Position numbers and translations under genes: made by a program. A stretch of DNA of 64,000 nucleotides, from positions 1-64,000 of IMG/VR virus record IMGVR_UViG_3300042922_000265; one strand, 5' to 3'. The notes under the pieces were generated by a model. The model worked only from the letters and a program-made list of their open reading frames with translations, was not told the origin of the DNA and ran no database searches. How positions within the stretch are numbered: position 1 is the stretch's first letter; each line of letters starts with the position of its first letter. The DNA comes from a virus. Shown one piece after another: positions 1 through 64,000 of this stretch.

Positions 1-572
1 GTGGACTGGTAGACCTGAGTGATCTGGTCTTGAATCTGCTGCTGCAGAGAGGTACGCAGCAGGCTGTCCGCGCTCTGGCGCGCGACGATCTCGGCCTCCA
101 GGTTGCCCTGGACCACGGCGGCGGACTCGGCACCCGAGACAGGATTGCCGTCGGCGTCAACCACCTGACCGGCGTCATTGAGTCGCGCCACGCCCGAGGA
201 AACACCGACGTCAGACCACTGGACGTAGGTCTCACCGCCGATGATGTTGCCCAGGTTGTCCAGGTCGTCGAAGTCCACGTCGAAGTCGGGCATGACGAAG
301 TCGCGGGTGTACTGGCGACCCATGGGCTTCTCACGCCAGGCGATCCGATACGGGATGCGCTCGGTGAGGTCCGGGTGATCGGTGGGCACCAGCTCGAACA
401 CGGCCTGGGCGGAACCACCGGCCAGCAAAACGTCCTGAGTCTCACGACCCACCAGGGTGGCGTTCTGGTTGGGAGCGCTGGGGTTGGAAAGTGGGTTGAT
501 GGCCACTTCCATGACGACCGGCTTGCTACCTACCGACCGCTGGAAGTTAACCGTAAGCGCACGCTTCTGCAC
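1..572 (-). CDS. tail/fibre-like structural protein, C-terminus outside window
   Basis: About 190 residues are visible. The start is GTG at 572, with GGAGG about 7 nt upstream. The protein opens VQKRALTVNFQ, has a compact N-terminal domain (LVGRETQDVLLAGG, then FELVPTDHPDLTERIPY) and passes after about residue 140 into a polar region predicted to be coiled coil (QGNLEAEIVARQSADSLL). A globular head followed by a coiled coil is typical of phage tail or fibre adaptor proteins. I do not recognise a specific family. It precedes the glycosyltransferase cassette in the direction of transcription. Confidence 0.55.
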   Translation of the reverse strand, partial: MQKRALTVNFQRSVGSKPVVMEVAINPLSNPSAPNQNATLVGRETQDVLLAGGSAQAVFELVPTDHPDLTERIPYRIAWREKPMGRQYTRDFVMPDFDVDFDDLDNLGNIIGGETYVQWSDVGVSSGVARLNDAGQVVDADGNPVSGAESAAVVQGNLEAEIVARQSADSLLRTSLQQQIQDQITQVYQS

Positions 573-594
573 CGTCTCTCCTCCACGCAGCTGT

Positions 595-610
595 TCACCT
601 ATTCAGGTGA
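595..610 (-). repeat. small hairpin upstream of structural gene start
   Basis: TCACCT and AGGTGA are separated by GAAT, giving a 6-bp stem in the leader of the gene starting at 572. A related CCTGAATAGGT sequence occurs near 13016-13027, and CCTGAAGAGGT occurs near 9797-9806, both upstream of gene starts. Confidence 0.45.
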
Positions 611-630
611 CTGCGGGAGGTGATGACAGG

Positions 631-1335
631 TCAGAACGGGAAGCAGAGGCTGTTCCAGTCAGCGCGCGTGCCGGTCTTCCAGGCCACACGCTTGAGTCGT
701 GGATCGTCCTTGCTGCGGTCCTCCTGCTCGCCGTAGAGCGCGTCGGTCAAGAAGCTGCGGCGATCGATGATCGTGGTGGGAAGTTCGTCGTTGTGGTCGA
801 CCAGGCTGGGCCACGTGTAGCTGACCTGGCACTTGGGACCACGTTGTGCCCATCGGCTGACGATCTCGTCGATCGGCATCTCGCTGCGCAGGTGCCACGG
901 CAGGTATTCGCACAGGCTTTCGAGCTGAGTGCCGTGGACAGCCACGCCTACGTGGTGCAGCAGCTCCTGCGAGACGAGCCAAGAGGGGTCAATGCCATCC
1001 ACACTCATCATGCCCAGGGCGCGGTTGATGCTGTGCTGACGGTGCGCCGGGCGGGATCGGCCCAGATACAAACTCACGACGGGCGTGGGGGCTACACCGA
1101 GGGCATCCCAGAGCTGGTCACGGAAGCCCTCCACCGGCACGGCGTCATCCTCCAGCACCACGCCCCAGGTGTCTTCCTGCTCAGCCAACCACTCCCAGGC
1201 GCGACGATGATTGCGGCCTGGGCCAATGGTGCCGTCGTCGATGAAGACACGGTCGGCGTCCACCTCGGCGGCCAGGTTCTGACACACCTCATCGCGACTC
1301 TCGTGGCTGACGATCGCGATGCTGAAACTGCTCAC
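631..1335 (-). CDS. glycosyltransferase, GT25-like
   Basis: 234 residues. The segment WGVVLEDDAVPVEGFRDQL near residues 57-75 matches the acidic LEDD motif of family 25 (LPS/collagen type) glycosyltransferases. The N-terminus (FSIAIVSHESRDE) resembles the start of a nucleotide-sugar-binding fold. It overlaps the downstream end of the 103-aa gene by 4 nt and belongs to a run with two further transferases and a methyltransferase. The likely role is transfer of a sugar to a virion protein or glycan. Donor and acceptor are unknown. Confidence 0.6.
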   Translation of the reverse strand: MSSFSIAIVSHESRDEVCQNLAAEVDADRVFIDDGTIGPGRNHRRAWEWLAEQEDTWGVVLEDDAVPVEGFRDQLWDALGVAPTPVVSLYLGRSRPAHRQHSINRALGMMSVDGIDPSWLVSQELLHHVGVAVHGTQLESLCEYLPWHLRSEMPIDEIVSRWAQRGPKCQVSYTWPSLVDHNDELPTTIIDRRSFLTDALYGEQEDRSKDDPRLKRVAWKTGTRADWNSLCFPF

Positions 1336-1643
1336 TCGGCGGCCTGGTAGGTTTCCATGAAGATGTCAGGCTGGCATGGATAGAACTCGCCCTTCACCCC
1401 CTTGATGACCCACACACCCGGCTTCACCTCGTAGCTGGTGCCCTCCAGGGTGTTGATGTTGAACCACCGGAAGTCGGTGGACTCCATCCCCTCGGGGTCG
1501 TTGACCCGATCGGTGACCGGTGTGCCGATGTTGGCGGCAGGGCACCATTCCAACCACTCGCGCTTGGTATGAGTGCCTCGGGTATAACGGAACGCCTCGA
1601 TCGTGACCGGCTTCTTAGTCCACTGACTGGGTTTGATGCTCAT
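1332..1643 (-). CDS. conserved phage protein, PGDYxVKG...C.PDIFxxTY type
   Basis: 103 residues. The C-terminal motif (KPGVWVIKGVKGEFYPCQ, then PDIFMETYQ) is a widespread signature of small phage proteins of unknown function in Gram-positive hosts. The start at 1643 overlaps the preceding 82-aa membrane-protein gene. No catalytic residues or membrane segments are evident. Confidence 0.7.
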   Translation of the reverse strand: MSIKPSQWTKKPVTIEAFRYTRGTHTKREWLEWCPAANIGTPVTDRVNDPEGMESTDFRWFNINTLEGTSYEVKPGVWVIKGVKGEFYPCQPDIFMETYQAAE

Positions 1644-1863
1644 CGGATCTCCTTGTCCATTTGTAGAGGCCCCATGCGTTCACGGAGCCGTAGGCAGCGG
1701 CTGAGACCAGGAATCCCGGCTGGTCGCTGACGACCGCGTAGATCACCCAGAGCACCTGGGCGACCAGCGCCACCACGAAGCCGTACCAGAGCTTCTGGGT
1801 GACCAGGAACAGGCCAAACACACCGATACCGGTGAGTAGCCAGCTCCACCACCAGTCGATCAC
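1615..1863 (-). CDS. small membrane protein
   Basis: 82 residues from a GTG that overlaps the upstream stop codon (GTGA, 1863-1860). This start is preferred to the longer frame because the added N-terminus would overlap the upstream gene deeply. Three hydrophobic segments are visible (LLTGIGVFGLFLV, FVVALVAQVLWVIYAVV, FLVSAAAYGSVNAWGLY), followed by a basic-to-polar tail. Function unknown. Confidence 0.65.
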   Translation of the reverse strand: MIDWWWSWLLTGIGVFGLFLVTQKLWYGFVVALVAQVLWVIYAVVSDQPGFLVSAAAYGSVNAWGLYKWTRRSDEHQTQSVD

Positions 1864-2120
1864 GCGATGGCCTGCTTCTTGTCCTTCTTGGTGTCCCGGA
1901 TGGACGGCAGGCCCGCACGGCGCTGGCGCTGCGTCTCCTTGATGACGTCCTCCGGCATCGCGCTGAAGACCTCCTTGACGGTCCAGAACTCCCCAGACGG
2001 CAGCAGCTCTACCTCCGAGCCGACCTTGGCAGTCTTGAGGTCGATCCACGCGGCTAGAACAAACACGCTATCGCCCTCCTTGCGCTCCAGACGACATTGA
2101 TGCAGCTGCTTGTTGCTCAT
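1860..2120 (-). CDS. hypothetical protein
   Basis: 86 residues starting MSNKQLHQCRLERKEG. It is mixed beta-like sequence without membrane segments and ends in a lysine-rich tail (RDTKKDKKQAIA). Overlaps both neighbours by 4 nt, so it is translationally coupled to the glycosyltransferase above it. Family not recognised. Confidence 0.65.
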   Translation of the reverse strand: MSNKQLHQCRLERKEGDSVFVLAAWIDLKTAKVGSEVELLPSGEFWTVKEVFSAMPEDVIKETQRQRRAGLPSIRDTKKDKKQAIA

Positions 2121-2830
2121 GATCGACCTTCCATGGTGAGTTCTCTGATCTCGGACGGAATGCCCGCCTTGCGATAACGGGCCAGGCGGAACTTGTTGCG
2201 GATGGTGGCGGCCTTGTCTTCTTCGGTGAGGTGGTCACCCCGCCATCCCGGCAGGTGGTAGAGGTGATGCACCGGACCCATGATCCACCGCGTCGGTGAG
2301 CAGGTGATGGCGAAGGCGTGAGCCATGGCGTTGTCGTCGTACCAGCTGCCCTCGAACTGCTCATCGTAGCCACCCACCAGGTCGTATGCCTGACGACTGA
2401 TGACATTGACCGCTCCGACACTGGAGCCGTTCCACATGACACGCTGAGGCTCCGCGTCCTGGGGCCGCAACTTGCCACGACGCACCCGGTCGGAGACTTC
2501 CTCGCCCAGGTAGCGGTACTTGTCGAACGGGATGACCAGACCGGGGCGTTCCTGGGCCATCATGACGGCGTCAGCCACCTGATGGAAGGGCACGATGACG
2601 TCGGCCTCGGTGAAGACGAACACGTCGGCCTTGCTACCCCGCACAGCGCTGTTGTAGGCCGCCGATCGATTGAACTGGGCATCGCCTTCTCGGCCATCGC
2701 TGTTGGCGAACACCACCCAGTTGTGCGGGACAACATCGCACCAGTGCTTGACCACGCAGTCCAAGTTGAGCTGGCGCAGCGGGTCGGTGCCCCGGTCCCG
2801 GAACGGAATAACAACAGCAACGCTAGGCAC
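2117..2830 (-). CDS. GT2-family glycosyltransferase
   Basis: 237 residues from a GTG at 2830 that overlaps the upstream stop (2823). The 10-codon longer ATG form would overlap the upstream gene by 38 nt. The GT-A start SVAVVIPFRDRGTDPLRQL, the DVFVFTEADVIVP acidic motif near residue 75, and the galactosyltransferase-like C-terminal block GGYDEQFEGSWYDDNA with a following HHLYH are all visible. Predicted cytoplasmic enzyme using a nucleotide sugar. Its neighbours suggest it builds a short decorated glycan. Confidence 0.75.
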   Translation of the reverse strand: MPSVAVVIPFRDRGTDPLRQLNLDCVVKHWCDVVPHNWVVFANSDGREGDAQFNRSAAYNSAVRGSKADVFVFTEADVIVPFHQVADAVMMAQERPGLVIPFDKYRYLGEEVSDRVRRGKLRPQDAEPQRVMWNGSSVGAVNVISRQAYDLVGGYDEQFEGSWYDDNAMAHAFAITCSPTRWIMGPVHHLYHLPGWRGDHLTEEDKAATIRNKFRLARYRKAGIPSEIRELTMEGRS

Positions 2831-3662
2831 GGGCAAGGTAACGCCTCCCCAGCTCGGCATACTCCTTGCGGAACATGGCCCACTCCTCCTTGGGCAGCTC
2901 CTGGGGGCCGAAGGTCAGGTGAGCAGCCAGGAACCCCTGAATCACCTGACGACGCACCGTGTTGCAGGCCCCCTCGTCGCCGATCACCGCATCCGGGCGG
3001 AAGGGACGACCACACAGGACGGACGGTGACGGCCTGCCCAACTGGGTGGCCACCTGCACGCCAGTACCCCAGCCGTAGGAGATCATGTTGATGCTCAGCC
3101 AGTCCTCGATCGGCTTGGCCTCCACAGGCAGGCCCAGCAGCTGCTGCCAATGGGTGAGGAAGTAGGTGTGGGACAGGCGGGCGAACTCGCCACTCTCGTG
3201 CACGTCCAACAGCGGGATGTCCAGGGTGTTGAACCGGGCCTGCATGCCCGGCGTGTGAGTCACACTGGCACCGTTGTTGATCGTGAGTGCGCTGCTGATG
3301 ACTCCAGGAGTCAGCATGGAGTACTCCACAAACTGACCGAAGGTGTCAGCCTCCCAGAACACCACGTCGTCATCAACCTTGACGAAATGAGTGTCCTGGT
3401 ACTGGGGCTTCGTGTACTCGCGCCAGACGCAATCGAACCGCTTCCACCAGGGCTTGACGTGGTAGTAGTCGTTGCGCACCCGCAACCGAGGACTGGTCTT
3501 GATGCCGCGCACGTACTCGGCGTCCCGGTAGAGCTTGGTCAGGTTCCAGATGTCAACGGTCAACCAGGGGTTCTCGTCGAGAGCCCGATGGATGAAGGGC
3601 ATCTGCAGCTCCATGTTCTCCCTGCGACCCGCAAAGACATAGAGCACCACACTGTTACTCAC
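2823..3662 (-). CDS. glycosyltransferase-like protein with DDD motif
   Basis: 279 residues. Residues around 90-105 read HFVKVDDDVVFWEAD, a DxD-type metal/nucleotide-sugar site preceded by beta-strand sequence as in GT-A enzymes. The N-terminus VVLYVFAGRREN is compatible with the first strand of that fold. C-terminal half has conserved-looking aromatic and Cys residues but no family I can name. Overlaps the methyltransferase gene by 4 nt and the GT2 gene by 8 nt. Confidence 0.6.
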   Translation of the reverse strand: MSNSVVLYVFAGRRENMELQMPFIHRALDENPWLTVDIWNLTKLYRDAEYVRGIKTSPRLRVRNDYYHVKPWWKRFDCVWREYTKPQYQDTHFVKVDDDVVFWEADTFGQFVEYSMLTPGVISSALTINNGASVTHTPGMQARFNTLDIPLLDVHESGEFARLSHTYFLTHWQQLLGLPVEAKPIEDWLSINMISYGWGTGVQVATQLGRPSPSVLCGRPFRPDAVIGDEGACNTVRRQVIQGFLAAHLTFGPQELPKEEWAMFRKEYAELGRRYLARA

Positions 3663-4159
3663 ACAGCCACCTCACCGATGCGGAACAGACCTCCCGAGAG
3701 CTGCTCCACCTTCCATCCGAACTTGGCGACGGCCTCCCAGAACGCCTTGAACACGTGCGGCTCGTTCTCGTCGTAGTCATCCAGGACGATCAGGCAGCCG
3801 GGCTTGAGAACCGGCCCCACATGCGTGAAGGCCGTCGTGGTGCTGCTGTAGAGATCGCAGTCGATGTGCACCAGCCCGACGTTGTACCTGCGGAAGGGGA
3901 ACACCGGCACCGTGTCGTCGAACCACCCCTCGACCAGCTGGGCGTTCTCCACCACTGGCTTGGGACACTTCATCGAGCCCGCAGGGAACTCCTCGCGCCA
4001 ATCCTCGGGTAGTCCCTGCCATGAGTCGAAACCGATGACCGGCATGACCCCGGCAATCAGTCGCGTCGAATGCCCACCGGCTACACCGAACTCGACCGCA
4101 ATCCCCTCCGGGTCCAGGCTCAGAGCCTGACGCAGGTCAGGAAACCCTTCATCGCTCAC
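3659..4159 (-). CDS. TylF/macrocin-type SAM-dependent O-methyltransferase
   Basis: 166 residues from a GTG overlapping the upstream TGA (4159-4156). Visible motifs: AVEFGVAGGHSTRLIA (SAM loop), GFDSWQGLPEDW, VHIDCDLYSSTTTA and IVLDDYDE. These are the hallmarks of the TylF family of sugar O-methyltransferases, with metal-binding acidic residues in the DCD and DDY motifs. It probably methylates a hydroxyl of the sugar added by the adjacent transferases. Confidence 0.8.
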   Translation of the reverse strand: MSDEGFPDLRQALSLDPEGIAVEFGVAGGHSTRLIAGVMPVIGFDSWQGLPEDWREEFPAGSMKCPKPVVENAQLVEGWFDDTVPVFPFRRYNVGLVHIDCDLYSSTTTAFTHVGPVLKPGCLIVLDDYDENEPHVFKAFWEAVAKFGWKVEQLSGGLFRIGEVAV

Positions 4160-4440
4160 TGCTGCTGCTCCCACTTCTGACGCCACCCCTTGGCGCGCCA
4201 CTCACACATACGCTTCCATTTCACCGACCAATGCGGGGCCGCGTCCAGCAAGGACGGCCTCAACACCGCGACCCAGACCGTCTTGCACTCTGGACAGACC
4301 CAGACATCTCCCACATGAGATCGATTCCGATACTCAAGCACATGCTCCTCGTTGGGCCGATGACACCAGTCCTTGGTGCCTTCAGTGTGCTCGAACGGGA
4401 TCTTCTTCTTGCGAACCCAGCCCTGCGGGTTACCGCTCAC
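4156..4440 (-). CDS. hypothetical protein with single CxxC
   Basis: 94 residues. A CPEC motif lies in VWVCPECKTVWVAV, and another Cys and His occur earlier (DWCHRPNEEH), so a small zinc-binding fold is possible. C-terminus is Trp- and Lys-rich. Four-nt overlaps couple it to both neighbours. Function unknown. Confidence 0.6.
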   Translation of the reverse strand: MSGNPQGWVRKKKIPFEHTEGTKDWCHRPNEEHVLEYRNRSHVGDVWVCPECKTVWVAVLRPSLLDAAPHWSVKWKRMCEWRAKGWRQKWEQQQ

Positions 4441-4751
4441 AGGGTCTCGCGCTTGACCTCGCCGCTACGCTCGTCGGTCCACTTCAGCACATAGCCGTAG
4501 TGGCCACCGCGACCCTCATGCTCGCGCGCGGCGGCTTCCTTGGCCGCGCTCTTGGAGTTGAAGGACTGGGAGACGTAGACAATCTCGTTGTTCTCGCTCA
4601 GGCAGCGCCAGTAGTACTCGCCCGTGATGTCGGGCAATACCTCCAGGATACGCAGCTTCTTGCCTCGGTTCACCGAGGTCGCCTTGTCCCGGCGGCCCCG
4701 ACGGTACGGGGTGAGCTTGGGTACCTCAGTCTTGTCTCGTTGCTTCGCCAT
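4437..4751 (-). CDS. YegP/DUF1508-like small protein
   Basis: 104 residues from ATG 4751, chosen because AAAGGA lies about 10 nt upstream and longer starts lack a site. The section NNEIVYVSQSFNSKSAAKEAA resembles the repeat of DUF1508/YegP proteins (NGEIV...S..F.SK..A), small stress-associated proteins of unknown biochemistry. The N-terminus is strongly basic. Assignment rests on this one motif. Confidence 0.5.
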   Translation of the reverse strand: MAKQRDKTEVPKLTPYRRGRRDKATSVNRGKKLRILEVLPDITGEYYWRCLSENNEIVYVSQSFNSKSAAKEAAAREHEGRGGHYGYVLKWTDERSGEVKRETL

Positions 4752-4983
4752 CAGGCGCGTCCTTTCGCTTGCTCCAGGGTGGGTCGCGGTCCTCGTCAAG
4801 GACCTGCAGGTACTCCAGGCGCTGACCCTTCCAGGTCAGCGTCTTGAAGCCATGCGAGTCGTGTCTGGTCGGGGTGCTTCCAAGCCCCCAGCAGACCACC
4901 CCATCCCACGTGACGCGAGTGAGATAGGCCGGATACATGAAACCCATCTCCTCGGCCAGGCCGTCGAAGATGGGTGTGTTCAT
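4726..4983 (-). CDS. hypothetical protein, probable leaderless mRNA
   Basis: 85 residues starting MNTPIFDGLAEEMG. An in-frame GTG 9 nt upstream exists, but a TATAGT box ends 7 nt before this ATG and no ribosome site is seen, which favours a leaderless start at 4983. The protein is mixed, Trp-rich, ends in a basic/acidic tail and overlaps the next gene by 26 nt. Function unknown. Confidence 0.55.
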   Translation of the reverse strand: MNTPIFDGLAEEMGFMYPAYLTRVTWDGVVCWGLGSTPTRHDSHGFKTLTWKGQRLEYLQVLDEDRDPPWSKRKDAPDGEATRQD

Positions 4984-4990
4984 GGGTTTC

Positions 4991-4996
4991 ACTATA
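4991..4996 (-). promoter_or_regulatory. candidate -10 box (TATAGT) of leaderless promoter
   Basis: TATAGT is followed by GAAACCC and then ATG. The 7-nt gap would put the transcription start at or next to the A of ATG. No good -35 is visible. Confidence 0.4.
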
Positions 4997-5018
4997 CCCT
5001 ATGTGGTAGATAAAGTCG

Positions 5019-5141
5019 CTATCGTTCTCCGACCTCATCCTCGTGGGGATTGAAGAAGAACTCCTCGGCAAACTCCTCGTCCGCCTGATCCTCCAGGTAG
5101 TCGTCGAAATCGCGGGCCAGGAAGTGCTGCGCGCCGTACAT
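5019..5141 (-). CDS. small acidic protein
   Basis: 40 residues. ATG overlaps the upstream stop (TGATG at 5143-5139). The sequence begins MYGAQHFLARDFDDYLED and is dominated by Asp, Glu and Phe (EEFAEEFFFNPHEDE). Translational coupling and the clean stop support it as a gene. Very acidic phage proteins of this size sometimes act as nucleic-acid mimics, but nothing here shows that. Confidence 0.5.
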   Translation of the reverse strand: MYGAQHFLARDFDDYLEDQADEEFAEEFFFNPHEDEVGER

Positions 5142-5776
5142 CAGACCAGCACCAGCTGGGCGGTCTCGCGCTTCTTGGCCTCGCGACGCTCCTTGGCCGC
5201 TGCCTTCTTGGCGGCCTCGAACGCGATCACGTCAGGGCGATCTGCCACGCGGGCCTTGGCTGCCTTGTAGCCTTCTTTGCCCAGGATGGACGGACCGCAG
5301 CTGGTGCCGAGGCCGATGTGTTTGCTGGTGGGGTCCTCCAGCTCGTGGCTGCAGTTCACGCAGTAGGCGTTGGCCACACCGTGGGCCGCGATGGCCTCGC
5401 CGGTCATCTTCATGTCGGCGAACAGGCCGGACATGGCACCGGGGACGTACTCCAGGCCACGCGCGGTGGTCAGCTTGGCATAGAAGCGCTGCCCGTCCTG
5501 GGTGCGCACAACCTTGAAGACCTGGCCCTGGTCGTTCTTGTAGAAGCCCTCGGCGCTGATGCGCGCACGCTGGACAACCTGCACGGGCAGGGTGGTCTGG
5601 GTGGGGCGCACCTTCTTGGCGGTGGCCTTGAGGGCGGAGATCAGCTCGGAGGCGCGGGCCTTGGTGATGCCTTCCTCAAGCTCCTCGGCGATGGAGTTGA
5701 TGCCAGCGAGGTCGATGAGACGCTCGGAGACGAGAGCTTCGATGTAGCGGATCTGGGGTGCGGTTGCGTTGCTCAT
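5141..5776 (-). CDS. DUF6011-like zinc-binding protein
   Basis: 211 residues. The motif YCVNCSHELEDPTS followed by GLGTSC (about residues 140-163) matches small phage proteins with the pattern YCxxCgreLtdpxSxxxGxGxxC (DUF6011), probably one zinc site. The N-terminus (TAPQIRYIEALVSERL) is helical and the C-terminus is Lys/Ala-rich. It is preceded by a strong leaderless promoter. Role unknown. Confidence 0.65.
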   Translation of the reverse strand: MSNATAPQIRYIEALVSERLIDLAGINSIAEELEEGITKARASELISALKATAKKVRPTQTTLPVQVVQRARISAEGFYKNDQGQVFKVVRTQDGQRFYAKLTTARGLEYVPGAMSGLFADMKMTGEAIAAHGVANAYCVNCSHELEDPTSKHIGLGTSCGPSILGKEGYKAAKARVADRPDVIAFEAAKKAAAKERREAKKRETAQLVLV

Positions 5777-5812
5777 ACTTTTATTCTAGCACGGTAGAAC
5801 GAAGTAGCGCAA
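5777..5812 (-). promoter_or_regulatory. leaderless promoter with GTTCTA spacer motif
   Basis: -35 TTGCGC (5812-5807), 18-bp spacer, -10 TAGAAT (5788-5783), then AAAAGT and the ATG at 5776. The spacer holds GTTCTA (5800-5795), forming GTTCTA-N6-TAGAAT, a near palindrome. The same arrangement precedes the gene at 42573. Confidence 0.6.
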
Positions 5813-5849
5813 GTGAAGGGGACGCAGGTGCGCCACCGGCACACAACTA

Positions 5850-6035
5850 TGACCTTGGTACTAGCCGACACCACCCTGAAGTTCCAGGGCTCGAACCGAC
5901 CAGCAGGGAACCGTCACCAAGTAGTGACCGGGCCTCGAAAGAGAGGTTGTTGGATGCTGGTCTAGGCGTCGCTCATGGGCGTCCTGTGGAGGGCAATAGG
6001 TACCCCCTTTGACGCCCCCTTCACTCGCACGTTCG
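5850..6035 (-). ncRNA. structured RNA candidate downstream of Ro60 gene
   Basis: This 300-nt gap has no convincing ORF but is dense in minus-strand pairing. GACCAGC pairs with GCTGGTC around an inner CCTC/GAGG hairpin and a GTCAC/GTGAC hairpin. GGTTCGAGCCC, a T-loop-like sequence, follows the closing strand. CCCTG/CAGGG forms another stem, and GGTAC near 6002 can pair with GTACC near 5860. The location next to the Ro60 gene suggests a Ro-associated RNA. Boundaries are approximate. Confidence 0.45.
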
Positions 6036-6050
6036 AGGGTAGACGACAGA

Positions 6051-6084
6051 ACGGGCGGGGGTTGGGTAAACACCCCGCCCGTTC
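6051..6084 (-). terminator. GC-rich hairpin after Ro60 gene
   Basis: GAACGGGCGGGG and CCCCGCCCGTTC form a 12-bp stem around an 11-nt loop, just past the Ro60 stop codon. There is no U-run on the minus strand, so it may be a stability or pause hairpin rather than a classical terminator. Confidence 0.5.
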
Positions 6085-6094
6085 GTCGACTCGG

Positions 6095-7744
6095 TTAAAT
6101 CCGGCCAGCCGAGAAATTGCTGATGATCTGCGGCACCGCCGTGTCCATGCCGCTGACATCCAGCGACAGAGGATCGAACGGAGCCACCACCGAGGTTCCG
6201 GTGGAAGTCATCGCACACACGACCAGCCGCGCGTCCGGGTTGACGCGGTTGCGGTACAGCTCCATCACCTGGAAGGGATGGCCGTGACGACCCGCCCACG
6301 TCTCACCGTCGGTGAGGATCACGAACGTGTCGGCCCGGATGCCCTTGGCGATGGCCATCTGGATCGGCTGGGTGACGTCAGTGCCGCCGTTGACCTGCGA
6401 ACGCAGGTACTTGACGTTGTCGTCCAACCGGCGACGGGGCGAGATGTCCAGCGACCACGCACGGGTGTCGAACCCGATGTAGCCGACGTCAGGCTCCGAG
6501 GAACCCACCGCCATGGCCATCACCGCACACGCCTCCAGGCAGGTCAGTGGCATACCGCTGACGCGAGTGCCGCCACCCCACGAGGAGCCCATCGAACCCG
6601 AGCAGTCGATGCCCAGGATCGTGGTCTTACCCGCAGGCTCGATCGTGCCGAGCGAGGCGTAGAACGCATCGTCCAGCGCATCGGTGATCCGACCGACCGG
6701 GGTCCAGGTGCTCGATCCCCGCTCGGACTTGCCCGCCGCGTAGGTGCGCTGTGCCACCAGCAGCTGCATCGGGTGCACGCGGCCCCGCTTGAGGGCCTCG
6801 GCGTCGGTGAGCTGGTTGACCGCCTGGGCTGCCCAAGTGCCATCCCTGCCGTACACCCGCGTCAGACGCGGGAGCTGGCGGATCAGCGCCGTGATCGGCA
6901 TGCCCTTGTCCAGGAGTTCGTCCCAGATGGCAGGCTCGTTGATCCACTTGTCGGGGATCATCTCCCAGGTGACACCGTCGACCTTGAGCAGTTCGGTGAC
7001 CTGCGCGATGGTGTCGACCCGCTGCAGAGCCTCGTAGGCCAGCACGACCTCGGGCAGGGATGCCCGCAGTCGCTTGCCCGCGCGGTCCTTGGTGGTCCGA
7101 CCGGCCAGGTAGTTGTACAGCACCCGGTGGGCGTCGTTCTTGCCCGAAGGGTGGGCCATACGCAGGGCGTCGTTGTGTGCCCAGCCCTCACGCTGCCGGT
7201 ACTTCACCAGCTGGATGGCCAGCTGATCAGCGTCCTTGCCGTCGTACCACTCGCCAACAGCACGCCGGAAAGCGCGACCCCAACCACGGAACTGCTCGGC
7301 GTAGTTGAGGAACTTGAACAGCGAGGTGGCAGTCCGACAGACCTGCGGCAGAGCAGCCAGAGCTGCCTGGCGACCGGCGACGTCCGGGGACGCCGAGGCC
7401 ACTGCCAAAGCGAAGATCGCGGCGTCCTGCTTCGGTGCGCGACCGTTGGTCGACACGTCCACGATGGCCTTGACCAGGGTGAGAGGAGCCTGCTCAGCAG
7501 CCCGCAGCACGACGGCGGCGTTCTCCTTGGTGAGCTGGCGCTCGGAGGTGTAGTACGTACCGCCGTCGGTGCCCAGAGTCAGGAACCGGTGCAGCCGTGC
7601 TTCGTCTCCGATGCTGAAGACGTATCCACCCGCCGCATTCTTGACCTGATCCTTCACCGCAGGACGGCGCTGATCGGTCTTGGACGCAGGCACCGAACGG
7701 GGTGCGCGGGTGCGGATCGACGCGAGCGCGTCATTCTTGGCCAT
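6095..7744 (-). CDS. rsr: TROVE-domain Ro60 (Rsr) ribonucleoprotein
   Basis: 549 residues. The N-terminal two thirds is a TROVE HEAT-repeat ring, with YVFSIGDEARLHRFLTLG, a run through FLNYAEQFRGWGRAFRRAV, and LVKYRQREGWAHNDALR, the most conserved block. The C-terminal third is a VWA domain with an intact MIDAS, ILGIDCSGSMGSSW near residue 375, and later DTFVILTDGETWAG. Bacterial Ro60 binds Y RNAs and misfolded RNA and cooperates with PNPase or other nucleases in RNA decay. GAGGAGG lies 8 nt before the ATG. An RNA with a permuted tRNA-like module lies immediately upstream and a second structured region lies downstream. Ro homologues are known in Bxz1-like mycobacteriophages. Confidence 0.93.
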   Translation of the reverse strand: MAKNDALASIRTRAPRSVPASKTDQRRPAVKDQVKNAAGGYVFSIGDEARLHRFLTLGTDGGTYYTSERQLTKENAAVVLRAAEQAPLTLVKAIVDVSTNGRAPKQDAAIFALAVASASPDVAGRQAALAALPQVCRTATSLFKFLNYAEQFRGWGRAFRRAVGEWYDGKDADQLAIQLVKYRQREGWAHNDALRMAHPSGKNDAHRVLYNYLAGRTTKDRAGKRLRASLPEVVLAYEALQRVDTIAQVTELLKVDGVTWEMIPDKWINEPAIWDELLDKGMPITALIRQLPRLTRVYGRDGTWAAQAVNQLTDAEALKRGRVHPMQLLVAQRTYAAGKSERGSSTWTPVGRITDALDDAFYASLGTIEPAGKTTILGIDCSGSMGSSWGGGTRVSGMPLTCLEACAVMAMAVGSSEPDVGYIGFDTRAWSLDISPRRRLDDNVKYLRSQVNGGTDVTQPIQMAIAKGIRADTFVILTDGETWAGRHGHPFQVMELYRNRVNPDARLVVCAMTSTGTSVVAPFDPLSLDVSGMDTAVPQIISNFSAGRI

Positions 7745-7794
7745 GAGTGGCCTCCTCTTCGTTGTGAGTCCGTATGTGGGTGGGGGATGGACTA

Positions 7795-7942
7795 GGTGAT
7801 GCGGACATAGGGGTGCTGTCCGGGTTTTGTACGCGCTCTACCAGACTGAGCTACACCGGCATGTGGTGCCGGTGGAAGGAATCGAACCTCCGACCTCGCG
7901 CTCCTGATGCGATAACCGAATTAGCGATCGGCCCGCATCACC
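7795..7942 (-). ncRNA. YrlA-like Y RNA with permuted tRNA module (element E1)
   Basis: The ends GGTGATGCGG (7942-7933) and CCGCATCACC (7804-7795) are perfectly complementary. Inside, in minus-strand order: a CCGA/TCGG hairpin with GGTTATC; strand GCGCG (7901-7897); a T arm GGAGG-TTCGATT-CCTTC; acceptor strand CACCGGC (7874-7868); a 7-nt loop ACCACAT that includes ACCA; acceptor strand GCCGGTG (7860-7854); a canonical D arm with GCTC/GAGC; and CGCGT (7835-7831), which pairs with GCGCG. The 3' half therefore precedes the 5' half. A closed acceptor with ends joined to a long stem is the YrlA Y-RNA plan, and the Ro60 ATG is 51 nt downstream. Confidence 0.75.
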
Positions 7943-7947
7943 TTTCC

Positions 7948-7953
7948 TCTATA
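7948..7953 (-). promoter_or_regulatory. candidate -10 box for the Y-RNA/Ro60 transcript
   Basis: TATAGA ends 5-6 nt before the first base of the terminal stem of the Y-RNA candidate (7942), as expected if transcription starts at that G. The -35 region is weak (TTCTCA). Confidence 0.4.
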
Positions 7954-8062
7954 AAATTTAGCGCACGGTCATGAGAACGCTCTCCGGGTTGTTTCGGCAA
8001 ATGAAGGTAACCGAAGTGCTTGCGGCCCGTGCTTGATGATTACTTTACAGGTTCTGTAGGGG

Positions 8063-8512
8063 TTACGCAACCGCCTTGGTCCGGGTGTCACACCCGAGCC
8101 GCTTGAACACCACCGCAAGGTCCTCCGCCGTACGCGGCGAGCTACACAGGACGGTGATCGGACCGGAGCCATTGTAGGGCTCCACCCACCTGGCTTCCAC
8201 CGAAATAGCCGTACCGGAGTCGTAGGACTCCCGAACGGTATCCACCAAGACGTGCTCGTCCTTGCGCTCCTGAGCCTTGGCCTTCGCCTTGGCCGCGCTG
8301 GCGAAGTTGCCACCCAAGGTCCACACCGACTTGTCCTGGTACCAGTAGTCCCAGACCCGAGGGCGGTTCTTCCACGTGACGATCGCATAGTCGACCTCGG
8401 CGGTGATAATGGTGCGGATCTCGTCGACAGACGAGGTGGAGTTGTCTTCCGCCCGTGCGGCGGTGATCTCTGTTGCGATGGGACCGGTTGCGGTCTGCTT
8501 ATGCCATTCCAT
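8063..8512 (-). CDS. hypothetical protein
   Basis: 149 residues starting MEWHKQTATGPIATEI. Lys/Ala-rich middle (AAKAKAKAQERKDEH) and a beta-rich C-terminal half. Two overlapping features, CCCTGTAG and a TAGAAT box 7 nt before the ATG, suggest a leaderless transcript, and no ribosome site is visible. Family not recognised. Confidence 0.65.
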   Translation of the reverse strand: MEWHKQTATGPIATEITAARAEDNSTSSVDEIRTIITAEVDYAIVTWKNRPRVWDYWYQDKSVWTLGGNFASAAKAKAKAQERKDEHVLVDTVRESYDSGTAISVEARWVEPYNGSGPITVLCSSPRTAEDLAVVFKRLGCDTRTKAVA

Positions 8513-8519
8513 TGAACAG

Positions 8520-8530
8520 ATTCTACAGGG
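8520..8530 (-). promoter_or_regulatory. CCCTGTAGAAT promoter-like element
   Basis: TAGAAT (8525-8520) preceded directly by CCCTG and followed after 7 nt by the start codon at 8512. The CCCTGTAG core recurs before other transcription units (12408, 15962, 40091, 44722). Confidence 0.45.
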
Positions 8531-9407
8531 TGTGGTTGCCGGTCTTCGCCTTGCCGTGCCAGTCCTCTACCTGTTCGGCGTACCGAGACGCCTGCGGCGG
8601 CACCGGGACGACGTTGCCGTCATCGCCGGTGGACTGGCCGAACTCACCGAACTTGCTCGTCATCCGGGTGTAGGGGTAGTCGGAGGTCACCGGCTTGACA
8701 CCCAGGGCCTCGTCCGACTCGCGACGCAGCTTGTCGGCGTGCTCGTTCATCTGCTCCTCCGACCACCCCGACATGATGTCGTCGGGGTCATTGAAGGTGG
8801 TGTACGCCTCCGGGGAGTTGTCACCCTTGCCCTCCCAGACGTCCTTGAGGCGCTTGTGCTGGGGCTCGATGTCGGTATCGAACATCTGCACCGCGTCCTC
8901 GGAGGGGCGCAGGTGCTCGTGGGGAGTCTCCTGCACGGTGGTGCCCACGATCTGCGGGAACCGGCGTTGGAACTCCTCGAACGTCATGAACTCCGGCAGG
9001 TCAGCGGGGTTGACTTTCGGCACCTCCAGCTTGGCGGAGATCGATTCATCGGAGTACTGAAACGTCTGCGCGGCGGGCTCCGACGTCTCCCGCAGCTCCT
9101 GGTAGGAATCCTCCGGGATAGTCACCGGCTCGGGCTCGGTGGTCTCCACCGGCTTGTACGGGCCGTACCAGCCCGCCGGGAAGGTGACGACCGGCCACCA
9201 CACGTCATCCCTGACCTTGTAGAAGGCCGTAGTGCCGTCAGCGCCATTGAGCGCGACATTGGCGTCCAGGGTCTGAGTCCCCCAGGAGGTCTCGTCATCG
9301 ACAATCTTGCGGACCCAGATCTCATACCCCCAACCGTCAGGCAGGAGTGCGATACGGCGTCCTGCGGGGTCCGGGGTTGACTGCTGGTGCTGCGGCGCTT
9401 CCGCCAT
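8523..9407 (-). CDS. hypothetical protein
   Basis: 294 residues from ATG 9407, which has GGAG 7 nt upstream. The first 100 residues look globular (RIALLPDGWGYEIWVRKIV, VRDDVWWPVVTFPAGWYG). The rest is rich in Pro, Glu and Asp with short helices (FEEFQRRFPQIVG, EEQMNEHADKLRRE). No membrane segments or catalytic motif. Function unknown. Confidence 0.6.
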   Translation of the reverse strand: MAEAPQHQQSTPDPAGRRIALLPDGWGYEIWVRKIVDDETSWGTQTLDANVALNGADGTTAFYKVRDDVWWPVVTFPAGWYGPYKPVETTEPEPVTIPEDSYQELRETSEPAAQTFQYSDESISAKLEVPKVNPADLPEFMTFEEFQRRFPQIVGTTVQETPHEHLRPSEDAVQMFDTDIEPQHKRLKDVWEGKGDNSPEAYTTFNDPDDIMSGWSEEQMNEHADKLRRESDEALGVKPVTSDYPYTRMTSKFGEFGQSTGDDGNVVPVPPQASRYAEQVEDWHGKAKTGNHTL

Positions 9408-9687
9408 GGGTTTTCTCCGATCCACTTGGATTGCGGTACCCCTCACGATATGCGATGAATACCGGGTCCGCCTCGACCCTCTGGCGTCGGCGGCGTGTGA
9501 CAACTTGGGTGCTGAGGTAGGCATGCAGGACGACGAACATCAGTCCGCCGTAGAGAGCCAGATCAACGTATTCGGTGGTGAACCCACCGATGATGATGGT
9601 GGCGAGGATAATCACTCCACCAAGGTCCAGCCAACTAACGGCCTGCGACAGCTTCCTGTCCACCAGGAAGTCCACTACTGAGGTCAT
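9337..9687 (-). CDS. two-TM membrane protein
   Basis: 116 residues starting MTSVVDFLVDRKLSQ. Two hydrophobic helices (LGGVIILATIIIGGF and LALYGGLMFVVLHAYLS) are followed by a basic cytoplasmic tail (TRRRRQRVEAD). The C-terminus overlaps the next gene by 71 nt in another frame, an unusually long overlap for this genome. Size and topology would allow a holin, but no lysis genes are adjacent. Confidence 0.55.
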   Translation of the reverse strand: MTSVVDFLVDRKLSQAVSWLDLGGVIILATIIIGGFTTEYVDLALYGGLMFVVLHAYLSTQVVTRRRRQRVEADPVFIAYREGYRNPSGSEKTHGGSAAAPAVNPGPRRTPYRTPA

Positions 9688-9787
9688 GTCGCTCTGCTTC
9701 CTCTCGGGCGATGCGGTTTGCGTCAAGTCGCGCTCGGATCTGCTGGATCTCCTCGGCGCTGAACGGCGGGTGCTCGCTGAACATCAT
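9635..9787 (-). CDS. small hypothetical protein
   Basis: 50 residues starting MMFSEHPPFSAEEIQQIR with a good GGAGG 8 nt upstream of 9787. Helical and charged, overlapping the membrane-protein gene by 53 nt in another frame. Supported by ribosome site and position only. Confidence 0.45.
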   Translation of the reverse strand: MMFSEHPPFSAEEIQQIRARLDANRIAREEAERHDLSSGLPGGQEAVAGR

Positions 9788-9823
9788 CGTCCTCCTACCT
9801 CTTCAGGTGTGTCGATACCCAAA

Positions 9824-9861
9824 ACACCGGGTGATCCCCTGACTTCAAGATCACCCGGTGT
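9824..9861 (-). terminator. intrinsic terminator
   Basis: ACACCGGGTGATC and its complement form a 13-bp stem around a 12-nt loop, followed on the minus strand by TTTT. It lies just after the lipoprotein gene that stops at 9877. Confidence 0.8.
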
Positions 9862-9876
9862 CTGGCATGGCGCTGG

Positions 9877-10848
9877 TTACGCAGGTGCCTGGACCTCGAC
9901 GGCGGCACCAGGGAACAGCTTGCAGGTGCCGGGGGTGACCTGGTTCAGATCGCGGCAGGCGCGGAACTGCGGGGCCAGCGGTCCGTACAGTTCGTTGGTC
10001 AGCGCGATGTCGGCGGCCTTGGTGGCCTCGGCCAGGCGCGTCTTCTCCGCCTGAGACGCCGCTGCAGCTGCGGCACGTTGGGTGCCGTCATCCACGGCGG
10101 TCACCAGGTCGACCACGATGCGCACCGGCTCGCAGTTGAACTGATCGCCGACGCCCGTGGAACCCGATCCGCAGATCAAATCGTTGACCGACCCGGTCAC
10201 CTGCTGGAAGGTCTCAGCGAACCGGTCGCTCATCTCATCACTGACCTGCTGGCGCAGCTCGGGACTGTTGACCTGCCAGATGGGGTCGCCGGTTTGGCTG
10301 ACCGGTCCCTCCACGATGCGCTGCAGGGTCGGGTACATGTTCTCCGCCAGCATGCGGTTCCAGCCCGGTGTGGAGGCGGCCTGAGCGCCCTCTCCGGTGA
10401 ACGCACGCGGGTCAGCAGCCGCCGCGCCATACTTGCCTTCGGCAAAGCCGATGAAGTCACGAATGGGCTCCGGCTGCTGGTTGGGCTGCCAGTACACCGA
10501 CACCCAGACATTGACCGGGGTGCCCTTCTCGGTCAGGGCGCGCAGCGGGCGGTCGGTGTCCTTGGACGGCGCGTTCTGCGGAGCGATGACGTAGTTGCGG
10601 GTCACGCAGGGGAAGACTTTGCCGAAGGACTCGTCCTTGCGGAACTCGACGGTCTGACCCTGGTAGAGGACCTGCTCCAGATCGGCGCTGTTCGGGTTGG
10701 AGTTGCTGTCCAACCCGCCCTTGCCCTGAATGAAGCCACAGAAACTCTGCGGTACGGCGAGTGCCGCATCCTCGTCACAGGCGGTGAGGCCGAACACCAG
10801 CAATCCCGCGATGGGGATGCCGATGGCGGCCTTGATGATCTTCTTCAT
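9877..10848 (-). CDS. lipoprotein with SPFH/band-7-like region
   Basis: 323 residues from ATG 10848 (GAGAAGGAG upstream). The signal sequence MKKIIKAAIGIPIAGLLVFG ends in the lipobox LTAC. The mature part has a beta-rich domain (RKDESFGKVFPCVTRNYVIA, GTPVNVWVSVYWQPN) followed by helical Ala/Glu-rich sequence (RAAAAAASQAEKTRLAEATK), an order that recalls SPFH/prohibitin proteins. Four or more cysteines may form disulphides outside the membrane. It stands next to a second secreted membrane protein, suggesting a shared envelope role. The SPFH link is an inference. Confidence 0.6.
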   Translation of the reverse strand: MKKIIKAAIGIPIAGLLVFGLTACDEDAALAVPQSFCGFIQGKGGLDSNSNPNSADLEQVLYQGQTVEFRKDESFGKVFPCVTRNYVIAPQNAPSKDTDRPLRALTEKGTPVNVWVSVYWQPNQQPEPIRDFIGFAEGKYGAAAADPRAFTGEGAQAASTPGWNRMLAENMYPTLQRIVEGPVSQTGDPIWQVNSPELRQQVSDEMSDRFAETFQQVTGSVNDLICGSGSTGVGDQFNCEPVRIVVDLVTAVDDGTQRAAAAAASQAEKTRLAEATKAADIALTNELYGPLAPQFRACRDLNQVTPGTCKLFPGAAVEVQAPA

Positions 10849-10869
10849 GGTGATGTGATTCTCCTTCTC

Positions 10870-10882
10870 GGGGGGGGGGGGG
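10870..10882. repeat. 13-base G homopolymer
   Basis: Thirteen consecutive G on the plus strand lie between the membrane-protein stop (10887) and the ribosome site of the lipoprotein gene. Length may vary by slippage or be a sequencing artefact. It is outside coding sequence. Confidence 0.9.
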
Positions 10883-10886
10883 TGGG

Positions 10887-11654
10887 TTAATCGATGGTGC
10901 GTTGGATGTTGTACTTGTCGAGACTCCAGTCCGCCTGCTCCTCGGCGCGGGCCGCCACCTCCTTCCACTGGGCGCGGCGGCGCACCAGGCGACGGTGCAG
11001 TAGGAACCAGACGACTCCCAGGGCGATCACACCGGCACCAGAAGCGATGCCGATGTACCACTTGGGCGTGAACCGGAAGGACTCGCCGGGTTGGGCGCGC
11101 TGGTCATTGGTCGGCACGGTCGACGGTGGCGGAGGGACCCCTGGAGTGCCGTTGACCGAGCAGTTCGGGGACTCCTCACACGGCACCCCGTTGATGAACA
11201 CCCGCGTGTTGGACTCCCCCGGCGGCGGGGGTGGTGCCTGAGTGCGCCGTGGGTTATCGGCCTGCCACTTGTGGATCTCGTCGATCATCTTGATGATCTG
11301 GTCCACCGGTCGGCGGGTGACGTTGTCGATGCGGTCCAGACGCTCGTCCAGGAACACCTGAGGCACCCAGTCGTTGCCGATCACCGTGACGTTCTTGCCC
11401 TCGGCGTAGAGGAACACCACGCTGGTGTTCTCCACCGGGGCCGTCTCGCCCTTTCCGGTGATGGCCACCTGGATCTCATCCTTGGGGTCCAGACGATCGG
11501 CAATGCGGTTGCGGATCTGCCGAGAGTCGTCGACCGACTCGCTGACGTACACACGGTCCTCATCAGCGTGGGCTTTCGGCAACTGCATGCCGATGATGAA
11601 GGCGAGCACGCAGGCCAGAGCAAGTCCGATCGCGAAACGCCAGCGGCGAGTCAT
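10887..11654 (-). CDS. membrane protein, N-terminal anchor and second TM
   Basis: 255 residues. ATG overlaps the upstream stop (ATGA). N-terminal hydrophobic segment FAIGLALACVLAFIIGM, an extracellular region (RQIRNRIADRLDPKDEIQVAITGKG...) that resembles TPM-like domains, a Pro-rich linker with two Cys, then a second membrane span IGIASGAGVIALGVVWFLL and a basic tail. Pairs with the downstream lipoprotein. The TPM resemblance is weak. Confidence 0.6.
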   Translation of the reverse strand: MTRRWRFAIGLALACVLAFIIGMQLPKAHADEDRVYVSESVDDSRQIRNRIADRLDPKDEIQVAITGKGETAPVENTSVVFLYAEGKNVTVIGNDWVPQVFLDERLDRIDNVTRRPVDQIIKMIDEIHKWQADNPRRTQAPPPPPGESNTRVFINGVPCEESPNCSVNGTPGVPPPPSTVPTNDQRAQPGESFRFTPKWYIGIASGAGVIALGVVWFLLHRRLVRRRAQWKEVAARAEEQADWSLDKYNIQRTID

Positions 11655-12025
11655 CGCCCTGGCGGCTTCTGCTGGAGCCACTCAAAGATCTTCTGACCGA
11701 CGTAGTCCTGGAACGCCTGATCGTTACCGATGAGCGGGTAACGGTCCAGGTGCCCACGCACGCTCTCGATGACCGCCTGCATGTTGGGATGCATCGGAGC
11801 AATCAGCTCGACCTCGTCGGCGGCGGCCTTCTGGATCTTGAACTTGAAGTCCTCCACGGCATCCAGCGCGGCCATCTCCACCATGCGCTTGAAGTCGTAG
11901 TTCTCCTCCAGATGCTTGGCGATCTGCATCTCGATCGCCGCCGCGATGATGTGCTCGGGCAGCGTGATCGTGAGCGTGCCGACCTCGACCTTGACCTTCT
12001 TGCGCTTGAGGACGCCCTTGCTCAC
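11651..12025 (-). CDS. hypothetical protein
   Basis: 124 residues, MSKGVLKRKKVKVEVG at the start. A short beta segment is followed by long amphipathic helices (EDFKFKIQKAAADEV). It overlaps neighbours by 4 nt on each side. No recognised domain. Confidence 0.65.
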   Translation of the reverse strand: MSKGVLKRKKVKVEVGTLTITLPEHIIAAAIEMQIAKHLEENYDFKRMVEMAALDAVEDFKFKIQKAAADEVELIAPMHPNMQAVIESVRGHLDRYPLIGNDQAFQDYVGQKIFEWLQQKPPGR

Positions 12026-12360
12026 TTCGCGGCCTCGACCCTGATCACCCCGGTGTGGTTGGGATCGTTCTCCAGATCACCCAGGTCGTAGTCACCCTTC
12101 TCGAACTGCTCCTTGAGGTAGCGCAGGTAGTCGACCGGGTGCAGGAAGTTCTGGCCCTTGCGGTCGCTCAGCTCACGCAGGGTCTTCTTGTCGATGTCGA
12201 AGAACACCTCCACGACTAGGCGGCATTCGCCGCCGGTCAGGCGCGCCTTGCGGGCCGAAATGCTGTCGGGGTGCGCCGAGAAGTCGGTCTTGGCCAGAGA
12301 GGTGTCGATGTCACCACCAACGGTCTCCTCCGTGCGCGCGTCCATATCGAACTCAGGCAT
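12022..12360 (-). CDS. hypothetical protein
   Basis: 112 residues starting MPEFDMDARTEETVGG. Acidic, soluble, with a strand-helix core (GECRLVVEVFFDIDKKTLREL). AAAGGA lies about 9 nt before the ATG inside the loop of a leader hairpin. Function unknown. Confidence 0.65.
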   Translation of the reverse strand: MPEFDMDARTEETVGGDIDTSLAKTDFSAHPDSISARKARLTGGECRLVVEVFFDIDKKTLRELSDRKGQNFLHPVDYLRYLKEQFEKGDYDLGDLENDPNHTGVIRVEAAK

Positions 12361-12362
12361 GT

Positions 12363-12400
12363 ATAGCGATCCTTTCGTGGGCGGGTTTGGTAATCGCTAT
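12363..12400 (-). promoter_or_regulatory. leader hairpin enclosing the ribosome site
   Basis: ATAGCGAT (12400-12393) and ATCGCTAT (12370-12363) are perfectly complementary across 22 nt that include the AAAGGA ribosome site of the 112-aa gene. A structure-dependent control of its translation is possible. Confidence 0.45.
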
Positions 12401-12402
12401 AA

Positions 12403-12420
12403 CTAGACTACAGGGTCTAG
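12403..12420 (-). promoter_or_regulatory. palindrome overlapping CCCTGTAG motif
   Basis: CTAGAC and GTCTAG flank CCTGTA, an 18-bp inverted repeat immediately upstream of the leader hairpin of the 112-aa gene. Candidate operator or promoter element. Confidence 0.4.
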
Positions 12421-12429
12421 CACCTGGAA

Positions 12430-12969
12430 TCAACCGAGGTTGCGGCGGAGCTTCTCTTCCACGCGGACCTTGACGTCCTTGCCGACGGCACTGGCCCAGA
12501 TGCCGGTGCTCTTGAGGGTGAATCCCCAGAGCTTGACCAACAGCTTGGTGCCGACCTCGGGCTCCTTCTCCGCAAGGGCCTTGCGGGCGGCGGCCTTCTC
12601 CGCAGCGGCTGTGCGCAGGTCTCGTTCGGTCTCCACCTCGAACAGCGTCTCCAGCGAGGCATATCGACCAGCACCAGGCTTCTTGAGAGAGCCATCCTCA
12701 TTGGTGGAGACCTTGGTGTAGAAGTCAGTCACGTCGACCGAGACTGCGGTCTTCTCCGGCAGCTTGCCGGTCAGCCGCATCTCCTCCAGGTCCGCCGTGG
12801 TGAGGTCAGTGGTGCGCAACATGAGCGTGCCGCCCAGGGCTGCCGCGATGCGTTCGCACGCCTGGGACGGGGTAGGGGTGGAGGTGTGGAAGTTCCAGCG
12901 CTTGCCCGCACCGCCACGGGTGCCGAGGTCGTCATTCTGGTACCACTGCTCATTGATGATGCCGGTCAT
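12430..12969 (-). CDS. hypothetical protein
   Basis: 179 residues, MTGIINEQWYQNDDLG at the start. Soluble, with a long Ala/Glu/Lys helix (RTAAAEKAAARKALAEKE) and a C-terminal basic segment. Leader contains the CCTGAATAGGT element. No family recognised. Confidence 0.65.
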   Translation of the reverse strand: MTGIINEQWYQNDDLGTRGGAGKRWNFHTSTPTPSQACERIAAALGGTLMLRTTDLTTADLEEMRLTGKLPEKTAVSVDVTDFYTKVSTNEDGSLKKPGAGRYASLETLFEVETERDLRTAAAEKAAARKALAEKEPEVGTKLLVKLWGFTLKSTGIWASAVGKDVKVRVEEKLRRNLG

Positions 12970-13019
12970 GGGACTATCCCTTCATCGTGGGCCGCAGGTA
13001 CTTTCCTGCTGCCCTCTAC

Positions 13020-13250
13020 CTATTCAGGGGCTACCACGACGTCAGACACAGTGTTGTAGCGCGCCTGCAGGGGATTCACGTAGTCGGTGATGAACTCGAT
13101 CTGCCGCAACGTCTCGTCGTCGCGATGACGTAACGCGTCCAGCTCCAGGTCTACGATCTCCCTGATGTCAGCCAACTCGTTGTCGCTGACCAACTCGGCG
13201 TCGCGGTTCGTGAAAGTGACCACGACGCCTCGGATAGTGATGCTAGCCAC
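13020..13250 (-). CDS. hypothetical protein
   Basis: 76 residues from a GTG overlapping the upstream stop. Starts VASITIRGVVVTFTNRDAE (beta hairpin), then an acidic/basic helix (RHRDDETLRQIEF). Small soluble protein of unknown role, translationally coupled to the zinc-finger protein. Confidence 0.6.
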   Translation of the reverse strand: MASITIRGVVVTFTNRDAELVSDNELADIREIVDLELDALRHRDDETLRQIEFITDYVNPLQARYNTVSDVVVAPE

Positions 13251-13728
13251 CGGCCTGGATGACGTAGTCGCCGATGGACACCCGCACATGCGCGGGAATG
13301 GGTCCCTTGGCCGCCGTGAAGGTCTGCATGTGCTGGAGATCGTCGAACCGGATGCTGCGCGGGCCGACGTAGGTCTCCGGGTTCTCCTGCGCGCGCATGT
13401 GCGGCGGGATCTCGTCGTCGTCCAGGTCCGGGACGACCGGCTTGTCATGGACGGGCGGCTGATGGCCTCCGGCCTTCTTGGCGGCGGCTTCCTCCTTGAC
13501 CCGGTGGAAGTCCCTGGGATGGCCTCCGGCCATCTCCATGGTGTTCAGGCAGCCCCGGTGGCAGCGGTAGAAGCCACCCTTCTTGGACTGATAGAAGCCC
13601 TCCCCGGCCCCCTCGGCGATCGAGTGACCGCACAGGAAACACTTGTCGCCCCACTGCAGCGGCGAGAGCCCCTGGGTGGTCTTGGCGGCGGCGGAGTAAC
13701 TACGCGCTGTCGGCTTCTCGTTGGGCAC
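13243..13728 (-). CDS. zinc-binding protein
   Basis: 161 residues. CFLCGHSIAEGAGEGF followed by YRCHRGCLNTM gives a CxxC...CxxxC zinc-ribbon-like site within residues 30-62. The rest is Pro/Asp-rich and probably flexible. Phages often use such proteins as DNA-binding regulators, but the target is not apparent. Confidence 0.65.
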   Translation of the reverse strand: MPNEKPTARSYSAAAKTTQGLSPLQWGDKCFLCGHSIAEGAGEGFYQSKKGGFYRCHRGCLNTMEMAGGHPRDFHRVKEEAAAKKAGGHQPPVHDKPVVPDLDDDEIPPHMRAQENPETYVGPRSIRFDDLQHMQTFTAAKGPIPAHVRVSIGDYVIQAGG

Positions 13729-13882
13729 GACGCGCCTCCTTCCTGACTCGCTGCGCGCGGTCCGGGAACTTCTCCCGAACTCGCTTGGCGTCCACGCTCT
13801 GGAAGTGCGCGATCTCCTTGTCCAGGAAGCCGTTCACCTTCCCACCGAGACCGGCACTGGACGCATGGCGGGGATCAGGCAC
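13700..13882 (-). CDS. small basic helical protein
   Basis: 60 residues from a GTG overlapping the upstream TGA. Helical, with FLDKEIAHFQSVDAKRV and an Arg/Ala-rich C-terminus (RVRKEARRAQREADSA). Overlaps the zinc-binding gene by 29 nt. Confidence 0.5.
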   Translation of the reverse strand: MPDPRHASSAGLGGKVNGFLDKEIAHFQSVDAKRVREKFPDRAQRVRKEARRAQREADSA

Positions 13883-14363
13883 TCTTGGACTCCTCGAAAT
13901 GGATGGGCTCGGCGATGGTGATCGCCAGCCGGGTGAACACGAAGAACAACCCGGCGAGACCCAATGACCATAGCCCAGTAGAACCCGATCGCGCCAGATG
14001 GTGGGTGATGCCAATGCCGATGAACCAGGTCGCTGCAGCCAGGCTGTATACCCACATGATCACGTTGTAGAGGTTGTCGGTGCGCGTCCAGGCCAAGCTG
14101 AAGAGGCCGACGAGGCCCAAGGTGGCAATGGCGATCAAGCTGATGCCGACGTTCTGGTATCCACCGAAGAAGTCCTTGGCAGCCTGCCAGTGTTCGGACG
14201 TCAGCTGCTGTGCACCGCCGCTGTAGAGATACTGGCCGAAGGTGGCCAAGATGATGATCTGCAATCCATCGGTGAACCGACCAAGGTTCTTGAGCCAGGT
14301 GAGCCGCCTGTTGCGGATCTCCACCTCATCGATCAGTTGCTCACGGGTGAGCAGCGATACCAT
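13875..14363 (-). CDS. four-TM membrane protein
   Basis: 162 residues. A charged N-terminus (LTREQLIDEVEIRNRRL) precedes hydrophobic segments near residues 33-48, 73-93, 100-122 and 131-150. No transporter motif seen. It sits in a run of small genes of unknown function. Confidence 0.65.
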   Translation of the reverse strand: MVSLLTREQLIDEVEIRNRRLTWLKNLGRFTDGLQIIILATFGQYLYSGGAQQLTSEHWQAAKDFFGGYQNVGISLIAIATLGLVGLFSLAWTRTDNLYNVIMWVYSLAAATWFIGIGITHHLARSGSTGLWSLGLAGLFFVFTRLAITIAEPIHFEESKSA

Positions 14364-14511
14364 CTGGACCTCCGGTCAGCCTCGTCGCGCAGATCTCATT
14401 GGCCTTCTCTGCGGCGGCCAACGGACCTTTGCCCGCAGCATACTCGGCGTCAGCAGCACGCGTCATCCACCAGTAATCATCTTCCCAGGTACCGAGCTTA
14501 GGTCGCTTCAC
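14341..14511 (-). CDS. small hypothetical protein
   Basis: 56 residues from a GTG overlapping the upstream stop (14511-14508). The sequence begins VKRPKLGTWEDDYWWM and contains a short Ala-rich helix. It fills the gap between two well-supported genes and overlaps the next start by 23 nt. Confidence 0.5.
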   Translation of the reverse strand: MKRPKLGTWEDDYWWMTRAADAEYAAGKGPLAAAEKANEICATRLTGGPDGIAAHP

Positions 14512-14993
14512 TTCGGAAGGATCAGCTTGCTCTTGGGGTCCTCACGGAACTGGCCGGTGTTCGGGTCGATGAAGCCCGCCTTGCCATCGGCCTTGCCGGT
14601 GACGATGTCGTGCTTCATGCGATCGTGGTCGGTCTCTTCCTCGACCTTGGTGCGCCCCGCCAGAGAGATCTGAGGGACGTACAGTGGCACGCCCTCGGCG
14701 AACGGGTTGTTGGGGGTGCCGTCCTCGTTACGGGCTTCCAGCCACTCCACGGTGACCTTCCACCCGATCTCACCGAAGATGTTGGTCGCTTGCTGATTGA
14801 AGTGCTCCGCAGCGTCAGCAGGATCGTCCACCCGCTTCTGCAGCCACATGCTCTGGAGACGCGCGAACGCCTCCTTGATGCGAGGCATCTCAGAGGGGTA
14901 GGGCTCCATGGCCTCCGGCGGCGGAAGCTGCTGGTTAACTGGTGCCGGAGCCCGTCCCGCTCGACTGATTCCGGGTGGCTGAGGTGTGCTCAC
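14508..14993 (-). CDS. hypothetical protein
   Basis: 161 residues from GTG 14993. The N-terminus is Pro-rich, then RIKEAFARLQSMWLQKRV and a mixed domain with FGEIGWKVTVEWLEAR. Soluble and charged. No catalytic motif recognised. Confidence 0.6.
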   Translation of the reverse strand: MSTPQPPGISRAGRAPAPVNQQLPPPEAMEPYPSEMPRIKEAFARLQSMWLQKRVDDPADAAEHFNQQATNIFGEIGWKVTVEWLEARNEDGTPNNPFAEGVPLYVPQISLAGRTKVEEETDHDRMKHDIVTGKADGKAGFIDPNTGQFREDPKSKLILPK

Positions 14994-15216
14994 GGGTACC
15001 TTTCACGAAGTCTTCCAGAGTGGACTGAGCTGCAGTAACCATACCCTGTAGCTCGGTCAAAGAGGGCAGGCCCTTGCGCGCCTTGCTGAACCCCTGAGCG
15101 CTCAGGTAGTTAGCCAGATCGACGACGTTGGCCCGATCAGCCAAGTCGGAGGTGTCGCCTTGAGACACCCACTCCGAGATGACCCAGGCCAATTCGGCGT
15201 CCTGCGGGGTGGTCAT
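14935..15216 (-). CDS. hypothetical protein
   Basis: 93 residues from ATG 15216, which overlaps the stop of the lipoprotein gene (TGATG). A GTG 3 nt upstream is an alternative. Helical N-terminus (DAELAWVISEWVSQG), Ser/Thr/Gly-rich tail. Overlaps the next gene by 59 nt. Confidence 0.55.
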   Translation of the reverse strand: MTTPQDAELAWVISEWVSQGDTSDLADRANVVDLANYLSAQGFSKARKGLPSLTELQGMVTAAQSTLEDFVKGTREHTSATRNQSSGTGSGTS

Positions 15217-15482
15217 CACTTCTTCTTCGGGGTGCTGGCGGGCTTCTTAGCCGTCGGAGCTGCCGTGGGCTTCTTGCTGCTCGGCTTGCTGGTCGACGTC
15301 TTCTTCTTGCGGTCGCAGTCCGAATCGCCTTCCAGCATGTCGTCGAAGTCGCAGTCCTCGACATGCTGGTTGCCCTGCTGCGGCCCGACGGGTCCGCGCG
15401 GGGAGGAGGCCCCACAGCCAGTGAGCACCAGCGCCATGCTGATGCTCACCGCACTGATGGTGAGGCCGACCCGCTTGATCAC
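15216..15482 (-). CDS. small lipoprotein
   Basis: 88 residues. MIKRVGLTISAVSISMALV is a signal sequence ending at the lipobox LTGC. The mature part has an acidic patch (EDCDFDDMLEGDSDCD) with two cysteines and a long Lys/Ser/Pro/Thr tail. Presumably anchored on the outer face of the host membrane, possibly a superinfection-exclusion factor, though nothing in the sequence proves this. Confidence 0.7.
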   Translation of the reverse strand: MIKRVGLTISAVSISMALVLTGCGASSPRGPVGPQQGNQHVEDCDFDDMLEGDSDCDRKKKTSTSKPSSKKPTAAPTAKKPASTPKKK

Positions 15483-15925
15483 TTCAGGCCCTTCTGGCCC
15501 AGGTAGTCGCCCACGAGGCCGTCCATGGACTTGCCGGTGTCGCCCTGGACGCGGGCCTGGGAGGCGGTGTTCTCCAGGGTTACGTCAGCCACGGCGGCCA
15601 GATTCCCGTACCCCGAGGTGGTCTGGTACGGGGAGCGCTGCGATTCCTGGCTGACACGAGCGTTGGTCTTGGCTCGCTCCAGCCCATCGTTGACGAACGG
15701 TGCGGGGCCACCATCCAGGGCCACGGCGGCGTTGGCCGTCATGACACAGTTACGCAGGGAGCGCAGGGCATCGGCCTTGTCTGCGCCGTCAGGCACGAGC
15801 TTGTTGAGCACCTTGAAGAACTCACGCGCGTGAGCGCGGATCGTCTCGTAGGTGGCCTCGGTCTGCTTGGTCGCAGGTGGGTGATAGCTGAACACGTGGT
15901 CCAGGTACTCGTCGGTGTACGGCAC
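15479..15925 (-). CDS. acb2: Acb2/Tad1-type cyclic-nucleotide sponge (anti-CBASS/anti-Thoeris)
   Basis: 148 residues from GTG 15925 (AAGGAGG about 6 nt upstream). Residues 11-72 match the Acb2/Tad1 hairpin domain: FSYHPPATKQTEATYE, TIRAHAREFFKVLNKLVP, then ALRSLRNCVMTANAAVAL, the same order as the family signature (YHPP...YxxIRxxA...P...ALxxLxxxVMxANAAIA). Acb2 proteins form hexamers that sequester cyclic di- and trinucleotides made by CBASS; Tad1 binds gcADPR from Thoeris. A 70-residue extension after the hairpin is longer than typical members. It has its own near-consensus promoter. Confidence 0.8.
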   Translation of the reverse strand: MPYTDEYLDHVFSYHPPATKQTEATYETIRAHAREFFKVLNKLVPDGADKADALRSLRNCVMTANAAVALDGGPAPFVNDGLERAKTNARVSQESQRSPYQTTSGYGNLAAVADVTLENTASQARVQGDTGKSMDGLVGDYLGQKGLK

Positions 15926-15958
15926 TATGCCTCCTTGATCGTGGGTGGGTCTGTAAAC

Positions 15959-15986
15959 ATTCTACAGGGTATCAAGAGCGGTGCAA
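15959..15986 (-). promoter_or_regulatory. promoter of the Acb2-like gene
   Basis: -35 TTGCAC (15986-15981), 16-bp spacer, -10 TAGAAT (15964-15959) preceded by CCCTG. The start codon is 34 nt further on with a strong ribosome site, so this transcript has a conventional leader. Confidence 0.65.
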
Positions 15987-15994
15987 GCTCGTTG

Positions 15995-16067
15995 CTGGCC
16001 ACATAGGACTCGAACCTATACCTGACGCCTTAACAGGGCGTAGCACTGCCAATTGTGCTAGTGACCA
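15995..16067 (-). tRNA. tRNA-Asn(GTT)
   Basis: 73 nt. Acceptor TGGTCAC/GTGGCCA (one G-U), D stem GCAC/GTGC, anticodon loop CTGTTAA, T arm ATAGG-TTCGAGT-CCTAT. No encoded CCA. Just upstream of the Acb2 promoter. Confidence 0.9.
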
Positions 16068-16079
16068 ATGGTTATTGCG

Positions 16080-16151
16080 CTGCCCGTCCAGGACTCGAAC
16101 CTAGAATAGAGGATTCAGAATCCCCTGTGTTGCCGATTACACCAACAGGCA
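16080..16151 (-). tRNA. tRNA-Gln(CTG)
   Basis: 72 nt. Acceptor TGCCTGT/ACGGGCA, D stem GTGT/ACAC, anticodon loop TTCTGAA, T arm CTAGG-TTCGAGT-CCTGG. First tRNA of a two-gene cluster away from the main array. Confidence 0.9.
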
Positions 16152-16161
16152 CTGTGAAGAA

Positions 16162-16186
16162 GCAGTAGACCCCGGAGGGCTACTGC
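16162..16186 (-). terminator. terminator after the VWA gene
   Basis: GCAGTAG(CCC) and (GGG)CTACTGC make a strong stem followed by TTCTTC on the minus strand. It lies about 65 nt past the VWA gene stop and before the two tRNAs. Confidence 0.65.
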
Positions 16187-16252
16187 TGTCGATTCATGGC
16201 GGTGGTGAACATGAGACGACTGTAGCACACTCCGGGGCCTCCCGGTCAAGCA

Positions 16253-16984
16253 TTACTTCTTGGAGTCGGCCAGCGCGCGACCCAGGCCCTTGCCGAACCC
16301 CTTGTTCTTGCTCTGGGGCTCCTGCGGTGGCAGCTCGTCGCCCATGGCCTCCAGACGGGCCTCCGGGGTGAAGGCAGCAGCTGCAGCCACAGCCACCGAG
16401 GCACCGCCGCGCAGCTGGCTGGTGTAGTTGCTCACCGAGGCGTACACCGACCGATTGGCGAGATGATCATGGCTGTTGAACTGCATCACCTGGTCCCGAT
16501 TGAGACCCAGGTTGCCACCGACCGCCTCAGCGTTGATGTTCGCGCCGATGAAGATGAACTTCCAGGAGTACTTCTCCTGGTGCTCGGTGATGAGTTCCTT
16601 GACCTTGGCCCAGGTCCACTCACGGCTGGAGTTCTCCCCGCCGTCGGTCATGATCAGGCAGATCACGGTGCCGGGGCGCTCGTCCTCGGGCAGCTTGGCC
16701 AGCTCCGCGCCGGTCTCGGTGATCAGCTTGCCGATACCGTCCAGCATGGCGGTCATGCCACGCGGGACCAGGCTGAGCTTGGGCACCTCGTCGATCGGCT
16801 TGTTGGTGTAGACGACCTCGTAGACGTCGTCGAACTGGGTCAGGGTGACGAGCGCGGACCCCGGCTCCTTCTTCTGGCCGTTGATCAGCTCGTCGAAGCC
16901 CTCTTGGGTGGCGCTGACCGAGGACTGCATGGAGCCCGATCGGTCAAGTACGGCGGCGATGAGGGTCTTGCTGCTGTCAGTCAC
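16253..16984 (-). CDS. VWA-domain protein
   Basis: 243 residues. MIDAS motif AAVLDRSGSMQSS at residues 10-22 and a second metal-contact segment VICLIMTDGGENSS near residue 110 mark a von Willebrand A domain. A C-terminal Ala-rich segment and basic tail follow. Coupled by a 4-nt overlap to the 357-aa protein. It resembles stand-alone bacterial VWA proteins that work with partner enzymes, and the partner is unknown. Confidence 0.8.
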   Translation of the reverse strand: MTDSSKTLIAAVLDRSGSMQSSVSATQEGFDELINGQKKEPGSALVTLTQFDDVYEVVYTNKPIDEVPKLSLVPRGMTAMLDGIGKLITETGAELAKLPEDERPGTVICLIMTDGGENSSREWTWAKVKELITEHQEKYSWKFIFIGANINAEAVGGNLGLNRDQVMQFNSHDHLANRSVYASVSNYTSQLRGGASVAVAAAAAFTPEARLEAMGDELPPQEPQSKNKGFGKGLGRALADSKK

Positions 16985-18054
16985 AGGGTTACTCCTTCGG
17001 TGGTGGGAACCTCGATGCGCTCGCCGGAGCGGGTCTGGGTGATCATGACCTCGACACGCACTTCGTGGTTGGGGTCCATGGCCATGTCACCGGCCAGGGT
17101 CTGGAGGGCCATCATGGTCTTGTAGGGGACCTGGCCGTTGGCCGCCTGGGTGAAGATCTGCTGGATGTCGTAGAGCGACACCAGCTCCTCGGGCAGCAAG
17201 TCCACGCGATCCAGGATCGGACGCATGACGCGGTTGGAGAGGTTGTAGGCCGCGCCGAGCTGACGGGCGTAGCGAGACGGGTTGTTGCCGGGGACCCGCA
17301 GGTTGGCCATCTCGGCGTAGTCGGCGAGCTTGGTGTCGATGTTGGCACGGACGTTGCGCATGATCTGGTTCATCTCTTCCAGAACGTCATCGACCGTGTT
17401 GCCCCTGAGCTTGATCGCGCCAGAGGCCACCGGGGCGCTGCAGCCGTTGGTGCACCACACACGGTGCAGGTAGGGCACGACCACGGGCTCCTTCAGCTCC
17501 GTGGGACTGCCCAGGACGCGCACACCGCCACGGGTGATGTCGCCGACCTCATGCTGGCCGCGCTGGCGATCCTCGATACCCTGAACCGGCGGCACCTCCA
17601 CCTGCTTGTTGTGAGCCAGGATGTCGATATGGAAGCTGCGGTCGTCGCGCTCCAGCAGCACGATCTCGTCGTCGAGATCCATCGCCTTGGTGATAACGTC
17701 ACCGACCTCGCGCAGTGGCAGGATGGTCAGGTTGGGCTTGTGGAAGGTGACGATCTTGTCGTTGATCGTCTCGGCGACCACAGCCAGGTTGGGCTTCTGG
17801 TCCAACCAGTAGTTCAGGTTGTGAGCCTTCAGGTCCTCCGGGCACTTCGCCAGGTAGGACGGGGAAACCCCCAGGTACCGGGCCAGGCTTCGTTCGAGCT
17901 GCTCGTCGAACTGGAACTCACGGGCGGCGCTGTGGCTACCATCGTCGATGGTCAAGATGCTGCAGTCGTCATCGACCTTGAGGCCGCCGAAAGTGGCCTC
18001 GATGCTGTCCTCTTTCACTTCGGCGAGGTGACCGGGTAGATCTCGTACCAGCAA
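16981..18054 (-). CDS. DUF932-like protein
   Basis: 357 residues from a TTG start (AGGAG 5 nt before 18054). Domain order (an N-terminal WLDQKPNLAVVAETIND region, YLHRVWCTNGCSAP in the middle, then a helical SRYARQLGAAYNLSNR region) recalls the phage/plasmid DUF932 family, whose function is not known. Immediately upstream of, and coupled to, the VWA gene. Moderate confidence in the family. Confidence 0.5.
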   Translation of the reverse strand: MLVRDLPGHLAEVKEDSIEATFGGLKVDDDCSILTIDDGSHSAAREFQFDEQLERSLARYLGVSPSYLAKCPEDLKAHNLNYWLDQKPNLAVVAETINDKIVTFHKPNLTILPLREVGDVITKAMDLDDEIVLLERDDRSFHIDILAHNKQVEVPPVQGIEDRQRGQHEVGDITRGGVRVLGSPTELKEPVVVPYLHRVWCTNGCSAPVASGAIKLRGNTVDDVLEEMNQIMRNVRANIDTKLADYAEMANLRVPGNNPSRYARQLGAAYNLSNRVMRPILDRVDLLPEELVSLYDIQQIFTQAANGQVPYKTMMALQTLAGDMAMDPNHEVRVEVMITQTRSGERIEVPTTEGVTL

Positions 18055-18107
18055 GAGTACTCCTAGAACTTATGGGTGGGGTTTTGCTATAGGGCAGAGC
18101 TTACACC

Positions 18108-19091
18108 CTATGTCCAGCCCAGGAGATTCCACTTCACCAGCAACTGCGAGGCATCGGGGGTATCGATGAAGTCGGTAGTGACCACCGGGATGGCCGATCG
18201 CAGACCCTCCTGCAGCAACAGGCGGTTGATGCTGAGCTGAGGCTGCAGGTGAACCCACCCAGCCTCATAGGTGGCATAGGGGAACCAGTGCGGGTCCACC
18301 TTGCGGCTGACGTACACCTTGGCGTCGTCGACCTGATGGACGGCAAGGAACTCCCGGTCCTTGAGTGTGCCGTAGGTGACCGCGCCGATGGACGTCAGAG
18401 GACCGGTGGGGGTGGTAAGACCGGCGATCTCACCTGGCTCACGAGTCCAGCCACGCTCGCCCTTGAACTCCCACTGCCAATTGACGTCGCTGTTGTTTCC
18501 GACGCGTCCCCAACGCTTACGCATGAGATGCACCTGGTTGGCCGTGTCCAGCCCAACGATGTTGACGAACTGATCGTCAGCCCAGACACCGAAGGCGAAC
18601 TCGATGGTGCCGACCTGCTGGAGGGTCTCTTCGCCCTGCAGGATGATCTCTCCGGTGTCACTGACCCGGTGCAGCTGCAGCAGCGCGGTGCCGTCGATGG
18701 TGCCGATGGTGAACAGGTAATCCCCGCGACTCCAGGCAGCGGTGATCAGGCGGTCTCCCTCCAACCGTGACGGGATGGCGGCGCGGGGGTTGTGCTGACC
18801 GGTGACCGGATCGAACTCGATCCAGCTGGGCTCCACGGACTGCACGTACGAGGTGTATGCCTGGGGACCGGCAGTGCCGACGACGGCGTCGGCCCACCAA
18901 GTGGAGTAGATACCCAGGAAGCGACCGTTGTTCAGGGGGTGGAACCAGATCGGCACCCCGGCGGCGAAGGCGGTGGGGTCGTAGATACCACCCTGGCGTG
19001 GCTTGTCGGCCAGCCGGGTCGCGGTAGCGATACTGACACCTGCGGTGTCGATCGATGTGTCCAGCACCTGGACAGTGGCCTCAGTCGCCAA
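18108..19091 (-). CDS. hypothetical beta-rich protein
   Basis: 327 residues if translation starts at TTG 19091 beside the upstream stop; GTG 19067 is an alternative. Repeated strand-turn blocks (FLGIYSTWWADAVVG, DYLFTIGTIDGTALLQLH, FAFGVWADDQFVNIVG, REFLAVHQVDDAKVYVS) suggest a beta-propeller of sialidase-like shape. No catalytic Asp-box was found. May be a receptor-binding or structural accessory protein. Confidence 0.55.
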   Translation of the reverse strand: MATEATVQVLDTSIDTAGVSIATATRLADKPRQGGIYDPTAFAAGVPIWFHPLNNGRFLGIYSTWWADAVVGTAGPQAYTSYVQSVEPSWIEFDPVTGQHNPRAAIPSRLEGDRLITAAWSRGDYLFTIGTIDGTALLQLHRVSDTGEIILQGEETLQQVGTIEFAFGVWADDQFVNIVGLDTANQVHLMRKRWGRVGNNSDVNWQWEFKGERGWTREPGEIAGLTTPTGPLTSIGAVTYGTLKDREFLAVHQVDDAKVYVSRKVDPHWFPYATYEAGWVHLQPQLSINRLLLQEGLRSAIPVVTTDFIDTPDASQLLVKWNLLGWT

Positions 19092-19842
19092 GTTCGTCGT
19101 CCTCGTCCTTGTCCATGGTGAAGTCGGCGACCTCATCAGGGTACTCATCATCATCGTCATCGCCGACCACGTCAGCGTCGATAACGTTGTCGTCATCATC
19201 GTCGTCACTGGCCACGCCGCGCAAGACGTCCAGGCGATGACTCAGGGCCTTCATCTGCTCATCGGTGAGCACCTCGCGCACAGCCTGCTGAATGAGACCG
19301 ACGTCGCGGCGCAACGCGGCGCGCTCGGCCTGATCACGGTCTCCGGCTTCCATCTCGTCGAGCTTCAGACGAGCGTCCAGACCAGTCAGGAAGCTGACCT
19401 CGGTATCCTCTTTGACCAGGTGCTCCAGGCCCTTCTGGGCGATGATCCTGAGCATTCCACGGGCGGTCAGGATGTTGGATACACCCTCGGCGAGCAGGTC
19501 GCCGTTCTCCTTGGCGTACTCCTCTTCCAGGATGCGCAGAGTGGCCGCCCGCGCGGGCTCTTGGATGTTGAAGTGGTTCTCGCGGTGATCGCGCACCGAC
19601 CAGAATCCGATCTGGTCGTTCTTGCGACGCTTGGAATTGACGTCGCCGAGATTGCGGACGATCTCGGTGGGACCCATGCCGTGGGCCAACATCGTGTTGA
19701 CCCGGCGCATGGCCTCAGGATCATGGCAGACCCGGCATTTGCGCCCCCGTGTGCTCACAGGGCGATGATCCGCCTCACTGCGAATAAGCGCCACCTCGCG
19801 GCTGACCTGACGGTTCAACTCGGCGCTGGTGGGGACGCTCAT
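19081..19842 (-). CDS. hypothetical protein, HTH-like N-terminal half
   Basis: 253 residues. CRVCHDPEAMRRVNTMLAHG then GPTEIVRNLGDVNSKRR and SVRDHRENHFNIQEPARAA resemble the DNA-binding region of small-terminase-like proteins (zinc CxxC and helix-turn-helix). The C-terminus is extremely acidic (DDDDDDNVIDADVVGDDDDD). The terminase relation is a guess, as no large terminase lies nearby. Confidence 0.5.
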   Translation of the reverse strand: MSVPTSAELNRQVSREVALIRSEADHRPVSTRGRKCRVCHDPEAMRRVNTMLAHGMGPTEIVRNLGDVNSKRRKNDQIGFWSVRDHRENHFNIQEPARAATLRILEEEYAKENGDLLAEGVSNILTARGMLRIIAQKGLEHLVKEDTEVSFLTGLDARLKLDEMEAGDRDQAERAALRRDVGLIQQAVREVLTDEQMKALSHRLDVLRGVASDDDDDDNVIDADVVGDDDDDEYPDEVADFTMDKDEDDELGD

Positions 19843-19849
19843 CGGTTAC

Positions 19850-20113
19850 CTACCCATCTTCGTTGCGCTGGCGGGACGGTCGCTTACCCGCCATGGGATT
19901 ATAGGAGCGCTTGAACAGGCCACTGACCAGGTGAGCTTCGGGATACCCGTGGCCGTTGGGGATCTCGCGGTCCCATCGGAGCATCAGCTGGTCCTCGGTG
20001 AGGTAGTCCTTCTTCTCCGAGAGCTTGGTTACCCCCTCGCGGGCCTTCCGCAGCAGCTCGTTAGCTTGGGACTCCAGGTCGAAATTGGTCCCGCTGGTGA
20101 TGCGCATGGTCAT
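19850..20113 (-). CDS. hypothetical protein
   Basis: 87 residues, MTMRITSGTNFDLESQ. ATG 20107 two codons later is an alternative start. Helical N-terminus and a short basic C-terminus (AGKRPSRQRNEDG). No recognised domain. Confidence 0.55.
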   Translation of the reverse strand: MTMRITSGTNFDLESQANELLRKAREGVTKLSEKKDYLTEDQLMLRWDREIPNGHGYPEAHLVSGLFKRSYNPMAGKRPSRQRNEDG

Positions 20114-20160
20114 GATGAAGTCGGCCCTCTCGGCTCATGGTGCCGACTCCGGCGCGGTAG

Positions 20161-21045
20161 TTACTGGGCAACAGGTTCTCCTGTCTCCGGGTCAAGACCC
20201 GCTTCGGTCCACAGCTGGCGCAACTCTTCTTTGAGCTGTTCCTCACGCTTACGGGCAGCCTCGATCGACTTCTGCACACGGGCTGCCTTGAGGCGCTTCT
20301 CACGCTGCTCGGGGGTCTCGTAGGCGTACTTCGCCTTCTCTGCTTCCTTGCGGCGCTCCTCCTCTTCCCGGATGGACGTCTCCTCGGGAGAGCGGTACCA
20401 AGGCTTGCGGAGGAAGGCCAGGGCTTTCACCTGCTGGCCTGTGATGCCAACTCCCGCGACCTTGTTGATGTACTCAGCGAGTCGCTGGTTCTCATCAGAA
20501 CAGGTGGTCCAGTCCAGGTGAGCGAGACGGCTCGACTTCGGGCCGACTTCATCCTGAACATCTTCCGGCACTTCCGGTGTATCTACGACAGCGGGCACTG
20601 GTGGGTCTTCTCTCTTGTTTCGGCGCTTCTTCTTTTTGACGGCCTCTACGGGGTCCCATGTGCCGTCTTGTACAGCATCATACGCTGCGATCATCTTCCT
20701 CAGCGCATCATCGGAATACTGCTGCACGGGTGTGGAGAACCGGGAGTTAGGCAGGATCTCTGCTGTGGCCGCCGACTCGGTGTACTCGTTGAGGCAGATC
20801 CGGTCAAAAGCGCGGTACTGCTGGGGGGCGTTGGCCTTGAGCGCGGGTAGCCCGGTCATCAGATCCCCGTAGTAGACGACCTCCCCGTCGGGAGTGGGGA
20901 TGAAGGGCTCCATACCGTGATCTTCTTGAAGGGCGCGCCAGTGCCCTCTCTTCTGGTAGATCCGTTTGAAGATCTCCCGCCGTCGCTTGGACGTGGCATA
21001 CGGCCCGTCCGTTTCAGGGTCGTACTTAGGGAGTTGCCTTCCCAC
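20161..21045 (-). CDS. hypothetical protein with basic coiled-coil C-terminus
   Basis: 294 residues. N-terminal third has RREIFKRIYQKRGHWRALQ and a globular segment. The middle is Lys-rich and Pro-rich (VKKKKRRNKREDPPVP). The final 90 residues form a charged coiled coil (REEEERRKEAEKAKYA). Soluble, possibly nucleic-acid-binding. Family not recognised. Confidence 0.6.
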   Translation of the reverse strand: MGRQLPKYDPETDGPYATSKRRREIFKRIYQKRGHWRALQEDHGMEPFIPTPDGEVVYYGDLMTGLPALKANAPQQYRAFDRICLNEYTESAATAEILPNSRFSTPVQQYSDDALRKMIAAYDAVQDGTWDPVEAVKKKKRRNKREDPPVPAVVDTPEVPEDVQDEVGPKSSRLAHLDWTTCSDENQRLAEYINKVAGVGITGQQVKALAFLRKPWYRSPEETSIREEEERRKEAEKAKYAYETPEQREKRLKAARVQKSIEAARKREEQLKEELRQLWTEAGLDPETGEPVAQ

Positions 21046-21739
21046 CGTCGTCGATCCTCCAGTACCTGATGCGCTCCAGGAGGCGACTGAAGTTGTTCAG
21101 CTCCTTCATGAATACCTCCGCATGGCTGTAGAGGTAGTAACGATAGAAGGCGTGGTATTTGTCAACACGCGACTCACGGGAGGCGTAGGCGTTGCGTGCG
21201 GGGATGGTGTCATCCACCAGTTTCTCGTACGCATCAGCAAACGCATCTTCAGCCACATGCTTGGCAAACACCGCTTCGAGCAACAAGTCGTTCAGCTGGG
21301 GAGCTAGTTCGAGTTTGATGTATGCGATGTCAAGGAGGCATTTTTCGAGATCTTGGCCAGTGAGTTGGTCCCAGTTTTCGATTTCACGGTTTCTGGAGTC
21401 CTTCTGCCAGATTACCCTACCCGAGGCATCATGTTCTACCACACCTTCCTCATTGGTCACAGGCACCCGCAGCTCCCCGTAGAGCATGTCGATGGCAGTG
21501 ATGGCATCTCCGTACAACTCCAGGAAAGCCCGGTCTACCGCCGCACGGACCTGATCCAGGATGGCCGCATCATCTGGACGCCACCGAAACTCGATCTTGG
21601 AAGCCAGCCCTTTGCGGTTGTTCCTGCGCATGGGGGCTTCCTGGTCCACCTCCTCTTCGCCCATCAGGGCGATGGCCTCCAGGTGCTTGGCCTGCAAGTC
21701 CCCGGCGACCTCGGAGACCAGGTCAGATACGCGCGCCAT
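21026..21739 (-). CDS. hypothetical protein
   Basis: 237 residues, MARVSDLVSEVAGDLQ. Mostly helical and acidic, with one conserved-looking block (SRVDKYHAFYRYYLYSHAEV). Overlaps the upstream nuclease gene by one base. No known domain. Confidence 0.6.
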   Translation of the reverse strand: MARVSDLVSEVAGDLQAKHLEAIALMGEEEVDQEAPMRRNNRKGLASKIEFRWRPDDAAILDQVRAAVDRAFLELYGDAITAIDMLYGELRVPVTNEEGVVEHDASGRVIWQKDSRNREIENWDQLTGQDLEKCLLDIAYIKLELAPQLNDLLLEAVFAKHVAEDAFADAYEKLVDDTIPARNAYASRESRVDKYHAFYRYYLYSHAEVFMKELNNFSRLLERIRYWRIDDGGKATP

Positions 21740-22104
21740 TATTCACTCCTCGCTGCGTGGATGATGTTGATCAGGTCGTCGACCGTCATGGTCAGATACT
21801 GTTCTCCAGGCTTGCCGTGACGCACTCGCTTGTGAACGACGATGCCCGCGATGGCGTCCAGGTTCTCCGCCTCCTCCTGGGCCTCACCGACCCAGGTGCC
21901 CAAGCTCATGGCCTTCACCGTCTTGATCTCGACAGCGATCTTGCGGGTTCCCAGGCGGACGTTGGCCAGGTCACCGACGTCACGGCTGCCGACCTTGACC
22001 TGCCGGTCGATGAACTCGGCGGCGCGGTCGGGCCAGTGCTCCTTGAAGTGGTCCGCGATCAGGCGCTCAAACGTTGCGCCCTTCTTGCCGTTGGGATTAG
22101 CCAT
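21739..22104 (-). CDS. PD-(D/E)XK-like nuclease
   Basis: 121 residues from ATG 22104 with a GGAAGAGA site. The core reads GDLANVRLGTRKIAVEIKT, giving the D-(x)n-E-x-K arrangement of PD-(D/E)XK nucleases, after an N-terminal helix (TFERLIADHFKEHW). Size matches small Holliday-junction-resolvase-like phage nucleases. It lies in the recombination block with HNH, Cas4-like and RecA genes. Confidence 0.6.
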   Translation of the reverse strand: MANPNGKKGATFERLIADHFKEHWPDRAAEFIDRQVKVGSRDVGDLANVRLGTRKIAVEIKTVKAMSLGTWVGEAQEEAENLDAIAGIVVHKRVRHGKPGEQYLTMTVDDLINIIHAARSE

Positions 22105-22370
22105 CAGATTCTCTTCCAGGTGAGGTGGTAGCCGTACCACGGCTGTCTGCAATGCGGAAACTCGCGGGGCCAGACACGGTGCTCTTCGCACACGAAAATG
22201 GTGAGCCCACAGCATGGGAACAGGGCGATCCAGCTCGCCAGATTGGTGCATCGGGTCCGCTTGGAGACGGTGTATCCCAGGAAGGTCCAGCGTTCGCGGA
22301 TGTTGCAGATGGGACTGAACTCCAGATCGGCAATCACCTGGTCGTCAGTGACAGTGGCCTCTCGGGTCAT
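22104..22370 (-). CDS. cysteine-rich hypothetical protein
   Basis: 88 residues. Cys pairs in RCTNLASW, FPCCGLTIFVCEEH and HCRQPW could bind one or two zinc ions. Start shares its G with the next gene region. Function unknown. Confidence 0.55.
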   Translation of the reverse strand: MTREATVTDDQVIADLEFSPICNIRERWTFLGYTVSKRTRCTNLASWIALFPCCGLTIFVCEEHRVWPREFPHCRQPWYGYHLTWKRI

Positions 22371-22792
22371 CGCAACCTCATCCCCTTCCTATTGCAGCCC
22401 AGACAGCTGGGCACCAGGTTGGTCGGGTCGTTGTTGAGCTTGTCGCCGTCCAGATGATCGGCCTGGATGCCTCCGGTGCCACCCCATTCCAGCACCTTGC
22501 CGCAACCAGAGATCCCAGACCAGTGACACTCATGAGGGCCAGGACCGATCGCATCGTAGAGTACTCTGCGGTGCTCCAGCACCTCGCCGTTCTTCCAGGC
22601 CATAGGGTGCCCCCACTGCCCAGTAATGGACCGATACCCCTGAGCGGTGATGTAAGTGCCTGCCGCTGGGCGTCCTCCGGGGCGGACGCCGAGGTGTCCT
22701 TCATGCTGTTTTCGCTGGTACTCAGCCGTTTGCCAAGCTCGCTTGTTGCCCGCCGAAATGGCGGCACGCAGCTGATCAGTCATCTCCCGCAT
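22367..22792 (-). CDS. HNH endonuclease
   Basis: 141 residues. LEHRRVLYDAIGPGPHECHW, then ADHLDGDKLNNDPTNLVPSC and LGCN give the H...N...H core with the zinc-coordinating CxxC pairs. Metal-dependent DNA nuclease; this family in phages includes homing-type and free-standing HNH proteins. Overlaps the Cas4-like gene by 17 nt. Confidence 0.8.
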   Translation of the reverse strand: MREMTDQLRAAISAGNKRAWQTAEYQRKQHEGHLGVRPGGRPAAGTYITAQGYRSITGQWGHPMAWKNGEVLEHRRVLYDAIGPGPHECHWSGISGCGKVLEWGGTGGIQADHLDGDKLNNDPTNLVPSCLGCNRKGMRLR

Positions 22793-23555
22793 AGGGCCTC
22801 ACTTTGTCGGCAAGCCAGCACTGATAACGGGCGGGGCAGTCGTGCATCTTGCGGGTGTTCTTGGTACAGCAGTGCGGAGGCGGGGTGTTGTTCCTGACGC
22901 ACTCGCGCACGTAATCGAACTTGGCGAACACCTTGGCCAGCAGATCGTCATCGCGCTCCACGGTGAACTCACGGGTGCGGAATGGCCGACCGGCCTCCAG
23001 CACCAGCAGCACGCCCATGTCGTAACCCAAGCCGTAGAGGGCCATGTTGAGCTGCAGATTCCAGCTCTCCTTGATCTCGGACTGAAAGTCGAACGCGCGC
23101 GCGTTCTGGGTCTTCAGCTCCACCGGCATCTGACCGAGCGTGGGGTGATCCACCACCATGTCGGTCCGACCGCGCACGTGGTGCTCGGTGATGATGAACT
23201 CCTTCTCCACGTTCTCGGGACGAAGGATGTTGGCCATCTGAAGCTGGGTCTGGACCACCGAGTGCAGGGCGGTGCCCTGGGCGAAAGTCATCTCGGTGTT
23301 GAAGTCGTGCGGATCGAACAACAGGCGTGCGCGGTGCTCGGGGTGGAACTGATAGTACAGGCGGCGTTCGTCCATCAGGCCGTGCGTGGAGGGGTGGAAG
23401 TAGCCGTCGCCGAGGCCGTAGTAGGGACTGGAGTCCACCGTGATGGTGTACTTCTCCGGCCACTCGGGGTCCAGCATGGCGTTCTTCAGGTACGGAGCGA
23501 CGATCTCCTTGTCACCGAGGGACCGGAAAACGTCTCTAGCTGCACTCTTCGCCAT
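22776..23555 (-). CDS. Cas4-like RecB-family exonuclease
   Basis: 259 residues. GRTDMVVDH and MPVELKTQNA supply the D and ExK of a RecB-type nuclease, followed by the QxxxY-like helix (NLQLNMALYGLGY). The C-terminal cysteines (CVRNNTPPPHCCTKNT, then HDCPARYQCW) look like the iron-sulphur cluster ligands of Cas4 proteins. Probably resects DNA ends for the adjacent RecA. Confidence 0.75.
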   Translation of the reverse strand: MAKSAARDVFRSLGDKEIVAPYLKNAMLDPEWPEKYTITVDSSPYYGLGDGYFHPSTHGLMDERRLYYQFHPEHRARLLFDPHDFNTEMTFAQGTALHSVVQTQLQMANILRPENVEKEFIITEHHVRGRTDMVVDHPTLGQMPVELKTQNARAFDFQSEIKESWNLQLNMALYGLGYDMGVLLVLEAGRPFRTREFTVERDDDLLAKVFAKFDYVRECVRNNTPPPHCCTKNTRKMHDCPARYQCWLADKVRPYAGDD

Positions 23556-23916
23556 GCTTCTCCCACTTCTTGGCCTTCTCGACCAGGTCTACAAAGTCCT
23601 CGAACGTGATGACAGCCAGGTCCGCCGGAGACACCTGACCGCGCGGCCAGATGCGGATCGGCAGGGCGAACTTCTTGCCCGCGAACGCAGCCTGATTGGC
23701 CAGCTGCTTGAACTCCTTGTAGCCGATCGACCGGCTGGCCTTCTCGGTGTACTTGGCGTCCACCTGGTAAGCGTGCTCGGAATCGCTGGGGTCGACACCG
23801 TCGCCCTTCTGATACCACTGGCTGCCGGAGGCCGCCGTGGGGGTCAGGCCGAGGTCCTCGTTGACTCGCTTCTCCCAGACCTCCCACCCTGGCTGGCTAC
23901 TAGGCCGGGTGTTCAC
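23536..23916 (-). CDS. resolvase-like PD-(D/E)XK protein
   Basis: 126 residues. HAYQVDAKYTEKASRS (acidic-x-Lys) follows GDGVDPSDSE, compatible with a PD-(D/E)XK fold used for branched DNA. Overlaps RecA and Cas4-like genes, so recombination is the likely context. Assignment is from motif and neighbourhood only. Confidence 0.5.
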   Translation of the reverse strand: MNTRPSSQPGWEVWEKRVNEDLGLTPTAASGSQWYQKGDGVDPSDSEHAYQVDAKYTEKASRSIGYKEFKQLANQAAFAGKKFALPIRIWPRGQVSPADLAVITFEDFVDLVEKAKKWEKHGEECS

Positions 23917-25031
23917 TGGGCGCGATCCAGTTCGGCCATGGCCTCAGCGGCGTCGGAGTCGATCGGGGTCAGGGCGGCCAGCAGCTCCTCGTCACCCTTG
24001 AGGACGGCCAGGGTCTCGCTGACGATGGTCTCGCGCAGGGCCTGGTCGGCCTTCACGGCGGCCTGCACGCCGTTGATGCCCTGCAGCTTGCGCTGGCCCT
24101 TGGCGTCCTCGGGGAAGGCCGGGTGGGTGTACCAGCCGGAGCCCTGGATGACGCCGGTCGCCACACCGAGGCGCACAACCTCCTCGGTGGTGTCGATGCC
24201 GAATCCGAACTCCTCGGTCCACACGTGGTACATCTTCCACTGCGCGGTGCGGAACGGCGCGGCAAGCTGATTCTTCATGCAGGTGGCCTTGATCAGGGTG
24301 CCGATCTGCATCTCCTCGCCGTTGATCTTGCGGAAGATCTTGTCCTCTTTGCTGGTCGCGGCCTTGAGCCGGATGCGCAGGATGAACATGTACTTGGCCT
24401 TGCGCCCGCCGGGAGTCATGTACCGGCGGTAGCCGTCCATATCGTCGCGCTCCTGGTTGATGAACACGCCCAGGCAGCGGTACTTGGAGCAGTAGATGTT
24501 GGCCAGGTTGAGCAGCTTGCCGATGGCCTTGGCGTCGCCACCGACCTGGGCCTTCTCGGCTTCCTTCTCCATCACCGCCATGGATGCCGACCCGCCGATG
24601 GAGTCGTAGAGCACGTAGCAGACCTCCCCGGTGCTCACCAGGTCGACGAAGATGTTGGTGGCCTGTTCGATGTGCTTGGGCTGGACGTAGAGCACCCGGT
24701 CAGAATCCATCAGCTCGTCGCCGATGAGCTTGCGCACCCAGTCCAGAGTGAGCTTGTGCTCCATATCCAGGATGAGCGCCGAGCGATCGGCGTTGCTGGG
24801 GTCGTTGAGGAACTGCACCATGGCGAGCAAGGCCAAAGTGGTCTTGCCGCATCCCTCACCGCCACCGATCTCGATGGTGCGGTCCTGGGGCAGGCCGCCG
24901 ATGCCGATAGCGAAGTCCAGGGCGTAGGACCCGCTGTGGATGCCGGGGTACACCGGCACGTCGGCGGCGCGCATCATGGTGTTATCGCCGTACTTCTTGT
25001 TCACCATGTCGATCAATTTTTGTGAGTTCAC
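23913..25031 (-). CDS. recA: RecA recombinase
   Basis: 372 residues. Walker A GGGEGCGKTTLALLA near residue 57-71, Walker B region CYVLYDSIGGSAS, and the RecA-like FINQERDDMDGYRRYMTPGG loop are present. The sequence is divergent from host RecA but of normal length. It forms filaments on single-stranded DNA, driving strand exchange in phage recombination-dependent replication. Overlaps the resolvase-like gene by 4 nt and follows the polymerase by 8 nt. Confidence 0.9.
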   Translation of the reverse strand: MNSQKLIDMVNKKYGDNTMMRAADVPVYPGIHSGSYALDFAIGIGGLPQDRTIEIGGGEGCGKTTLALLAMVQFLNDPSNADRSALILDMEHKLTLDWVRKLIGDELMDSDRVLYVQPKHIEQATNIFVDLVSTGEVCYVLYDSIGGSASMAVMEKEAEKAQVGGDAKAIGKLLNLANIYCSKYRCLGVFINQERDDMDGYRRYMTPGGRKAKYMFILRIRLKAATSKEDKIFRKINGEEMQIGTLIKATCMKNQLAAPFRTAQWKMYHVWTEEFGFGIDTTEEVVRLGVATGVIQGSGWYTHPAFPEDAKGQRKLQGINGVQAAVKADQALRETIVSETLAVLKGDEELLAALTPIDSDAAEAMAELDRAQ

Positions 25032-25039
25032 TACAGCTC

Positions 25040-28000
25040 CTAATCCAGCCAGTCGAGTCTTGCTACGTCCACTAGGTTAGCCCCGTCGCCCTCAAGTTTC
25101 TGCAGTTCACACACCACGGGGGCGTCTACTTTGATCATCGTGCCGAGTTTGCTCCAACTATCGGCGAAGGACAGGAACTCAAAGCTCTCCCCGTTCCAGT
25201 CGACGGTGATGAAGGCCATCATCTTGCCGTTGCGCTGGCGGTGCTGGTGGATGCGCACCACCTTGCCACCGACGCAGAATCGCTCGCCCTTGCGGTAGTC
25301 CTCCATGTCCATCGGATGCGAGATGCACTCGCCCTCGATCATGGACACGTACTCACCCATCGGGTCGCGGGTGATGAAGGTGCCGACCAGGGTCTGCTCC
25401 AGGTCCAGGATGACCTCCGGGTCATCGAACTTGAACCGAGGGAAGGCGTCGGGGTTCTTGCGCCACTTCTCCCAGACGATCTCGTTGGTGTCTTCCACCG
25501 AGAGCGCGTTGCGCTTCTTCTCGGCGATCTCCATCCGGCAGCGATGGTAGTAGACCCGTTCCAGCAAGTCCTCGCGCGACTCGCCGGTCCAGTCGAACGC
25601 GCCGATCTTGACCAGGTTGTCGACGACGCCCTTTTTGCTGCCGCCGCCCTTCTTGGTCCGGTCCAGGTAGTCCTGCAGGCTCTCGTACGGACGGTTGGCC
25701 ACGATGTCGGGCACCACCGACGGTCCGACCCCGCCGATGTCGATCAGACCGTACCGAATGACGTTGTCGTCGGTCAGAGTGAAGCGCTCACCGGAGGTGT
25801 TGACATCCGGTGGCAGCACGGGCTGCTTGCGGCGGCGCAGCTCGCGCAGGAACACCAGAGCCTTCTTCTCGCCGTCCTTGACGTCGTCGCCGTAGACAGC
25901 CAGGCAGGCGGTCTCGAACTCCAGGAAGTAGTAGTGCTTGGTCCAGATCTCCCACACGGCCTGCATCGCGTAGCCCATGCCGTGGGCCTTGTTGAAGGCG
26001 TAGCTGGCCGAGGCCAGCATGGAAAGCCAGATCTGCTCGGCGAGCTTGCGGGTGCCGCCCTGGCGGGTGAACTCCGGGTTGGCCATGCAGCCGTCCAGGA
26101 ATTGGCCCTCGAAGCTCTGCATCAGCTCCAGCTTCTTCTTGCCGATCGCCTTGCGCAGCGTCTCGCCCTCGCCGGGAGTGAAGCCCGCCAGCAGCCGCGT
26201 GGCGGCCACCAGGTCCTCCTGGTAGACCAGGATGCCCATGGTGTGACCGGTGACCTGCTCCAGCAGCGGGTGGTCGTAGGTGACCTCCTCCTCGCCGTGG
26301 CGTCGCCGCATGTAGCGGTCCAGCAGGCCGGGCACCCGCAGCACACCAGGTCGGTTGATGGACACGAGGTCGGACAGGTCCTTGAGGCTGCGCGGCTTGA
26401 AGCGCATGGCCTGCTTGGTGCCCGAGGGGGTGTTGATCTGGAAGATACCGGCGGTGTGGCCGAGGTCGATCTGCTCCCAGATGGCGGGGTCGCTGTAGTG
26501 CTCGTCGTCCATGACGATGACCTCGCGGGCGTCCTCGGGGATGCCGATGCCGAACCCGTCGTAGTCGATCCACACACCGTGACGCTCGTAGATCATCACC
26601 CGCGCCTGGGCCAGGACGTCCAGCCCCTTGTTGGACAGGAAGTCCTTCTTGATGCCGCCCAGCCAGGCGACCTCCTCCATGTCGAACTGGGTGGCGATCG
26701 GGCTCTCTTCCTTGCCACCCTTGCGCCGGGTCGGCAGCAAGCCCAGGAAGGGGCTGGGCAGCGCGACGATACCGGCGGCGTGAACTCCAGCCTGACGGGT
26801 CAGGTCGGTCATGTCCTCCAGGTAGTCGAACAGCCCGGTGTCGGCGTACAGCTCCATGTAGGGCTGCAGCTCGCCGCCGATCAGCTCCAGGGTCTCGCGC
26901 CATGTCGGCGGAACGTAATCGGGGTTGACCTCGTAGTCGTTGTCGTCGGAGAAGTCGACCTTCTTGACGATCTTGGACATGGCCAGGCTGTCTTTGAAGT
27001 CGATGCCCAGAGCCTTGCAGAGATCCTGGATCGCCCGCGCGGGACCGCTCTTGGCCTTGGTTCCGATGGCCACCACGTGGTCCTCGCCGTAGCGCTTGCC
27101 CATGTAGCCGATCAGACCCTTGCGGTGGCTCTTCTGGAAGTCGACATCGATGTCCGGGAAGTCCGGGCGGTCCGGGTTGATGAACCGCTCGAACGACAGG
27201 TCGTACTTGATCGGGTCCAGGCTGGTGATGCCCAACAGGTAGTTGACCAGGGAACCACCACCGGAACCACGGCCCGGTCCGCAGATACACGGGGTCGGCG
27301 CGGCACCAGGGTTGATCCACTTCTGGTACTCACCGGTCCGGGCGGCCAACATGTAGTCGTTGACGATGTTGAAGTACCCGGCGAAGTTCTTGTCGACGAT
27401 CAGCTTCTGCTCGCGCTCCAGGCGCGCCCGGTAGACCTCTTCGTCGAGCCCCTTGGCGGTGATGAACCGCTTGAACCCTTCTTCGCAGGCGCGCCGGAAC
27501 GCAGCGGCGTCCTCAGCGTCGGTCTCATACAGCCGGGGCATACTGATGGTCGGCTTGATCTCGACATTGCATTGATCGGCGATCATCTTGGTGTTGCGGA
27601 TCGCCTCGGTAACCACCGAGGTGGGGATGCCGTGGAAGCCCATGTGCTCGAACAGCTCGTTGACGCTCATCATCCAGTCGGCGGCGTGGACGTCACCCTC
27701 GACCTGATCACCCTTGTTGCCGGTGTTGATCTTCCACACCAGGCGGTGCTGCTTCCACTGCTCCTCCCAGGCGTAATGGGAGTCGTTGACCACGACCAGT
27801 GGCACGCCGAACTCGTTCGCGAACTGGACCTTGGCCTGGTTCATCTTGGTGATCTTGGCGTTGATGCCCTTCTGCTTCTCGTCGAGCGGGACCCCGTCCT
27901 CGAAGAAACGGAAAGTGTGCAGCTCGGAGTAGAACCGCTCGCCGAAGATGTCCAGCAGGGTGAACCACTCCATGCGGGCGGCGTCGTAGTCATCGCGTTC

Positions 28001-28468
28001 GATGGCATCGGCGAACCGGGTCAGGCCACAGCCATCGCTGGCCCACAAGCCACTGGAGTACTGCTTCATCATGACCGGGTTGAGCTGCGGCTTGCCATAG
28101 AAGTTGGCCGGTTCGTAGGCCAGGCTGGACAGGGTCCAGAGGTTCTTCAGGCCCTCGTTGTTGGCGGCCAGCAGGCAGATGTGGCTGGCGTCCAAACCCT
28201 TGGAGCCGTTCTTGCGGCTCTCGCCCACGTCATAGACCCAACGGGCCTCCTCGCCGGGGATGAACTTGATACCGGCGTCCTGGCACGCCTTCCACATGCC
28301 GATGTGGCCGTTGACCTCATCGTGGTCGGTCAAGGCGACGGCCTCGTTGCCCAACTCGGTGGCGCGGCCAACGATCTCGGAGTGTCGGGACCGACCGTCC
28401 AGGAATGAGGTGTCCGCGTGGTTGTGCAGGGCCACGAAGTCAGAATCGCGAATAGGTGGGTTGCTCAA
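25040..28468 (-). CDS. dnaE: DNA polymerase III alpha subunit (DnaE family)
   Basis: 1142 residues. An N-terminal PHP domain starts FVALHNHADTSFLDG and continues ALTDHDEVNGH. The catalytic palm contains GSGGGSLVNYLLGI and the two aspartates in PDFPDIDVDF near residue 440. Fingers (YQEDLVAATRLLAGFTPGE) and a C-terminal OB-fold region follow. This is a family C replicative polymerase, matching the lengths of actinobacterial DnaE. AAGGAG sits 6 nt before the ATG. Probably the phage replicase. Confidence 0.92.
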   Translation of the reverse strand: MSNPPIRDSDFVALHNHADTSFLDGRSRHSEIVGRATELGNEAVALTDHDEVNGHIGMWKACQDAGIKFIPGEEARWVYDVGESRKNGSKGLDASHICLLAANNEGLKNLWTLSSLAYEPANFYGKPQLNPVMMKQYSSGLWASDGCGLTRFADAIERDDYDAARMEWFTLLDIFGERFYSELHTFRFFEDGVPLDEKQKGINAKITKMNQAKVQFANEFGVPLVVVNDSHYAWEEQWKQHRLVWKINTGNKGDQVEGDVHAADWMMSVNELFEHMGFHGIPTSVVTEAIRNTKMIADQCNVEIKPTISMPRLYETDAEDAAAFRRACEEGFKRFITAKGLDEEVYRARLEREQKLIVDKNFAGYFNIVNDYMLAARTGEYQKWINPGAAPTPCICGPGRGSGGGSLVNYLLGITSLDPIKYDLSFERFINPDRPDFPDIDVDFQKSHRKGLIGYMGKRYGEDHVVAIGTKAKSGPARAIQDLCKALGIDFKDSLAMSKIVKKVDFSDDNDYEVNPDYVPPTWRETLELIGGELQPYMELYADTGLFDYLEDMTDLTRQAGVHAAGIVALPSPFLGLLPTRRKGGKEESPIATQFDMEEVAWLGGIKKDFLSNKGLDVLAQARVMIYERHGVWIDYDGFGIGIPEDAREVIVMDDEHYSDPAIWEQIDLGHTAGIFQINTPSGTKQAMRFKPRSLKDLSDLVSINRPGVLRVPGLLDRYMRRRHGEEEVTYDHPLLEQVTGHTMGILVYQEDLVAATRLLAGFTPGEGETLRKAIGKKKLELMQSFEGQFLDGCMANPEFTRQGGTRKLAEQIWLSMLASASYAFNKAHGMGYAMQAVWEIWTKHYYFLEFETACLAVYGDDVKDGEKKALVFLRELRRRKQPVLPPDVNTSGERFTLTDDNVIRYGLIDIGGVGPSVVPDIVANRPYESLQDYLDRTKKGGGSKKGVVDNLVKIGAFDWTGESREDLLERVYYHRCRMEIAEKKRNALSVEDTNEIVWEKWRKNPDAFPRFKFDDPEVILDLEQTLVGTFITRDPMGEYVSMIEGECISHPMDMEDYRKGERFCVGGKVVRIHQHRQRNGKMMAFITVDWNGESFEFLSFADSWSKLGTMIKVDAPVVCELQKLEGDGANLVDVARLDWLD

Positions 28469-28497
28469 GGTGAACTCCTTACTGAGAGGCTCCAGAA

Positions 28498-28524
28498 CCG
28501 GGGCAGGTATCCCTCCTGCCCCGG
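28498..28524 (-). terminator. hairpin before the polymerase gene
   Basis: CCGGGGCAGG and its complement form a 10-bp stem with a 7-nt loop, 30 nt upstream of the polymerase start. Only a weak U tract follows, so it could attenuate read-through from the SSB-like gene. Confidence 0.55.
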
Positions 28525-28611
28525 CCTGGCCCGTAACCGATCACTCGGCCTCCCCCGTATGGGATACCAGGTCTACGGGTTTAAACGCCCGTGCTGGCGG
28601 GGGTTAGGGTC

Positions 28612-29532
28612 TCAGCGGTGGCGTGCCAGCCGCGACTGCAGCGACCCACCGCTCTTGGGTGCCGACGTGGCCTGAGCCTCGTCGGAATCGTCGCCCTTGA
28701 GGTCCTTCTTCTCGTTGATGCCGCCGCCGAGGAAGTACTTGACGCGCTCCTCGGAGCACTGGTCCTCAGCCCACTCCTCCAGGGTCTGCGGGCAGTAGGC
28801 GAAGCGGTCCTCGGACTCTTCGGTCAGCGGCTCACCGTCGGCGTTCTGGCCGGTGCCGTACCCGTAGTACTTGTGCAGCGCCTTGTAGGACGGGCTGATC
28901 TCGCCCTCGGGGACGTACTCCCAGTCCGGGTCGACCTGCTTCTCCATGAAGCTGTAGCTGGTGTCGGTCTTCGCGCCGGTCCGCTTGATCTTGAAGATGC
29001 GGTCGCAGAGCGTGCCGTTCTCGTCGTAGTGGCTCACCAGCGGTGCCCAGAAGTTCTTGTAGGCCATCTTGACCGTGATGAACTTGCGGGCCTCGAACTT
29101 CCCGGCCTTGGTCTCGACAGTGTCCCACTCGTCCTCGTAGCTGATGGACGGGCGACCGTTCTTGCCCTCGGTGACGACTTCCTTCTGGACCACGGCAATG
29201 GCCACGGTGCGCGTCTTGGGGGTCAGGTCCAGCAGCTCGGAACCGCCGAACTCCTTCTGGACGCCGCCGTAGGTGCGGACGTAATCCTCGGCGCTGGGGT
29301 CCTCCAGCAGGTCGGGACGGACCACGAAGGTGGAGCCCTTGCCGGAGCCGTCGCTGGGGAAGACGAACTCGTAGAAGTCGACGGTCAGAACGTCGTCGAT
29401 GTCGGTCAGGAATCGGAGGGCGATCGTCTCGCCGTCCTTGAGGGCGAAATAGCCCAGACGACCGGAGAAGCCGCCTCCGCTCTTGGAGTCGGCGATTGCG
29501 TCGTTGATGGCCTGTAGCCCTGTGCGTGCCAT
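28612..29532 (-). CDS. SSB-like replication protein
   Basis: 306 residues. N-terminal FALKDGETIALRFLTDIDDV, YEFVFPSDGSGKGS, and a positively charged core, with an acidic region (EESEDRFAYC) followed by SGGSLQSRLARHR. The pattern (basic beta barrel, then flexible acidic segment) and its place directly upstream of the polymerase are typical of phage single-stranded DNA-binding proteins. No exact family match by eye. Confidence 0.5.
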   Translation of the reverse strand: MARTGLQAINDAIADSKSGGGFSGRLGYFALKDGETIALRFLTDIDDVLTVDFYEFVFPSDGSGKGSTFVVRPDLLEDPSAEDYVRTYGGVQKEFGGSELLDLTPKTRTVAIAVVQKEVVTEGKNGRPSISYEDEWDTVETKAGKFEARKFITVKMAYKNFWAPLVSHYDENGTLCDRIFKIKRTGAKTDTSYSFMEKQVDPDWEYVPEGEISPSYKALHKYYGYGTGQNADGEPLTEESEDRFAYCPQTLEEWAEDQCSEERVKYFLGGGINEKKDLKGDDSDEAQATSAPKSGGSLQSRLARHR

Positions 29533-29619
29533 TGCAGTGTTCTCTCTTCTAGTTAACTGGTTGGCCGAAGCCTGATGTGGTGTTTGTATATCTGTGTTTA
29601 CTGCGGTGCTGAGCCTACA

Positions 29620-30393
29620 TCACCTCCGGGACACATGGGTAGGAAGCTGTGGAGAAACCTCAGAAAGGTTCGATAGTCCTTGGTTACCAATAACTCTCGC
29701 GACTAGAGCATTTGCAGCATGCGCCGATGGCTCCCATCTGCGGGGGATCATCAGGATCTCCTGCGGCTCGTTCCATGACGGGCGCTCACCGTCCCACAGC
29801 AAAAGACGCAGACGCCCCTTGAAGGACGATTTGTTGGCGTGCTGCATCAGGTAGTGATACCACTGCTGGGCGCACAGAGGATCGGTAGTTCGGTGTCCCA
29901 AGCTGAAGTAGTCAAACCTGCCCGCCTTGCCGTAGGGGTTAGCTCGCTGGGGCTTGAGAGCCTCACGCACCTTCTCCTGGCTCATCACCTTCATGGTGCC
30001 CAAGGTGGCCTTCAGCTCCTCGGCATACACCTTGTCCATGAGCCGCTGGCCCTCGGGCGTGCGGTCGTACTTCAGTCGTTCCTGGTCGTCGAGAAGCACT
30101 TCGGCAATGTTCTTGATCCGGGTGAGCCTCTCAGGATCGGGGGAACTTCCGGTATCGGGATGCAGCTCCACGTAGAGCCGACGCAACGCAGACTTGATCT
30201 CACTACGTGAAGCGGAGGGAGCCACCCCCAACTCTGCGTAATAGCCCACGGGATCTCGTTCGTTTCTTGGGGCCAGGACCAGCTCTGTGCAGAGGGACGG
30301 AAAACCCACTCCTGGGCTGATGTCCCTGGAGTCGAAGAGGTCATACGGGCGATTTGTCACTGGGGACGGCGGTCCCGGCTTCTTGGCGCTCAC
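29620..30393 (-). CDS. J-domain protein
   Basis: 257 residues. Residues 48-110 form a J domain: DPVGYYAELGVAPSASRSE, the HPD motif in YVELHPDTGSSPD, and LLDDQERLKYD. J domains stimulate Hsp70 ATPase, so the phage may recruit host DnaK for replisome or virion assembly. The N- and C-terminal parts are unrelated to DnaJ. Adjacent genes are primase and SSB-like, which hints at a replication role as in lambda P/DnaJ. Confidence 0.75.
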   Translation of the reverse strand: MSAKKPGPPSPVTNRPYDLFDSRDISPGVGFPSLCTELVLAPRNERDPVGYYAELGVAPSASRSEIKSALRRLYVELHPDTGSSPDPERLTRIKNIAEVLLDDQERLKYDRTPEGQRLMDKVYAEELKATLGTMKVMSQEKVREALKPQRANPYGKAGRFDYFSLGHRTTDPLCAQQWYHYLMQHANKSSFKGRLRLLLWDGERPSWNEPQEILMIPRRWEPSAHAANALVARVIGNQGLSNLSEVSPQLPTHVSRR

Positions 30394-30580
30394 GCTTCTC
30401 CTCTACTCGGTCCAGGGCCGCCTGGCGCAGGTCGGCACTGGCCGACTTGAACTCCATCTCCTGGGCATTGAGTGCGTCGGCCAAGGTGTTGGCTGGCGTC
30501 ATCACCTGCTTGCCGCCGGGGTAGTGCGTCACACGCTCGCCCGACGGGAGCGTCCTTTGGCTCGGTCGTTTCTCGCCCAT
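30341..30580 (-). CDS. small hypothetical protein
   Basis: 79 residues starting MGEKRPSQRTLPSGERV. Charged and helical (NAQEMEFKSASADLRQ). Overlaps the primase by 52 nt and the J-domain gene by 53 nt in other frames. Supported by codon pattern and position only. Confidence 0.45.
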   Translation of the reverse strand: MGEKRPSQRTLPSGERVTHYPGGKQVMTPANTLADALNAQEMEFKSASADLRQAALDRVEEKRERQEAGTAVPSDKSPV

Positions 30581-31707
30581 TTCGCTCGCTCCTCGTCATA
30601 TTGGGCCAGCTTCTCGTTGGCCGGGACCGCCGAAGCGATCTTGTCCATCATCTCATCCAGGGTGTCACAATCACCCATGTCCTGGCCCTCATCGGGCTCC
30701 ACGACGGTCACCTTGGCCTTGCGGTGCAGCTTCTCCACCAGGCGGCGCTCCGCAGAGCGACCGGCGTTGTCCGGGTCCATCCACACGACGATGCGGGGGT
30801 CGATGTCGTTCAGTAGATGCGCAACCTGGCCGTCGGTGATCTTGGCACCGAAAGTCGCCGTGACTCCTCGTAGACCGACTGCCTCAGCCTTGATCGCACT
30901 GAAGGGGGATTCGACAACAATGACAGCCCCTCCGGTGAGGGTGAGGGTGTCCATTCGCCGAGCCATTCGCGCCTCATCGAGTCGATAGAGTGTCTCGGCC
31001 TTGGGGAAGCCTGGACTACTCCGGTACTTCGGCATTGCGGGCACGGTTCCAGGCCATTCACCAGGTCGGTTCGGAACAGCCCGCTTCTGCCATCCCACCA
31101 GATTCCCTCCCCAGAAGTGCGGGATGGTGATCCGGTTGGTGAGCTGGTCGTAGCCGATATGGAGCCGGGACGCTGTGTCCACGTCGATGCCTCGTCCAAC
31201 AACATATGGGTGGACGAAGGCCCACGGTTCGAGGCTGCGCGTGGGGAGGGTTCGGATGGGGGCTGCCAGGGCTTGCGGCTCTGTCGCGGCAGCCAGAATC
31301 CGGTCCAGCTCAGCCATGAAGTCGTCAGTTGTCGCTGTCGCATCGTCCAGGAATCCTGATACCAGTCCCATGACGGCATGAGGGTCCTTCTTCCCCTCCA
31401 TCTTCATGATCAGATGGAGCATGTCGTACCCGCTCTTGTTCGTCTCCGGGTCTACGTAGCTATAGCAGGTATAGAGTTTTTTGTCCAGGTTGCAGGCCGC
31501 CGACGGGTTGGCGTCGCCGTTCTGGTGGTGTGGGTCCACCCGATCGATCAGGCAGCTGTGAATGACTTCCTCGGTGCCGTCCTCGTTGTGCTCTACACGC
31601 TGGTTGTCGGCCCCGTAGTAGTCCAGGACGGCCTGGGGATCGATCCGGCGGTGGATGTCCTCGAACTGGATCTCGGCGGCCTTCATGGCGCTCAGACCGC
31701 GCTTCAC
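30529..31707 (-). CDS. DnaG-type primase with Toprim domain
   Basis: 392 residues from a GTG overlapping the upstream stop (GTGA). The Toprim domain shows the catalytic glutamate in VIVVESPFSAIKAEAVG near residue 265 and the aspartates in IVVWMDPDNAGRS. The N-terminal third has His/Cys residues but a classical CHC2 zinc motif is not clear. Makes RNA primers with the DnaB helicase. It shares the block with helicase, loader and J-domain protein. Confidence 0.8.
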   Translation of the reverse strand: MKRGLSAMKAAEIQFEDIHRRIDPQAVLDYYGADNQRVEHNEDGTEEVIHSCLIDRVDPHHQNGDANPSAACNLDKKLYTCYSYVDPETNKSGYDMLHLIMKMEGKKDPHAVMGLVSGFLDDATATTDDFMAELDRILAAATEPQALAAPIRTLPTRSLEPWAFVHPYVVGRGIDVDTASRLHIGYDQLTNRITIPHFWGGNLVGWQKRAVPNRPGEWPGTVPAMPKYRSSPGFPKAETLYRLDEARMARRMDTLTLTGGAVIVVESPFSAIKAEAVGLRGVTATFGAKITDGQVAHLLNDIDPRIVVWMDPDNAGRSAERRLVEKLHRKAKVTVVEPDEGQDMGDCDTLDEMMDKIASAVPANEKLAQYDEERAKWARNDRAKGRSRRASV

Positions 31708-31985
31708 GGCTTGTACCGATCAATCATGCCTTCTAGCCAGCTGACACCAACCGGATTGGCCGAGTGCACGCGGACCACGGCGGGCCAACGGTCATTGCCG
31801 TCAGCGTGCTGCTCACACAGCCACAGCACGATGGGCCGCGTGGTGTCGTCGCCACCCAGGTCGTGGTCCAAGCTCATCTCGGTCACGCCGGGGTAGTGCA
31901 GGAAGGCCAGCGCGCGCTTGGACGTCTTGGCCCACCACCAGGTGTCATCCGGCGGGAGCCGGAGGTCATCCACCCAGAGCTTCAC
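31704..31985 (-). CDS. cREC-type receiver-fold protein
   Basis: 93 residues from a GTG overlapping the upstream stop. VKLWVDDLRLPPDDTW, EMSLDHDLGGDDTT and VVRVHSANPVG match the cyclic-phosphate-processing receiver (cREC) family, which has Asp pairs in a receiver-like fold and is linked in the literature to RNA-end or cyclic phosphate chemistry. Its neighbour is the GGQ protein. Activity is an inference. Confidence 0.65.
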   Translation of the reverse strand: MKLWVDDLRLPPDDTWWWAKTSKRALAFLHYPGVTEMSLDHDLGGDDTTRPIVLWLCEQHADGNDRWPAVVRVHSANPVGVSWLEGMIDRYKP

Positions 31986-32158
31986 GACGGCGGCACCAAC
32001 GGTTCCAGGGTGTCGATCGCCCAGTCCAGGGCCTCCCACTCGCGCACGTCGTACTTCATCGACGACGCCGAGTCGCCTCGGGCCTGACGCTCCTCCAGAC
32101 GTCGCTCCAGGTGAGAGTGGCGACGCTTGAGGGTCGCCAGCTTCCAACCGTCACTCAT
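31982..32158 (-). CDS. small helical protein
   Basis: 58 residues, MSDGWKLATLKRRHSHLE. A basic coiled-coil-like helix (RRHSHLERRLEERQARG) then DVREWEALDWAIDTLE. Coupled to both neighbours by ATGA/GTGA overlaps. Function unknown. Confidence 0.55.
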   Translation of the reverse strand: MSDGWKLATLKRRHSHLERRLEERQARGDSASSMKYDVREWEALDWAIDTLEPLVPPS

Positions 32159-32298
32159 GCATGCATCCCCACCCCTCGAAACTCGATCACGTGAAGTGAT
32201 AGCTGGTCCCATGCCGATTGCTTGGTCTGCCAGGGACCCTGGAGCCCCTCGCCGTACCACTGCTGGTAGCCACAGTGGCAGGAGACAGCGCAGATCAC
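32155..32298 (-). CDS. small hypothetical protein
   Basis: 47 residues from a GTG overlapping the upstream stop. The N-terminus VICAVSCHCGYQQWYGE contains CxCG, perhaps half of a zinc knuckle. The tight overlap on both sides supports it. Confidence 0.5.
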   Translation of the reverse strand: MICAVSCHCGYQQWYGEGLQGPWQTKQSAWDQLSLHVIEFRGVGMHA

Positions 32299-32645
32299 TT
32301 CGGGGTCCCCTCGACCCATTTGCCGTCCACCTGCACCTCGGTCTTGAGGTTGACCGGCCACATGTCCCGCTCCACCTTGGCCTTCAGCAGGTCCTCGCTG
32401 GCGCACTGGCGCTTGACCCAGAGCTTGAACGTCATGGTCTCGGCCATCCGGCGGAACGCGGTCTTCTTGTTCTGCAGCTGGGAGCGTTCCTCGGAGGACT
32501 CGCCGACCGCGCCGGAGGCCCGATGCACGATGCGCACGGCGGTGTCGCGCTTGTTGCGATTCTGTCCACCCGCGCCGGAACCGCGCTTGGTCTGGACGTC
32601 GCAGTCCTTGAGGGTCACTGACAGCATCAGCTTCTTGTCGCCCAT
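32295..32645 (-). CDS. GGQ-domain release-factor-like protein (ArfB type)
   Basis: 116 residues from ATG 32645 (GAGGAG 5 nt upstream). TKRGSGAGGQNRNKRDTAV contains the universal GGQ motif that triggers peptidyl-tRNA hydrolysis, and the following VRIVHRASG fits the class I release-factor catalytic domain. It lacks any stop-codon recognition domain. ArfB-like proteins of this size rescue stalled ribosomes via a basic C-terminal tail, which here is only moderately basic. With the phage tmRNA it gives two rescue routes. Confidence 0.8.
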   Translation of the reverse strand: MGDKKLMLSVTLKDCDVQTKRGSGAGGQNRNKRDTAVRIVHRASGAVGESSEERSQLQNKKTAFRRMAETMTFKLWVKRQCASEDLLKAKVERDMWPVNLKTEVQVDGKWVEGTPK

Positions 32646-32647
32646 GA

Positions 32648-33916
32648 TCACTCCTCGTTGATCTCTCGCACCGATGCTTCGGTGCGATCGTGCAGACGCC
32701 AGTTCAGCAGGTAGTTCTGCTTGTCACCCCGGCGGAAGCCGAGGGTGTCCATGCCCATCACATTGTTGTGCCGCATGGAATCGTTACGCCAGAGACCGAA
32801 GGCGATGTCGACGGTCTGCTCGATGAAGCTGGAGTTGGCGAAGTTCTGCAGCTGGCCGCGACCGCCGTCGGACTTCTGGCTGTCACGGTTCTGCTGGACG
32901 GCCAGCACGCACGGGATCGCCCCGGCGCTCTCGCGGGCAATCTCATCCTTGAGATCGAACATGATCTCGCCGTGCTTGAACCGCAGGGCCTGATCGCCGG
33001 TATAGCGCTGCTCGGAATCCATGAAGCTCAGCTGATCGATGTACATGATGCCCGCGCCGACCTGACGCGCCCGGTTGACCATGTAGGCCACCGTGCGCTC
33101 CCCGCGCTCTGGACGCTCCACCAGAAGGTCCCCGGCGTCACGCAGGCGTTCCTGGGCCTCGTGGAGGCGCTTGAGGTCCTTGGGCAGCATGGAGCCCTCC
33201 ATGATCTGGCTGTAGCTCACCCCGGAGTAGAAGGCATCGATCCGGTCCTCCATCTCCGAGCACGTCATCTCCAGGGTGAAAACGATGGGCTTGATACCGG
33301 CCAGGTGCGCGCTGGCCGCGCCCTTACACAACGCGAACGACTTGCCCACCTTGGTGAAGGCGGCGAAGGCCGCCAATTCACCGGGGCGCAGTCCCCTGGT
33401 GTGCTGGTCCACCAGATCCAGGCCATAGGGCACGCCAGAGCCCTGGTCAGCACCACGCGCGGCGAAGGCAGCCCGGCGGGCGTCGATGTTCTCGGCCATG
33501 TTGTTGCGCGAGGTGCGCGCGGCGGTGCGCTCGGTGATGTCGTACGCCTGCTGCCAGAGCGTCTTGATGGCCCCGATGGGGTCCTCGGCGATACTGCGAC
33601 CAGCCTGGCGCAGGATGTCCTGGGCCTGGTTGAGGACGTAGCGGTCCTTCAGTGAGCTGACGAGCCACTCCAGGGACAGATCCTCGCCCTCGGTGATCTT
33701 CTCCAGCTTGAGCGTGGGGAACTCGTGCTCCATCACCACCCAGGTGGGGGCCAGGGCCATGGCCGAGTCCTGCCAGTACCGGATGATCCACCCGAAAGCG
33801 ACCCGGTTGACCAGGTCCTCGAACACGTGGTCACGCAGGCCCATCTCCCAAACCCGGTTGATGCTGTCGGCGGAGCCGACGATCTTGGACAGCAGCTTGG
33901 TTTCCAGGTCGCTCAT
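32648..33916 (-). CDS. dnaB: DnaB-like replicative helicase
   Basis: 422 residues. RecA-type ATPase core with Walker A FTKVGKSFALCKGA near residue 190 (a GKS P-loop), and MYIDQLSFMDSEQRY as the Walker B/H1a region. The HAAGE-like end and RRGDKQNYLLNWRL are visible. Forms a hexameric helicase that unwinds DNA at the fork. Coupled by a 4-nt overlap to the loader gene. Confidence 0.85.
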   Translation of the reverse strand: MSDLETKLLSKIVGSADSINRVWEMGLRDHVFEDLVNRVAFGWIIRYWQDSAMALAPTWVVMEHEFPTLKLEKITEGEDLSLEWLVSSLKDRYVLNQAQDILRQAGRSIAEDPIGAIKTLWQQAYDITERTAARTSRNNMAENIDARRAAFAARGADQGSGVPYGLDLVDQHTRGLRPGELAAFAAFTKVGKSFALCKGAASAHLAGIKPIVFTLEMTCSEMEDRIDAFYSGVSYSQIMEGSMLPKDLKRLHEAQERLRDAGDLLVERPERGERTVAYMVNRARQVGAGIMYIDQLSFMDSEQRYTGDQALRFKHGEIMFDLKDEIARESAGAIPCVLAVQQNRDSQKSDGGRGQLQNFANSSFIEQTVDIAFGLWRNDSMRHNNVMGMDTLGFRRGDKQNYLLNWRLHDRTEASVREINEE

Positions 33917-34710
33917 ACGATTGGTCGCACCTCTCCGGCCTTGATTTCGTCGTCTTCTCGGGTGCGGGCGATGGGGCGGAAATCGACGCCCTCGAACTCG
34001 ACGTAGACCGACTTCTCCTTGAGCAGCGACAGCGCCGCCGCGCCGTAGTTCTTGCGGATCATGTTCTCGGCCAGGTTGGTGGTGATGAAGGTGGGCCGGT
34101 TGTGCTGCACGCGGGTGCGCAACAGCGAGTCGAAGGTCGACTCGCTCAGGATGGTGGTGCCCAGCAGGTCCTTGCCGACATCGTCAAGCAGCAGCACCTG
34201 GGACAGCTCGAACCGGCGCTCGAACCAGCGCCGCTCCTTGGGTTCCTTCCACCCGGCGGTGTACATGTCAATCGTCTTGGCCAAGGTGGTGGCGAAGCAG
34301 GTGTAGCCACGCTTGACGAACTCCTTGAGCATCAGGTTGGCGATCATGGTCTTGCCAGTGCCGAAGTCGCCGTAGAGCCACAACCCCACCCCGCGCTGGA
34401 TGTACGCCTCATGGTTGCCGACGTAATTGTCCACCAGGTCGGTGACGTCGGTGGTGCCGTGGTAGTCGCTCCAGTCCAGGCGCTGATACGTGCCGCCGAT
34501 ACCGGCGTGCAGATAGTGCATGTGCAGGTGCAGTTGCTGCTGGCAGTCGCACTCCTGGCGCACGCCTTCCCAGAGGTAGTCGCCACGCTTGAAGCAGGTG
34601 GGGCAGTACTTCTCCGGGTCGCCGCCCTTGAGCTGTGGGTTGTCAGCGATCAGCCGCGCCAGGTCTTTGTCGTCGAAGAATTTGCTCTTGTAGGTGTCTC
34701 GGGTGATCAC
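33913..34710 (-). CDS. DnaC-like AAA+ helicase loader
   Basis: 265 residues from a GTG overlapping the upstream stop (34710). An N-terminal zinc site (CPTCFKRGDYLWEGV then ECDCQQQ), a P-loop LYGDFGTGKTMIAN near residue 115, Walker B VLLLDDVGKDLL, and a sensor-1 asparagine in PTFITTNL. DnaC-type proteins open the helicase ring for loading. The overlap with dnaB supports this. Confidence 0.85.
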   Translation of the reverse strand: MITRDTYKSKFFDDKDLARLIADNPQLKGGDPEKYCPTCFKRGDYLWEGVRQECDCQQQLHLHMHYLHAGIGGTYQRLDWSDYHGTTDVTDLVDNYVGNHEAYIQRGVGLWLYGDFGTGKTMIANLMLKEFVKRGYTCFATTLAKTIDMYTAGWKEPKERRWFERRFELSQVLLLDDVGKDLLGTTILSESTFDSLLRTRVQHNRPTFITTNLAENMIRKNYGAAALSLLKEKSVYVEFEGVDFRPIARTREDDEIKAGEVRPIV

Positions 34711-35084
34711 AGCTCGTCGTTCTCCACGCTGAGCATGTCCTCTCGTAGGCGGTCTTGGGTGGTGTCGGATTCGGTCTTGCGTCTGGCCCGGTTCCGGGCG
34801 TTGAACAGCCTCATGGAGTACCGGCACATCACACAGTGGCAGGGCGGAAACTTCTCGGTGGTCCCCTTGTACCGACCAGGGGTGCCATGCCCCAGAATCA
34901 ACATCAGATGATCCGATTCCCAGGTCTTCATGAAGGTGTCGTGGGCCAGGTTGCCCCGACGGGTGTCCTGCAGCAGGAACAGGTGCCCCGCGCAGTTGGC
35001 CTTGACGTTGGTAAAGGGAATCTCTAGGGCCTCCATCTCATCGATCTGAACTTGAGTCAGGGCGCGACGAGTTTCACCTGCCAC
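34707..35084 (-). CDS. hypothetical protein
   Basis: 125 residues from GTG 35084 with AAAGGAG. The block FPPCHCVMCRYSMRLF gives a CxCxxC zinc-like site. Basic C-terminal region. Possibly a replication accessory. No family recognised. Confidence 0.6.
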   Translation of the reverse strand: MAGETRRALTQVQIDEMEALEIPFTNVKANCAGHLFLLQDTRRGNLAHDTFMKTWESDHLMLILGHGTPGRYKGTTEKFPPCHCVMCRYSMRLFNARNRARRKTESDTTQDRLREDMLSVENDEL

Positions 35085-35099
35085 AGAGTGGCTCCTTTC

Positions 35100-35122
35100 G
35101 TATTCAACTATACGACTACTAT
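35100..35122 (-). promoter_or_regulatory. candidate promoter with doubled TATAGT
   Basis: Two TATAGT hexamers (in GCTATAGTAG and CGTATAGTTG) lie 9-25 nt upstream of the AAAGGAG site of the 125-aa gene, between it and the gene that ends at 35126. No clear -35. Confidence 0.35.
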
Positions 35123-35125
35123 AGC

Positions 35126-35551
35126 CTATCCGCTGAATGCTGGCGAGTACAAGTCTTCCTGATCGTCGGGCTGCTGCACAGGCTGACCTGCGGTCCTGCC
35201 CTTGCGGACCAGCTGCTTCTCACACTGCTTGCGTAGCGCAAAGCTGTAGTCGCGAATGGCGGTTCGTTGGTCCGAGGGGAGATCGTCGACCTTACCACCG
35301 GTCTCCTCGATCCGGCGGATAGGCCAGAAGATCAGCACGGCGCGCGGCGTGTCGATGTCGGTGAGTGGGGTGGTGCTCATCTGGATGCAGCGATCGTCGA
35401 AGCCGGTGATGTAGCCGATGTGCTTGGTGCCGTCAGTCTCGGTGATCTTGAACTCGACCTCGCGATGAATGCGCCGAACCAGATACCGCTGGAAGATCTG
35501 GTCGCGTTCGAGGCCGATATTGACCTCGTCCTTCTTGGACTCGTTCGCCAT
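35126..35551 (-). CDS. Hfq/Lsm-like small barrel protein
   Basis: 141 residues from ATG 35551. The segment FQRYLVRRIHREVEFKI, then HIGYITGFDDRCIQMS and RAVLIFWPIRRIEE, follows the Sm1/Sm2 pattern of Hfq (a helix, strand pairs with G-x-I-x-x-F-D, then hydrophobic strand). A Gln-rich tail follows. If right, it would be a phage RNA-binding Sm-fold protein. The resemblance is by eye only. Confidence 0.45.
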   Translation of the reverse strand: MANESKKDEVNIGLERDQIFQRYLVRRIHREVEFKITETDGTKHIGYITGFDDRCIQMSTTPLTDIDTPRAVLIFWPIRRIEETGGKVDDLPSDQRTAIRDYSFALRKQCEKQLVRKGRTAGQPVQQPDDQEDLYSPAFSG

Positions 35552-35618
35552 GTGGACTTTCCCTCTACGACTTGCGAGCAACTGCTGCTCTACCCCTTCT
35601 GGTCGCTGCGGGTCTGTT

Positions 35619-36683
35619 TCACGTGGCCGGTGCGATGTCCAAGCAGGCAGTGCCCAGAATGTCCACACCCCGAAGGATCTCGCGGGTGCTGATATTCAGG
35701 GGCGGAGTCAGCCGGATGCACCGCGTGCCGCCGGGGCTGGACAGCAACAGGCCGTTGTCCCTGGCGGCGCGGACCAGACTCTTGGCGGCCTGGGCATCCG
35801 TGCACACCAGAGTGTGCAGCAGGCCGACTCCCCGGTGGGTGTCCACCACGTCCGGGAACTGCTTCTCCAGACCGTTGAGAGCCTCGTGCAACACCTCCCC
35901 GCTGGCCACCACGTTGTTCAGGAAGTCCTCGTTGGCCACCCGGCGCATGACGGACAGGCCCGCAGCGCAGATGGCCGGATGAGCCGCGTAGCGGTCCAGC
36001 CGAGGGGCGGCCTTCTCCCAGTAGGACCGAGGTGCCACCACGGCACCGAAAGGGAATCCCGCGCCTGCGGGGCCGCCGACGACGGTAATGTCACCTGTGA
36101 CACCCCAGCGGGTCTGCGCCCAGAAGTGGCCAGTACGACCGAAGCCGGTGCGGGTCTCGTCGATGATCACCCCGACCTCCATGTCGCGGGCGTCGCGGAC
36201 GACTGACGCGATCTCGTCCGGGGTGTACATCTCACCGCCAGGGGCTCTCACCAGACGAACCGTGGTGAAGTTCTCACCGTGGACCCAGGTGGCCAACTCA
36301 TGGGCGACCAGGGCCGCCTCGTCGGTGTCGGTGGTGAAGAGCACCTGCAGGTCCTCGCCGTCGGGCAGGCTGCACGCCAGGGCGTCGGCGTACTCGGTGA
36401 CCATGCGCTCAGCGAAGTCACCGGGGGCGCTGACGTTGCCGTAATGCAGCAACTGCTCATTGAGGGCGCTGCGTGCGCCGTCATCGCTGTGACCCAGCAC
36501 CAGGTGCTCGCAGGCGAAGTCCAGGTACTCAGAGCGGTACTGGTCCCAGACGTAGCAGCGCTCGGCCTGGGAGACCACGAACGTGTCATCCAGGGAGCCC
36601 ACCAGACGGTCGGAGTGGGCCTTGCGCAGGGGTGCGGTCAGCTCGTCGACCGTCTGGCGCAGCAGCTCGTCGGGGTCACTCAC
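35619..36683 (-). CDS. class III aminotransferase-like protein lacking PLP lysine
   Basis: 354 residues from a GTG overlapping the upstream stop. Class III fold signatures are present: VGVIIDETRTGFGRTGHF (the D-E/Q-T-G-F-G-R-T-G block), GDITVVGGPAGAGFPFGA and RYAAHPAICAAGLSVMR. The lysine that binds PLP in the xxGKxxGGG loop is replaced by glycine (VVGGPAG). A catalytically dead or repurposed PLP-fold protein is therefore likely. Substrate unknown. Confidence 0.75.
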   Translation of the reverse strand: MSDPDELLRQTVDELTAPLRKAHSDRLVGSLDDTFVVSQAERCYVWDQYRSEYLDFACEHLVLGHSDDGARSALNEQLLHYGNVSAPGDFAERMVTEYADALACSLPDGEDLQVLFTTDTDEAALVAHELATWVHGENFTTVRLVRAPGGEMYTPDEIASVVRDARDMEVGVIIDETRTGFGRTGHFWAQTRWGVTGDITVVGGPAGAGFPFGAVVAPRSYWEKAAPRLDRYAAHPAICAAGLSVMRRVANEDFLNNVVASGEVLHEALNGLEKQFPDVVDTHRGVGLLHTLVCTDAQAAKSLVRAARDNGLLLSSPGGTRCIRLTPPLNISTREILRGVDILGTACLDIAPAT

Positions 36684-37132
36684 GCGGCGCGGACCACCAC
36701 ACGCGGGACGTCCAGCCGGTAGTCGCTCTGGGTACGGCAGCAACCACGCCCCACGGAGTACCGAATGCCGCGCTGATCGGCGAACATAAGCATCTTCTCG
36801 TTCCAGGCTCCCCGCTGTGGGGCCTGGTCGCCGAAGGCAACTACGTCTTCCAGGAACCGCTCGGCGAACTCGTCACGGAACAGATGGCTCCGGTCGCCGT
36901 TGAGGTCCTGGGCGTTCATAAGGAACCAGACCTCAGGACCTTGTCGCGAGCCGATCTTCATGTCGCGGTTGTAGCGGGGGTACAGGACCCCGTCCAGGCC
37001 CTCGGTGGCTCCGGGCTTGGAGAGGTTCTCCACGTCACAGGGCTGCGTCGGGCGACAGAACCAGTCCAGGTACTTATCGGGCACGGTGGTGGTGGTGCCA
37101 CCTGCGTGCGTGCTGCTATCAATCTTCGCCAT
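36680..37132 (-). CDS. hypothetical protein
   Basis: 150 residues, MAKIDSSTHAGGTTTTV. The last third contains YSVGRGCCRTQSDYRLDV; the middle is charged. The start overlaps the HTH gene by 14 nt. It sits between the aminotransferase-like gene and the HTH protein, and its function is not evident. Confidence 0.55.
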   Translation of the reverse strand: MAKIDSSTHAGGTTTTVPDKYLDWFCRPTQPCDVENLSKPGATEGLDGVLYPRYNRDMKIGSRQGPEVWFLMNAQDLNGDRSHLFRDEFAERFLEDVVAFGDQAPQRGAWNEKMLMFADQRGIRYSVGRGCCRTQSDYRLDVPRVVVRAA

Positions 37133-38102
37133 CAGTGATGTCCTTCTTCTTGACCCATTTGCCCGCTCGTTTTTCGAGCTTGGACGGGTGGACCCACTTG
37201 CCACGCACCCGATGCCAGCCCTCGCGTTCTCTCCACTCGCCACCGAACTCGTTGATGCGAATGCGCCGGAGGATCTTCTTCAGCTCATCCGGCTCGACAT
37301 TGCCGCGCCGGTAGTTGCTCAGCAGAATATCCCGGATGATCGGCAGCGTAAAGCGCCGAACGCCGTCACCCTTGCCGTTGATGCGCTCGGGCTCGATCGG
37401 GGTCCCGTCCGGGTGGATGAAGATCGGCAGGCCGGTGTCGGGGTCCTTGCGCAGACCCCAGTACAGCCACTGGTTGGTCTTGTCGAAGAACTGGGCCGCC
37501 TCGGTGGTGCTGTAGAAGGGCTGCACCCCGGCCTCGGCCAGCAGGTCCTCGTCGCTGATCTCCTCGATCTGACGGGCGACCTTCTTCTTCTTCGGTGTCT
37601 CGGGCTCCGGTTCTGGCTCCGGGGGTGGTGCGGGCTCGGGAATGGCCACCTTGGAGCCGCTGGGTCGCTTGCCACGACGCACCGCCTTGACCACCGGACC
37701 GGTGTCGGGGACCAGCTTGCCGTGCTTGGCATCGGCAGCAGCCACCTGGTCCAGGAAGGCCGAAAGGTCCTCGTCGGTGGCCTGCTCATAGAGACCCATG
37801 TCCTCGGTCTCTTCCACCAGCTGCGATGCGGCGATCTCCGCACTCAGGTCGTGGTTGTCGTAGTACGCACGGGCCTTGGCCACCTTGGCCTCGAACGCGG
37901 CCTTGCGCTCAGCCTCGGAGTCCTGAGGGTTCCAGTTCTTGCCACCAGGACGCAGATCGCCTTGAGGAACGTCGTCGGAGAAGACAGCACGATCCCCGCC
38001 ACCGTCGTGGTGGCGGGGAATCGGTGCAACGGAGTGGGCTACGCCGTCTGACCGGGGTGGACTCTGAGAATCCTCTCTCGTGACCGTGTGGTCTGGCTGC
38101 AT
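37119..38102 (-). CDS. helix-turn-helix DNA-binding protein
   Basis: 327 residues. Disordered acidic N-terminus, a Pro/Glu-rich hinge (PEPAPPPEPEPEPETP), and a C-terminal wHTH/MerR-like block FYSTTEAAQFFDKTNQWLYW followed by VRRFTLPIIRDILLS. A regulator or replication-initiation accessory. A perfect 10-bp inverted repeat lies inside its coding sequence. Confidence 0.55.
   Translation of the reverse strand: MQPDHTVTREDSQSPPRSDGVAHSVAPIPRHHDGGGDRAVFSDDVPQGDLRPGGKNWNPQDSEAERKAAFEAKVAKARAYYDNHDLSAEIAASQLVEETEDMGLYEQATDEDLSAFLDQVAAADAKHGKLVPDTGPVVKAVRRGKRPSGSKVAIPEPAPPPEPEPEPETPKKKKVARQIEEISDEDLLAEAGVQPFYSTTEAAQFFDKTNQWLYWGLRKDPDTGLPIFIHPDGTPIEPERINGKGDGVRRFTLPIIRDILLSNYRRGNVEPDELKKILRRIRINEFGGEWREREGWHRVRGKWVHPSKLEKRAGKWVKKKDITDGED
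37994..38018. repeat. 10-bp inverted repeat inside a CDS
   Basis: CCCCGCCACC and GGTGGCGGGG flank GTCGT, coding for a His/Asp/Gly-rich stretch of the HTH protein. It could form a stable mRNA hairpin near the 5' end. Confidence 0.6.
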
Positions 38103-38118
38103 AGCCCCTGTCCTGTTC

Positions 38119-38823
38119 CTAGATGTTGTGCACCGCGAAGCTCGGGGACTTCCACTCGCCGACCTTCAGGCTGGCCCGCAACTTCTCCAGGATCTCCGGG
38201 TCGTGCTTGGCCAGCTGCATCAGGGAACCCAGGTCGACCTCGCGGGTGACCTCGACCTTCTCGACGGTCACCTGCTCCCAGACCTTGTCGCCGAGCAGCT
38301 TGGCCAGCTTCTTCTCGTCCAGCGAGGGGTCCTTGCGGCCACAACCCTGGCGCGCGAAGCGCTTGCCGAACTCCGGGGCGTCGATGGAGGCGTTGATGTG
38401 CTCGGGGTACTCGTCGCCCTCGGCCTCGAACTCGGCGGTCATCGCGCCGGAGACACGGGCCTTGATCTGCTCACGAGTCGCCTTGGCGGTGTCCTCGACG
38501 CGGATCATCTCCAGCCAGATGTCCATCAGCTGGTTGGCCTCGGCCAGAGCGATGCGGGTGGGCTCTTCCACGCTCAGGATCGGCGCAGCGTCCTTGAGCT
38601 TGCGGATGTAGCTCTGGAAGGTCTTGTTGACGACCGCGATGTCCTTGCGATCCAGATTGGCCAGAGCGGCCTTCCAGCGGGCGGTGCGGCCCTCGCGGGT
38701 GGACTTGGTGGCGACGACGGCCTTGGAGTCCTCGGACTTCACCAGCGCTTCGTACTGCGCGACGTAGTCACCGTCGTGCTGGGCGAGGATGGTCTTGAGA
38801 TCCTGCTCGATGAGGTCGGTCAT
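38119..38823 (-). CDS. hypothetical protein
   Basis: 234 residues, MTDLIEQDLKTILAQHD. Strongly helical and charged. AGGAG lies 9 nt upstream. No homologous motif found. Its promoter region carries TATACT about 60 nt upstream. Confidence 0.6.
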   Translation of the reverse strand: MTDLIEQDLKTILAQHDGDYVAQYEALVKSEDSKAVVATKSTREGRTARWKAALANLDRKDIAVVNKTFQSYIRKLKDAAPILSVEEPTRIALAEANQLMDIWLEMIRVEDTAKATREQIKARVSGAMTAEFEAEGDEYPEHINASIDAPEFGKRFARQGCGRKDPSLDEKKLAKLLGDKVWEQVTVEKVEVTREVDLGSLMQLAKHDPEILEKLRASLKVGEWKSPSFAVHNI

Positions 38824-38901
38824 GTTCTAGGCTCCTGAAGTTTTTTGATGTTTGGTTGTTTTTGCCTTCTCGACAAGTATATCTGTAGTGACCGACAAAT
38901 G

Positions 38902-39147
38902 CTAGTCCAGTAGAACGGCAGACGCCTCCGGGTCGTTGACCCAGGCGACAGTACCGATGGTGACGCCGTAGTGATGAGCGATGGCGATGACTTCCCTGGC
39001 CAGCGGGGAGTAGTCGGCAGGACGATCACCATCGGGTTCGATGCACTTCTCCTGGGCGAGACGGATGCGTGCCCTGATGGCAGACCTCTGCCCCTTGGAC
39101 AGGTGTTCGACCCGCTGCCGCAGGATATTCGTCCTGGTCATCGTCAT
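38902..39147 (-). CDS. hypothetical protein
   Basis: 81 residues; ATG 39147 or 39141. Helical, LRQRVEHLSKGQRSAIRARI, with YGVTIGTVAWV as the likely recognition-like helix of a short HTH. Overlaps the next gene by 4 nt. Confidence 0.55.
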   Translation of the reverse strand: MTMTRTNILRQRVEHLSKGQRSAIRARIRLAQEKCIEPDGDRPADYSPLAREVIAIAHHYGVTIGTVAWVNDPEASAVLLD

Positions 39148-39380
39148 GACGACGGACTCTCCAGCTGCTTGAGAACCGCTTCACCGGTCGTGATGAGTCG
39201 CTTGCCGAGACCGATCGCAGTCTGGGCGGACATGGGGATGACACCGATCAGAATGGCGGCATTGACCGCATCGATCGTGGGTTCTCCCGTGGGCTGCTTC
39301 AGCTCGATGTGAATCTCGCTGTCGGTACGGGCGATGACGTCGATCTCGTCCTCATCGTAGACGATGACTTGGTGAGCCAC
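39144..39380 (-). CDS. hypothetical protein
   Basis: 78 residues from GTG 39380 with AAAAGGAG. Beta-rich N-terminus (HQVIVYDEDEIDVIA) and hydrophobic centre (AAILIGVIPMSAQTAIG). Small soluble protein. Confidence 0.55.
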   Translation of the reverse strand: MAHQVIVYDEDEIDVIARTDSEIHIELKQPTGEPTIDAVNAAILIGVIPMSAQTAIGLGKRLITTGEAVLKQLESPSS

Positions 39381-39420
39381 AGAACTCCTTTTACAGACTC
39401 TTGGAAGCCTCTACAGGCTA

Positions 39421-39819
39421 TCAGACCTGCTCAGCCATCGTCTGTAGCTCCACCAACTTGACCGCCGTCATCTGTTCCAGCAGTCGTCGCTCCAGGATGG
39501 TCAGACCCAGGTCCATGTCTGCTCCGTGGACCCAGTGCTGCTGCGCGAGCAACAGCATCTGCCCCAACCACTCCATGCTGGCGTAGCCGAAGTGGTTCTC
39601 AGCGTCCAGGAGGGCGTGACGGACAGCGGAGATGCAGCTGTATCGACGCACAGTGCGTTCGGAGTCGTTGCGATCACCACCGACTGTTTCGGTCTGGGCG
39701 TAGAGGTTCTCGGCGATGTCGAACCATCGCAGGAAGAACTCCAGGAACTTCTGGCCGACGTCGTCCTGTTTCAGCTCTAGTTCCTGATCGGTCCACGCCT
39801 GCAGGTCTTTGAATTGCAT
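39421..39819 (-). CDS. hypothetical helical protein
   Basis: 132 residues, MQFKDLQAWTDQELELK. All-helical with Trp and His (LLLAQQHWVHGADMDLG). A CCTGTAG sequence lies in the 40-bp gap downstream of it. Function unknown. Last gene of the leftward block at 39.8 kb. Confidence 0.6.
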   Translation of the reverse strand: MQFKDLQAWTDQELELKQDDVGQKFLEFFLRWFDIAENLYAQTETVGGDRNDSERTVRRYSCISAVRHALLDAENHFGYASMEWLGQMLLLAQQHWVHGADMDLGLTILERRLLEQMTAVKLVELQTMAEQV

Positions 39820-39942
39820 GGTGTGAACATACCCCTCTCATAACCGGCGGCCAGTCTGATAGCTAAACGCCGTACTGACGTCCTGGGATGGTCGCATCGC
39901 GTGTTCACACGGCCCAGGGGATATGTACGGAGGCATTCACTA

Positions 39943-40043
39943 TCCCGCGCATGGTTCTCAGCGGGAGGTGCCTCTGGTATGATGGGGGCATCCCGCGTTG
40001 AACCGCGCCCCTGAGGACTGCAATCCTGTGACGGGGCGCGGTT
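39943..40043 (+). ncRNA. short terminated RNA candidate
   Basis: A promoter (-35 TTCTCA 39955-39960, 17-bp spacer, extended -10 TGGTATGAT) is followed about 20 nt on by a strong intrinsic terminator (AACCGCGCCCC 40001-40011 with its complement 40033-40043, then TCATTT). The predicted transcript, 39990 to about 40050, is only some 60 nt and ends before the helicase gene. TCCCGC/GCGGGA flanks the -35. Possible attenuator or small RNA. Confidence 0.5.
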
Positions 40044-40049
40044 TCATTT
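40001..40049 (+). terminator. intrinsic terminator upstream of helicase
   Basis: 11-bp perfect stem with an inner AGGA/TCCT pair, followed by TCATTTG. One of the strongest terminators in the window. Confidence 0.75.
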
Positions 40050-40090
40050 GTACACCCTGGCCAGTGATTTCGCCAACACGGGTTTGGAGA

Positions 40091-40112
40091 CCCTGTAGTA
40101 GACTCCAAGCAA
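40091..40112 (+). promoter_or_regulatory. CCCTGTAG element before helicase start
   Basis: CCCTGTAG is followed by a TAGACT box 8 nt before the ATG at 40113. It has the same orientation relative to the gene as the minus-strand copies. No ribosome site, so the mRNA may be leaderless. Confidence 0.4.
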
Positions 40113-41951
40113 ATGCCGCACCACAGAGCCGCCGTTGACCTGGACGAAGAGATCCAGCGCGCGATCAACGCACCGCATCATCCCGACCGCATCGCCCTGG
40201 TGGAAGAGCACCCTGATTTCCCTGGCTGCCTGCACTTTGACGTCGGTGACGATGACAACCGCCAGGAGTTCTTCAAGTCCTACAGCAAGTTCGTCAGCCG
40301 TCACCTGGTGCTCAATGAGCTGTACCAGCTCGACGACTTCATCGCCAAGATCACCGAGGACGGCTGGTGGCCGATCTTCGCTCCCAACACCAGGCTGATC
40401 TTGGAGAAGCACGGCCAGTGGATGTGCCCGGTCAAGGTCGACGGGTACCAGCTGCTGGACTACCAGAGCTTCGGGATCAACCGGGCTCTGGAGAGGGCGA
40501 TCAAGGCCACCGGGACCAACTCGGACCGGTTCTTCTTCTGGAATTGGTCCGCCGGTGCCGGGAAGAGCTTCTGCAGTGGTGCCGGGATCAAGGTGCTGTT
40601 CGAGCTGAACGAGATCGACCTGGCCATCTGTGCGACCACCAGCGATCTGAAGATCAACCTGTTCCGGTTCCTGCAGACCAGCGGCCTGGACGTGGTGCTC
40701 ACCGACGGGGACAAGGACAAGCGCCGACGTCTCTACGGTGGGGGCCACCAGGTGCTGGTGATGAATTTCGAGAAGTTCCATTTCGACCTCGCCGAACTGA
40801 GCGAGATCACCGCAGGCCGCCGGGTGTTGTTCATCCTGGACGAGGCCCAGAAGCTGATCAACCAGGGCAGCCAGAACCGCTCACGGGTGGGCCTGCACGG
40901 CCTGGTGCGGCACTGTCAGGCCACCGTGTGGCCCATGACGGCCACCGCTGTGGGTGCTAGCCCGCTGCGCTACCGCGACGTCTTCTCTCTGGACGGCCAC
41001 CCCCGCAACAACGTGCTGGGCTCCAAGAAGGAGTTCGAGGCGTACTACGCCAAGAAGGTCAAGTCGCGACTGGTCAAGTCGCGCAGCGGCGGGGTGTTCC
41101 CGCTCGTCGAACACACCTGGGACCACGCTCGGCTCCAGGAGATCCGCCACCGGGTGGCAGACAGAACCATGGCCATGCGCCGACCCTCCAACATGCCCAC
41201 CATCCCGGTGATGATCGCGGCCAGCGACGGCCAGCGAGAGGCGTTCGAGGTCATCACCGACAAGGCGCGCGAGGCCGCCGAGAAGGAGTTCGACGTCGGC
41301 CCCTACTACCGGCTGCTGCGGATGGTCGCGGTGACACCGGGTGCCCTGCGGGTGACCGAGGACAAGATCGCCGCCGAGATCAACGCGGAGTTCCCGCACC
41401 TGGCCGCAGCACCGGCACCCAAGCTGGCCCACCTCTACGAGATGCTGGATGAGTTCCGGGACCAGGGCGACCAAGCGGTGTGTTTCGTGCACTGGACCAC
41501 CGGCGGCTTGCACCTGATGGACCCCCACCTCAAGGGGATCAACTACGTCAAGCACTGGGGGTCGGGCCAGACCCGGCGGCAGTCCCAGAAGGCGATCGAC
41601 GACTTCAAGGCCAATCCCGGCATCACCGGCTTCCTGTCCAGCGACGCCGGGGCGCTGGGCTTGAGCTTCCAGAACGCCCGGTACGTGATCAACATCGACC
41701 CGGTCTATGACTACGACCTGATGACCCAGCGCAACAAGCGCATCGATCGCGCGGACAGCTACCTGGAGGGCCTGACGTCCTATGTGCTGATCACCGAGGA
41801 CTCGGTGGAAGAAAGGGTCTGGCGCGTCTGCAACGCCCGCATGCGGCTGTCTGCGGCCACCCAGGGCACTGTGGAGGAGCTGACCCCGGAGGAACTGAAG
41901 CTGGCCGACATGCCGGAAGCCGAGATGATGAGATGGAGCCTGTTCGGATGA
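40113..41951 (+). CDS. SF2/SNF2-like helicase
   Basis: 612 residues. Motif I NWSAGAGKSFCSGAGI near 150, motif II FILDEAQKL (DEAQ box) near 240, motif III VWPMTATAVG, and the C-terminal motif VI MTQRNKRIDRADSYLEG. The order and the DEAQ/QRxxR motifs fit SNF2-type ATP-dependent DNA translocases. First of the few plus-strand genes. Its ATG shows no ribosome site. Overlaps the winged-helix gene. Confidence 0.85.
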   Translation: MPHHRAAVDLDEEIQRAINAPHHPDRIALVEEHPDFPGCLHFDVGDDDNRQEFFKSYSKFVSRHLVLNELYQLDDFIAKITEDGWWPIFAPNTRLILEKHGQWMCPVKVDGYQLLDYQSFGINRALERAIKATGTNSDRFFFWNWSAGAGKSFCSGAGIKVLFELNEIDLAICATTSDLKINLFRFLQTSGLDVVLTDGDKDKRRRLYGGGHQVLVMNFEKFHFDLAELSEITAGRRVLFILDEAQKLINQGSQNRSRVGLHGLVRHCQATVWPMTATAVGASPLRYRDVFSLDGHPRNNVLGSKKEFEAYYAKKVKSRLVKSRSGGVFPLVEHTWDHARLQEIRHRVADRTMAMRRPSNMPTIPVMIAASDGQREAFEVITDKAREAAEKEFDVGPYYRLLRMVAVTPGALRVTEDKIAAEINAEFPHLAAAPAPKLAHLYEMLDEFRDQGDQAVCFVHWTTGGLHLMDPHLKGINYVKHWGSGQTRRQSQKAIDDFKANPGITGFLSSDAGALGLSFQNARYVINIDPVYDYDLMTQRNKRIDRADSYLEGLTSYVLITEDSVEERVWRVCNARMRLSAATQGTVEELTPEELKLADMPEAEMMRWSLFG

Positions 41952-42310
41952 CCAACATCGATCGCGTGGCCCAGAACTACGACAATGTGGTGCCGTTCGC
42001 TCGGCGCACCGACCCGGAGACCTCCCACGAGGCTGTTCCGGCGCGCCAGCGCCGCGAAAGCATCCAACTGGAACTGCTGCTGGCCTATGCGCGGGCCTAC
42101 CCCCAGGGCCTCACCGATGAGGAGGCCATGGAGGCCGCAGGTTTCGATCTGATCGACGACGGCCACCGTCGCCGCTGTGGTGACCTCCGCGCCGCCGGGG
42201 AGATCGAGTATCGGGGTGAGAAGCGGGCCACTGGACGCACCGGGAAGAACCGAATGGTCTGCTACGCCACCCACCTCGGTGCCGACCGGCTAGACCGGGT
42301 GTTCGGCTAA
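41948..42310 (+). CDS. winged-helix phage protein
   Basis: 120 residues; ATG overlaps the helicase stop (ATGA). RTDPETSHEAVPARQRRESIQ is the conserved opening of a common actinophage wHTH family, with GLTDEEAMEAAGFDLIDDG as recognition helix and GEIEYRGEKR as wing. Likely DNA-binding partner of the helicase. Confidence 0.65.
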   Translation: MTNIDRVAQNYDNVVPFARRTDPETSHEAVPARQRRESIQLELLLAYARAYPQGLTDEEAMEAAGFDLIDDGHRRRCGDLRAAGEIEYRGEKRATGRTGKNRMVCYATHLGADRLDRVFG

Positions 42311-42573
42311 GCCGCCATCGCCTTGACCATCACCGACGGCAGGATGGTGACGGTACGCCAGCCGCCATCTTCCAGGTCGGCGGCCATCCACTGCAGCAGG
42401 CCGCTGCCCCGCGTGGAGCGCAGCTTGTGGTCAATACCAGCGACTGGGGTGCCCAGGAAGGGGTCCAGCAGAACCATACCCTCCTTGATTTGATCGGCGC
42501 GGACCTCGACAAATTCCGGGGTGCTCAACGCGTCAATGTTGGCGAAGGAGTCGAGGATGGCTGCTTTGCTCAT
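42307..42573 (-). CDS. hypothetical protein
   Basis: 88 residues, MSKAAILDSFANIDAL. Beta-rich with two Gly-turn segments (EGMVLLDPFLGTPVAG). Convergent with the winged-helix gene (4-nt overlap of the 3' ends). Preceded by a leaderless promoter of the GTTCTA type. Confidence 0.6.
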   Translation of the reverse strand: MSKAAILDSFANIDALSTPEFVEVRADQIKEGMVLLDPFLGTPVAGIDHKLRSTRGSGLLQWMAADLEDGGWRTVTILPSVMVKAMAA

Positions 42574-42579
42574 GATTCT

Positions 42580-42608
42580 ATTCTATCATGCTAGAACGAG
42601 CAACACAA
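42580..42608 (-). promoter_or_regulatory. leaderless promoter with GTTCTA spacer motif
   Basis: -35 TTGTGT (42608-42603), 17-bp spacer with GTTCTA (42597-42592), -10 TAGAAT (42585-42580), AGAATC, ATG. Nearly the same layout as at 5777-5812. Confidence 0.6.
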
Positions 42609-42634
42609 GGATGGAGGTGCCGTAGGCTGGGGCC

Positions 42635-43555
42635 ATGAAGCTTCATATCGGTCAGTCTGACCTGGTCTCACTCAAGCCTGCCGACCGCGCTGTGGTCCTC
42701 GGACAGATCAAGGACTTTGGGTTCGACAAGGTCCGTTTCGAGGTGCCCTTCCATGCCTGGACCTGGCCGGGGAGCAAGTACAACTGGACGCCGGTGCGCA
42801 AGACGGCGGAAGACCTGTATTCGGCGGGTCTGGAGGCGTTGCCTGTCCTGGGTGCTCATCGACCGCTGTTCTGGAAGCCGACCGCGAAGCAGTACGGTGC
42901 CTGGTGCGCCACCGCCGTCTCGGCAGTCCGTGCGTCCCTGCCGGATCTCACCGAGGTGGAGGTGTGGAACGAGCCGAACCTGATCAACTTCTGGTCCAAG
43001 GCCGATCCCACCACCTTCTACCCGTACGCCCAGGCCGCCTACGAGTCGATCAAGGCCCTGTGGCCCAACCTCACCGTGGTGCTGGCCGGTATGGCCGCCG
43101 CCGCGACCGGACCGCAGTGGCCCTTCATCGGTGGCCCCAAGGACCCGGTGAGCTTCGTTCTGGCCCTCCAGAAGGCCGCTGGGGGCAAGAAGTTCTACGA
43201 CCGGCTGGCCTACCACCCCTACAACCTCAACGAGGGCTTCCAGCTGGCCAAGCCCGACCCGGATCTGTTCGGCATCAAGGCCCTGAGCCGCATGCAGGCG
43301 CTGACGCCAGGCAACGAGGTCCTGGTGACCGAGATCGGCTACCAGACCACCGGCAAGCTCGGGGACTACCACGACCTGGAGAAGAGCCTGCACCTGATCG
43401 GTGAGCGCGACGAGGTCTACCTGTACTGCTGGCGCGACGCCGACCGGGAGAAGTTCGGGCTGGTGGACGGCAACAACACGCCCAAGCGGCCCTACTACGA
43501 CCTGGTGAAACAGCTGGTGGGGCGTCCGGGTCTCGATCCCGGTATTCAAGCTTAA
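42635..43555 (+). CDS. glycoside-hydrolase-like (clan A) protein
   Basis: 306 residues. TIM-barrel GH signatures: EVEVWNEPNLINFW (acid/base glutamate after Asn) and EVLVTEIGYQTT (nucleophile glutamate). RYxLAYHPYN-like segment DRLAYHPYNLNEG also fits GH5/39-type enzymes. No signal peptide. Lies alone on the plus strand between the 88-aa gene and the HNH gene. May cut host arabinogalactan or a similar polysaccharide. The short C-terminal end runs into T-arm-like DNA. Confidence 0.65.
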   Translation: MKLHIGQSDLVSLKPADRAVVLGQIKDFGFDKVRFEVPFHAWTWPGSKYNWTPVRKTAEDLYSAGLEALPVLGAHRPLFWKPTAKQYGAWCATAVSAVRASLPDLTEVEVWNEPNLINFWSKADPTTFYPYAQAAYESIKALWPNLTVVLAGMAAAATGPQWPFIGGPKDPVSFVLALQKAAGGKKFYDRLAYHPYNLNEGFQLAKPDPDLFGIKALSRMQALTPGNEVLVTEIGYQTTGKLGDYHDLEKSLHLIGERDEVYLYCWRDADREKFGLVDGNNTPKRPYYDLVKQLVGRPGLDPGIQA

Positions 43556-43641
43556 AAGGCAAGAGTGATAGCCGCGTTCACCAACGCCCCATGACGGGAG
43601 CGGGGACTATTTATAGCGGCGCATGGTCTCAGGATAACAGA

Positions 43642-44148
43642 TTACTCCGCAGCGCTGACGTTGATCGTTACATCACCGTCAGGGTATCTAGCAATGATTT
43701 CTTTAGCCCAGGCCAGCGCGTCGGCAGCCCGAATGCCTGCGGGCTGTGGCTTGACCCACAGCTCCAGGTTCTCGATCCGGTTGTCGTCCTTGACGCCATA
43801 CCGGTGGTGGACGTTCTCGTCGGGCAGCAGGTGCCTGCCCAGGTGGTCCTCCATCACCAGGATGTGCTCGAACACGTACTTGCAGCTGGGGGTGGCGCGA
43901 GGGTGGTTGGGTGCCCACACCATCACGTACCCCTTCTTGTGACGGGTCTTACCGCCCTTCCAGTTGCCGTTGTTGGTGCCGGTGAACTTCGCACATGACG
44001 TGCACGCGGCAGAAGCCTTTCGCTTGCGCTCACCGCAGGCGCAGAGGTCGTAACGCTCCGGTGCGTTGGACCTGCAGCGAGGACACTTCTTGTGTGCGCT
44101 GGAGGGCTTGAACTCTTGATCACACTGGACGCAAATACGACTCACCAC
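43642..44148 (-). CDS. HNH endonuclease next to tmRNA
   Basis: 168 residues from a GTG pair at 44148. N-terminal zinc ribbons (CVQCDQEFKPSS, KCPRCRSN, CACGERKRKASAACTSC), then a central HNH domain: VFEHILVMEDHLGRHL, ENVHHRYGVKDDNRIENL. This combination is typical of homing-type nucleases that target a conserved locus. The tmRNA 3' end is 36 nt away. A 12-bp inverted repeat covers its start codon. Confidence 0.8.
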   Translation of the reverse strand: MVSRICVQCDQEFKPSSAHKKCPRCRSNAPERYDLCACGERKRKASAACTSCAKFTGTNNGNWKGGKTRHKKGYVMVWAPNHPRATPSCKYVFEHILVMEDHLGRHLLPDENVHHRYGVKDDNRIENLELWVKPQPAGIRAADALAWAKEIIARYPDGDVTINVSAAE

Positions 44149-44178
44149 GGCTCCGATGTTACCGGTGGAGCCGTGGTG
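44143..44178 (-). promoter_or_regulatory. inverted repeat over the HNH start
   Basis: CACCACGGCTCC and GGAGCCGTGGTG are perfectly complementary around 12 nt. The hairpin would follow the tmRNA 3' end (transcription terminator or boundary) and occlude the GTG start codons of the HNH gene. Confidence 0.5.
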
Positions 44179-44184
44179 AGTCTA

Positions 44185-44618
44185 TGGTGGAGCTGCCGAC
44201 ATCCGAGAGTCGGGTCCTAGCGTCTATCCTTCTGCGTTCTACGGGCGTAGTCCTGTTCACCGTTTTGCCTCCGGTAGGCCAGACTGCCCAGAGGGTTCGT
44301 TGTCTTCGGTACTTCGACCTTGCGGTCGTTGATCGCCCCTCCGACGTCGCGGGTATCTAATCCGCTAGGCGAGTTCGCTGCCACTATCTTTGAAACCCCC
44401 GGCGCTGCGTGGCAGCAGGCTAACCGGGTGGCTGGTTACTGGTTAGACCAGCACCGAGTCGTTGGCGAATGCCTCGATCTCGGCGAAGTCGGCCTCAGTG
44501 ACCGTGGCGTCCTCATGGGTGCCGTTTATAGTTTGGCGCGTTCACTCAAAGTAGAAGTGCGCCCAACACTTGCCCGCTGTTCAGTTTTCAATCGGCCAGT
44601 CGAAGCCTGTCAGCCCCT
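44185..44618 (-). ncRNA. ssrA: tmRNA (ssrA) with long noncanonical tag
   Basis: 434 nt. 5' end GGGGCTGACAGGCTTCG and 3' end GGCAGCTCCACCA pair as a tmRNA acceptor (GGGGCTG with CAGCTCC), and CCA is encoded. The tag ORF runs from about AAC 44526 to TAA 44443. It reads NGTHEDATVTEAD at its start and FANDSVLV at its end, resembling my recollection of the Bxz1 tag in the DATVT...EIEAF part. It is unusual in length and in ending LV rather than the usual LAA. Pseudoknots not checked. Confidence 0.9.
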
Positions 44619-44689
44619 CGTGGTGACCGTTGTGGAGGCCCCAGGTGGTCATTCCTGGTGGTATATCGCCTGGACCCTCGCGGGCCACC

Positions 44690-44740
44690 TCCGAATTACT
44701 CAATCAGTGTAGCACATAGAACTACAGGGCGTCGAGACGG
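44690..44740 (-). promoter_or_regulatory. candidate tmRNA promoter
   Basis: TCGACG (-35-like), 18-bp spacer containing CCCTGTAG, and TACACT (-10-like) lie about 90 nt upstream of the mature tmRNA 5' end, which would be produced by RNase P. Confidence 0.4.
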
Positions 44741-44874
44741 TAGAACTCCTCGACCTCATCCTGGTGGATGGCCTGCTCCATGGCGATCTCGGTCTGTGTC
44801 TCACGCTTGTCTGCAGCGCGGTCCCTACGGTCATCACCACAGCATCCACAACCGGGTCGTCTGGTGCGTAGCAT
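44722..44874 (-). CDS. small basic protein at the tRNA array
   Basis: 50 residues, MLRTRRPGCGCCGDDRRD, with a CxCC zinc-like motif and charged C-terminus (QDEVEEFYRLDAL). GTG 9 nt upstream is an alternative start. The stop codon is part of the CCCTGTAG motif upstream of tmRNA. Existence moderately supported. Confidence 0.45.
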   Translation of the reverse strand: MLRTRRPGCGCCGDDRRDRAADKRETQTEIAMEQAIHQDEVEEFYRLDAL

Positions 44875-44884
44875 TCTGCTCACG

Positions 44885-44957
44885 TACCCCCGGAGAGGAT
44901 CGAACTCCCGGCACCCGAGGTAGAAACTCGGTGCTCTGTCCACTGAGCTACGGAGGC
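44885..44957 (-). tRNA. tRNA-Arg(TCT)
   Basis: 73 nt. Acceptor GCCTCCG/CGGGGGT, D stem GCTC/GAGC, anticodon loop TTTCTAC, T arm GGGAG-TTCGATC-CTCTC. No encoded CCA. Confidence 0.85.
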
Positions 44958-44961
44958 TTAG

Positions 44962-45033
44962 ATGGGGTAGCTGGACTCGAACCAACACTGCCCGGTGCCA
45001 AAAACCGGTGGGCTGCCATTACCCCATACCCCA
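44962..45033 (-). tRNA. tRNA-Gln(TTG)
   Basis: 72 nt. Acceptor TGGGGTA/TACCCCA, D stem GGGT/GCCC, anticodon loop TTTTGGC, AC stem CCGGT/ACCGG, T arm GTTGG-TTCGAGT-CCAGC. Confidence 0.85.
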
Positions 45034-45069
45034 AGGCGAGATGCTCCACAGTGTAGTACCAGATCGTTG

Positions 45070-45142
45070 CACCGCTGGGAGGAATCGAACCCCCGACTCT
45101 GCGCTTAGGACGCGCCAGCTCTATCCACTGAGCTACAGCGGT
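45070..45142 (-). tRNA. tRNA-Arg(CCT)
   Basis: 73 nt. Acceptor ACCGCTG/CAGCGGT, D stem GCTC/GAGC, loop GTCCTAA, T arm GGGGG-TTCGATT-CCTCC. The first AC-stem pair is a mismatch. Confidence 0.85.
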
Positions 45143-45145
45143 AGG

Positions 45146-45217
45146 TGCAGCCTCCCCGAATCCAACGGAGGTCTCCCAGGTGTTTCACTGGGCGCTCTGG
45201 CACTGAGCTATAGCCGC
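45146..45217 (-). tRNA. tRNA-Phe(GAA)-like with swapped 19-56 pair
   Basis: 72 nt. Acceptor GCGGCTA/AGGCTGC (last pair A-A), D stem GCTC/GAGC, AC stem CCCAG/CTGGG around an 8-nt loop TGAAACAC, T arm CTCCG-TTGGATT-CGGGG. The D loop has G18-C19 (AGTGCCA) instead of G18-G19, and the T loop has G56 instead of C56, so the tertiary 19-56 pair is inverted. Identity by anticodon is tentative because of the expanded loop. Confidence 0.6.
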
Positions 45218-45295
45218 ATGATGCAGTGCGCACAACCCGTGACGCCGCACCCCCATGAGTGGAGGTGACCAGACTCGAACTGGCCCCCGCTGCTG
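45218..45295 (-). ncRNA. circularly permuted tRNA-like segment (CAT)
   Basis: 78 nt exactly filling the space between two tRNAs. In minus order: strand GCAG, T arm GCCAG-TTCGAGT-CTGGT, acceptor strand CACCTCC (45267-45261), 6-nt loop ACTCAT, acceptor strand GGGGGTG (45254-45248), a D-arm-like GCGT...GTGC with GGG loop, CTGC, then ATCAT. Joining the two ends gives a 73-nt tRNA with a 7-nt loop ATCATCA (U33, anticodon CAU). Whether it is ligated is unknown. It could also be a decayed rearranged tRNA. Confidence 0.55.
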
Positions 45296-45364
45296 TGCCC
45301 TCGGCAGGAGTTGAACCTGCCAGCTCGCCTTCGGAGGGCGTGCGCCAGATCCGCTGGCGAAGGC
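45296..45364 (-). tRNA. tRNA-Arg(CCG), short D arm
   Basis: 69 nt. Acceptor GCCTTCG/CGAGGGC, anticodon loop CTCCGAA, AC stem ACGCC/GGCGA with first-pair mismatch, T arm GCAGG-TTCAACT-CCTGC. The D region is about 3 nt shorter than normal. Recognisable but atypical. Confidence 0.65.
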
Positions 45365-45428
45365 ATAGGGCTGATGTCGGTATTGCCCGCCGACACGGTA
45401 CAGATCGGCCTGTCAGCCCAAGCCAGGG

Positions 45429-45500
45429 TGTCCCTACGAGGTATCGAACCTCGGACCTCCTCCATGTCATAGAGGCGCTCTACCACTGAGCTACAAGGAC
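45429..45500 (-). tRNA. tRNA-Val(GAC)
   Basis: 72 nt. Acceptor GTCCTTG/TAGGGAC, D stem GCTC/GAGC, loop ATGACAT, T arm CGAGG-TTCGATA-CCTCG. Confidence 0.85.
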
Positions 45501-45503
45501 ATG

Positions 45504-45611
45504 AACACACGGGCATGGGAACGAGGCCGGAGAGGAGGGCTCGAACCTCCATGATTCCTGGTGAGGGAATTTTTAACCAAGTTAACCGACTACTCAATCG
45601 GCCCGTGCGTT
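45504..45611 (-). ncRNA. terminal-stem element E2 with tRNA-Val(CAC)-like core
   Basis: Ends AACGCACGGGC and GCCCGTGTGTT form 11 pairs (one G-U). Inside: the CCGA/TCGG hairpin and GGTTAAC, an anticodon-like arm ATTCC-CTCACCA-GGAAT (CAC), and a T arm GGAGG-TTCGAGC-CCTCC. An acceptor of normal form cannot be drawn unless GGCCG pairs with CGGCC. Belongs to the five-member E family, unlike E1/E4/E5 in not being clearly permuted. Confidence 0.5.
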
Positions 45612-45613
45612 TG

Positions 45614-45687
45614 TATCCCGAGCAGGACTCGAACCTGCGGCTTCCACGTTCGTAGCGTGGCACTCTATCCATCTGAGCTACCGGGAC
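45614..45687 (-). tRNA. tRNA-Arg(ACG)
   Basis: 74 nt. Acceptor GTCCCGG/TCGGGAT, D stem GCTC/GAGT, loop CTACGAA, AC stem CCACG/CGTGG, T arm GCAGG-TTCGAGT-CCTGC. Confidence 0.85.
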
Positions 45688-45693
45688 ATAGGA

Positions 45694-45828
45694 GAATGGG
45701 CATTTAGCCGTTACCGGCAAGGGACTGGACTCGAACCAGCGACCTCCACCTTAAAGGGTGGCGCTCTACCAACTGAGCTACCCCGCAGAAGGTTGGTTGC
45801 GGGAGAACCGATAACTATCGGCCCATTC
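45694..45828 (-). ncRNA. terminal-stem element E3 enclosing a tRNA
   Basis: Ends GAATGGGC and GCCCATTC are perfectly complementary. A CCGATA/TATCGG hairpin follows the 5' strand. The element wraps the complete tRNA at 45716-45786. AAATGCCC at the 3' closing strand resembles the TAT/AAT-GCCC ends of E2 and E4. Confidence 0.45.
45716..45786 (-). tRNA. tRNA with 6-nt anticodon loop (Lys-like)
   Basis: 71 nt. Acceptor GCGGGGT/CCCTTGC (2 G-U, one mismatch), D stem GCTC/GAGC, AC stem CCACC/GGTGG with loop CTTTAA of only six bases, T arm GCTGG-TTCGAGT-CCAGT. If U33 is the second loop base the triplet is TTA, which would read UAA stop codons; otherwise it is a tRNA-Lys (TTT) that lost one base. Confidence 0.6.
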
Positions 45829-45832
45829 AACG

Positions 45833-45906
45833 TAGCCGTCCAGGGAGTCGAACCCCGTATCTCCGCCATATCAGGGCGGCGCGTTTACCACTTACGCCAC
45901 ACGGCC
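45833..45906 (-). tRNA. tRNA-Ile(GAT)
   Basis: 74 nt. Acceptor GGCCGTG/GACGGCT, D stem GCGT/ACGC, loop CTGATAT, T arm CGGGG-TTCGACT-CCCTG. Confidence 0.85.
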
Positions 45907-46118
45907 ATAGATGCGTGATAGGGAGCTTCTCAGGGCTCCGAGCCATTGGACACCAGTGCGCCGACCGTCGAGTCATTGGACGCCTGGGCCTGACAGCGGG
46001 TTACGAGACTATCGGTTCCATCCACCAGCGCTGACTGGCTTCACCCCACATTGACGCCCGGTCGGGAACGCCACACTCTGTCACTATCACAGGAGGCTGT
46101 ACGGGCCTCCCGTTCGCG
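45907..46118. other. noncoding spacer in tRNA array
   Basis: About 210 nt without an ORF. Several short inverted repeats (GGAGC/GCTCC at its left end; GGAGG/CCTCC at the right) but no tRNA or element of the E family seen. Confidence 0.5.
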
Positions 46119-46191
46119 TACCCATGGATGGTCTCGAACCATCTGCCTCGCCGTTATGAGCAGCGCGCTCTGCCAGATGAGCTACACGGGC
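46119..46191 (-). tRNA. tRNA-Met(CAT)
   Basis: 73 nt. Acceptor GCCCGTG/CATGGGT, D stem GCTC/GAGC, loop CTCATAA, T arm GATGG-TTCGAGA-CCATC. Elongator-like since the acceptor 1-72 pair is paired. Confidence 0.85.
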
Positions 46192-46320
46192 TTGACCTGA
46201 GAATGCGAGCACCAGCCACACCACATCCTGCCCTACCGGCGTCCCGGTGGGGTGTCGCTGCAAGGTTTGCGACCCCTGCGTTGACGCGGAAGTCGGGAAT
46301 CGAACCCGAACCTCTCATTG
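46192..46320 (-). ncRNA. possible weakly permuted tRNA-like segment
   Basis: In the gap after tRNA-Asp (minus direction): a T arm TCGGG-TTCGATT-CCCGA followed by CTTCCGC, a 6-nt loop GTCAAC, and GCAGGGG that pairs with it with one mismatch, then TCGC/GCGA. No clear anticodon arm or terminal stem. Could be a decayed tRNA. Confidence 0.3.
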
Positions 46321-46395
46321 CGACTCTGATGGGATTTGAACCCACGGCCTCCACCGTGACAGGGTGGCGATCACTCCAGACTGATCTACAGAGCC
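46321..46395 (-). tRNA. tRNA-Asp(GTC)
   Basis: 75 nt. Acceptor GGCTCTG/CAGAGTC, D stem GATC/GATC, loop CTGTCAC, AC stem CCACC/GGTGG, T arm GTGGG-TTCAAAT-CCCAT. Confidence 0.85.
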
Positions 46396-46435
46396 ATAGC
46401 TTGGAGGGACCAGGACACGTTCTCCTGGACCTTTG

Positions 46436-46508
<73 letters not shown>

Positions 46509-46581
46509 ATTGTCCTGTTTCGCTGGACCAGCGACAGGGTTGCCACATCCTGCTATATGCCGGGAGACCCGGACGGCGACG

Positions 46582-46653
46582 AGCTGAATCGGAGGATTGA
46601 ACTCCGGGCCTTTCCCATACCAAGGGAACGCTCTACCACTGAGCTAATCCAGC
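46582..46653 (-). tRNA. tRNA-Thr(GGT)
   Basis: 72 nt. Acceptor GCTGGAT/ATTCAGC, D stem GCTC/GAGC, loop TTGGTAT, T arm CGGAG-TTCAATC-CTCCG. Confidence 0.88.
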
Positions 46654-46712
46654 ATTAGTGCAGCAACCCCGAGGGGCTCCTGGTCCACCCAGGTTCACCG
46701 GGTGTAGCTGCG

Positions 46713-46784
46713 AGCCTCAGGCCAGGATCGAACTGGCGTCTTCGCTTTACAAGAGCGGTGTCCGTACCACTGGACCACAGAGGC
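46713..46784 (-). tRNA. tRNA-Thr(TGT)
   Basis: 72 nt. Acceptor GCCTCTG/CTGAGGC, D stem GTCC/GGAC, loop CTTGTAA, T arm GCCAG-TTCGATC-CTGGC. One mismatch in acceptor, one in AC stem. Confidence 0.8.
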
Positions 46785-46819
46785 ATACACCCTTGCTGCC
46801 GTCAGGCCCTGGGGGATTG

Positions 46820-46892
46820 AGCTGGAGGCGAGAATCGAACTCGCTTCTGCGCGTTACGAGGGCGCTGCGTTGACCATTCACGCTTCACCAGC
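46820..46892 (-). tRNA. tRNA-Thr(CGT)
   Basis: 73 nt. Acceptor GCTGGTG/CTCCAGC, D stem GCGT/ACGC, loop CTCGTAA, T arm GCGAG-TTCGATT-CTCGC. Confidence 0.85.
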
Positions 46893-46963
46893 AGGTGGGG
46901 AGCTTTCGCGGGGTCGTTACACCGCAGGCGCTTGTGTTGTCGTCTCCCCTATGGACCGCAACG

Positions 46964-47036
46964 TAGTTCGGACGGGAATCGAACCCGCGTGTCTCGCCTT
47001 GAAAGGGCAAGTGGCTAGCCAGCACACCACCGAACC
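46964..47036 (-). tRNA. tRNA-Glu(TTC)
   Basis: 73 nt. Acceptor GGTTCGG/CCGAACT, AC stem TTGCC/GGCGA, loop CTTTCAA, T arm GCGGG-TTCGATT-CCCGT. Confidence 0.85.
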
Positions 47037-47042
47037 ATTGAT

Positions 47043-47172
47043 GAAGGGCATAAAAGTGCAGCCGATGTTTTTAGGTGTTCTACCACTAAACTACGAGGTC
47101 CGGGGACCCCGGCGGGAATCGAACCCGCGCAACCCGCTTGACAGGCGATAACCGACATGCTGTCGGCCCTTC
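47043..47172 (-). ncRNA. YrlA-like element E4 with permuted tRNA module
   Basis: Ends GAAGGGC and GCCCTTC are complementary. Order inside: CCGAC/GTCGG hairpin, GGTTATC, a T arm GCGGG-TTCGATT-CCCGC, acceptor strand CGGGGTC (47111-47105), 4-nt loop CCCG, acceptor strand GACCTCG (47100-47094), and a canonical D arm GTTT-AGTGGTA-GAAC. The 3' part of a tRNA thus precedes the 5' part, with a closed acceptor hairpin, as in E1 beside Ro60. Found between tRNA-Lys and tRNA-Glu. Confidence 0.65.
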
Positions 47173-47176
47173 AACG

Positions 47177-47249
47177 TAGACCCGGCAGGGATCGAACCTG
47201 CGACATTCCGATTAAGAGTCGGAAGCTCTACCAACTGAGCTACGAGTCC
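47177..47249 (-). tRNA. tRNA-Lys(CTT)
   Basis: 73 nt. Acceptor GGACTCG/CGGGTCT, D stem GCTC/GAGC, loop CTCTTAA, AC stem TCCGA/TCGGA, T arm GCAGG-TTCGATC-CCTGC. Confidence 0.88.
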
Positions 47250-47322
47250 ATACTGTGGGTTTTCCCGGTCCCACCCGGTCCATTTGTCACCGGTAACGGA
47301 CAAACCGGCACCAACGTGTACG

Positions 47323-47395
47323 TAGTCGATGCAGGGATCGAACCTGCGGCCTCCCCGGTGTGAACGGGGCACTCTTCCAACTGAGCTAATCGACC
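47323..47395 (-). tRNA. tRNA-Val(CAC)
   Basis: 73 nt. Acceptor GGTCGAT/ATCGACT, D stem GCTC/GAGT, loop TTCACAC, AC stem CCCCG/CGGGG, T arm GCAGG-TTCGATC-CCTGC. Confidence 0.87.
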
Positions 47396-47589
47396 ATTGG
47401 AGTCTTGGGGAGCACGTCACCGCTCCTCTGCCAGGGTATGAGCCCGGAGTGCTTGCCCTCTTGATCCGACCTGGCAGGGCCAGATCGAAAAGACACAGGT
47501 GACTGAGTCACAGGCCGTTGCCGGGTCGGCTGCCACCGAACACCGAACTTTCCTGTGCGCCACCATGGACGACTTACACCACCGCAACG
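47396..47589. other. noncoding spacer in tRNA array
   Basis: About 190 nt. CTGCCAGG and CCTGGCAG (8 bp) and the palindrome GTGACTGAGTCAC are the only structures seen. No ORF or tRNA. Confidence 0.5.
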
Positions 47590-47661
47590 TGCCGACACCA
47601 GGGCTCGAACCTGGTTCTCTGAGGCTTCAACTCAGCGCTTCTCCACTCAAGCTGTGACGGC
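47590..47661 (-). tRNA. tRNA-Phe(GAA)
   Basis: 72 nt. Acceptor GCCGTCA/TGTCGGC, D stem GCTT/AAGC, loop TTGAAGC, AC stem CTGAG/CTCAG, T arm CCAGG-TTCGAGC-CCTGG. The regular Phe tRNA of the array. Confidence 0.85.
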
Positions 47662-47745
47662 ATACTTCGGATTACGCGCCGTTTCCCGCGAGGATCTCTA
47701 ACCCGTCCTACGGGGGCACGCATAGGGTTGAACCCCCGTGCTACG

Positions 47746-47818
47746 TGGAACTGGTGGGGATCGAACCCACTGCCTCCGGTATGCCATACCGGCGCTCTAC
47801 CAACTGAGCTACAGCCCC
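47746..47818 (-). tRNA. tRNA-Ala(GGC)
   Basis: 73 nt. Acceptor GGGGCTG/CAGTTCC, D stem GCTC/GAGC, loop ATGGCAT, AC stem CCGGT/ACCGG, T arm GTGGG-TTCGATC-CCCAC. Confidence 0.85.
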
Positions 47819-47971
47819 ATTGAAGTTTGATGCCCTGTACCGGGTGGGGAGAGCATGTTCCCCGGATACCCATTGCACCACCCCAGGACATCCAGGCGGT
47901 CCGCGTACCGTTCGGTCAGTGTCGACCCCGACTCGGGTGGTAAACCCATGCGCCCCCATAGGGTCCTAACG

Positions 47972-48042
47972 AGCGCCTGACAGGAATCGAACCTGCGTAG
48001 CCAGCTTGGAAGGCTGGAGCACGACCACTATGCCACAAGCGC
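47972..48042 (-). tRNA. tRNA-Gly(TCC)
   Basis: 71 nt. Acceptor GCGCTTG/CAGGCGC, D stem GCAT/GTGC, loop CTTCCAA, AC stem CCAGC/GCTGG, T arm GCAGG-TTCGATT-CCTGT. Confidence 0.87.
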
Positions 48043-48134
48043 AATGTCCACGTTCGGTCGTCTTGGCGGTGGACGCGCCTCAATGAGGGGATCTAAACCC
48101 TGGACCTTCTACACAACTATACCACTTCAAGTGG

Positions 48135-48207
48135 GGAGACCGACCGGAATCGAACCGGCGAAGGCCAGGGTCACATCCTGACTGCACAACCAGCAGTGCA
48201 CGGCCTC
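48135..48207 (-). tRNA. tRNA-His(GTG)
   Basis: 73 nt. Acceptor GAGGCCG/CGGTCTC, AC stem TCAGG/CCTGG with loop ATGTGAC, T arm GCCGG-TTCGATT-CCGGT, discriminator C as in other tRNA-His. A further T-arm-like GGG-TTTAGAT-CCC lies just downstream at 48088-48105. Confidence 0.75.
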
Positions 48208-48209
48208 AG

Positions 48210-48283
48210 TAGCTCGTACGGGACTCGAACCCGTCATCTCCGCCTTGAGAGGGCGGCGAGATTACCATCTACTCCAACGAGCC
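48210..48283 (-). tRNA. tRNA-Glu(CTC)
   Basis: 74 nt. Acceptor GGCTCGT/ACGAGCT, loop CTCTCAA, AC stem CCGCC/GGCGG, T arm ACGGG-TTCGAGT-CCCGT. Confidence 0.87.
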
Positions 48284-48342
48284 ATTGGGGAGCCTTCACA
48301 GGGCGCTCCCGAACCCTTTAGTCCGTTATCAGGACCATAACG

Positions 48343-48414
48343 AGCGCCTACCTGGAATCGAACCAGGGAATAGCGGGTTTGCAATCCGCCGCGTTGCCAT
48401 TTCGCCATAGACGC
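48343..48414 (-). tRNA. tRNA-Cys(GCA)
   Basis: 72 nt. Acceptor GCGTCTA/TAGGCGC, loop TTGCAAA with an A-C mismatch closing the AC stem GCGGA/CCCGC, T arm CCTGG-TTCGATT-CCAGG. Confidence 0.82.
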
Positions 48415-48418
48415 AGAG

Positions 48419-48491
48419 TGGAGATAATGGGAATTGAACCCACCACACCGATCTTGCAAGGATCAGTCGCCCCCAAGGAACATGTACCCCC
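48419..48491 (-). tRNA. tRNA-Ala(TGC)
   Basis: 73 nt. Acceptor GGGGGTA/TATCTCC (two G-U), AC stem TGATC/GATCG, loop CTTGCAA, T arm GTGGG-TTCAATT-CCCAT. D arm is weak. Confidence 0.75.
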
Positions 48492-48496
48492 ATTGT

Positions 48497-48623
48497 GATC
48501 TTGGATATTGCTTGAGGCCGGAACGCCCCGCCAGCACGGTTTCCCGTTGGGGCTGTCCAGACCATGGGTGGTCTGGACTGGAATCGAACCAGTGATAACC
48601 GACTACTCGGTCGACCCAAGATC
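48497..48623 (-). ncRNA. YrlA-like element E5 with permuted tRNA module
   Basis: Ends GATCTTGG and CCAAGATC are perfectly complementary. Inside: CCGA/TCGG hairpin with GGTTATC, then T arm ACTGG-TTCGATT-CCAGT, acceptor strand CCAGACC (48576-48570), loop ACCCAT, and strand GGTCTGG (48563-48557), the stem extending to 9 bp (GTCCAGACC with GGTCTGGAC). The downstream 5' part is not a normal D arm but ACGG-GAAA-CCGT within GCCCC/GGGGC. Confidence 0.6.
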
Positions 48624-48627
48624 TTAG

Positions 48628-48701
48628 TCGCGGAGGGAGGATTTGAACCTCCGACCTCCAGGTTATGAGCCTGGCGGGCTACCGAACTGCCCTACCCCGC
48701 T
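48628..48701 (-). tRNA. initiator-like tRNA-fMet(CAT)
   Basis: 74 nt. Acceptor AGCGGGG/CTCCGCG has an A1-G72 mismatch at the first pair, the position where bacterial initiators carry C1-A72. D stem GGGC/GCCC, loop CTCATAA, AC stem CCAGG/CCTGG, T arm GGAGG-TTCAAAT-CCTCC. Overall sequence resembles mycobacterial initiator tRNA (GCGGGGT...CTCATAACC), but the usual three G-C pairs in the anticodon stem are incomplete. Confidence 0.7.
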
Positions 48702-48850
48702 ACCGTGTCCCTGCTGTTGCCAGCAGGGACGGTGCCTAGAGGAATGGTGGCCTCTAGGCGGATCTATGTACTACACTATGGAGTTCTCAAGATTCAAACG
48801 AACTAGAGTAAAAGGTACCTCTAGTCGGTCAATCCCGCAAGGGATTAAAC
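48702..48850. other. hairpin-rich spacer
   Basis: Four strong stems in a row: GTCCCTGCTG/CAGCAGGGAC, CCTAGAGG/CCTCTAGG, ACTAGAG/CTCTAGT and AATCCC/GGGATT. No ORF. Probably processing or stability structures between tRNA-Tyr and tRNA-fMet. Confidence 0.55.
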
Positions 48851-48851
48851 G

Positions 48852-48935
48852 TGCCGCATTGAGGAATCGAACCTCACCGTCCCGAAGGCCACAGGGTTAC
48901 AGCCTGCTCCCAAACACCAGTTGGGCATATACGGC
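48852..48935 (-). tRNA. tRNA-Tyr(GTA), class II
   Basis: 84 nt. Acceptor GCCGTAT/ATGCGGC, loop CTGTAAC, AC stem GCAGG/CCTGT, a long variable arm (GGCCTTCGGGACG), T arm TGAGG-TTCGATT-CCTCA. Only class II tRNA seen. Confidence 0.85.
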
Positions 48936-48939
48936 ATGG

Positions 48940-49011
48940 CGAGGACTGGAGGAATCGAACCCCCTCGTGACGGGTTTGGAAGCCGTTGCCATCCCATTAG
49001 GCGAAGTCCCC
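48940..49011 (-). tRNA. tRNA-Trp(CCA)
   Basis: 72 nt. Acceptor GGGGACT/AGTCCTC, D stem GCC/GGC, loop TTCCAAA, AC stem ACGGC/CCCGT (one mismatch), T arm GGGGG-TTCGATT-CCTCC. Confidence 0.82.
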
Positions 49012-49043
49012 ATCGCATGCTGCAGATATTCAGTTGTTTTACG

Positions 49044-49114
49044 TCGGGATGGGAGGAGTCGAACCTCCGCCACCTGGTCCCAAACCAGGCATGATTCCGT
49101 TTCACTACACCCCG
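49044..49114 (-). tRNA. tRNA-Pro(TGG)
   Basis: 71 nt. Acceptor CGGGGTG/CATCCCG, D stem GTGA/TCAT, loop TTTGGGA, AC stem CCTGG/CCAGG, T arm GGAGG-TTCGACT-CCTCC. First tRNA of the array in transcription order. Confidence 0.85.
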
Positions 49115-49218
49115 CTCGTCGCGGAGGTTACTCCGGCGACTAAAGAACGATGCGCTTATGCCACGGTCGATAGGGCGCTCGTTCGAGCATCCCTCGCGTG
49201 GTATCGGCAGTCGTAAAC

Positions 49219-49258
49219 ATGGGACCTACCATAGCACAGGTCCCATCGAGCTTGTCAA
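49219..49258 (-). promoter_or_regulatory. tRNA-array promoter with operator-like repeat
   Basis: -35 TTGACA (49258-49253), 19-bp spacer, TATGGT -10 (49233-49228). ATGGGACCT and AGGTCCCAT (9 bp) flank the -10, so the same bases may act as operator or as terminator for the 419-aa gene that stops at 49264. Confidence 0.5.
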
Positions 49259-49263
49259 CACCT

Positions 49264-50523
49264 CTACTTGAACAGAGGCAGATCCCGCTTCGGGACGGCC
49301 ACCCGCACCCAGGAGTCTCCCAGGTAGGTGACCACAATCTCCTCGTCGATCACGTAATAGGTCTCGCGCTGTTCGGGGTTGCGGGGCAGGTCGGTGAGGT
49401 GTTCCACGCGCCAGTTGCGGTACTCGCGCTTGGCCTCGTCAGGGGTGCGTCCCGACAAGCAGACAGAGCACCTGTAGCCCGGAGGCTGCCTGTCCCAGCC
49501 CATGACGGGGTTCTCGGTATCCAAGAGACCGCACTGGGCACAGGTGGCCAGGAATCCCTGGGTGGGCAGCTCATTGGCCTGGATCGGCGAGGTAGCCCGC
49601 TGGTAGGCCGTGCGGACCCGATTCTCGGTAGCCTCCACCCCGGCCTCGAATCGAGAACCATTGATCGAGACCGGACCCGGCATCTGATACCGGGTGAAGT
49701 CCTTGGCATCGACCTCGGCGTTGATCGCCCCCTGCAGGTAATGCTGCAGCGGGTCGTGGGCCAGAATCACACCCAGGCGATCCAGGAATGGGCTTCTGGA
49801 CTCGATCTTGTCAGCGCGCACCGCTCGCGCCGCTACGACGTCGTCGGACCGCTGCGACCATGCGTTCGCGCTCGCGCTTTCGGCGGCGACACTCTCGGCA
49901 CGAGCACCCATCGGGCGAAGCGGGTGACAAGCCGCGCAGCGCCATCCAGCGACGGTGTTGTAGCTCCCGTTGGTCCCGTCCTCGGATTTGCGGTGGCACA
50001 CCGTGCACTCCCAGTGACTCACCTCCTGGTACGCCGTCGGCGGGAACGAGACGAGCGTATCGCCCCTGAAGGTGGTGATCTTCTGCGCCGTCGTCGTCGG
50101 GACGGCTGCCTCTTTTGGGAGATCAGGACCATCTGGCTGGACCTGGACCATCAGGCCGTCATCGGTCATCCGCCACAGACGCATGTGGACATCGCGGTCC
50201 TTGGTCAGAGTCTCGCGCAGCTTCAGCATGCAGGGCTTGCAGCCCATCTCCAGCTGCTCCAGCCAGACGACCGACTCGACGTTGTGATCGCCCCTGATGC
50301 AGTAGTACTTGGTCTCAGCCTGGGTCACTTGATCCTCCGTGGGTGTGTCGACCTCGGAAGACTGCTTCCTGCGGTCGATGGCCATGTTAGCGAACATGAC
50401 CCCGAACATGGCAATGAGCACCGAATCCATCATTGGCGGTGGGACCGGCTCATACACCTGAAACCCCGTCCACACGGTGGTGGACAAGGCGCAGGCGATG
50501 GTACTGGCGTGACGTCTGTTCAC
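49264..50523 (-). CDS. hypothetical protein, multiple zinc-ribbon pairs
   Basis: 419 residues from a GTG overlapping the upstream stop. A membrane-like segment near residues 32-48 (SVLIAMFGVMFANMAI), then three CxxC pairs: WECTVCHRKSED with CAACHPL, CAQCGLL with YRCSVC, and KPCMLKL after YYCIRGDHN. Coupled to the 37-aa membrane peptide. No catalytic motif recognised. It is a late gene just before the tRNA promoter. Confidence 0.6.
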   Translation of the reverse strand: MNRRHASTIACALSTTVWTGFQVYEPVPPPMMDSVLIAMFGVMFANMAIDRRKQSSEVDTPTEDQVTQAETKYYCIRGDHNVESVVWLEQLEMGCKPCMLKLRETLTKDRDVHMRLWRMTDDGLMVQVQPDGPDLPKEAAVPTTTAQKITTFRGDTLVSFPPTAYQEVSHWECTVCHRKSEDGTNGSYNTVAGWRCAACHPLRPMGARAESVAAESASANAWSQRSDDVVAARAVRADKIESRSPFLDRLGVILAHDPLQHYLQGAINAEVDAKDFTRYQMPGPVSINGSRFEAGVEATENRVRTAYQRATSPIQANELPTQGFLATCAQCGLLDTENPVMGWDRQPPGYRCSVCLSGRTPDEAKREYRNWRVEHLTDLPRNPEQRETYYVIDEEIVVTYLGDSWVRVAVPKRDLPLFK

Positions 50524-50633
50524 AGGTGGTAGAACCAGACCGCCAAACCCATGGCAGCGGCGAAGAAAGTCCACCCGGCGGCGGCCCCTCCCCAGACGGC
50601 GGGCAGGAAGTCTTTGAAATTCGGGTCGTCCAT
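50520..50633 (-). CDS. single-TM peptide
   Basis: 37 residues, MDDPNFKDFLPAVWGG followed by a hydrophobic helix (AGWTFFAAAMGLAVWF). GAAGGAG lies 5 nt before the ATG. Coupled to the next gene by GTGA overlap. Confidence 0.6.
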   Translation of the reverse strand: MDDPNFKDFLPAVWGGAAAGWTFFAAAMGLAVWFYHL

Positions 50634-50655
50634 TATTGCTCCTTCTCGGGGGTGG

Positions 50656-50820
50656 TTAGAGGACGACGAGTTCGTGGTCGCTGAACTTCAGCTGTTGGAC
50701 CTCGTGTCCGATCGCGATGGCGACCAGGATATTGAGCTGGTCTTGGATCTCGATGATGACGCCGGTCATGTCGAGGAACACGTCATCACCAGAAACGATG
50801 ACGCGGTCGCCGACCTTCAC
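50656..50820 (-). CDS. small beta-rich protein
   Basis: 54 residues from a GTG overlapping the upstream stop. VKVGDRVIVSGDDVFLD and TGVIIEIQDQLNILVAI form a KOW/SH3-like strand pattern. Possibly nucleic-acid-associated. Confidence 0.55.
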   Translation of the reverse strand: MKVGDRVIVSGDDVFLDMTGVIIEIQDQLNILVAIAIGHEVQQLKFSDHELVVL

Positions 50821-50960
50821 CGCCCCTGCTTCCAGGAGTTGCGGTTACCCTTGCCGGGACGCTTGGCCTGGCGGGCCTTGTTGGCGGGCTTGGCAGCGGC
50901 GCGAGCCTGCGCGGTGCGGCGCTCGGCGTGCGCGCGTCCGGTGCTGATGTCGTTGCTCAT
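50817..50960 (-). CDS. small basic protein, leaderless
   Basis: 47 residues, MSNDISTGRAHAERRTAQ, Ala/Arg/Lys-rich throughout (PANKARQAKRPGKGNRN). Probably nucleic-acid-binding. It starts directly at its promoter without a ribosome site and overlaps the next gene by 4 nt. Confidence 0.6.
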   Translation of the reverse strand: MSNDISTGRAHAERRTAQARAAAKPANKARQAKRPGKGNRNSWKQGR

Positions 50961-50966
50961 AGTTCA

Positions 50967-50995
50967 AGTATGACAGGAACTAGAACAACGCGCAA
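50967..50995 (-). promoter_or_regulatory. leaderless promoter with GTTCTA spacer motif
   Basis: -35 TTGCGC (50995-50990), 17-bp spacer with GTTCTA (50986-50981), -10 CATACT (50972-50967), TGAACT, ATG. Third copy of the arrangement. Confidence 0.6.
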
Positions 50996-50998
50996 CCC

Positions 50999-52312
50999 TT
51001 ACGAGACAGGAATCCCCAGGGCGTCGACAGCCAGGTCGGCCAGGACCTGATGGCCTGCGGCGTTCAGGTGGAACTCATCGGCGTAGAGCGCAGGGTGCTC
51101 CGAGAACGGCGGGATCTGCGGCCAGAAGTCCAGCAGCGCGGTGCCAGCGGTGTCGGCCACAGCCAGCACCTGGTCCCGAACAGTGCTCCAGGTCGGCTGC
51201 CAGTAGGTCTGCAGCGCGACGTCGGCGTTCGGGCAGATGTCGCGCATCTCGGTGACGACGGTGGACAGATTCACGGCCACGTCGTCGATGATGATCGGAT
51301 CATCCAGGTCGTTGGCTCCCAGGGCGATGATCACCAGATCGGGGTCGAAACCGTCGGCCAGGGCACGGGGGATGGCGTTACCCCAGTCCTCGACCGCCGT
51401 GGTGCCGCCGGTCAGACGGTCTACCCACCACTTGGCCGTCACATCCGGTTGAGCCAGACTCATCACGTCCAGCTTGGCGTCGCTCACCTTGGCGTTGAAG
51501 CCGTACCAATAGGTCTCGCCACTGCCGCCGTTGGGACGAACGCTCAGGTCCGCCGCACCGCCCATGTCAGCGATGCGCTGATAGTCGATCAAGCCGGTCT
51601 CTGGCCAACCGTTCGACCAGACGCTACCGGGGACCCACGGTCCCTGCCAGGAGCCCTCGTCGTAGCGCCATTGGCCCATCTGTGCCGAATCCGGGGCGAA
51701 CAACACGTCGATGTCGGTCAGGTGGGCCACATCGTTGAATCGGCTGATCTGGGCATCGAGCAAACCGTTGGCGAAGGCGACGTCCAGGTAACCCGCAGGC
51801 TCATCGGCGCGCTGGGGATCGAACCACATGCGACCAGCCAACTGATGCTGCCAGCTGTAGCGTTCCGAGGAGGCCGAATCCCCGACGATCAAGATGCGGG
51901 GATTACGGGTGCCGCGCAGTCCCACAGCGGCACGCCAGTGGTTCAGCTCGGCACCGGGACGACCGGCGACGTTGAGGGTCGCACGAGCCTGGGAGACGGT
52001 CTGAGAGCCGAGAAGGGTGCGCCCAACCGCACCGGAATCAGTAATGTCGGCACGCTGCAGAACAACGGCCCCGTCGCGCCCGGCGACCGAGGTCACCGGG
52101 GCGCTCTGCAGCGCGCTGTTGGCGTTCGCCAGGGCGCTCTGGACGGCGGTGGAGAGGTCTCCGGTAGGGATGCCCGCACCCGGCTTGGTGTACTTGGCTG
52201 TGGCGAGGGTGTGCGCATCGTCGATGCCGGTCTCGATGTGGTTGAGACGCTCGGCGGAGATGGGCGAGTCGGTCGACGGGGCGTCGACCCATGTCTGCTT
52301 GAGGTAGGCCAT
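50999..52312 (-). CDS. tail fibre with SGNH/GDSL esterase domain
   Basis: 437 residues. N-terminal fibre part (RLNHIETGIDDAHTLA, YTKPGAGIPTGDLSTA, DITDSGAVGRTLLGSQ) shares modules with the 364-aa fibre protein. The C-terminal 290 residues are an SGNH hydrolase: block I ILIVGDSASSERYSW, block III VIIALGANDLDDP, and the catalytic DxxH in ADEFHLNAAGHQVL. Probably removes acyl groups from a cell-surface glycan during adsorption. Confidence 0.8.
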   Translation of the reverse strand: MAYLKQTWVDAPSTDSPISAERLNHIETGIDDAHTLATAKYTKPGAGIPTGDLSTAVQSALANANSALQSAPVTSVAGRDGAVVLQRADITDSGAVGRTLLGSQTVSQARATLNVAGRPGAELNHWRAAVGLRGTRNPRILIVGDSASSERYSWQHQLAGRMWFDPQRADEPAGYLDVAFANGLLDAQISRFNDVAHLTDIDVLFAPDSAQMGQWRYDEGSWQGPWVPGSVWSNGWPETGLIDYQRIADMGGAADLSVRPNGGSGETYWYGFNAKVSDAKLDVMSLAQPDVTAKWWVDRLTGGTTAVEDWGNAIPRALADGFDPDLVIIALGANDLDDPIIIDDVAVNLSTVVTEMRDICPNADVALQTYWQPTWSTVRDQVLAVADTAGTALLDFWPQIPPFSEHPALYADEFHLNAAGHQVLADLAVDALGIPVS

Positions 52313-52319
52313 CAGTTTC

Positions 52320-55300
52320 TCACTTCAGGTAGTAGGGGGTGACGCGGCAGCCGTACGCCCAGGCGCGCGGTGACAGGATGGTGGCCGTGACGCTGACGTC
52401 AGTGACCGGGGTGGTGGTGGTCAGGACCGCCCGACCATCGGCGTAGCGAAGGTCGGTGACCTCATGCAGGTAGGCCCCGACGCTGCCCAGGCGCACGAAA
52501 TAACGAACCAGGGCGACGTCGGTGTAGAGGTCGGACAAGTAGACCTCGTCCTCGTCGTCGCCTTCCAGGGTGAAATGCACCTCGTAGTCCTGGTCGTCTC
52601 CGGCAGGAATCTCGACGAACTTGGTGGTGAACTCGTGCCACCGGCCAGCCGGGGCATTCACGGTCTCCTCGTAGACGATTACACCGTCACTGATCCGCCG
52701 GAGGCGGACGGTGGCCATGTTGTCGTTGGCGACGGGCTTGTAGAAGACGGCACCGATGCGGAAGAGGCCCTGCGGAACGAAATTCGTCCACTGCTTGACC
52801 TTGATACCAGCCTCACCAGCGCCCGCATCCCGGCGAAAGCGTAGAACGCGCTTGCCCTGGTAGCGCCGTCCAGGATCGACACTGATACCGACCAGCTGAT
52901 AAGGACTTCCCCACGTAGCTTCCTCAGACGCCCACGTTTTCTGTGTGTCACCCCAGGTACCTCCAGGCATCGTCTCGGGAATGGTGCGGGTGTAGTAGGC
53001 CAGCTGTGTGTCGTCAATCGACTGGCTGTCCGGGTTGATGTCGGCCCACATGCTGTCGCCGCGCACCAGGCCGGAGTCCTTGAAATCGACAGCGACTTTG
53101 GCGAACGACGATCGGGTCTGCAGGGCCTTGAACACGGTGGCCACCGTGGTGTCGGTGGTGTCCAGGGAGACCCCGTCAAACCACAGCTGACCTTCGCTGG
53201 CCGCGCCGGTCACCTGCAGGAAAACTCGCATTCGGTTGACCCCGTCGGGCACCGTGACGATCGCGTCACGGTCCTCCCAGAAGGTATAGGTAATCGCGTC
53301 CTCGTGCGGGATCTCATCGAGCACCTCGGTGTCGACCAGCGTGTCGTTCGAGTAGAACCGCACCCCCCAGCGCATGACGATCGCATCGGGGTCGTCGGCG
53401 ACGTTGTCGCCCGAAACGGGGTAGTTGAAGGGGCTCGGGTAGGTGTCGGTGCCGGGGTAACGCGGGGCGTAGCCGACCTCCCGCGTCATGACACCCAAGC
53501 TGATCTTGATCTCGTCATCGGGTGCGACATCGGCCAGCGCGGACAGCAACACGTTGTCGATACCGGCAGCGTCCACGCGCGCGGCACCGCGCTCCCAGTG
53601 GCCCTTGATCGGGTCCCAGGCCCAGTTACCGGACTCGACGATCCAGTTGGCCAGGTTGCGCTCGAACAGTCGGTTGGCCACCTGGTAGGTCTTCTTCTGA
53701 GTGGTCGTCGGACCGGACGGCAGCTGACGGATGTGATTGGTGACGAACTGGTCAGGATCGTAGGTCGGGAAGTCGTAGAACGGCTTGTCCTCACCCGCGA
53801 TGAACGTCGACTGCATCGGGGTGATCTCACGGACGGCAGCGAAGTAGGCGATGGCCGCGTCCCGCTTGACCGTCTTGTAGTCGTAGCGGTGCACGGCGGT
53901 GGTGTTGAAGCGGACACGCTTCTCCAAGGTCAGCTTGCGCTCGATCACCGTGGAGGTGTCGGTCAGCTTCTCCATGACGTAGGCCGGGACCTTGAGCTGC
54001 TGACCAGGGTAGATCCACCAGTCCGTGCCCCGGATCGGCAGTGTGCCGGTGGTCTTGACGTGGGTGATCGCGCCGGGGTTGGCGGTCTCGATGTCCTCCC
54101 ACGGCACGTCGGTGTACTGAGCGAGCTTCTGCAGGCCCTCGGCCTTGATGACCGTGACGTAGGCGTTCTCGCTCAGGATGTAGGGCTGCAGCTCCTCGCG
54201 GCGGTAGACGTACTGGCTGCCCATCTCCAGACGGCGGTATTTCTCCAGGTCCAGATTGCCCGCGTTGGGCAGTGTCTCGCTGATGTAGCCGTTGCCCTGT
54301 TCGATCTGGATGACGTCGTACTGGGTGTTGAGCACGGAGCCGACCGCTGACAGCACGCTGGCCGGGTTGAGCCAGTTGACCGAACGCACGCCGTTGGTGC
54401 TGATGTAGGTGCCCAGGCCCAGGAAGCCGCCCTTGCCGGAGTAGTGGCGGATGCCCTGGCTGGACTGCTGGACAACCGAGGTCGGGAAGACCTTGTACCG
54501 GATCTCGATGTCGGACTCATAGATCGGGTACGGCTGCTCGGTGAGCTGGGAGAACTCGAACTTCCAGTACTTGGCACTGATCGCCTGGGGCAGAAACAGC
54601 ATGCCCTTCTCGACGACGAAGTTGCGCCAGACTGGGGTCCATTCCTTGTCCTCGAACGTGGTCTCGCTCATGCCGCCGGAACCGTGCTCCTGGGCGGTCC
54701 AGGAGACGGCATAGACCGCGTTATCCAGGCTGGTGGCCGGGACAATTCCGGTGGCCGGGTCCGGGATGACCGGGTCCGGGTCGACGTAGTAAGTCGGATT
54801 GGCGATGAAACCCTCGACGTGTCCGACGTAGCGCTCCATTTTGACGATGAGCGCACTAATGGTGCCCCGGAAATTCCAGATCTCGCTGGTGCCGTCGAAA
54901 CTCACTTGCAGCGGCAGCGTGGGCGGGTTGGACTCCACCTCGGCGATGGTCACGCCACGATGGTTGACCACCCTCAGCAAGACGGTGTCGGGGTTGTAGC
55001 GCCACCCGGCGACGATCTTGAGGGTGTCTCCGGCCTCGAATGCGGAGGTGATCGGCGCGCTGTAGGTGCGGGTGTCAGCACCGTTGTCAAACTGCAGGGT
55101 GAACTCGCCCGCACCCACGTCGTACTCGACGGTGGGCTTCCACTGGCCGCCAGGCTCGCGCACGCGGTACAACACGGGGTTCTGCGGCGGACCGGTGCCA
55201 GCGGCGAAGTCAGGGGTCCATTCGACACCGATCCAGGCCGCCTGGCCAATCTGCGGACCGAGCCCCATGGTCCAGCGGTAGTAGCTCTCCTGGATGCCCG

Positions 55301-64000: not shown

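What the first reader, a model, noticed from the sequence alone, without database searches (positions are those of the whole stretch)
7795..7942. Permuted tRNA-like Y RNA immediately upstream of a phage Ro60
The RNA has perfectly complementary ends and, between them, T arm, closed acceptor hairpin (CACCGGC-ACCACAT-GCCGGTG), D arm, and GCGCG/CGCGT in the anticodon-stem position. YrlA Y RNAs are known as tRNA mimics tethering Ro60 to exoribonucleases, and this is that layout, 51 nt before a TROVE/VWA gene with an intact MIDAS. RNase P could cut at the GCCGGTG side, and an encoded ACCA lies in the loop. So the phage may encode a whole Ro-Y RNA machine. The Y-RNA identity is inferred from structure and position.
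Basis: partly seen in the sequence, partly recalled or inferred. Interest (0 to 1): 0.9.

Follow-up and report, generated by a model that had tools for sequence, protein, structure and literature searches.

The report
Phage Y RNAs mimicking tRNAs
Just ahead of its gene for the RNA-binding protein Ro60, this mycobacteriophage-like virus encodes a genuine tRNA-mimicking Y RNA (a known kind), and it also hides at least four more Y RNAs inside its tRNA gene array, where annotation programs have been mistaking relatives of three of them for tRNAs.

Summary
Minus-strand RNA 7942-7795 is a YrlA-class Y RNA directly upstream of an intact Ro60 gene (6095-7744). A covariance model built without this phage or its nearest relatives scores it 85 bits, E 1e-20. 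Stems keep pairing across 27 relatives: 19 of 28 consensus pairs carry two-sided changes. A second helix, matching the Ro-binding part of Y RNAs, is supported. The phage Ro is 315 bits to Xenopus Ro60.

As a kind this is not new: papers citing Chen et al. 2014 and Sim & Wolin 2018 say mycobacteriophages and other phages carry Y RNAs. "A whole Ro-Y machine" is only partly right: no PNPase, RNase R, RtcB or Rnl2-type ligase domain was found in the phage, so any nuclease partner must be the host's.

Going further, I find five more Y RNAs. One lacks tRNA parts (7963-8032). Four lie in the tRNA array; three sit 1-6 nt from a tRNA on both sides. One carries all four tRNA arms, permuted differently. 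They are conserved in Myrna and Phabba; three in Myrna are annotated as tRNAs. That array-embedded, diversified set is the new part. Transcription and Ro binding are untested.

The parts
7795..7942 (-). Y2: the YrlA-class Y RNA of the finding (outer Ro-binding stem + permuted tRNA-like domain)
   Evidence: R1 85 bits E 1.2e-20; Rfam YrlA 36.8 bits; compensatory changes in relatives
7933..7942 (-). Y2 outer stem 5' strand GGTGATGCGG, pairs with 7795-7804
   Evidence: sequence; stem columns keep pairing with two-sided changes in up to 15 of 27 relatives
7795..7804 (-). Y2 outer stem 3' strand CCGCATCACC
   Evidence: as above
7911..7933 (-). Ro-site motif GGCCGATCGCTAATTCGGTTATC; TTCGG (7920-7916) pairs with CCGGA (7823-7819) to form the inner helix
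   Evidence: motif: 3 in the 167 kb genome, all on the minus strand, none in the reversed-pattern control, 0.04 expected in the window; inner helix beats swapped partners in 1000 of 1000 trials over 27 sequences (that automatic scan did not itself pick the stated partner for this one sequence)
7875..7891 (-). Y2 T arm
   Evidence: Rfam and R1 alignments
7854..7874 (-). Y2 closed acceptor hairpin CACCGGC-ACCACAT-GCCGGTG, A-CCA at discriminator/CCA position
7835..7851 (-). Y2 D arm
7963..8032 (-). Y1: short Y RNA without tRNA parts, directly upstream of Y2; outer stem GCACGG/CCGTGC
   Evidence: motif; free fold gives outer stem, internal loop and inner helix; syntenic short Y RNA in Phabba, Myrna and Nappy with changed but paired outer stems
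6095..7744 (-). Ro60/TROVE-vWA protein, 549 aa, MIDAS intact
   Evidence: Pfam TROVE 8e-49, vWA_Ro60 1e-40; 315 bits to Xenopus Ro60 1yvp, 310 bits to D. radiodurans Rsr 2nvo
45504..45611 (-). Y3: Y RNA filling the gap tRNA-Arg(acg) to tRNA-Val(gac); carries an anticodon-arm-like hairpin and a T arm
   Evidence: outer stem about 10 bp and inner helix; syntenic in Phabba and Myrna; R1 26.2 bits, not decisive alone
45694..45828 (-). Y4: Y RNA with a full four-arm tRNA-like domain in the order acceptor hairpin, D, anticodon, T; contains ARAGORN 'tRNA-???' 45716-45786
   Evidence: free fold gives outer stem, inner helix and all four arms; syntenic in Phabba and Myrna, same acceptor partner kept; R1 27.5 bits
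47037..47175 (-). Y5: second canonical YrlA, filling the gap tRNA-Lys(ctt) to tRNA-Glu(ttc)
   Evidence: R1 86 bits E 6e-21; Rfam YrlA 33.5 bits; orthologues 106 bits in Phabba and Myrna
48497..48623 (-). Y6: Y RNA 3 nt after tRNA-Met; T arm and acceptor hairpin
   Evidence: R1 29.5 bits; outer stem GATCTTGG/CCAAGATC replaced by other paired sequences in Phabba, Myrna and Nappy at the same array position

Best explanation
The RNA is a phage YrlA-class Y RNA, transcribed with a second, plain Y RNA and the Ro60 gene. Its paired ends and the CCGA/GGUUAUC region form the Ro-binding stem, so the phage Ro ring holds it there. Its outward domain imitates the T, acceptor and D arms of a tRNA and is the docking surface for a tRNA- or structured-RNA-binding host protein, most likely the host exoribonuclease PNPase, as in the RYPER complex of Deinococcus. 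The result would be a phage-directed Ro ring that feeds or shields structured RNA (damaged tRNA, rRNA, phage tRNA precursors) at a host nuclease. The array Y RNAs are probably cut free by tRNA 5' and 3' processing of their neighbours and give Ro interchangeable tRNA-like adaptors. Shown here: the RNA family, its architecture, linkage to Ro, conservation, and the absence of the tested phage nuclease and ligase domains. Inferred: transcription, Ro binding, processing by tRNA enzymes, PNPase docking, and the substrate. My confidence that it is a YrlA-class Y RNA is about 0.95; that it tethers Ro to a host exonuclease, about 0.5.
For: R1, trained without Myrnavirus sequences: 85 bits, E 1e-20. 19 of 28 consensus pairs have two-sided changes. 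Inner Ro-site helix: own partner beats swapped partners, 0 of 1000. Motif: 3 in 167 kb, control 0. Of 101 R1 hits of at least 50 bits in 80 IMG/VR TROVE loci, 96 lie within 1.5 kb upstream of TROVE; 51 of 77 testable loci have one. Actinobacterial chromosomal Ro genes have the same RNA at the same place, up to 120 bits. Ro protein 315 bits to Xenopus Ro60. YrlA basal stem binds Rsr and the tRNA-like domain binds PNPase per PMC8394870. Array Y3, Y4 and Y5 abut tRNAs by 1-6 nt on both sides.
Against: No expression or binding data. Rfam's curated YrlA cut-off (69 bits) is not reached (36.8), and below that cut-off the Rfam model also rings in E. coli and B. subtilis. The unconstrained fold does not form the D arm. 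PNPase docking is known to me only for Deinococcus; mycobacterial PNPase was not tested. Several Y RNAs here (Y1, Y3) lack the D/acceptor face that YrlA uses. R1 scores of Y3, Y4 and Y6 (26-30 bits) overlap those of ordinary tRNA pairs (up to 31 bits); their case rests on stems, motif and synteny.
Confidence: 0.72

Rival explanations
1. tRNA decoy or nuclease competitor: the tRNA-like Y RNAs, held on Ro, occupy or inhibit host anticodon nucleases (VapC-type and others) or tRNA-modifying enzymes during infection, rather than tethering an exonuclease.
For: Hughes et al. (PMC7790460) propose that the YrlA tRNA-like domain could competitively inhibit an anticodon nuclease. C1 mycobacteriophage tRNAs were studied as insensitive to host tRNases such as VapC (PMC10264068). 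Y3 and Y4 carry anticodon-arm-like hairpins, and the Y RNAs sit among about 29 tRNAs.
Against: Canonical Y2 and Y5 have no anticodon arm, the usual target; nothing in sequence shows inhibition; a decoy would not need a Ro-binding stem.
Confidence: 0.15
2. Cis-acting 5' leader: Y1 and Y2 are part of the Ro mRNA leader and let Ro repress or stabilise its own message.
For: Y2 ends 50 nt before the Ro start and Y1-Y2 fill the intergenic gap; this arrangement recurs upstream of Ro in most relatives.
Against: The same RNAs occur 38-41 kb away between tRNA genes (Y3-Y6) and, in some phages, beyond another gene (Pumpernickel, A3Wally) or downstream of TROVE (L087, L089), where no Ro leader exists.
Confidence: 0.08
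3. Two degenerate neighbouring tRNA genes (a 3' half followed by a 5' half) that look like a YrlA by chance.
For: A 3' half-tRNA followed by a 5' half is what any tandem tRNA pair shows, and the Rfam YrlA model rings below cut-off in genomes such as E. coli and B. subtilis.
Against: The outer stem, acceptor hairpin and Ro-site helix covary in relatives; ARAGORN calls no tRNA here; the Y2-like RNA is conserved upstream of Ro in phages and bacteria.
Confidence: 0.02
4. A functional circularly permuted tRNA gene matured by RNase P and ligation, in which the Ro stem is only a precursor feature.
For: T-acceptor-D order, 7-bp acceptor stem, A-CCA in place in Myrnavirus copies; Y4 even has all four arms.
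Against: Y2 has no anticodon arm; no Rnl2-type ligase or RtcB domain in the phage; the CCA is missing in most relatives; Y4's anticodon loop is 6 nt in window and Myrna and 7 nt in Phabba.
Confidence: 0.03

Closest known systems
YrlA bacterial Y RNA (Rfam RF02553; Salmonella, Deinococcus and others, as summarised in PMC8394870)
   Same: Size, paired ends, T arm then closed acceptor hairpin then D arm, linkage to Ro60/Rsr
   Different: Scores only 36.8 bits on the Rfam model (actinobacterial chromosomal relatives score 36-45); Myrnavirus copies keep A-CCA in the acceptor loop; no RtcB in the phage
Ro-linked Y RNAs of mycobacteriophages (Chen et al. 2014, not readable here; cited in PMC12282133 and, via Sim & Wolin 2018, PMC7765460)
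   Same: Phage Ro gene with Y RNA genes nearby
   Different: I could not read the original, so cannot say whether this group, or the tRNA-array Y RNAs, are listed there
RYPER (Rsr-Y RNA-PNPase) of Deinococcus radiodurans
   Same: A Ro ring plus a Y RNA with a tRNA-like outer domain is present
   Different: No phage PNPase; a host enzyme is required; complex not shown
Vertebrate Y RNAs bound by Ro60
   Same: From memory of Y1: outer stem, CCGA internal loop, inner helix ending in GUUAUC; phage motif CCGA..GGUUAUC looks alike
   Different: Vertebrate Y RNAs have no tRNA-like domain; the resemblance was not tested by a search

Membership tests
YrlA-class bacterial Y RNA | Encoded beside a Ro60/Rsr gene | tested here: met
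   50 nt upstream, same strand, of a TROVE + vWA_Ro60 gene
YrlA-class bacterial Y RNA | 90-150 nt with 5' and 3' ends forming a long basal stem | tested here: met
   148 nt, 10-12 bp basal stem, two-sided changes in relatives
YrlA-class bacterial Y RNA | tRNA-like domain with T, acceptor and D arms | tested here: met
   Rfam and R1 alignments; 7-bp acceptor stem with two-sided changes
YrlA-class bacterial Y RNA | Conserved Ro-binding sequence in the basal stem | tested here: met
   Motif near-invariant in 27 sequences; inner helix supported 0/1000. That it is the Ro site is inferred
Rfam RF02553 YrlA | Score at or above the gathering cut-off of 69 bits | tested here: not met
   36.8 bits; Ro-linked actinobacterial YrlAs also fail, 36-45 bits, so the cut-off excludes the lineage; I do not claim a curated Rfam assignment
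YrlA-class bacterial Y RNA | Bound by Ro60 in the cell; modified by TruB/DusA | not testable with these tools
   needs pull-down and RNA analysis
RYPER (Ro-Y RNA-PNPase) | Y RNA tethers Ro to PNPase | not testable with these tools
   RNase_PH absent from the phage; host PNPase interaction needs an experiment
Ro60/TROVE protein | TROVE ring domain plus vWA domain with MIDAS | tested here: met
Permuted tRNA gene | All four arms including a decoding anticodon | tested here: not met
   Y2 lacks an anticodon arm; Y4 has all arms but a variable 6-7 nt loop

The most novel reading that the evidence does not exclude
Large actinobacteriophages run a mixed array of tRNAs and Y RNAs: Y RNAs lie between tRNAs with almost no spacer, are freed by tRNA-processing enzymes, and present Ro60 with differently permuted tRNA mimics (none; anticodon+T; T+acceptor+D; all four arms). 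Ro would thus carry a set of tRNA-like adaptors for host nucleases or anti-phage tRNases, and some annotated phage tRNAs are not tRNAs.
Probability: 0.5. Interest if true: 0.75.

Novelty: new variant of a known kind. Interest (0 to 1): 0.58.

Why it matters
Y2 alone adds a well-supported member to a known class. The wider set matters more: it ties phage Ro60, whose role is unknown, to phage tRNA arrays. It predicts that Y RNAs are matured by RNase P and tRNA 3' processing, and it offers several natural tRNA-mimic designs for the same Ro ring. It also corrects annotation: in Myrna, Phabba and Boopy several 'tRNAs' are Y RNAs, which affects counts of phage tRNAs used in work on codon supply and tRNase evasion. 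Cluster C phages grow on the laboratory host M. smegmatis mc2 155, so the idea can be tested directly.

Tried and rejected
(1) Relying on Rfam YrlA: below gathering, and below cut-off it rings in genomes such as E. coli and B. subtilis, so I built a lineage model. (2) Consensus promoter and terminator scan of 7700-8200: nothing. By eye, TTGCGT-N17-TAAAGT lies upstream of Y1 and a matching TTGCGA-N17-TAAAGT in Phabba; not tested. (3) The anticodon-position helix: first test mis-set the D-arm end (411/1000); corrected test gives modest support (9/1000). (4) A stem-motif descriptor alone is not specific: shuffled 64-kb sequences give 0-4 hits each and one hit (27787-27992) is spurious, so conservation was required. 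(5) Two of my scripts failed: one search stopped before the constrained fold of Y2, and one search printed nothing; the constrained energy is not reported. (7) Tandem tRNA halves and functional permuted tRNA were considered and rejected (see rivals). (8) Chen et al. 2014 is not in the library, so priority for the tRNA-array Y RNAs is unchecked.

Full report
WHERE IT IS. The window is part of a 167,373-base IMG/VR phage record with a tmRNA and about 29 tRNA calls. Its closest named relatives by Ro protein are Myrnavirus mycobacteriophages: Phabba 78.6% identical, and Myrna 80% in the alignment; C1-type phages are about 51%.

THE OBSERVATION. On the minus strand, 7942-7795 has perfectly complementary ends and, between them, T arm, closed acceptor hairpin and D arm in that order, ending 50 nt before the start codon of a 549-aa TROVE/vWA protein. 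The protein matches Pfam TROVE (8e-49) and vWA_Ro60 (1e-40), Xenopus Ro60 (315 bits) and Deinococcus Rsr (310 bits), and its MIDAS residues are invariant among 11 phage homologues.

IS IT A YrlA RNA? Rfam YrlA matches the core (7898-7832) with 36.8 bits, below the curated 69. This alone is weak, since the Rfam model also rings below cut-off in E. coli and B. subtilis. Ro-linked RNAs of Gordonia, Nocardia, Cellulomonas and Mycolicibacterium chromosomes also score only 36-45 on Rfam. I therefore collected Y RNA units upstream of TROVE from phages and IMG/VR contigs. RNAalifold on 27 of them found 28 pairs, 19 with changes on both sides, up to 15 of 27 sequences for outer-stem pairs and 14 of 27 for acceptor pairs. 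A model (R1) from 22 sequences, none from the window, Myrna or Phabba, scores the RNA 85 bits, E 1.2e-20.

RO SITE. Near the 5' end all units share a CCGA..GGUUAUC-type motif. In the 167-kb genome the strict pattern occurs three times, all on the minus strand, with zero in the reversed-pattern control. RNAalifold draws a small CCGA/UCGG hairpin there, whose pairs hardly vary. The alternative, an inner helix pairing NNNCGG with CCGNNN near the 3' end, scores better with a sequence's own partner than with swapped partners in all 1000 trials. For the window RNA that automatic scan picked another site; the partner I give (TTCGG 7920-7916 with CCGGA 7823-7819) is read by eye. The outer stem, internal loop, inner helix and GUUAUC arrangement resembles vertebrate Y RNAs as I remember them (not tested).

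DISTRIBUTION. Across 80 IMG/VR TROVE loci, 101 R1 hits reach 50 bits; 96 lie within 1.5 kb upstream of TROVE, 2 further upstream and 3 downstream; 51 of 77 loci with enough upstream sequence have one. Some of these loci also supplied the model's training sequences. Chromosomal actinobacterial Ro genes, none of them in the training set, have the same RNA in the same place (up to 120 bits).

MORE Y RNAs IN THIS PHAGE. Immediately upstream is Y1 (8032-7963), a short Y RNA without tRNA parts, syntenic with one in Phabba, Myrna and Nappy. Four more lie in the tRNA array. Y5 (47175-47037) is a canonical YrlA of 86 bits that fills the gap between tRNA-Lys and tRNA-Glu. Y3 (45611-45504) fills the gap between tRNA-Arg and tRNA-Val and carries an anticodon-arm-like hairpin plus a T arm. 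Y4 (45828-45694) lies between tRNA-Ile and tRNA-Arg and contains the odd ARAGORN call 'tRNA-???'. Its free fold has outer stem, inner helix and acceptor, D, anticodon and T arms in that order, with N-CCA after the upstream acceptor strand. Its downstream acceptor partner is weaker and not kept in Myrna, while the upstream one is kept in all three phages. Y6 (48623-48497) follows tRNA-Met by 3 nt. By score alone Y3, Y4 and Y6 (26-30 bits) are not separable from ordinary tRNA pairs (up to 31 bits). They are accepted on outer stem, inner helix and motif, synteny in Phabba and Myrna and, for Y6, four different but paired outer stems at the same array position in window, Phabba, Myrna and Nappy; Phabba's stem needs a one-base bulge. 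The Nappy copy of Y6 is present at 95-100% identity in 190 phage records and unannotated in every record listed. Spacers to the neighbouring tRNAs are 1-6 nt on both sides for Y3, Y4 and Y5. In Myrna the orthologues of Y3, Y4 and Y5 are annotated as tRNA-Met, 'tRNA-OTHER' and tRNA-Asp; in Phabba Y4 is tRNA-Ser. In Gordonia phage Boopy, two annotated tRNAs (Ile 160, Leu 158) are Y RNAs lying between true tRNAs.

MECHANISM. Published work, read here through citing papers, gives YrlA a basal stem that binds Rsr and a tRNA-like domain that binds PNPase, directing it to structured RNA (PMC8394870). This phage has Ro and Y RNAs but no match for RNase_PH, RNB, RtcB or RNA_ligase domains. The most likely role is therefore a phage Ro ring that recruits a host exonuclease through the tRNA-like face. 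Alternatives with literature support are competition with anticodon nucleases (PMC7790460; compare PMC10264068). Array Y RNAs have no room for promoters of their own, so I infer release by processing of the flanking tRNAs. None of transcription, binding or processing has been shown.

WHAT IS KNOWN. PMC12282133 states that Y RNAs were identified bioinformatically in mycobacteriophages, citing Chen et al. 2014, and discusses abundant candidate Y RNAs near an Rsr-like gene in a Listeria phage. PMC7765460 says several phages have YrlA, citing Sim & Wolin 2018. PMC8190616 lists one YrlA in a Mycolicibacterium prophage. I could not read Chen et al. 2014. I found no paper in the held library on Y RNAs within phage tRNA arrays, which is weak evidence of absence.

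VERDICT. Y2 by itself is a new member of a known kind. The six-member set with array-embedded and differently permuted Y RNAs is a new variant.

Noticed in passing
L098 4238-4347, 4022-4154, 4504-4638 (Myrna gp163, gp161, gp166); L097 4012-4145 (Phabba tRNA-Ser); L008 4540-4669, 4745-4878 (Boopy 160, 158): Genes annotated as tRNAs (Met, OTHER, Asp, Ser, Ile, Leu) are parts of Y RNAs with a Ro-site motif and outer stem.
   Followed up: yes
window 45694-45828 and orthologues: A Y RNA with a complete four-arm tRNA-like domain, broken between T arm and acceptor instead of at the anticodon; anticodon loop 6 nt in window and Myrna, 7 nt in Phabba.
   Followed up: partly
window 7867-7861 (Y2 loop); Phabba and Myrna Y2; Phabba Y6; window Y4: A-CCA (or N-CCA) follows the acceptor 3' strand inside the closed loop of several Myrnavirus Y RNAs, though the neighbouring tRNA genes do not appear to encode CCA; reason unknown.
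   Followed up: partly
L219 3894-4019 and 4883-5001 (Nappy): C1 phages also have Y-like RNAs in the tRNA array (after tRNA-Met and after tRNA-Val); the first is found in 190 records and unannotated in those listed.
   Followed up: partly
upstream of Ro in several C1 records: Small 'hypothetical protein' genes are annotated over the Y RNA region in several of the listed records; probably not real genes.
   Followed up: no
W07 104208-104600 (A3Wally), W08 102215-102351 (Pumpernickel): In Microbacterium phages the best YrlA hits lie about 2.5 kb upstream of Ro, beyond the endolysin gene.
   Followed up: no
L087 and L089 around 5000-5560: Y RNAs lie downstream of TROVE instead of upstream.
   Followed up: no
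window 8030-8062 (minus strand) and L003 about 2660-2700: TTGCG(T/A)-N17-TAAAGT just upstream of Y1, also in Phabba; possible promoter, not found by the consensus scan.
   Followed up: no
window 48418-48491: A tRNA-Ala-like sequence that ARAGORN does not call, where Phabba and Myrna have an annotated tRNA-Ala.
   Followed up: no
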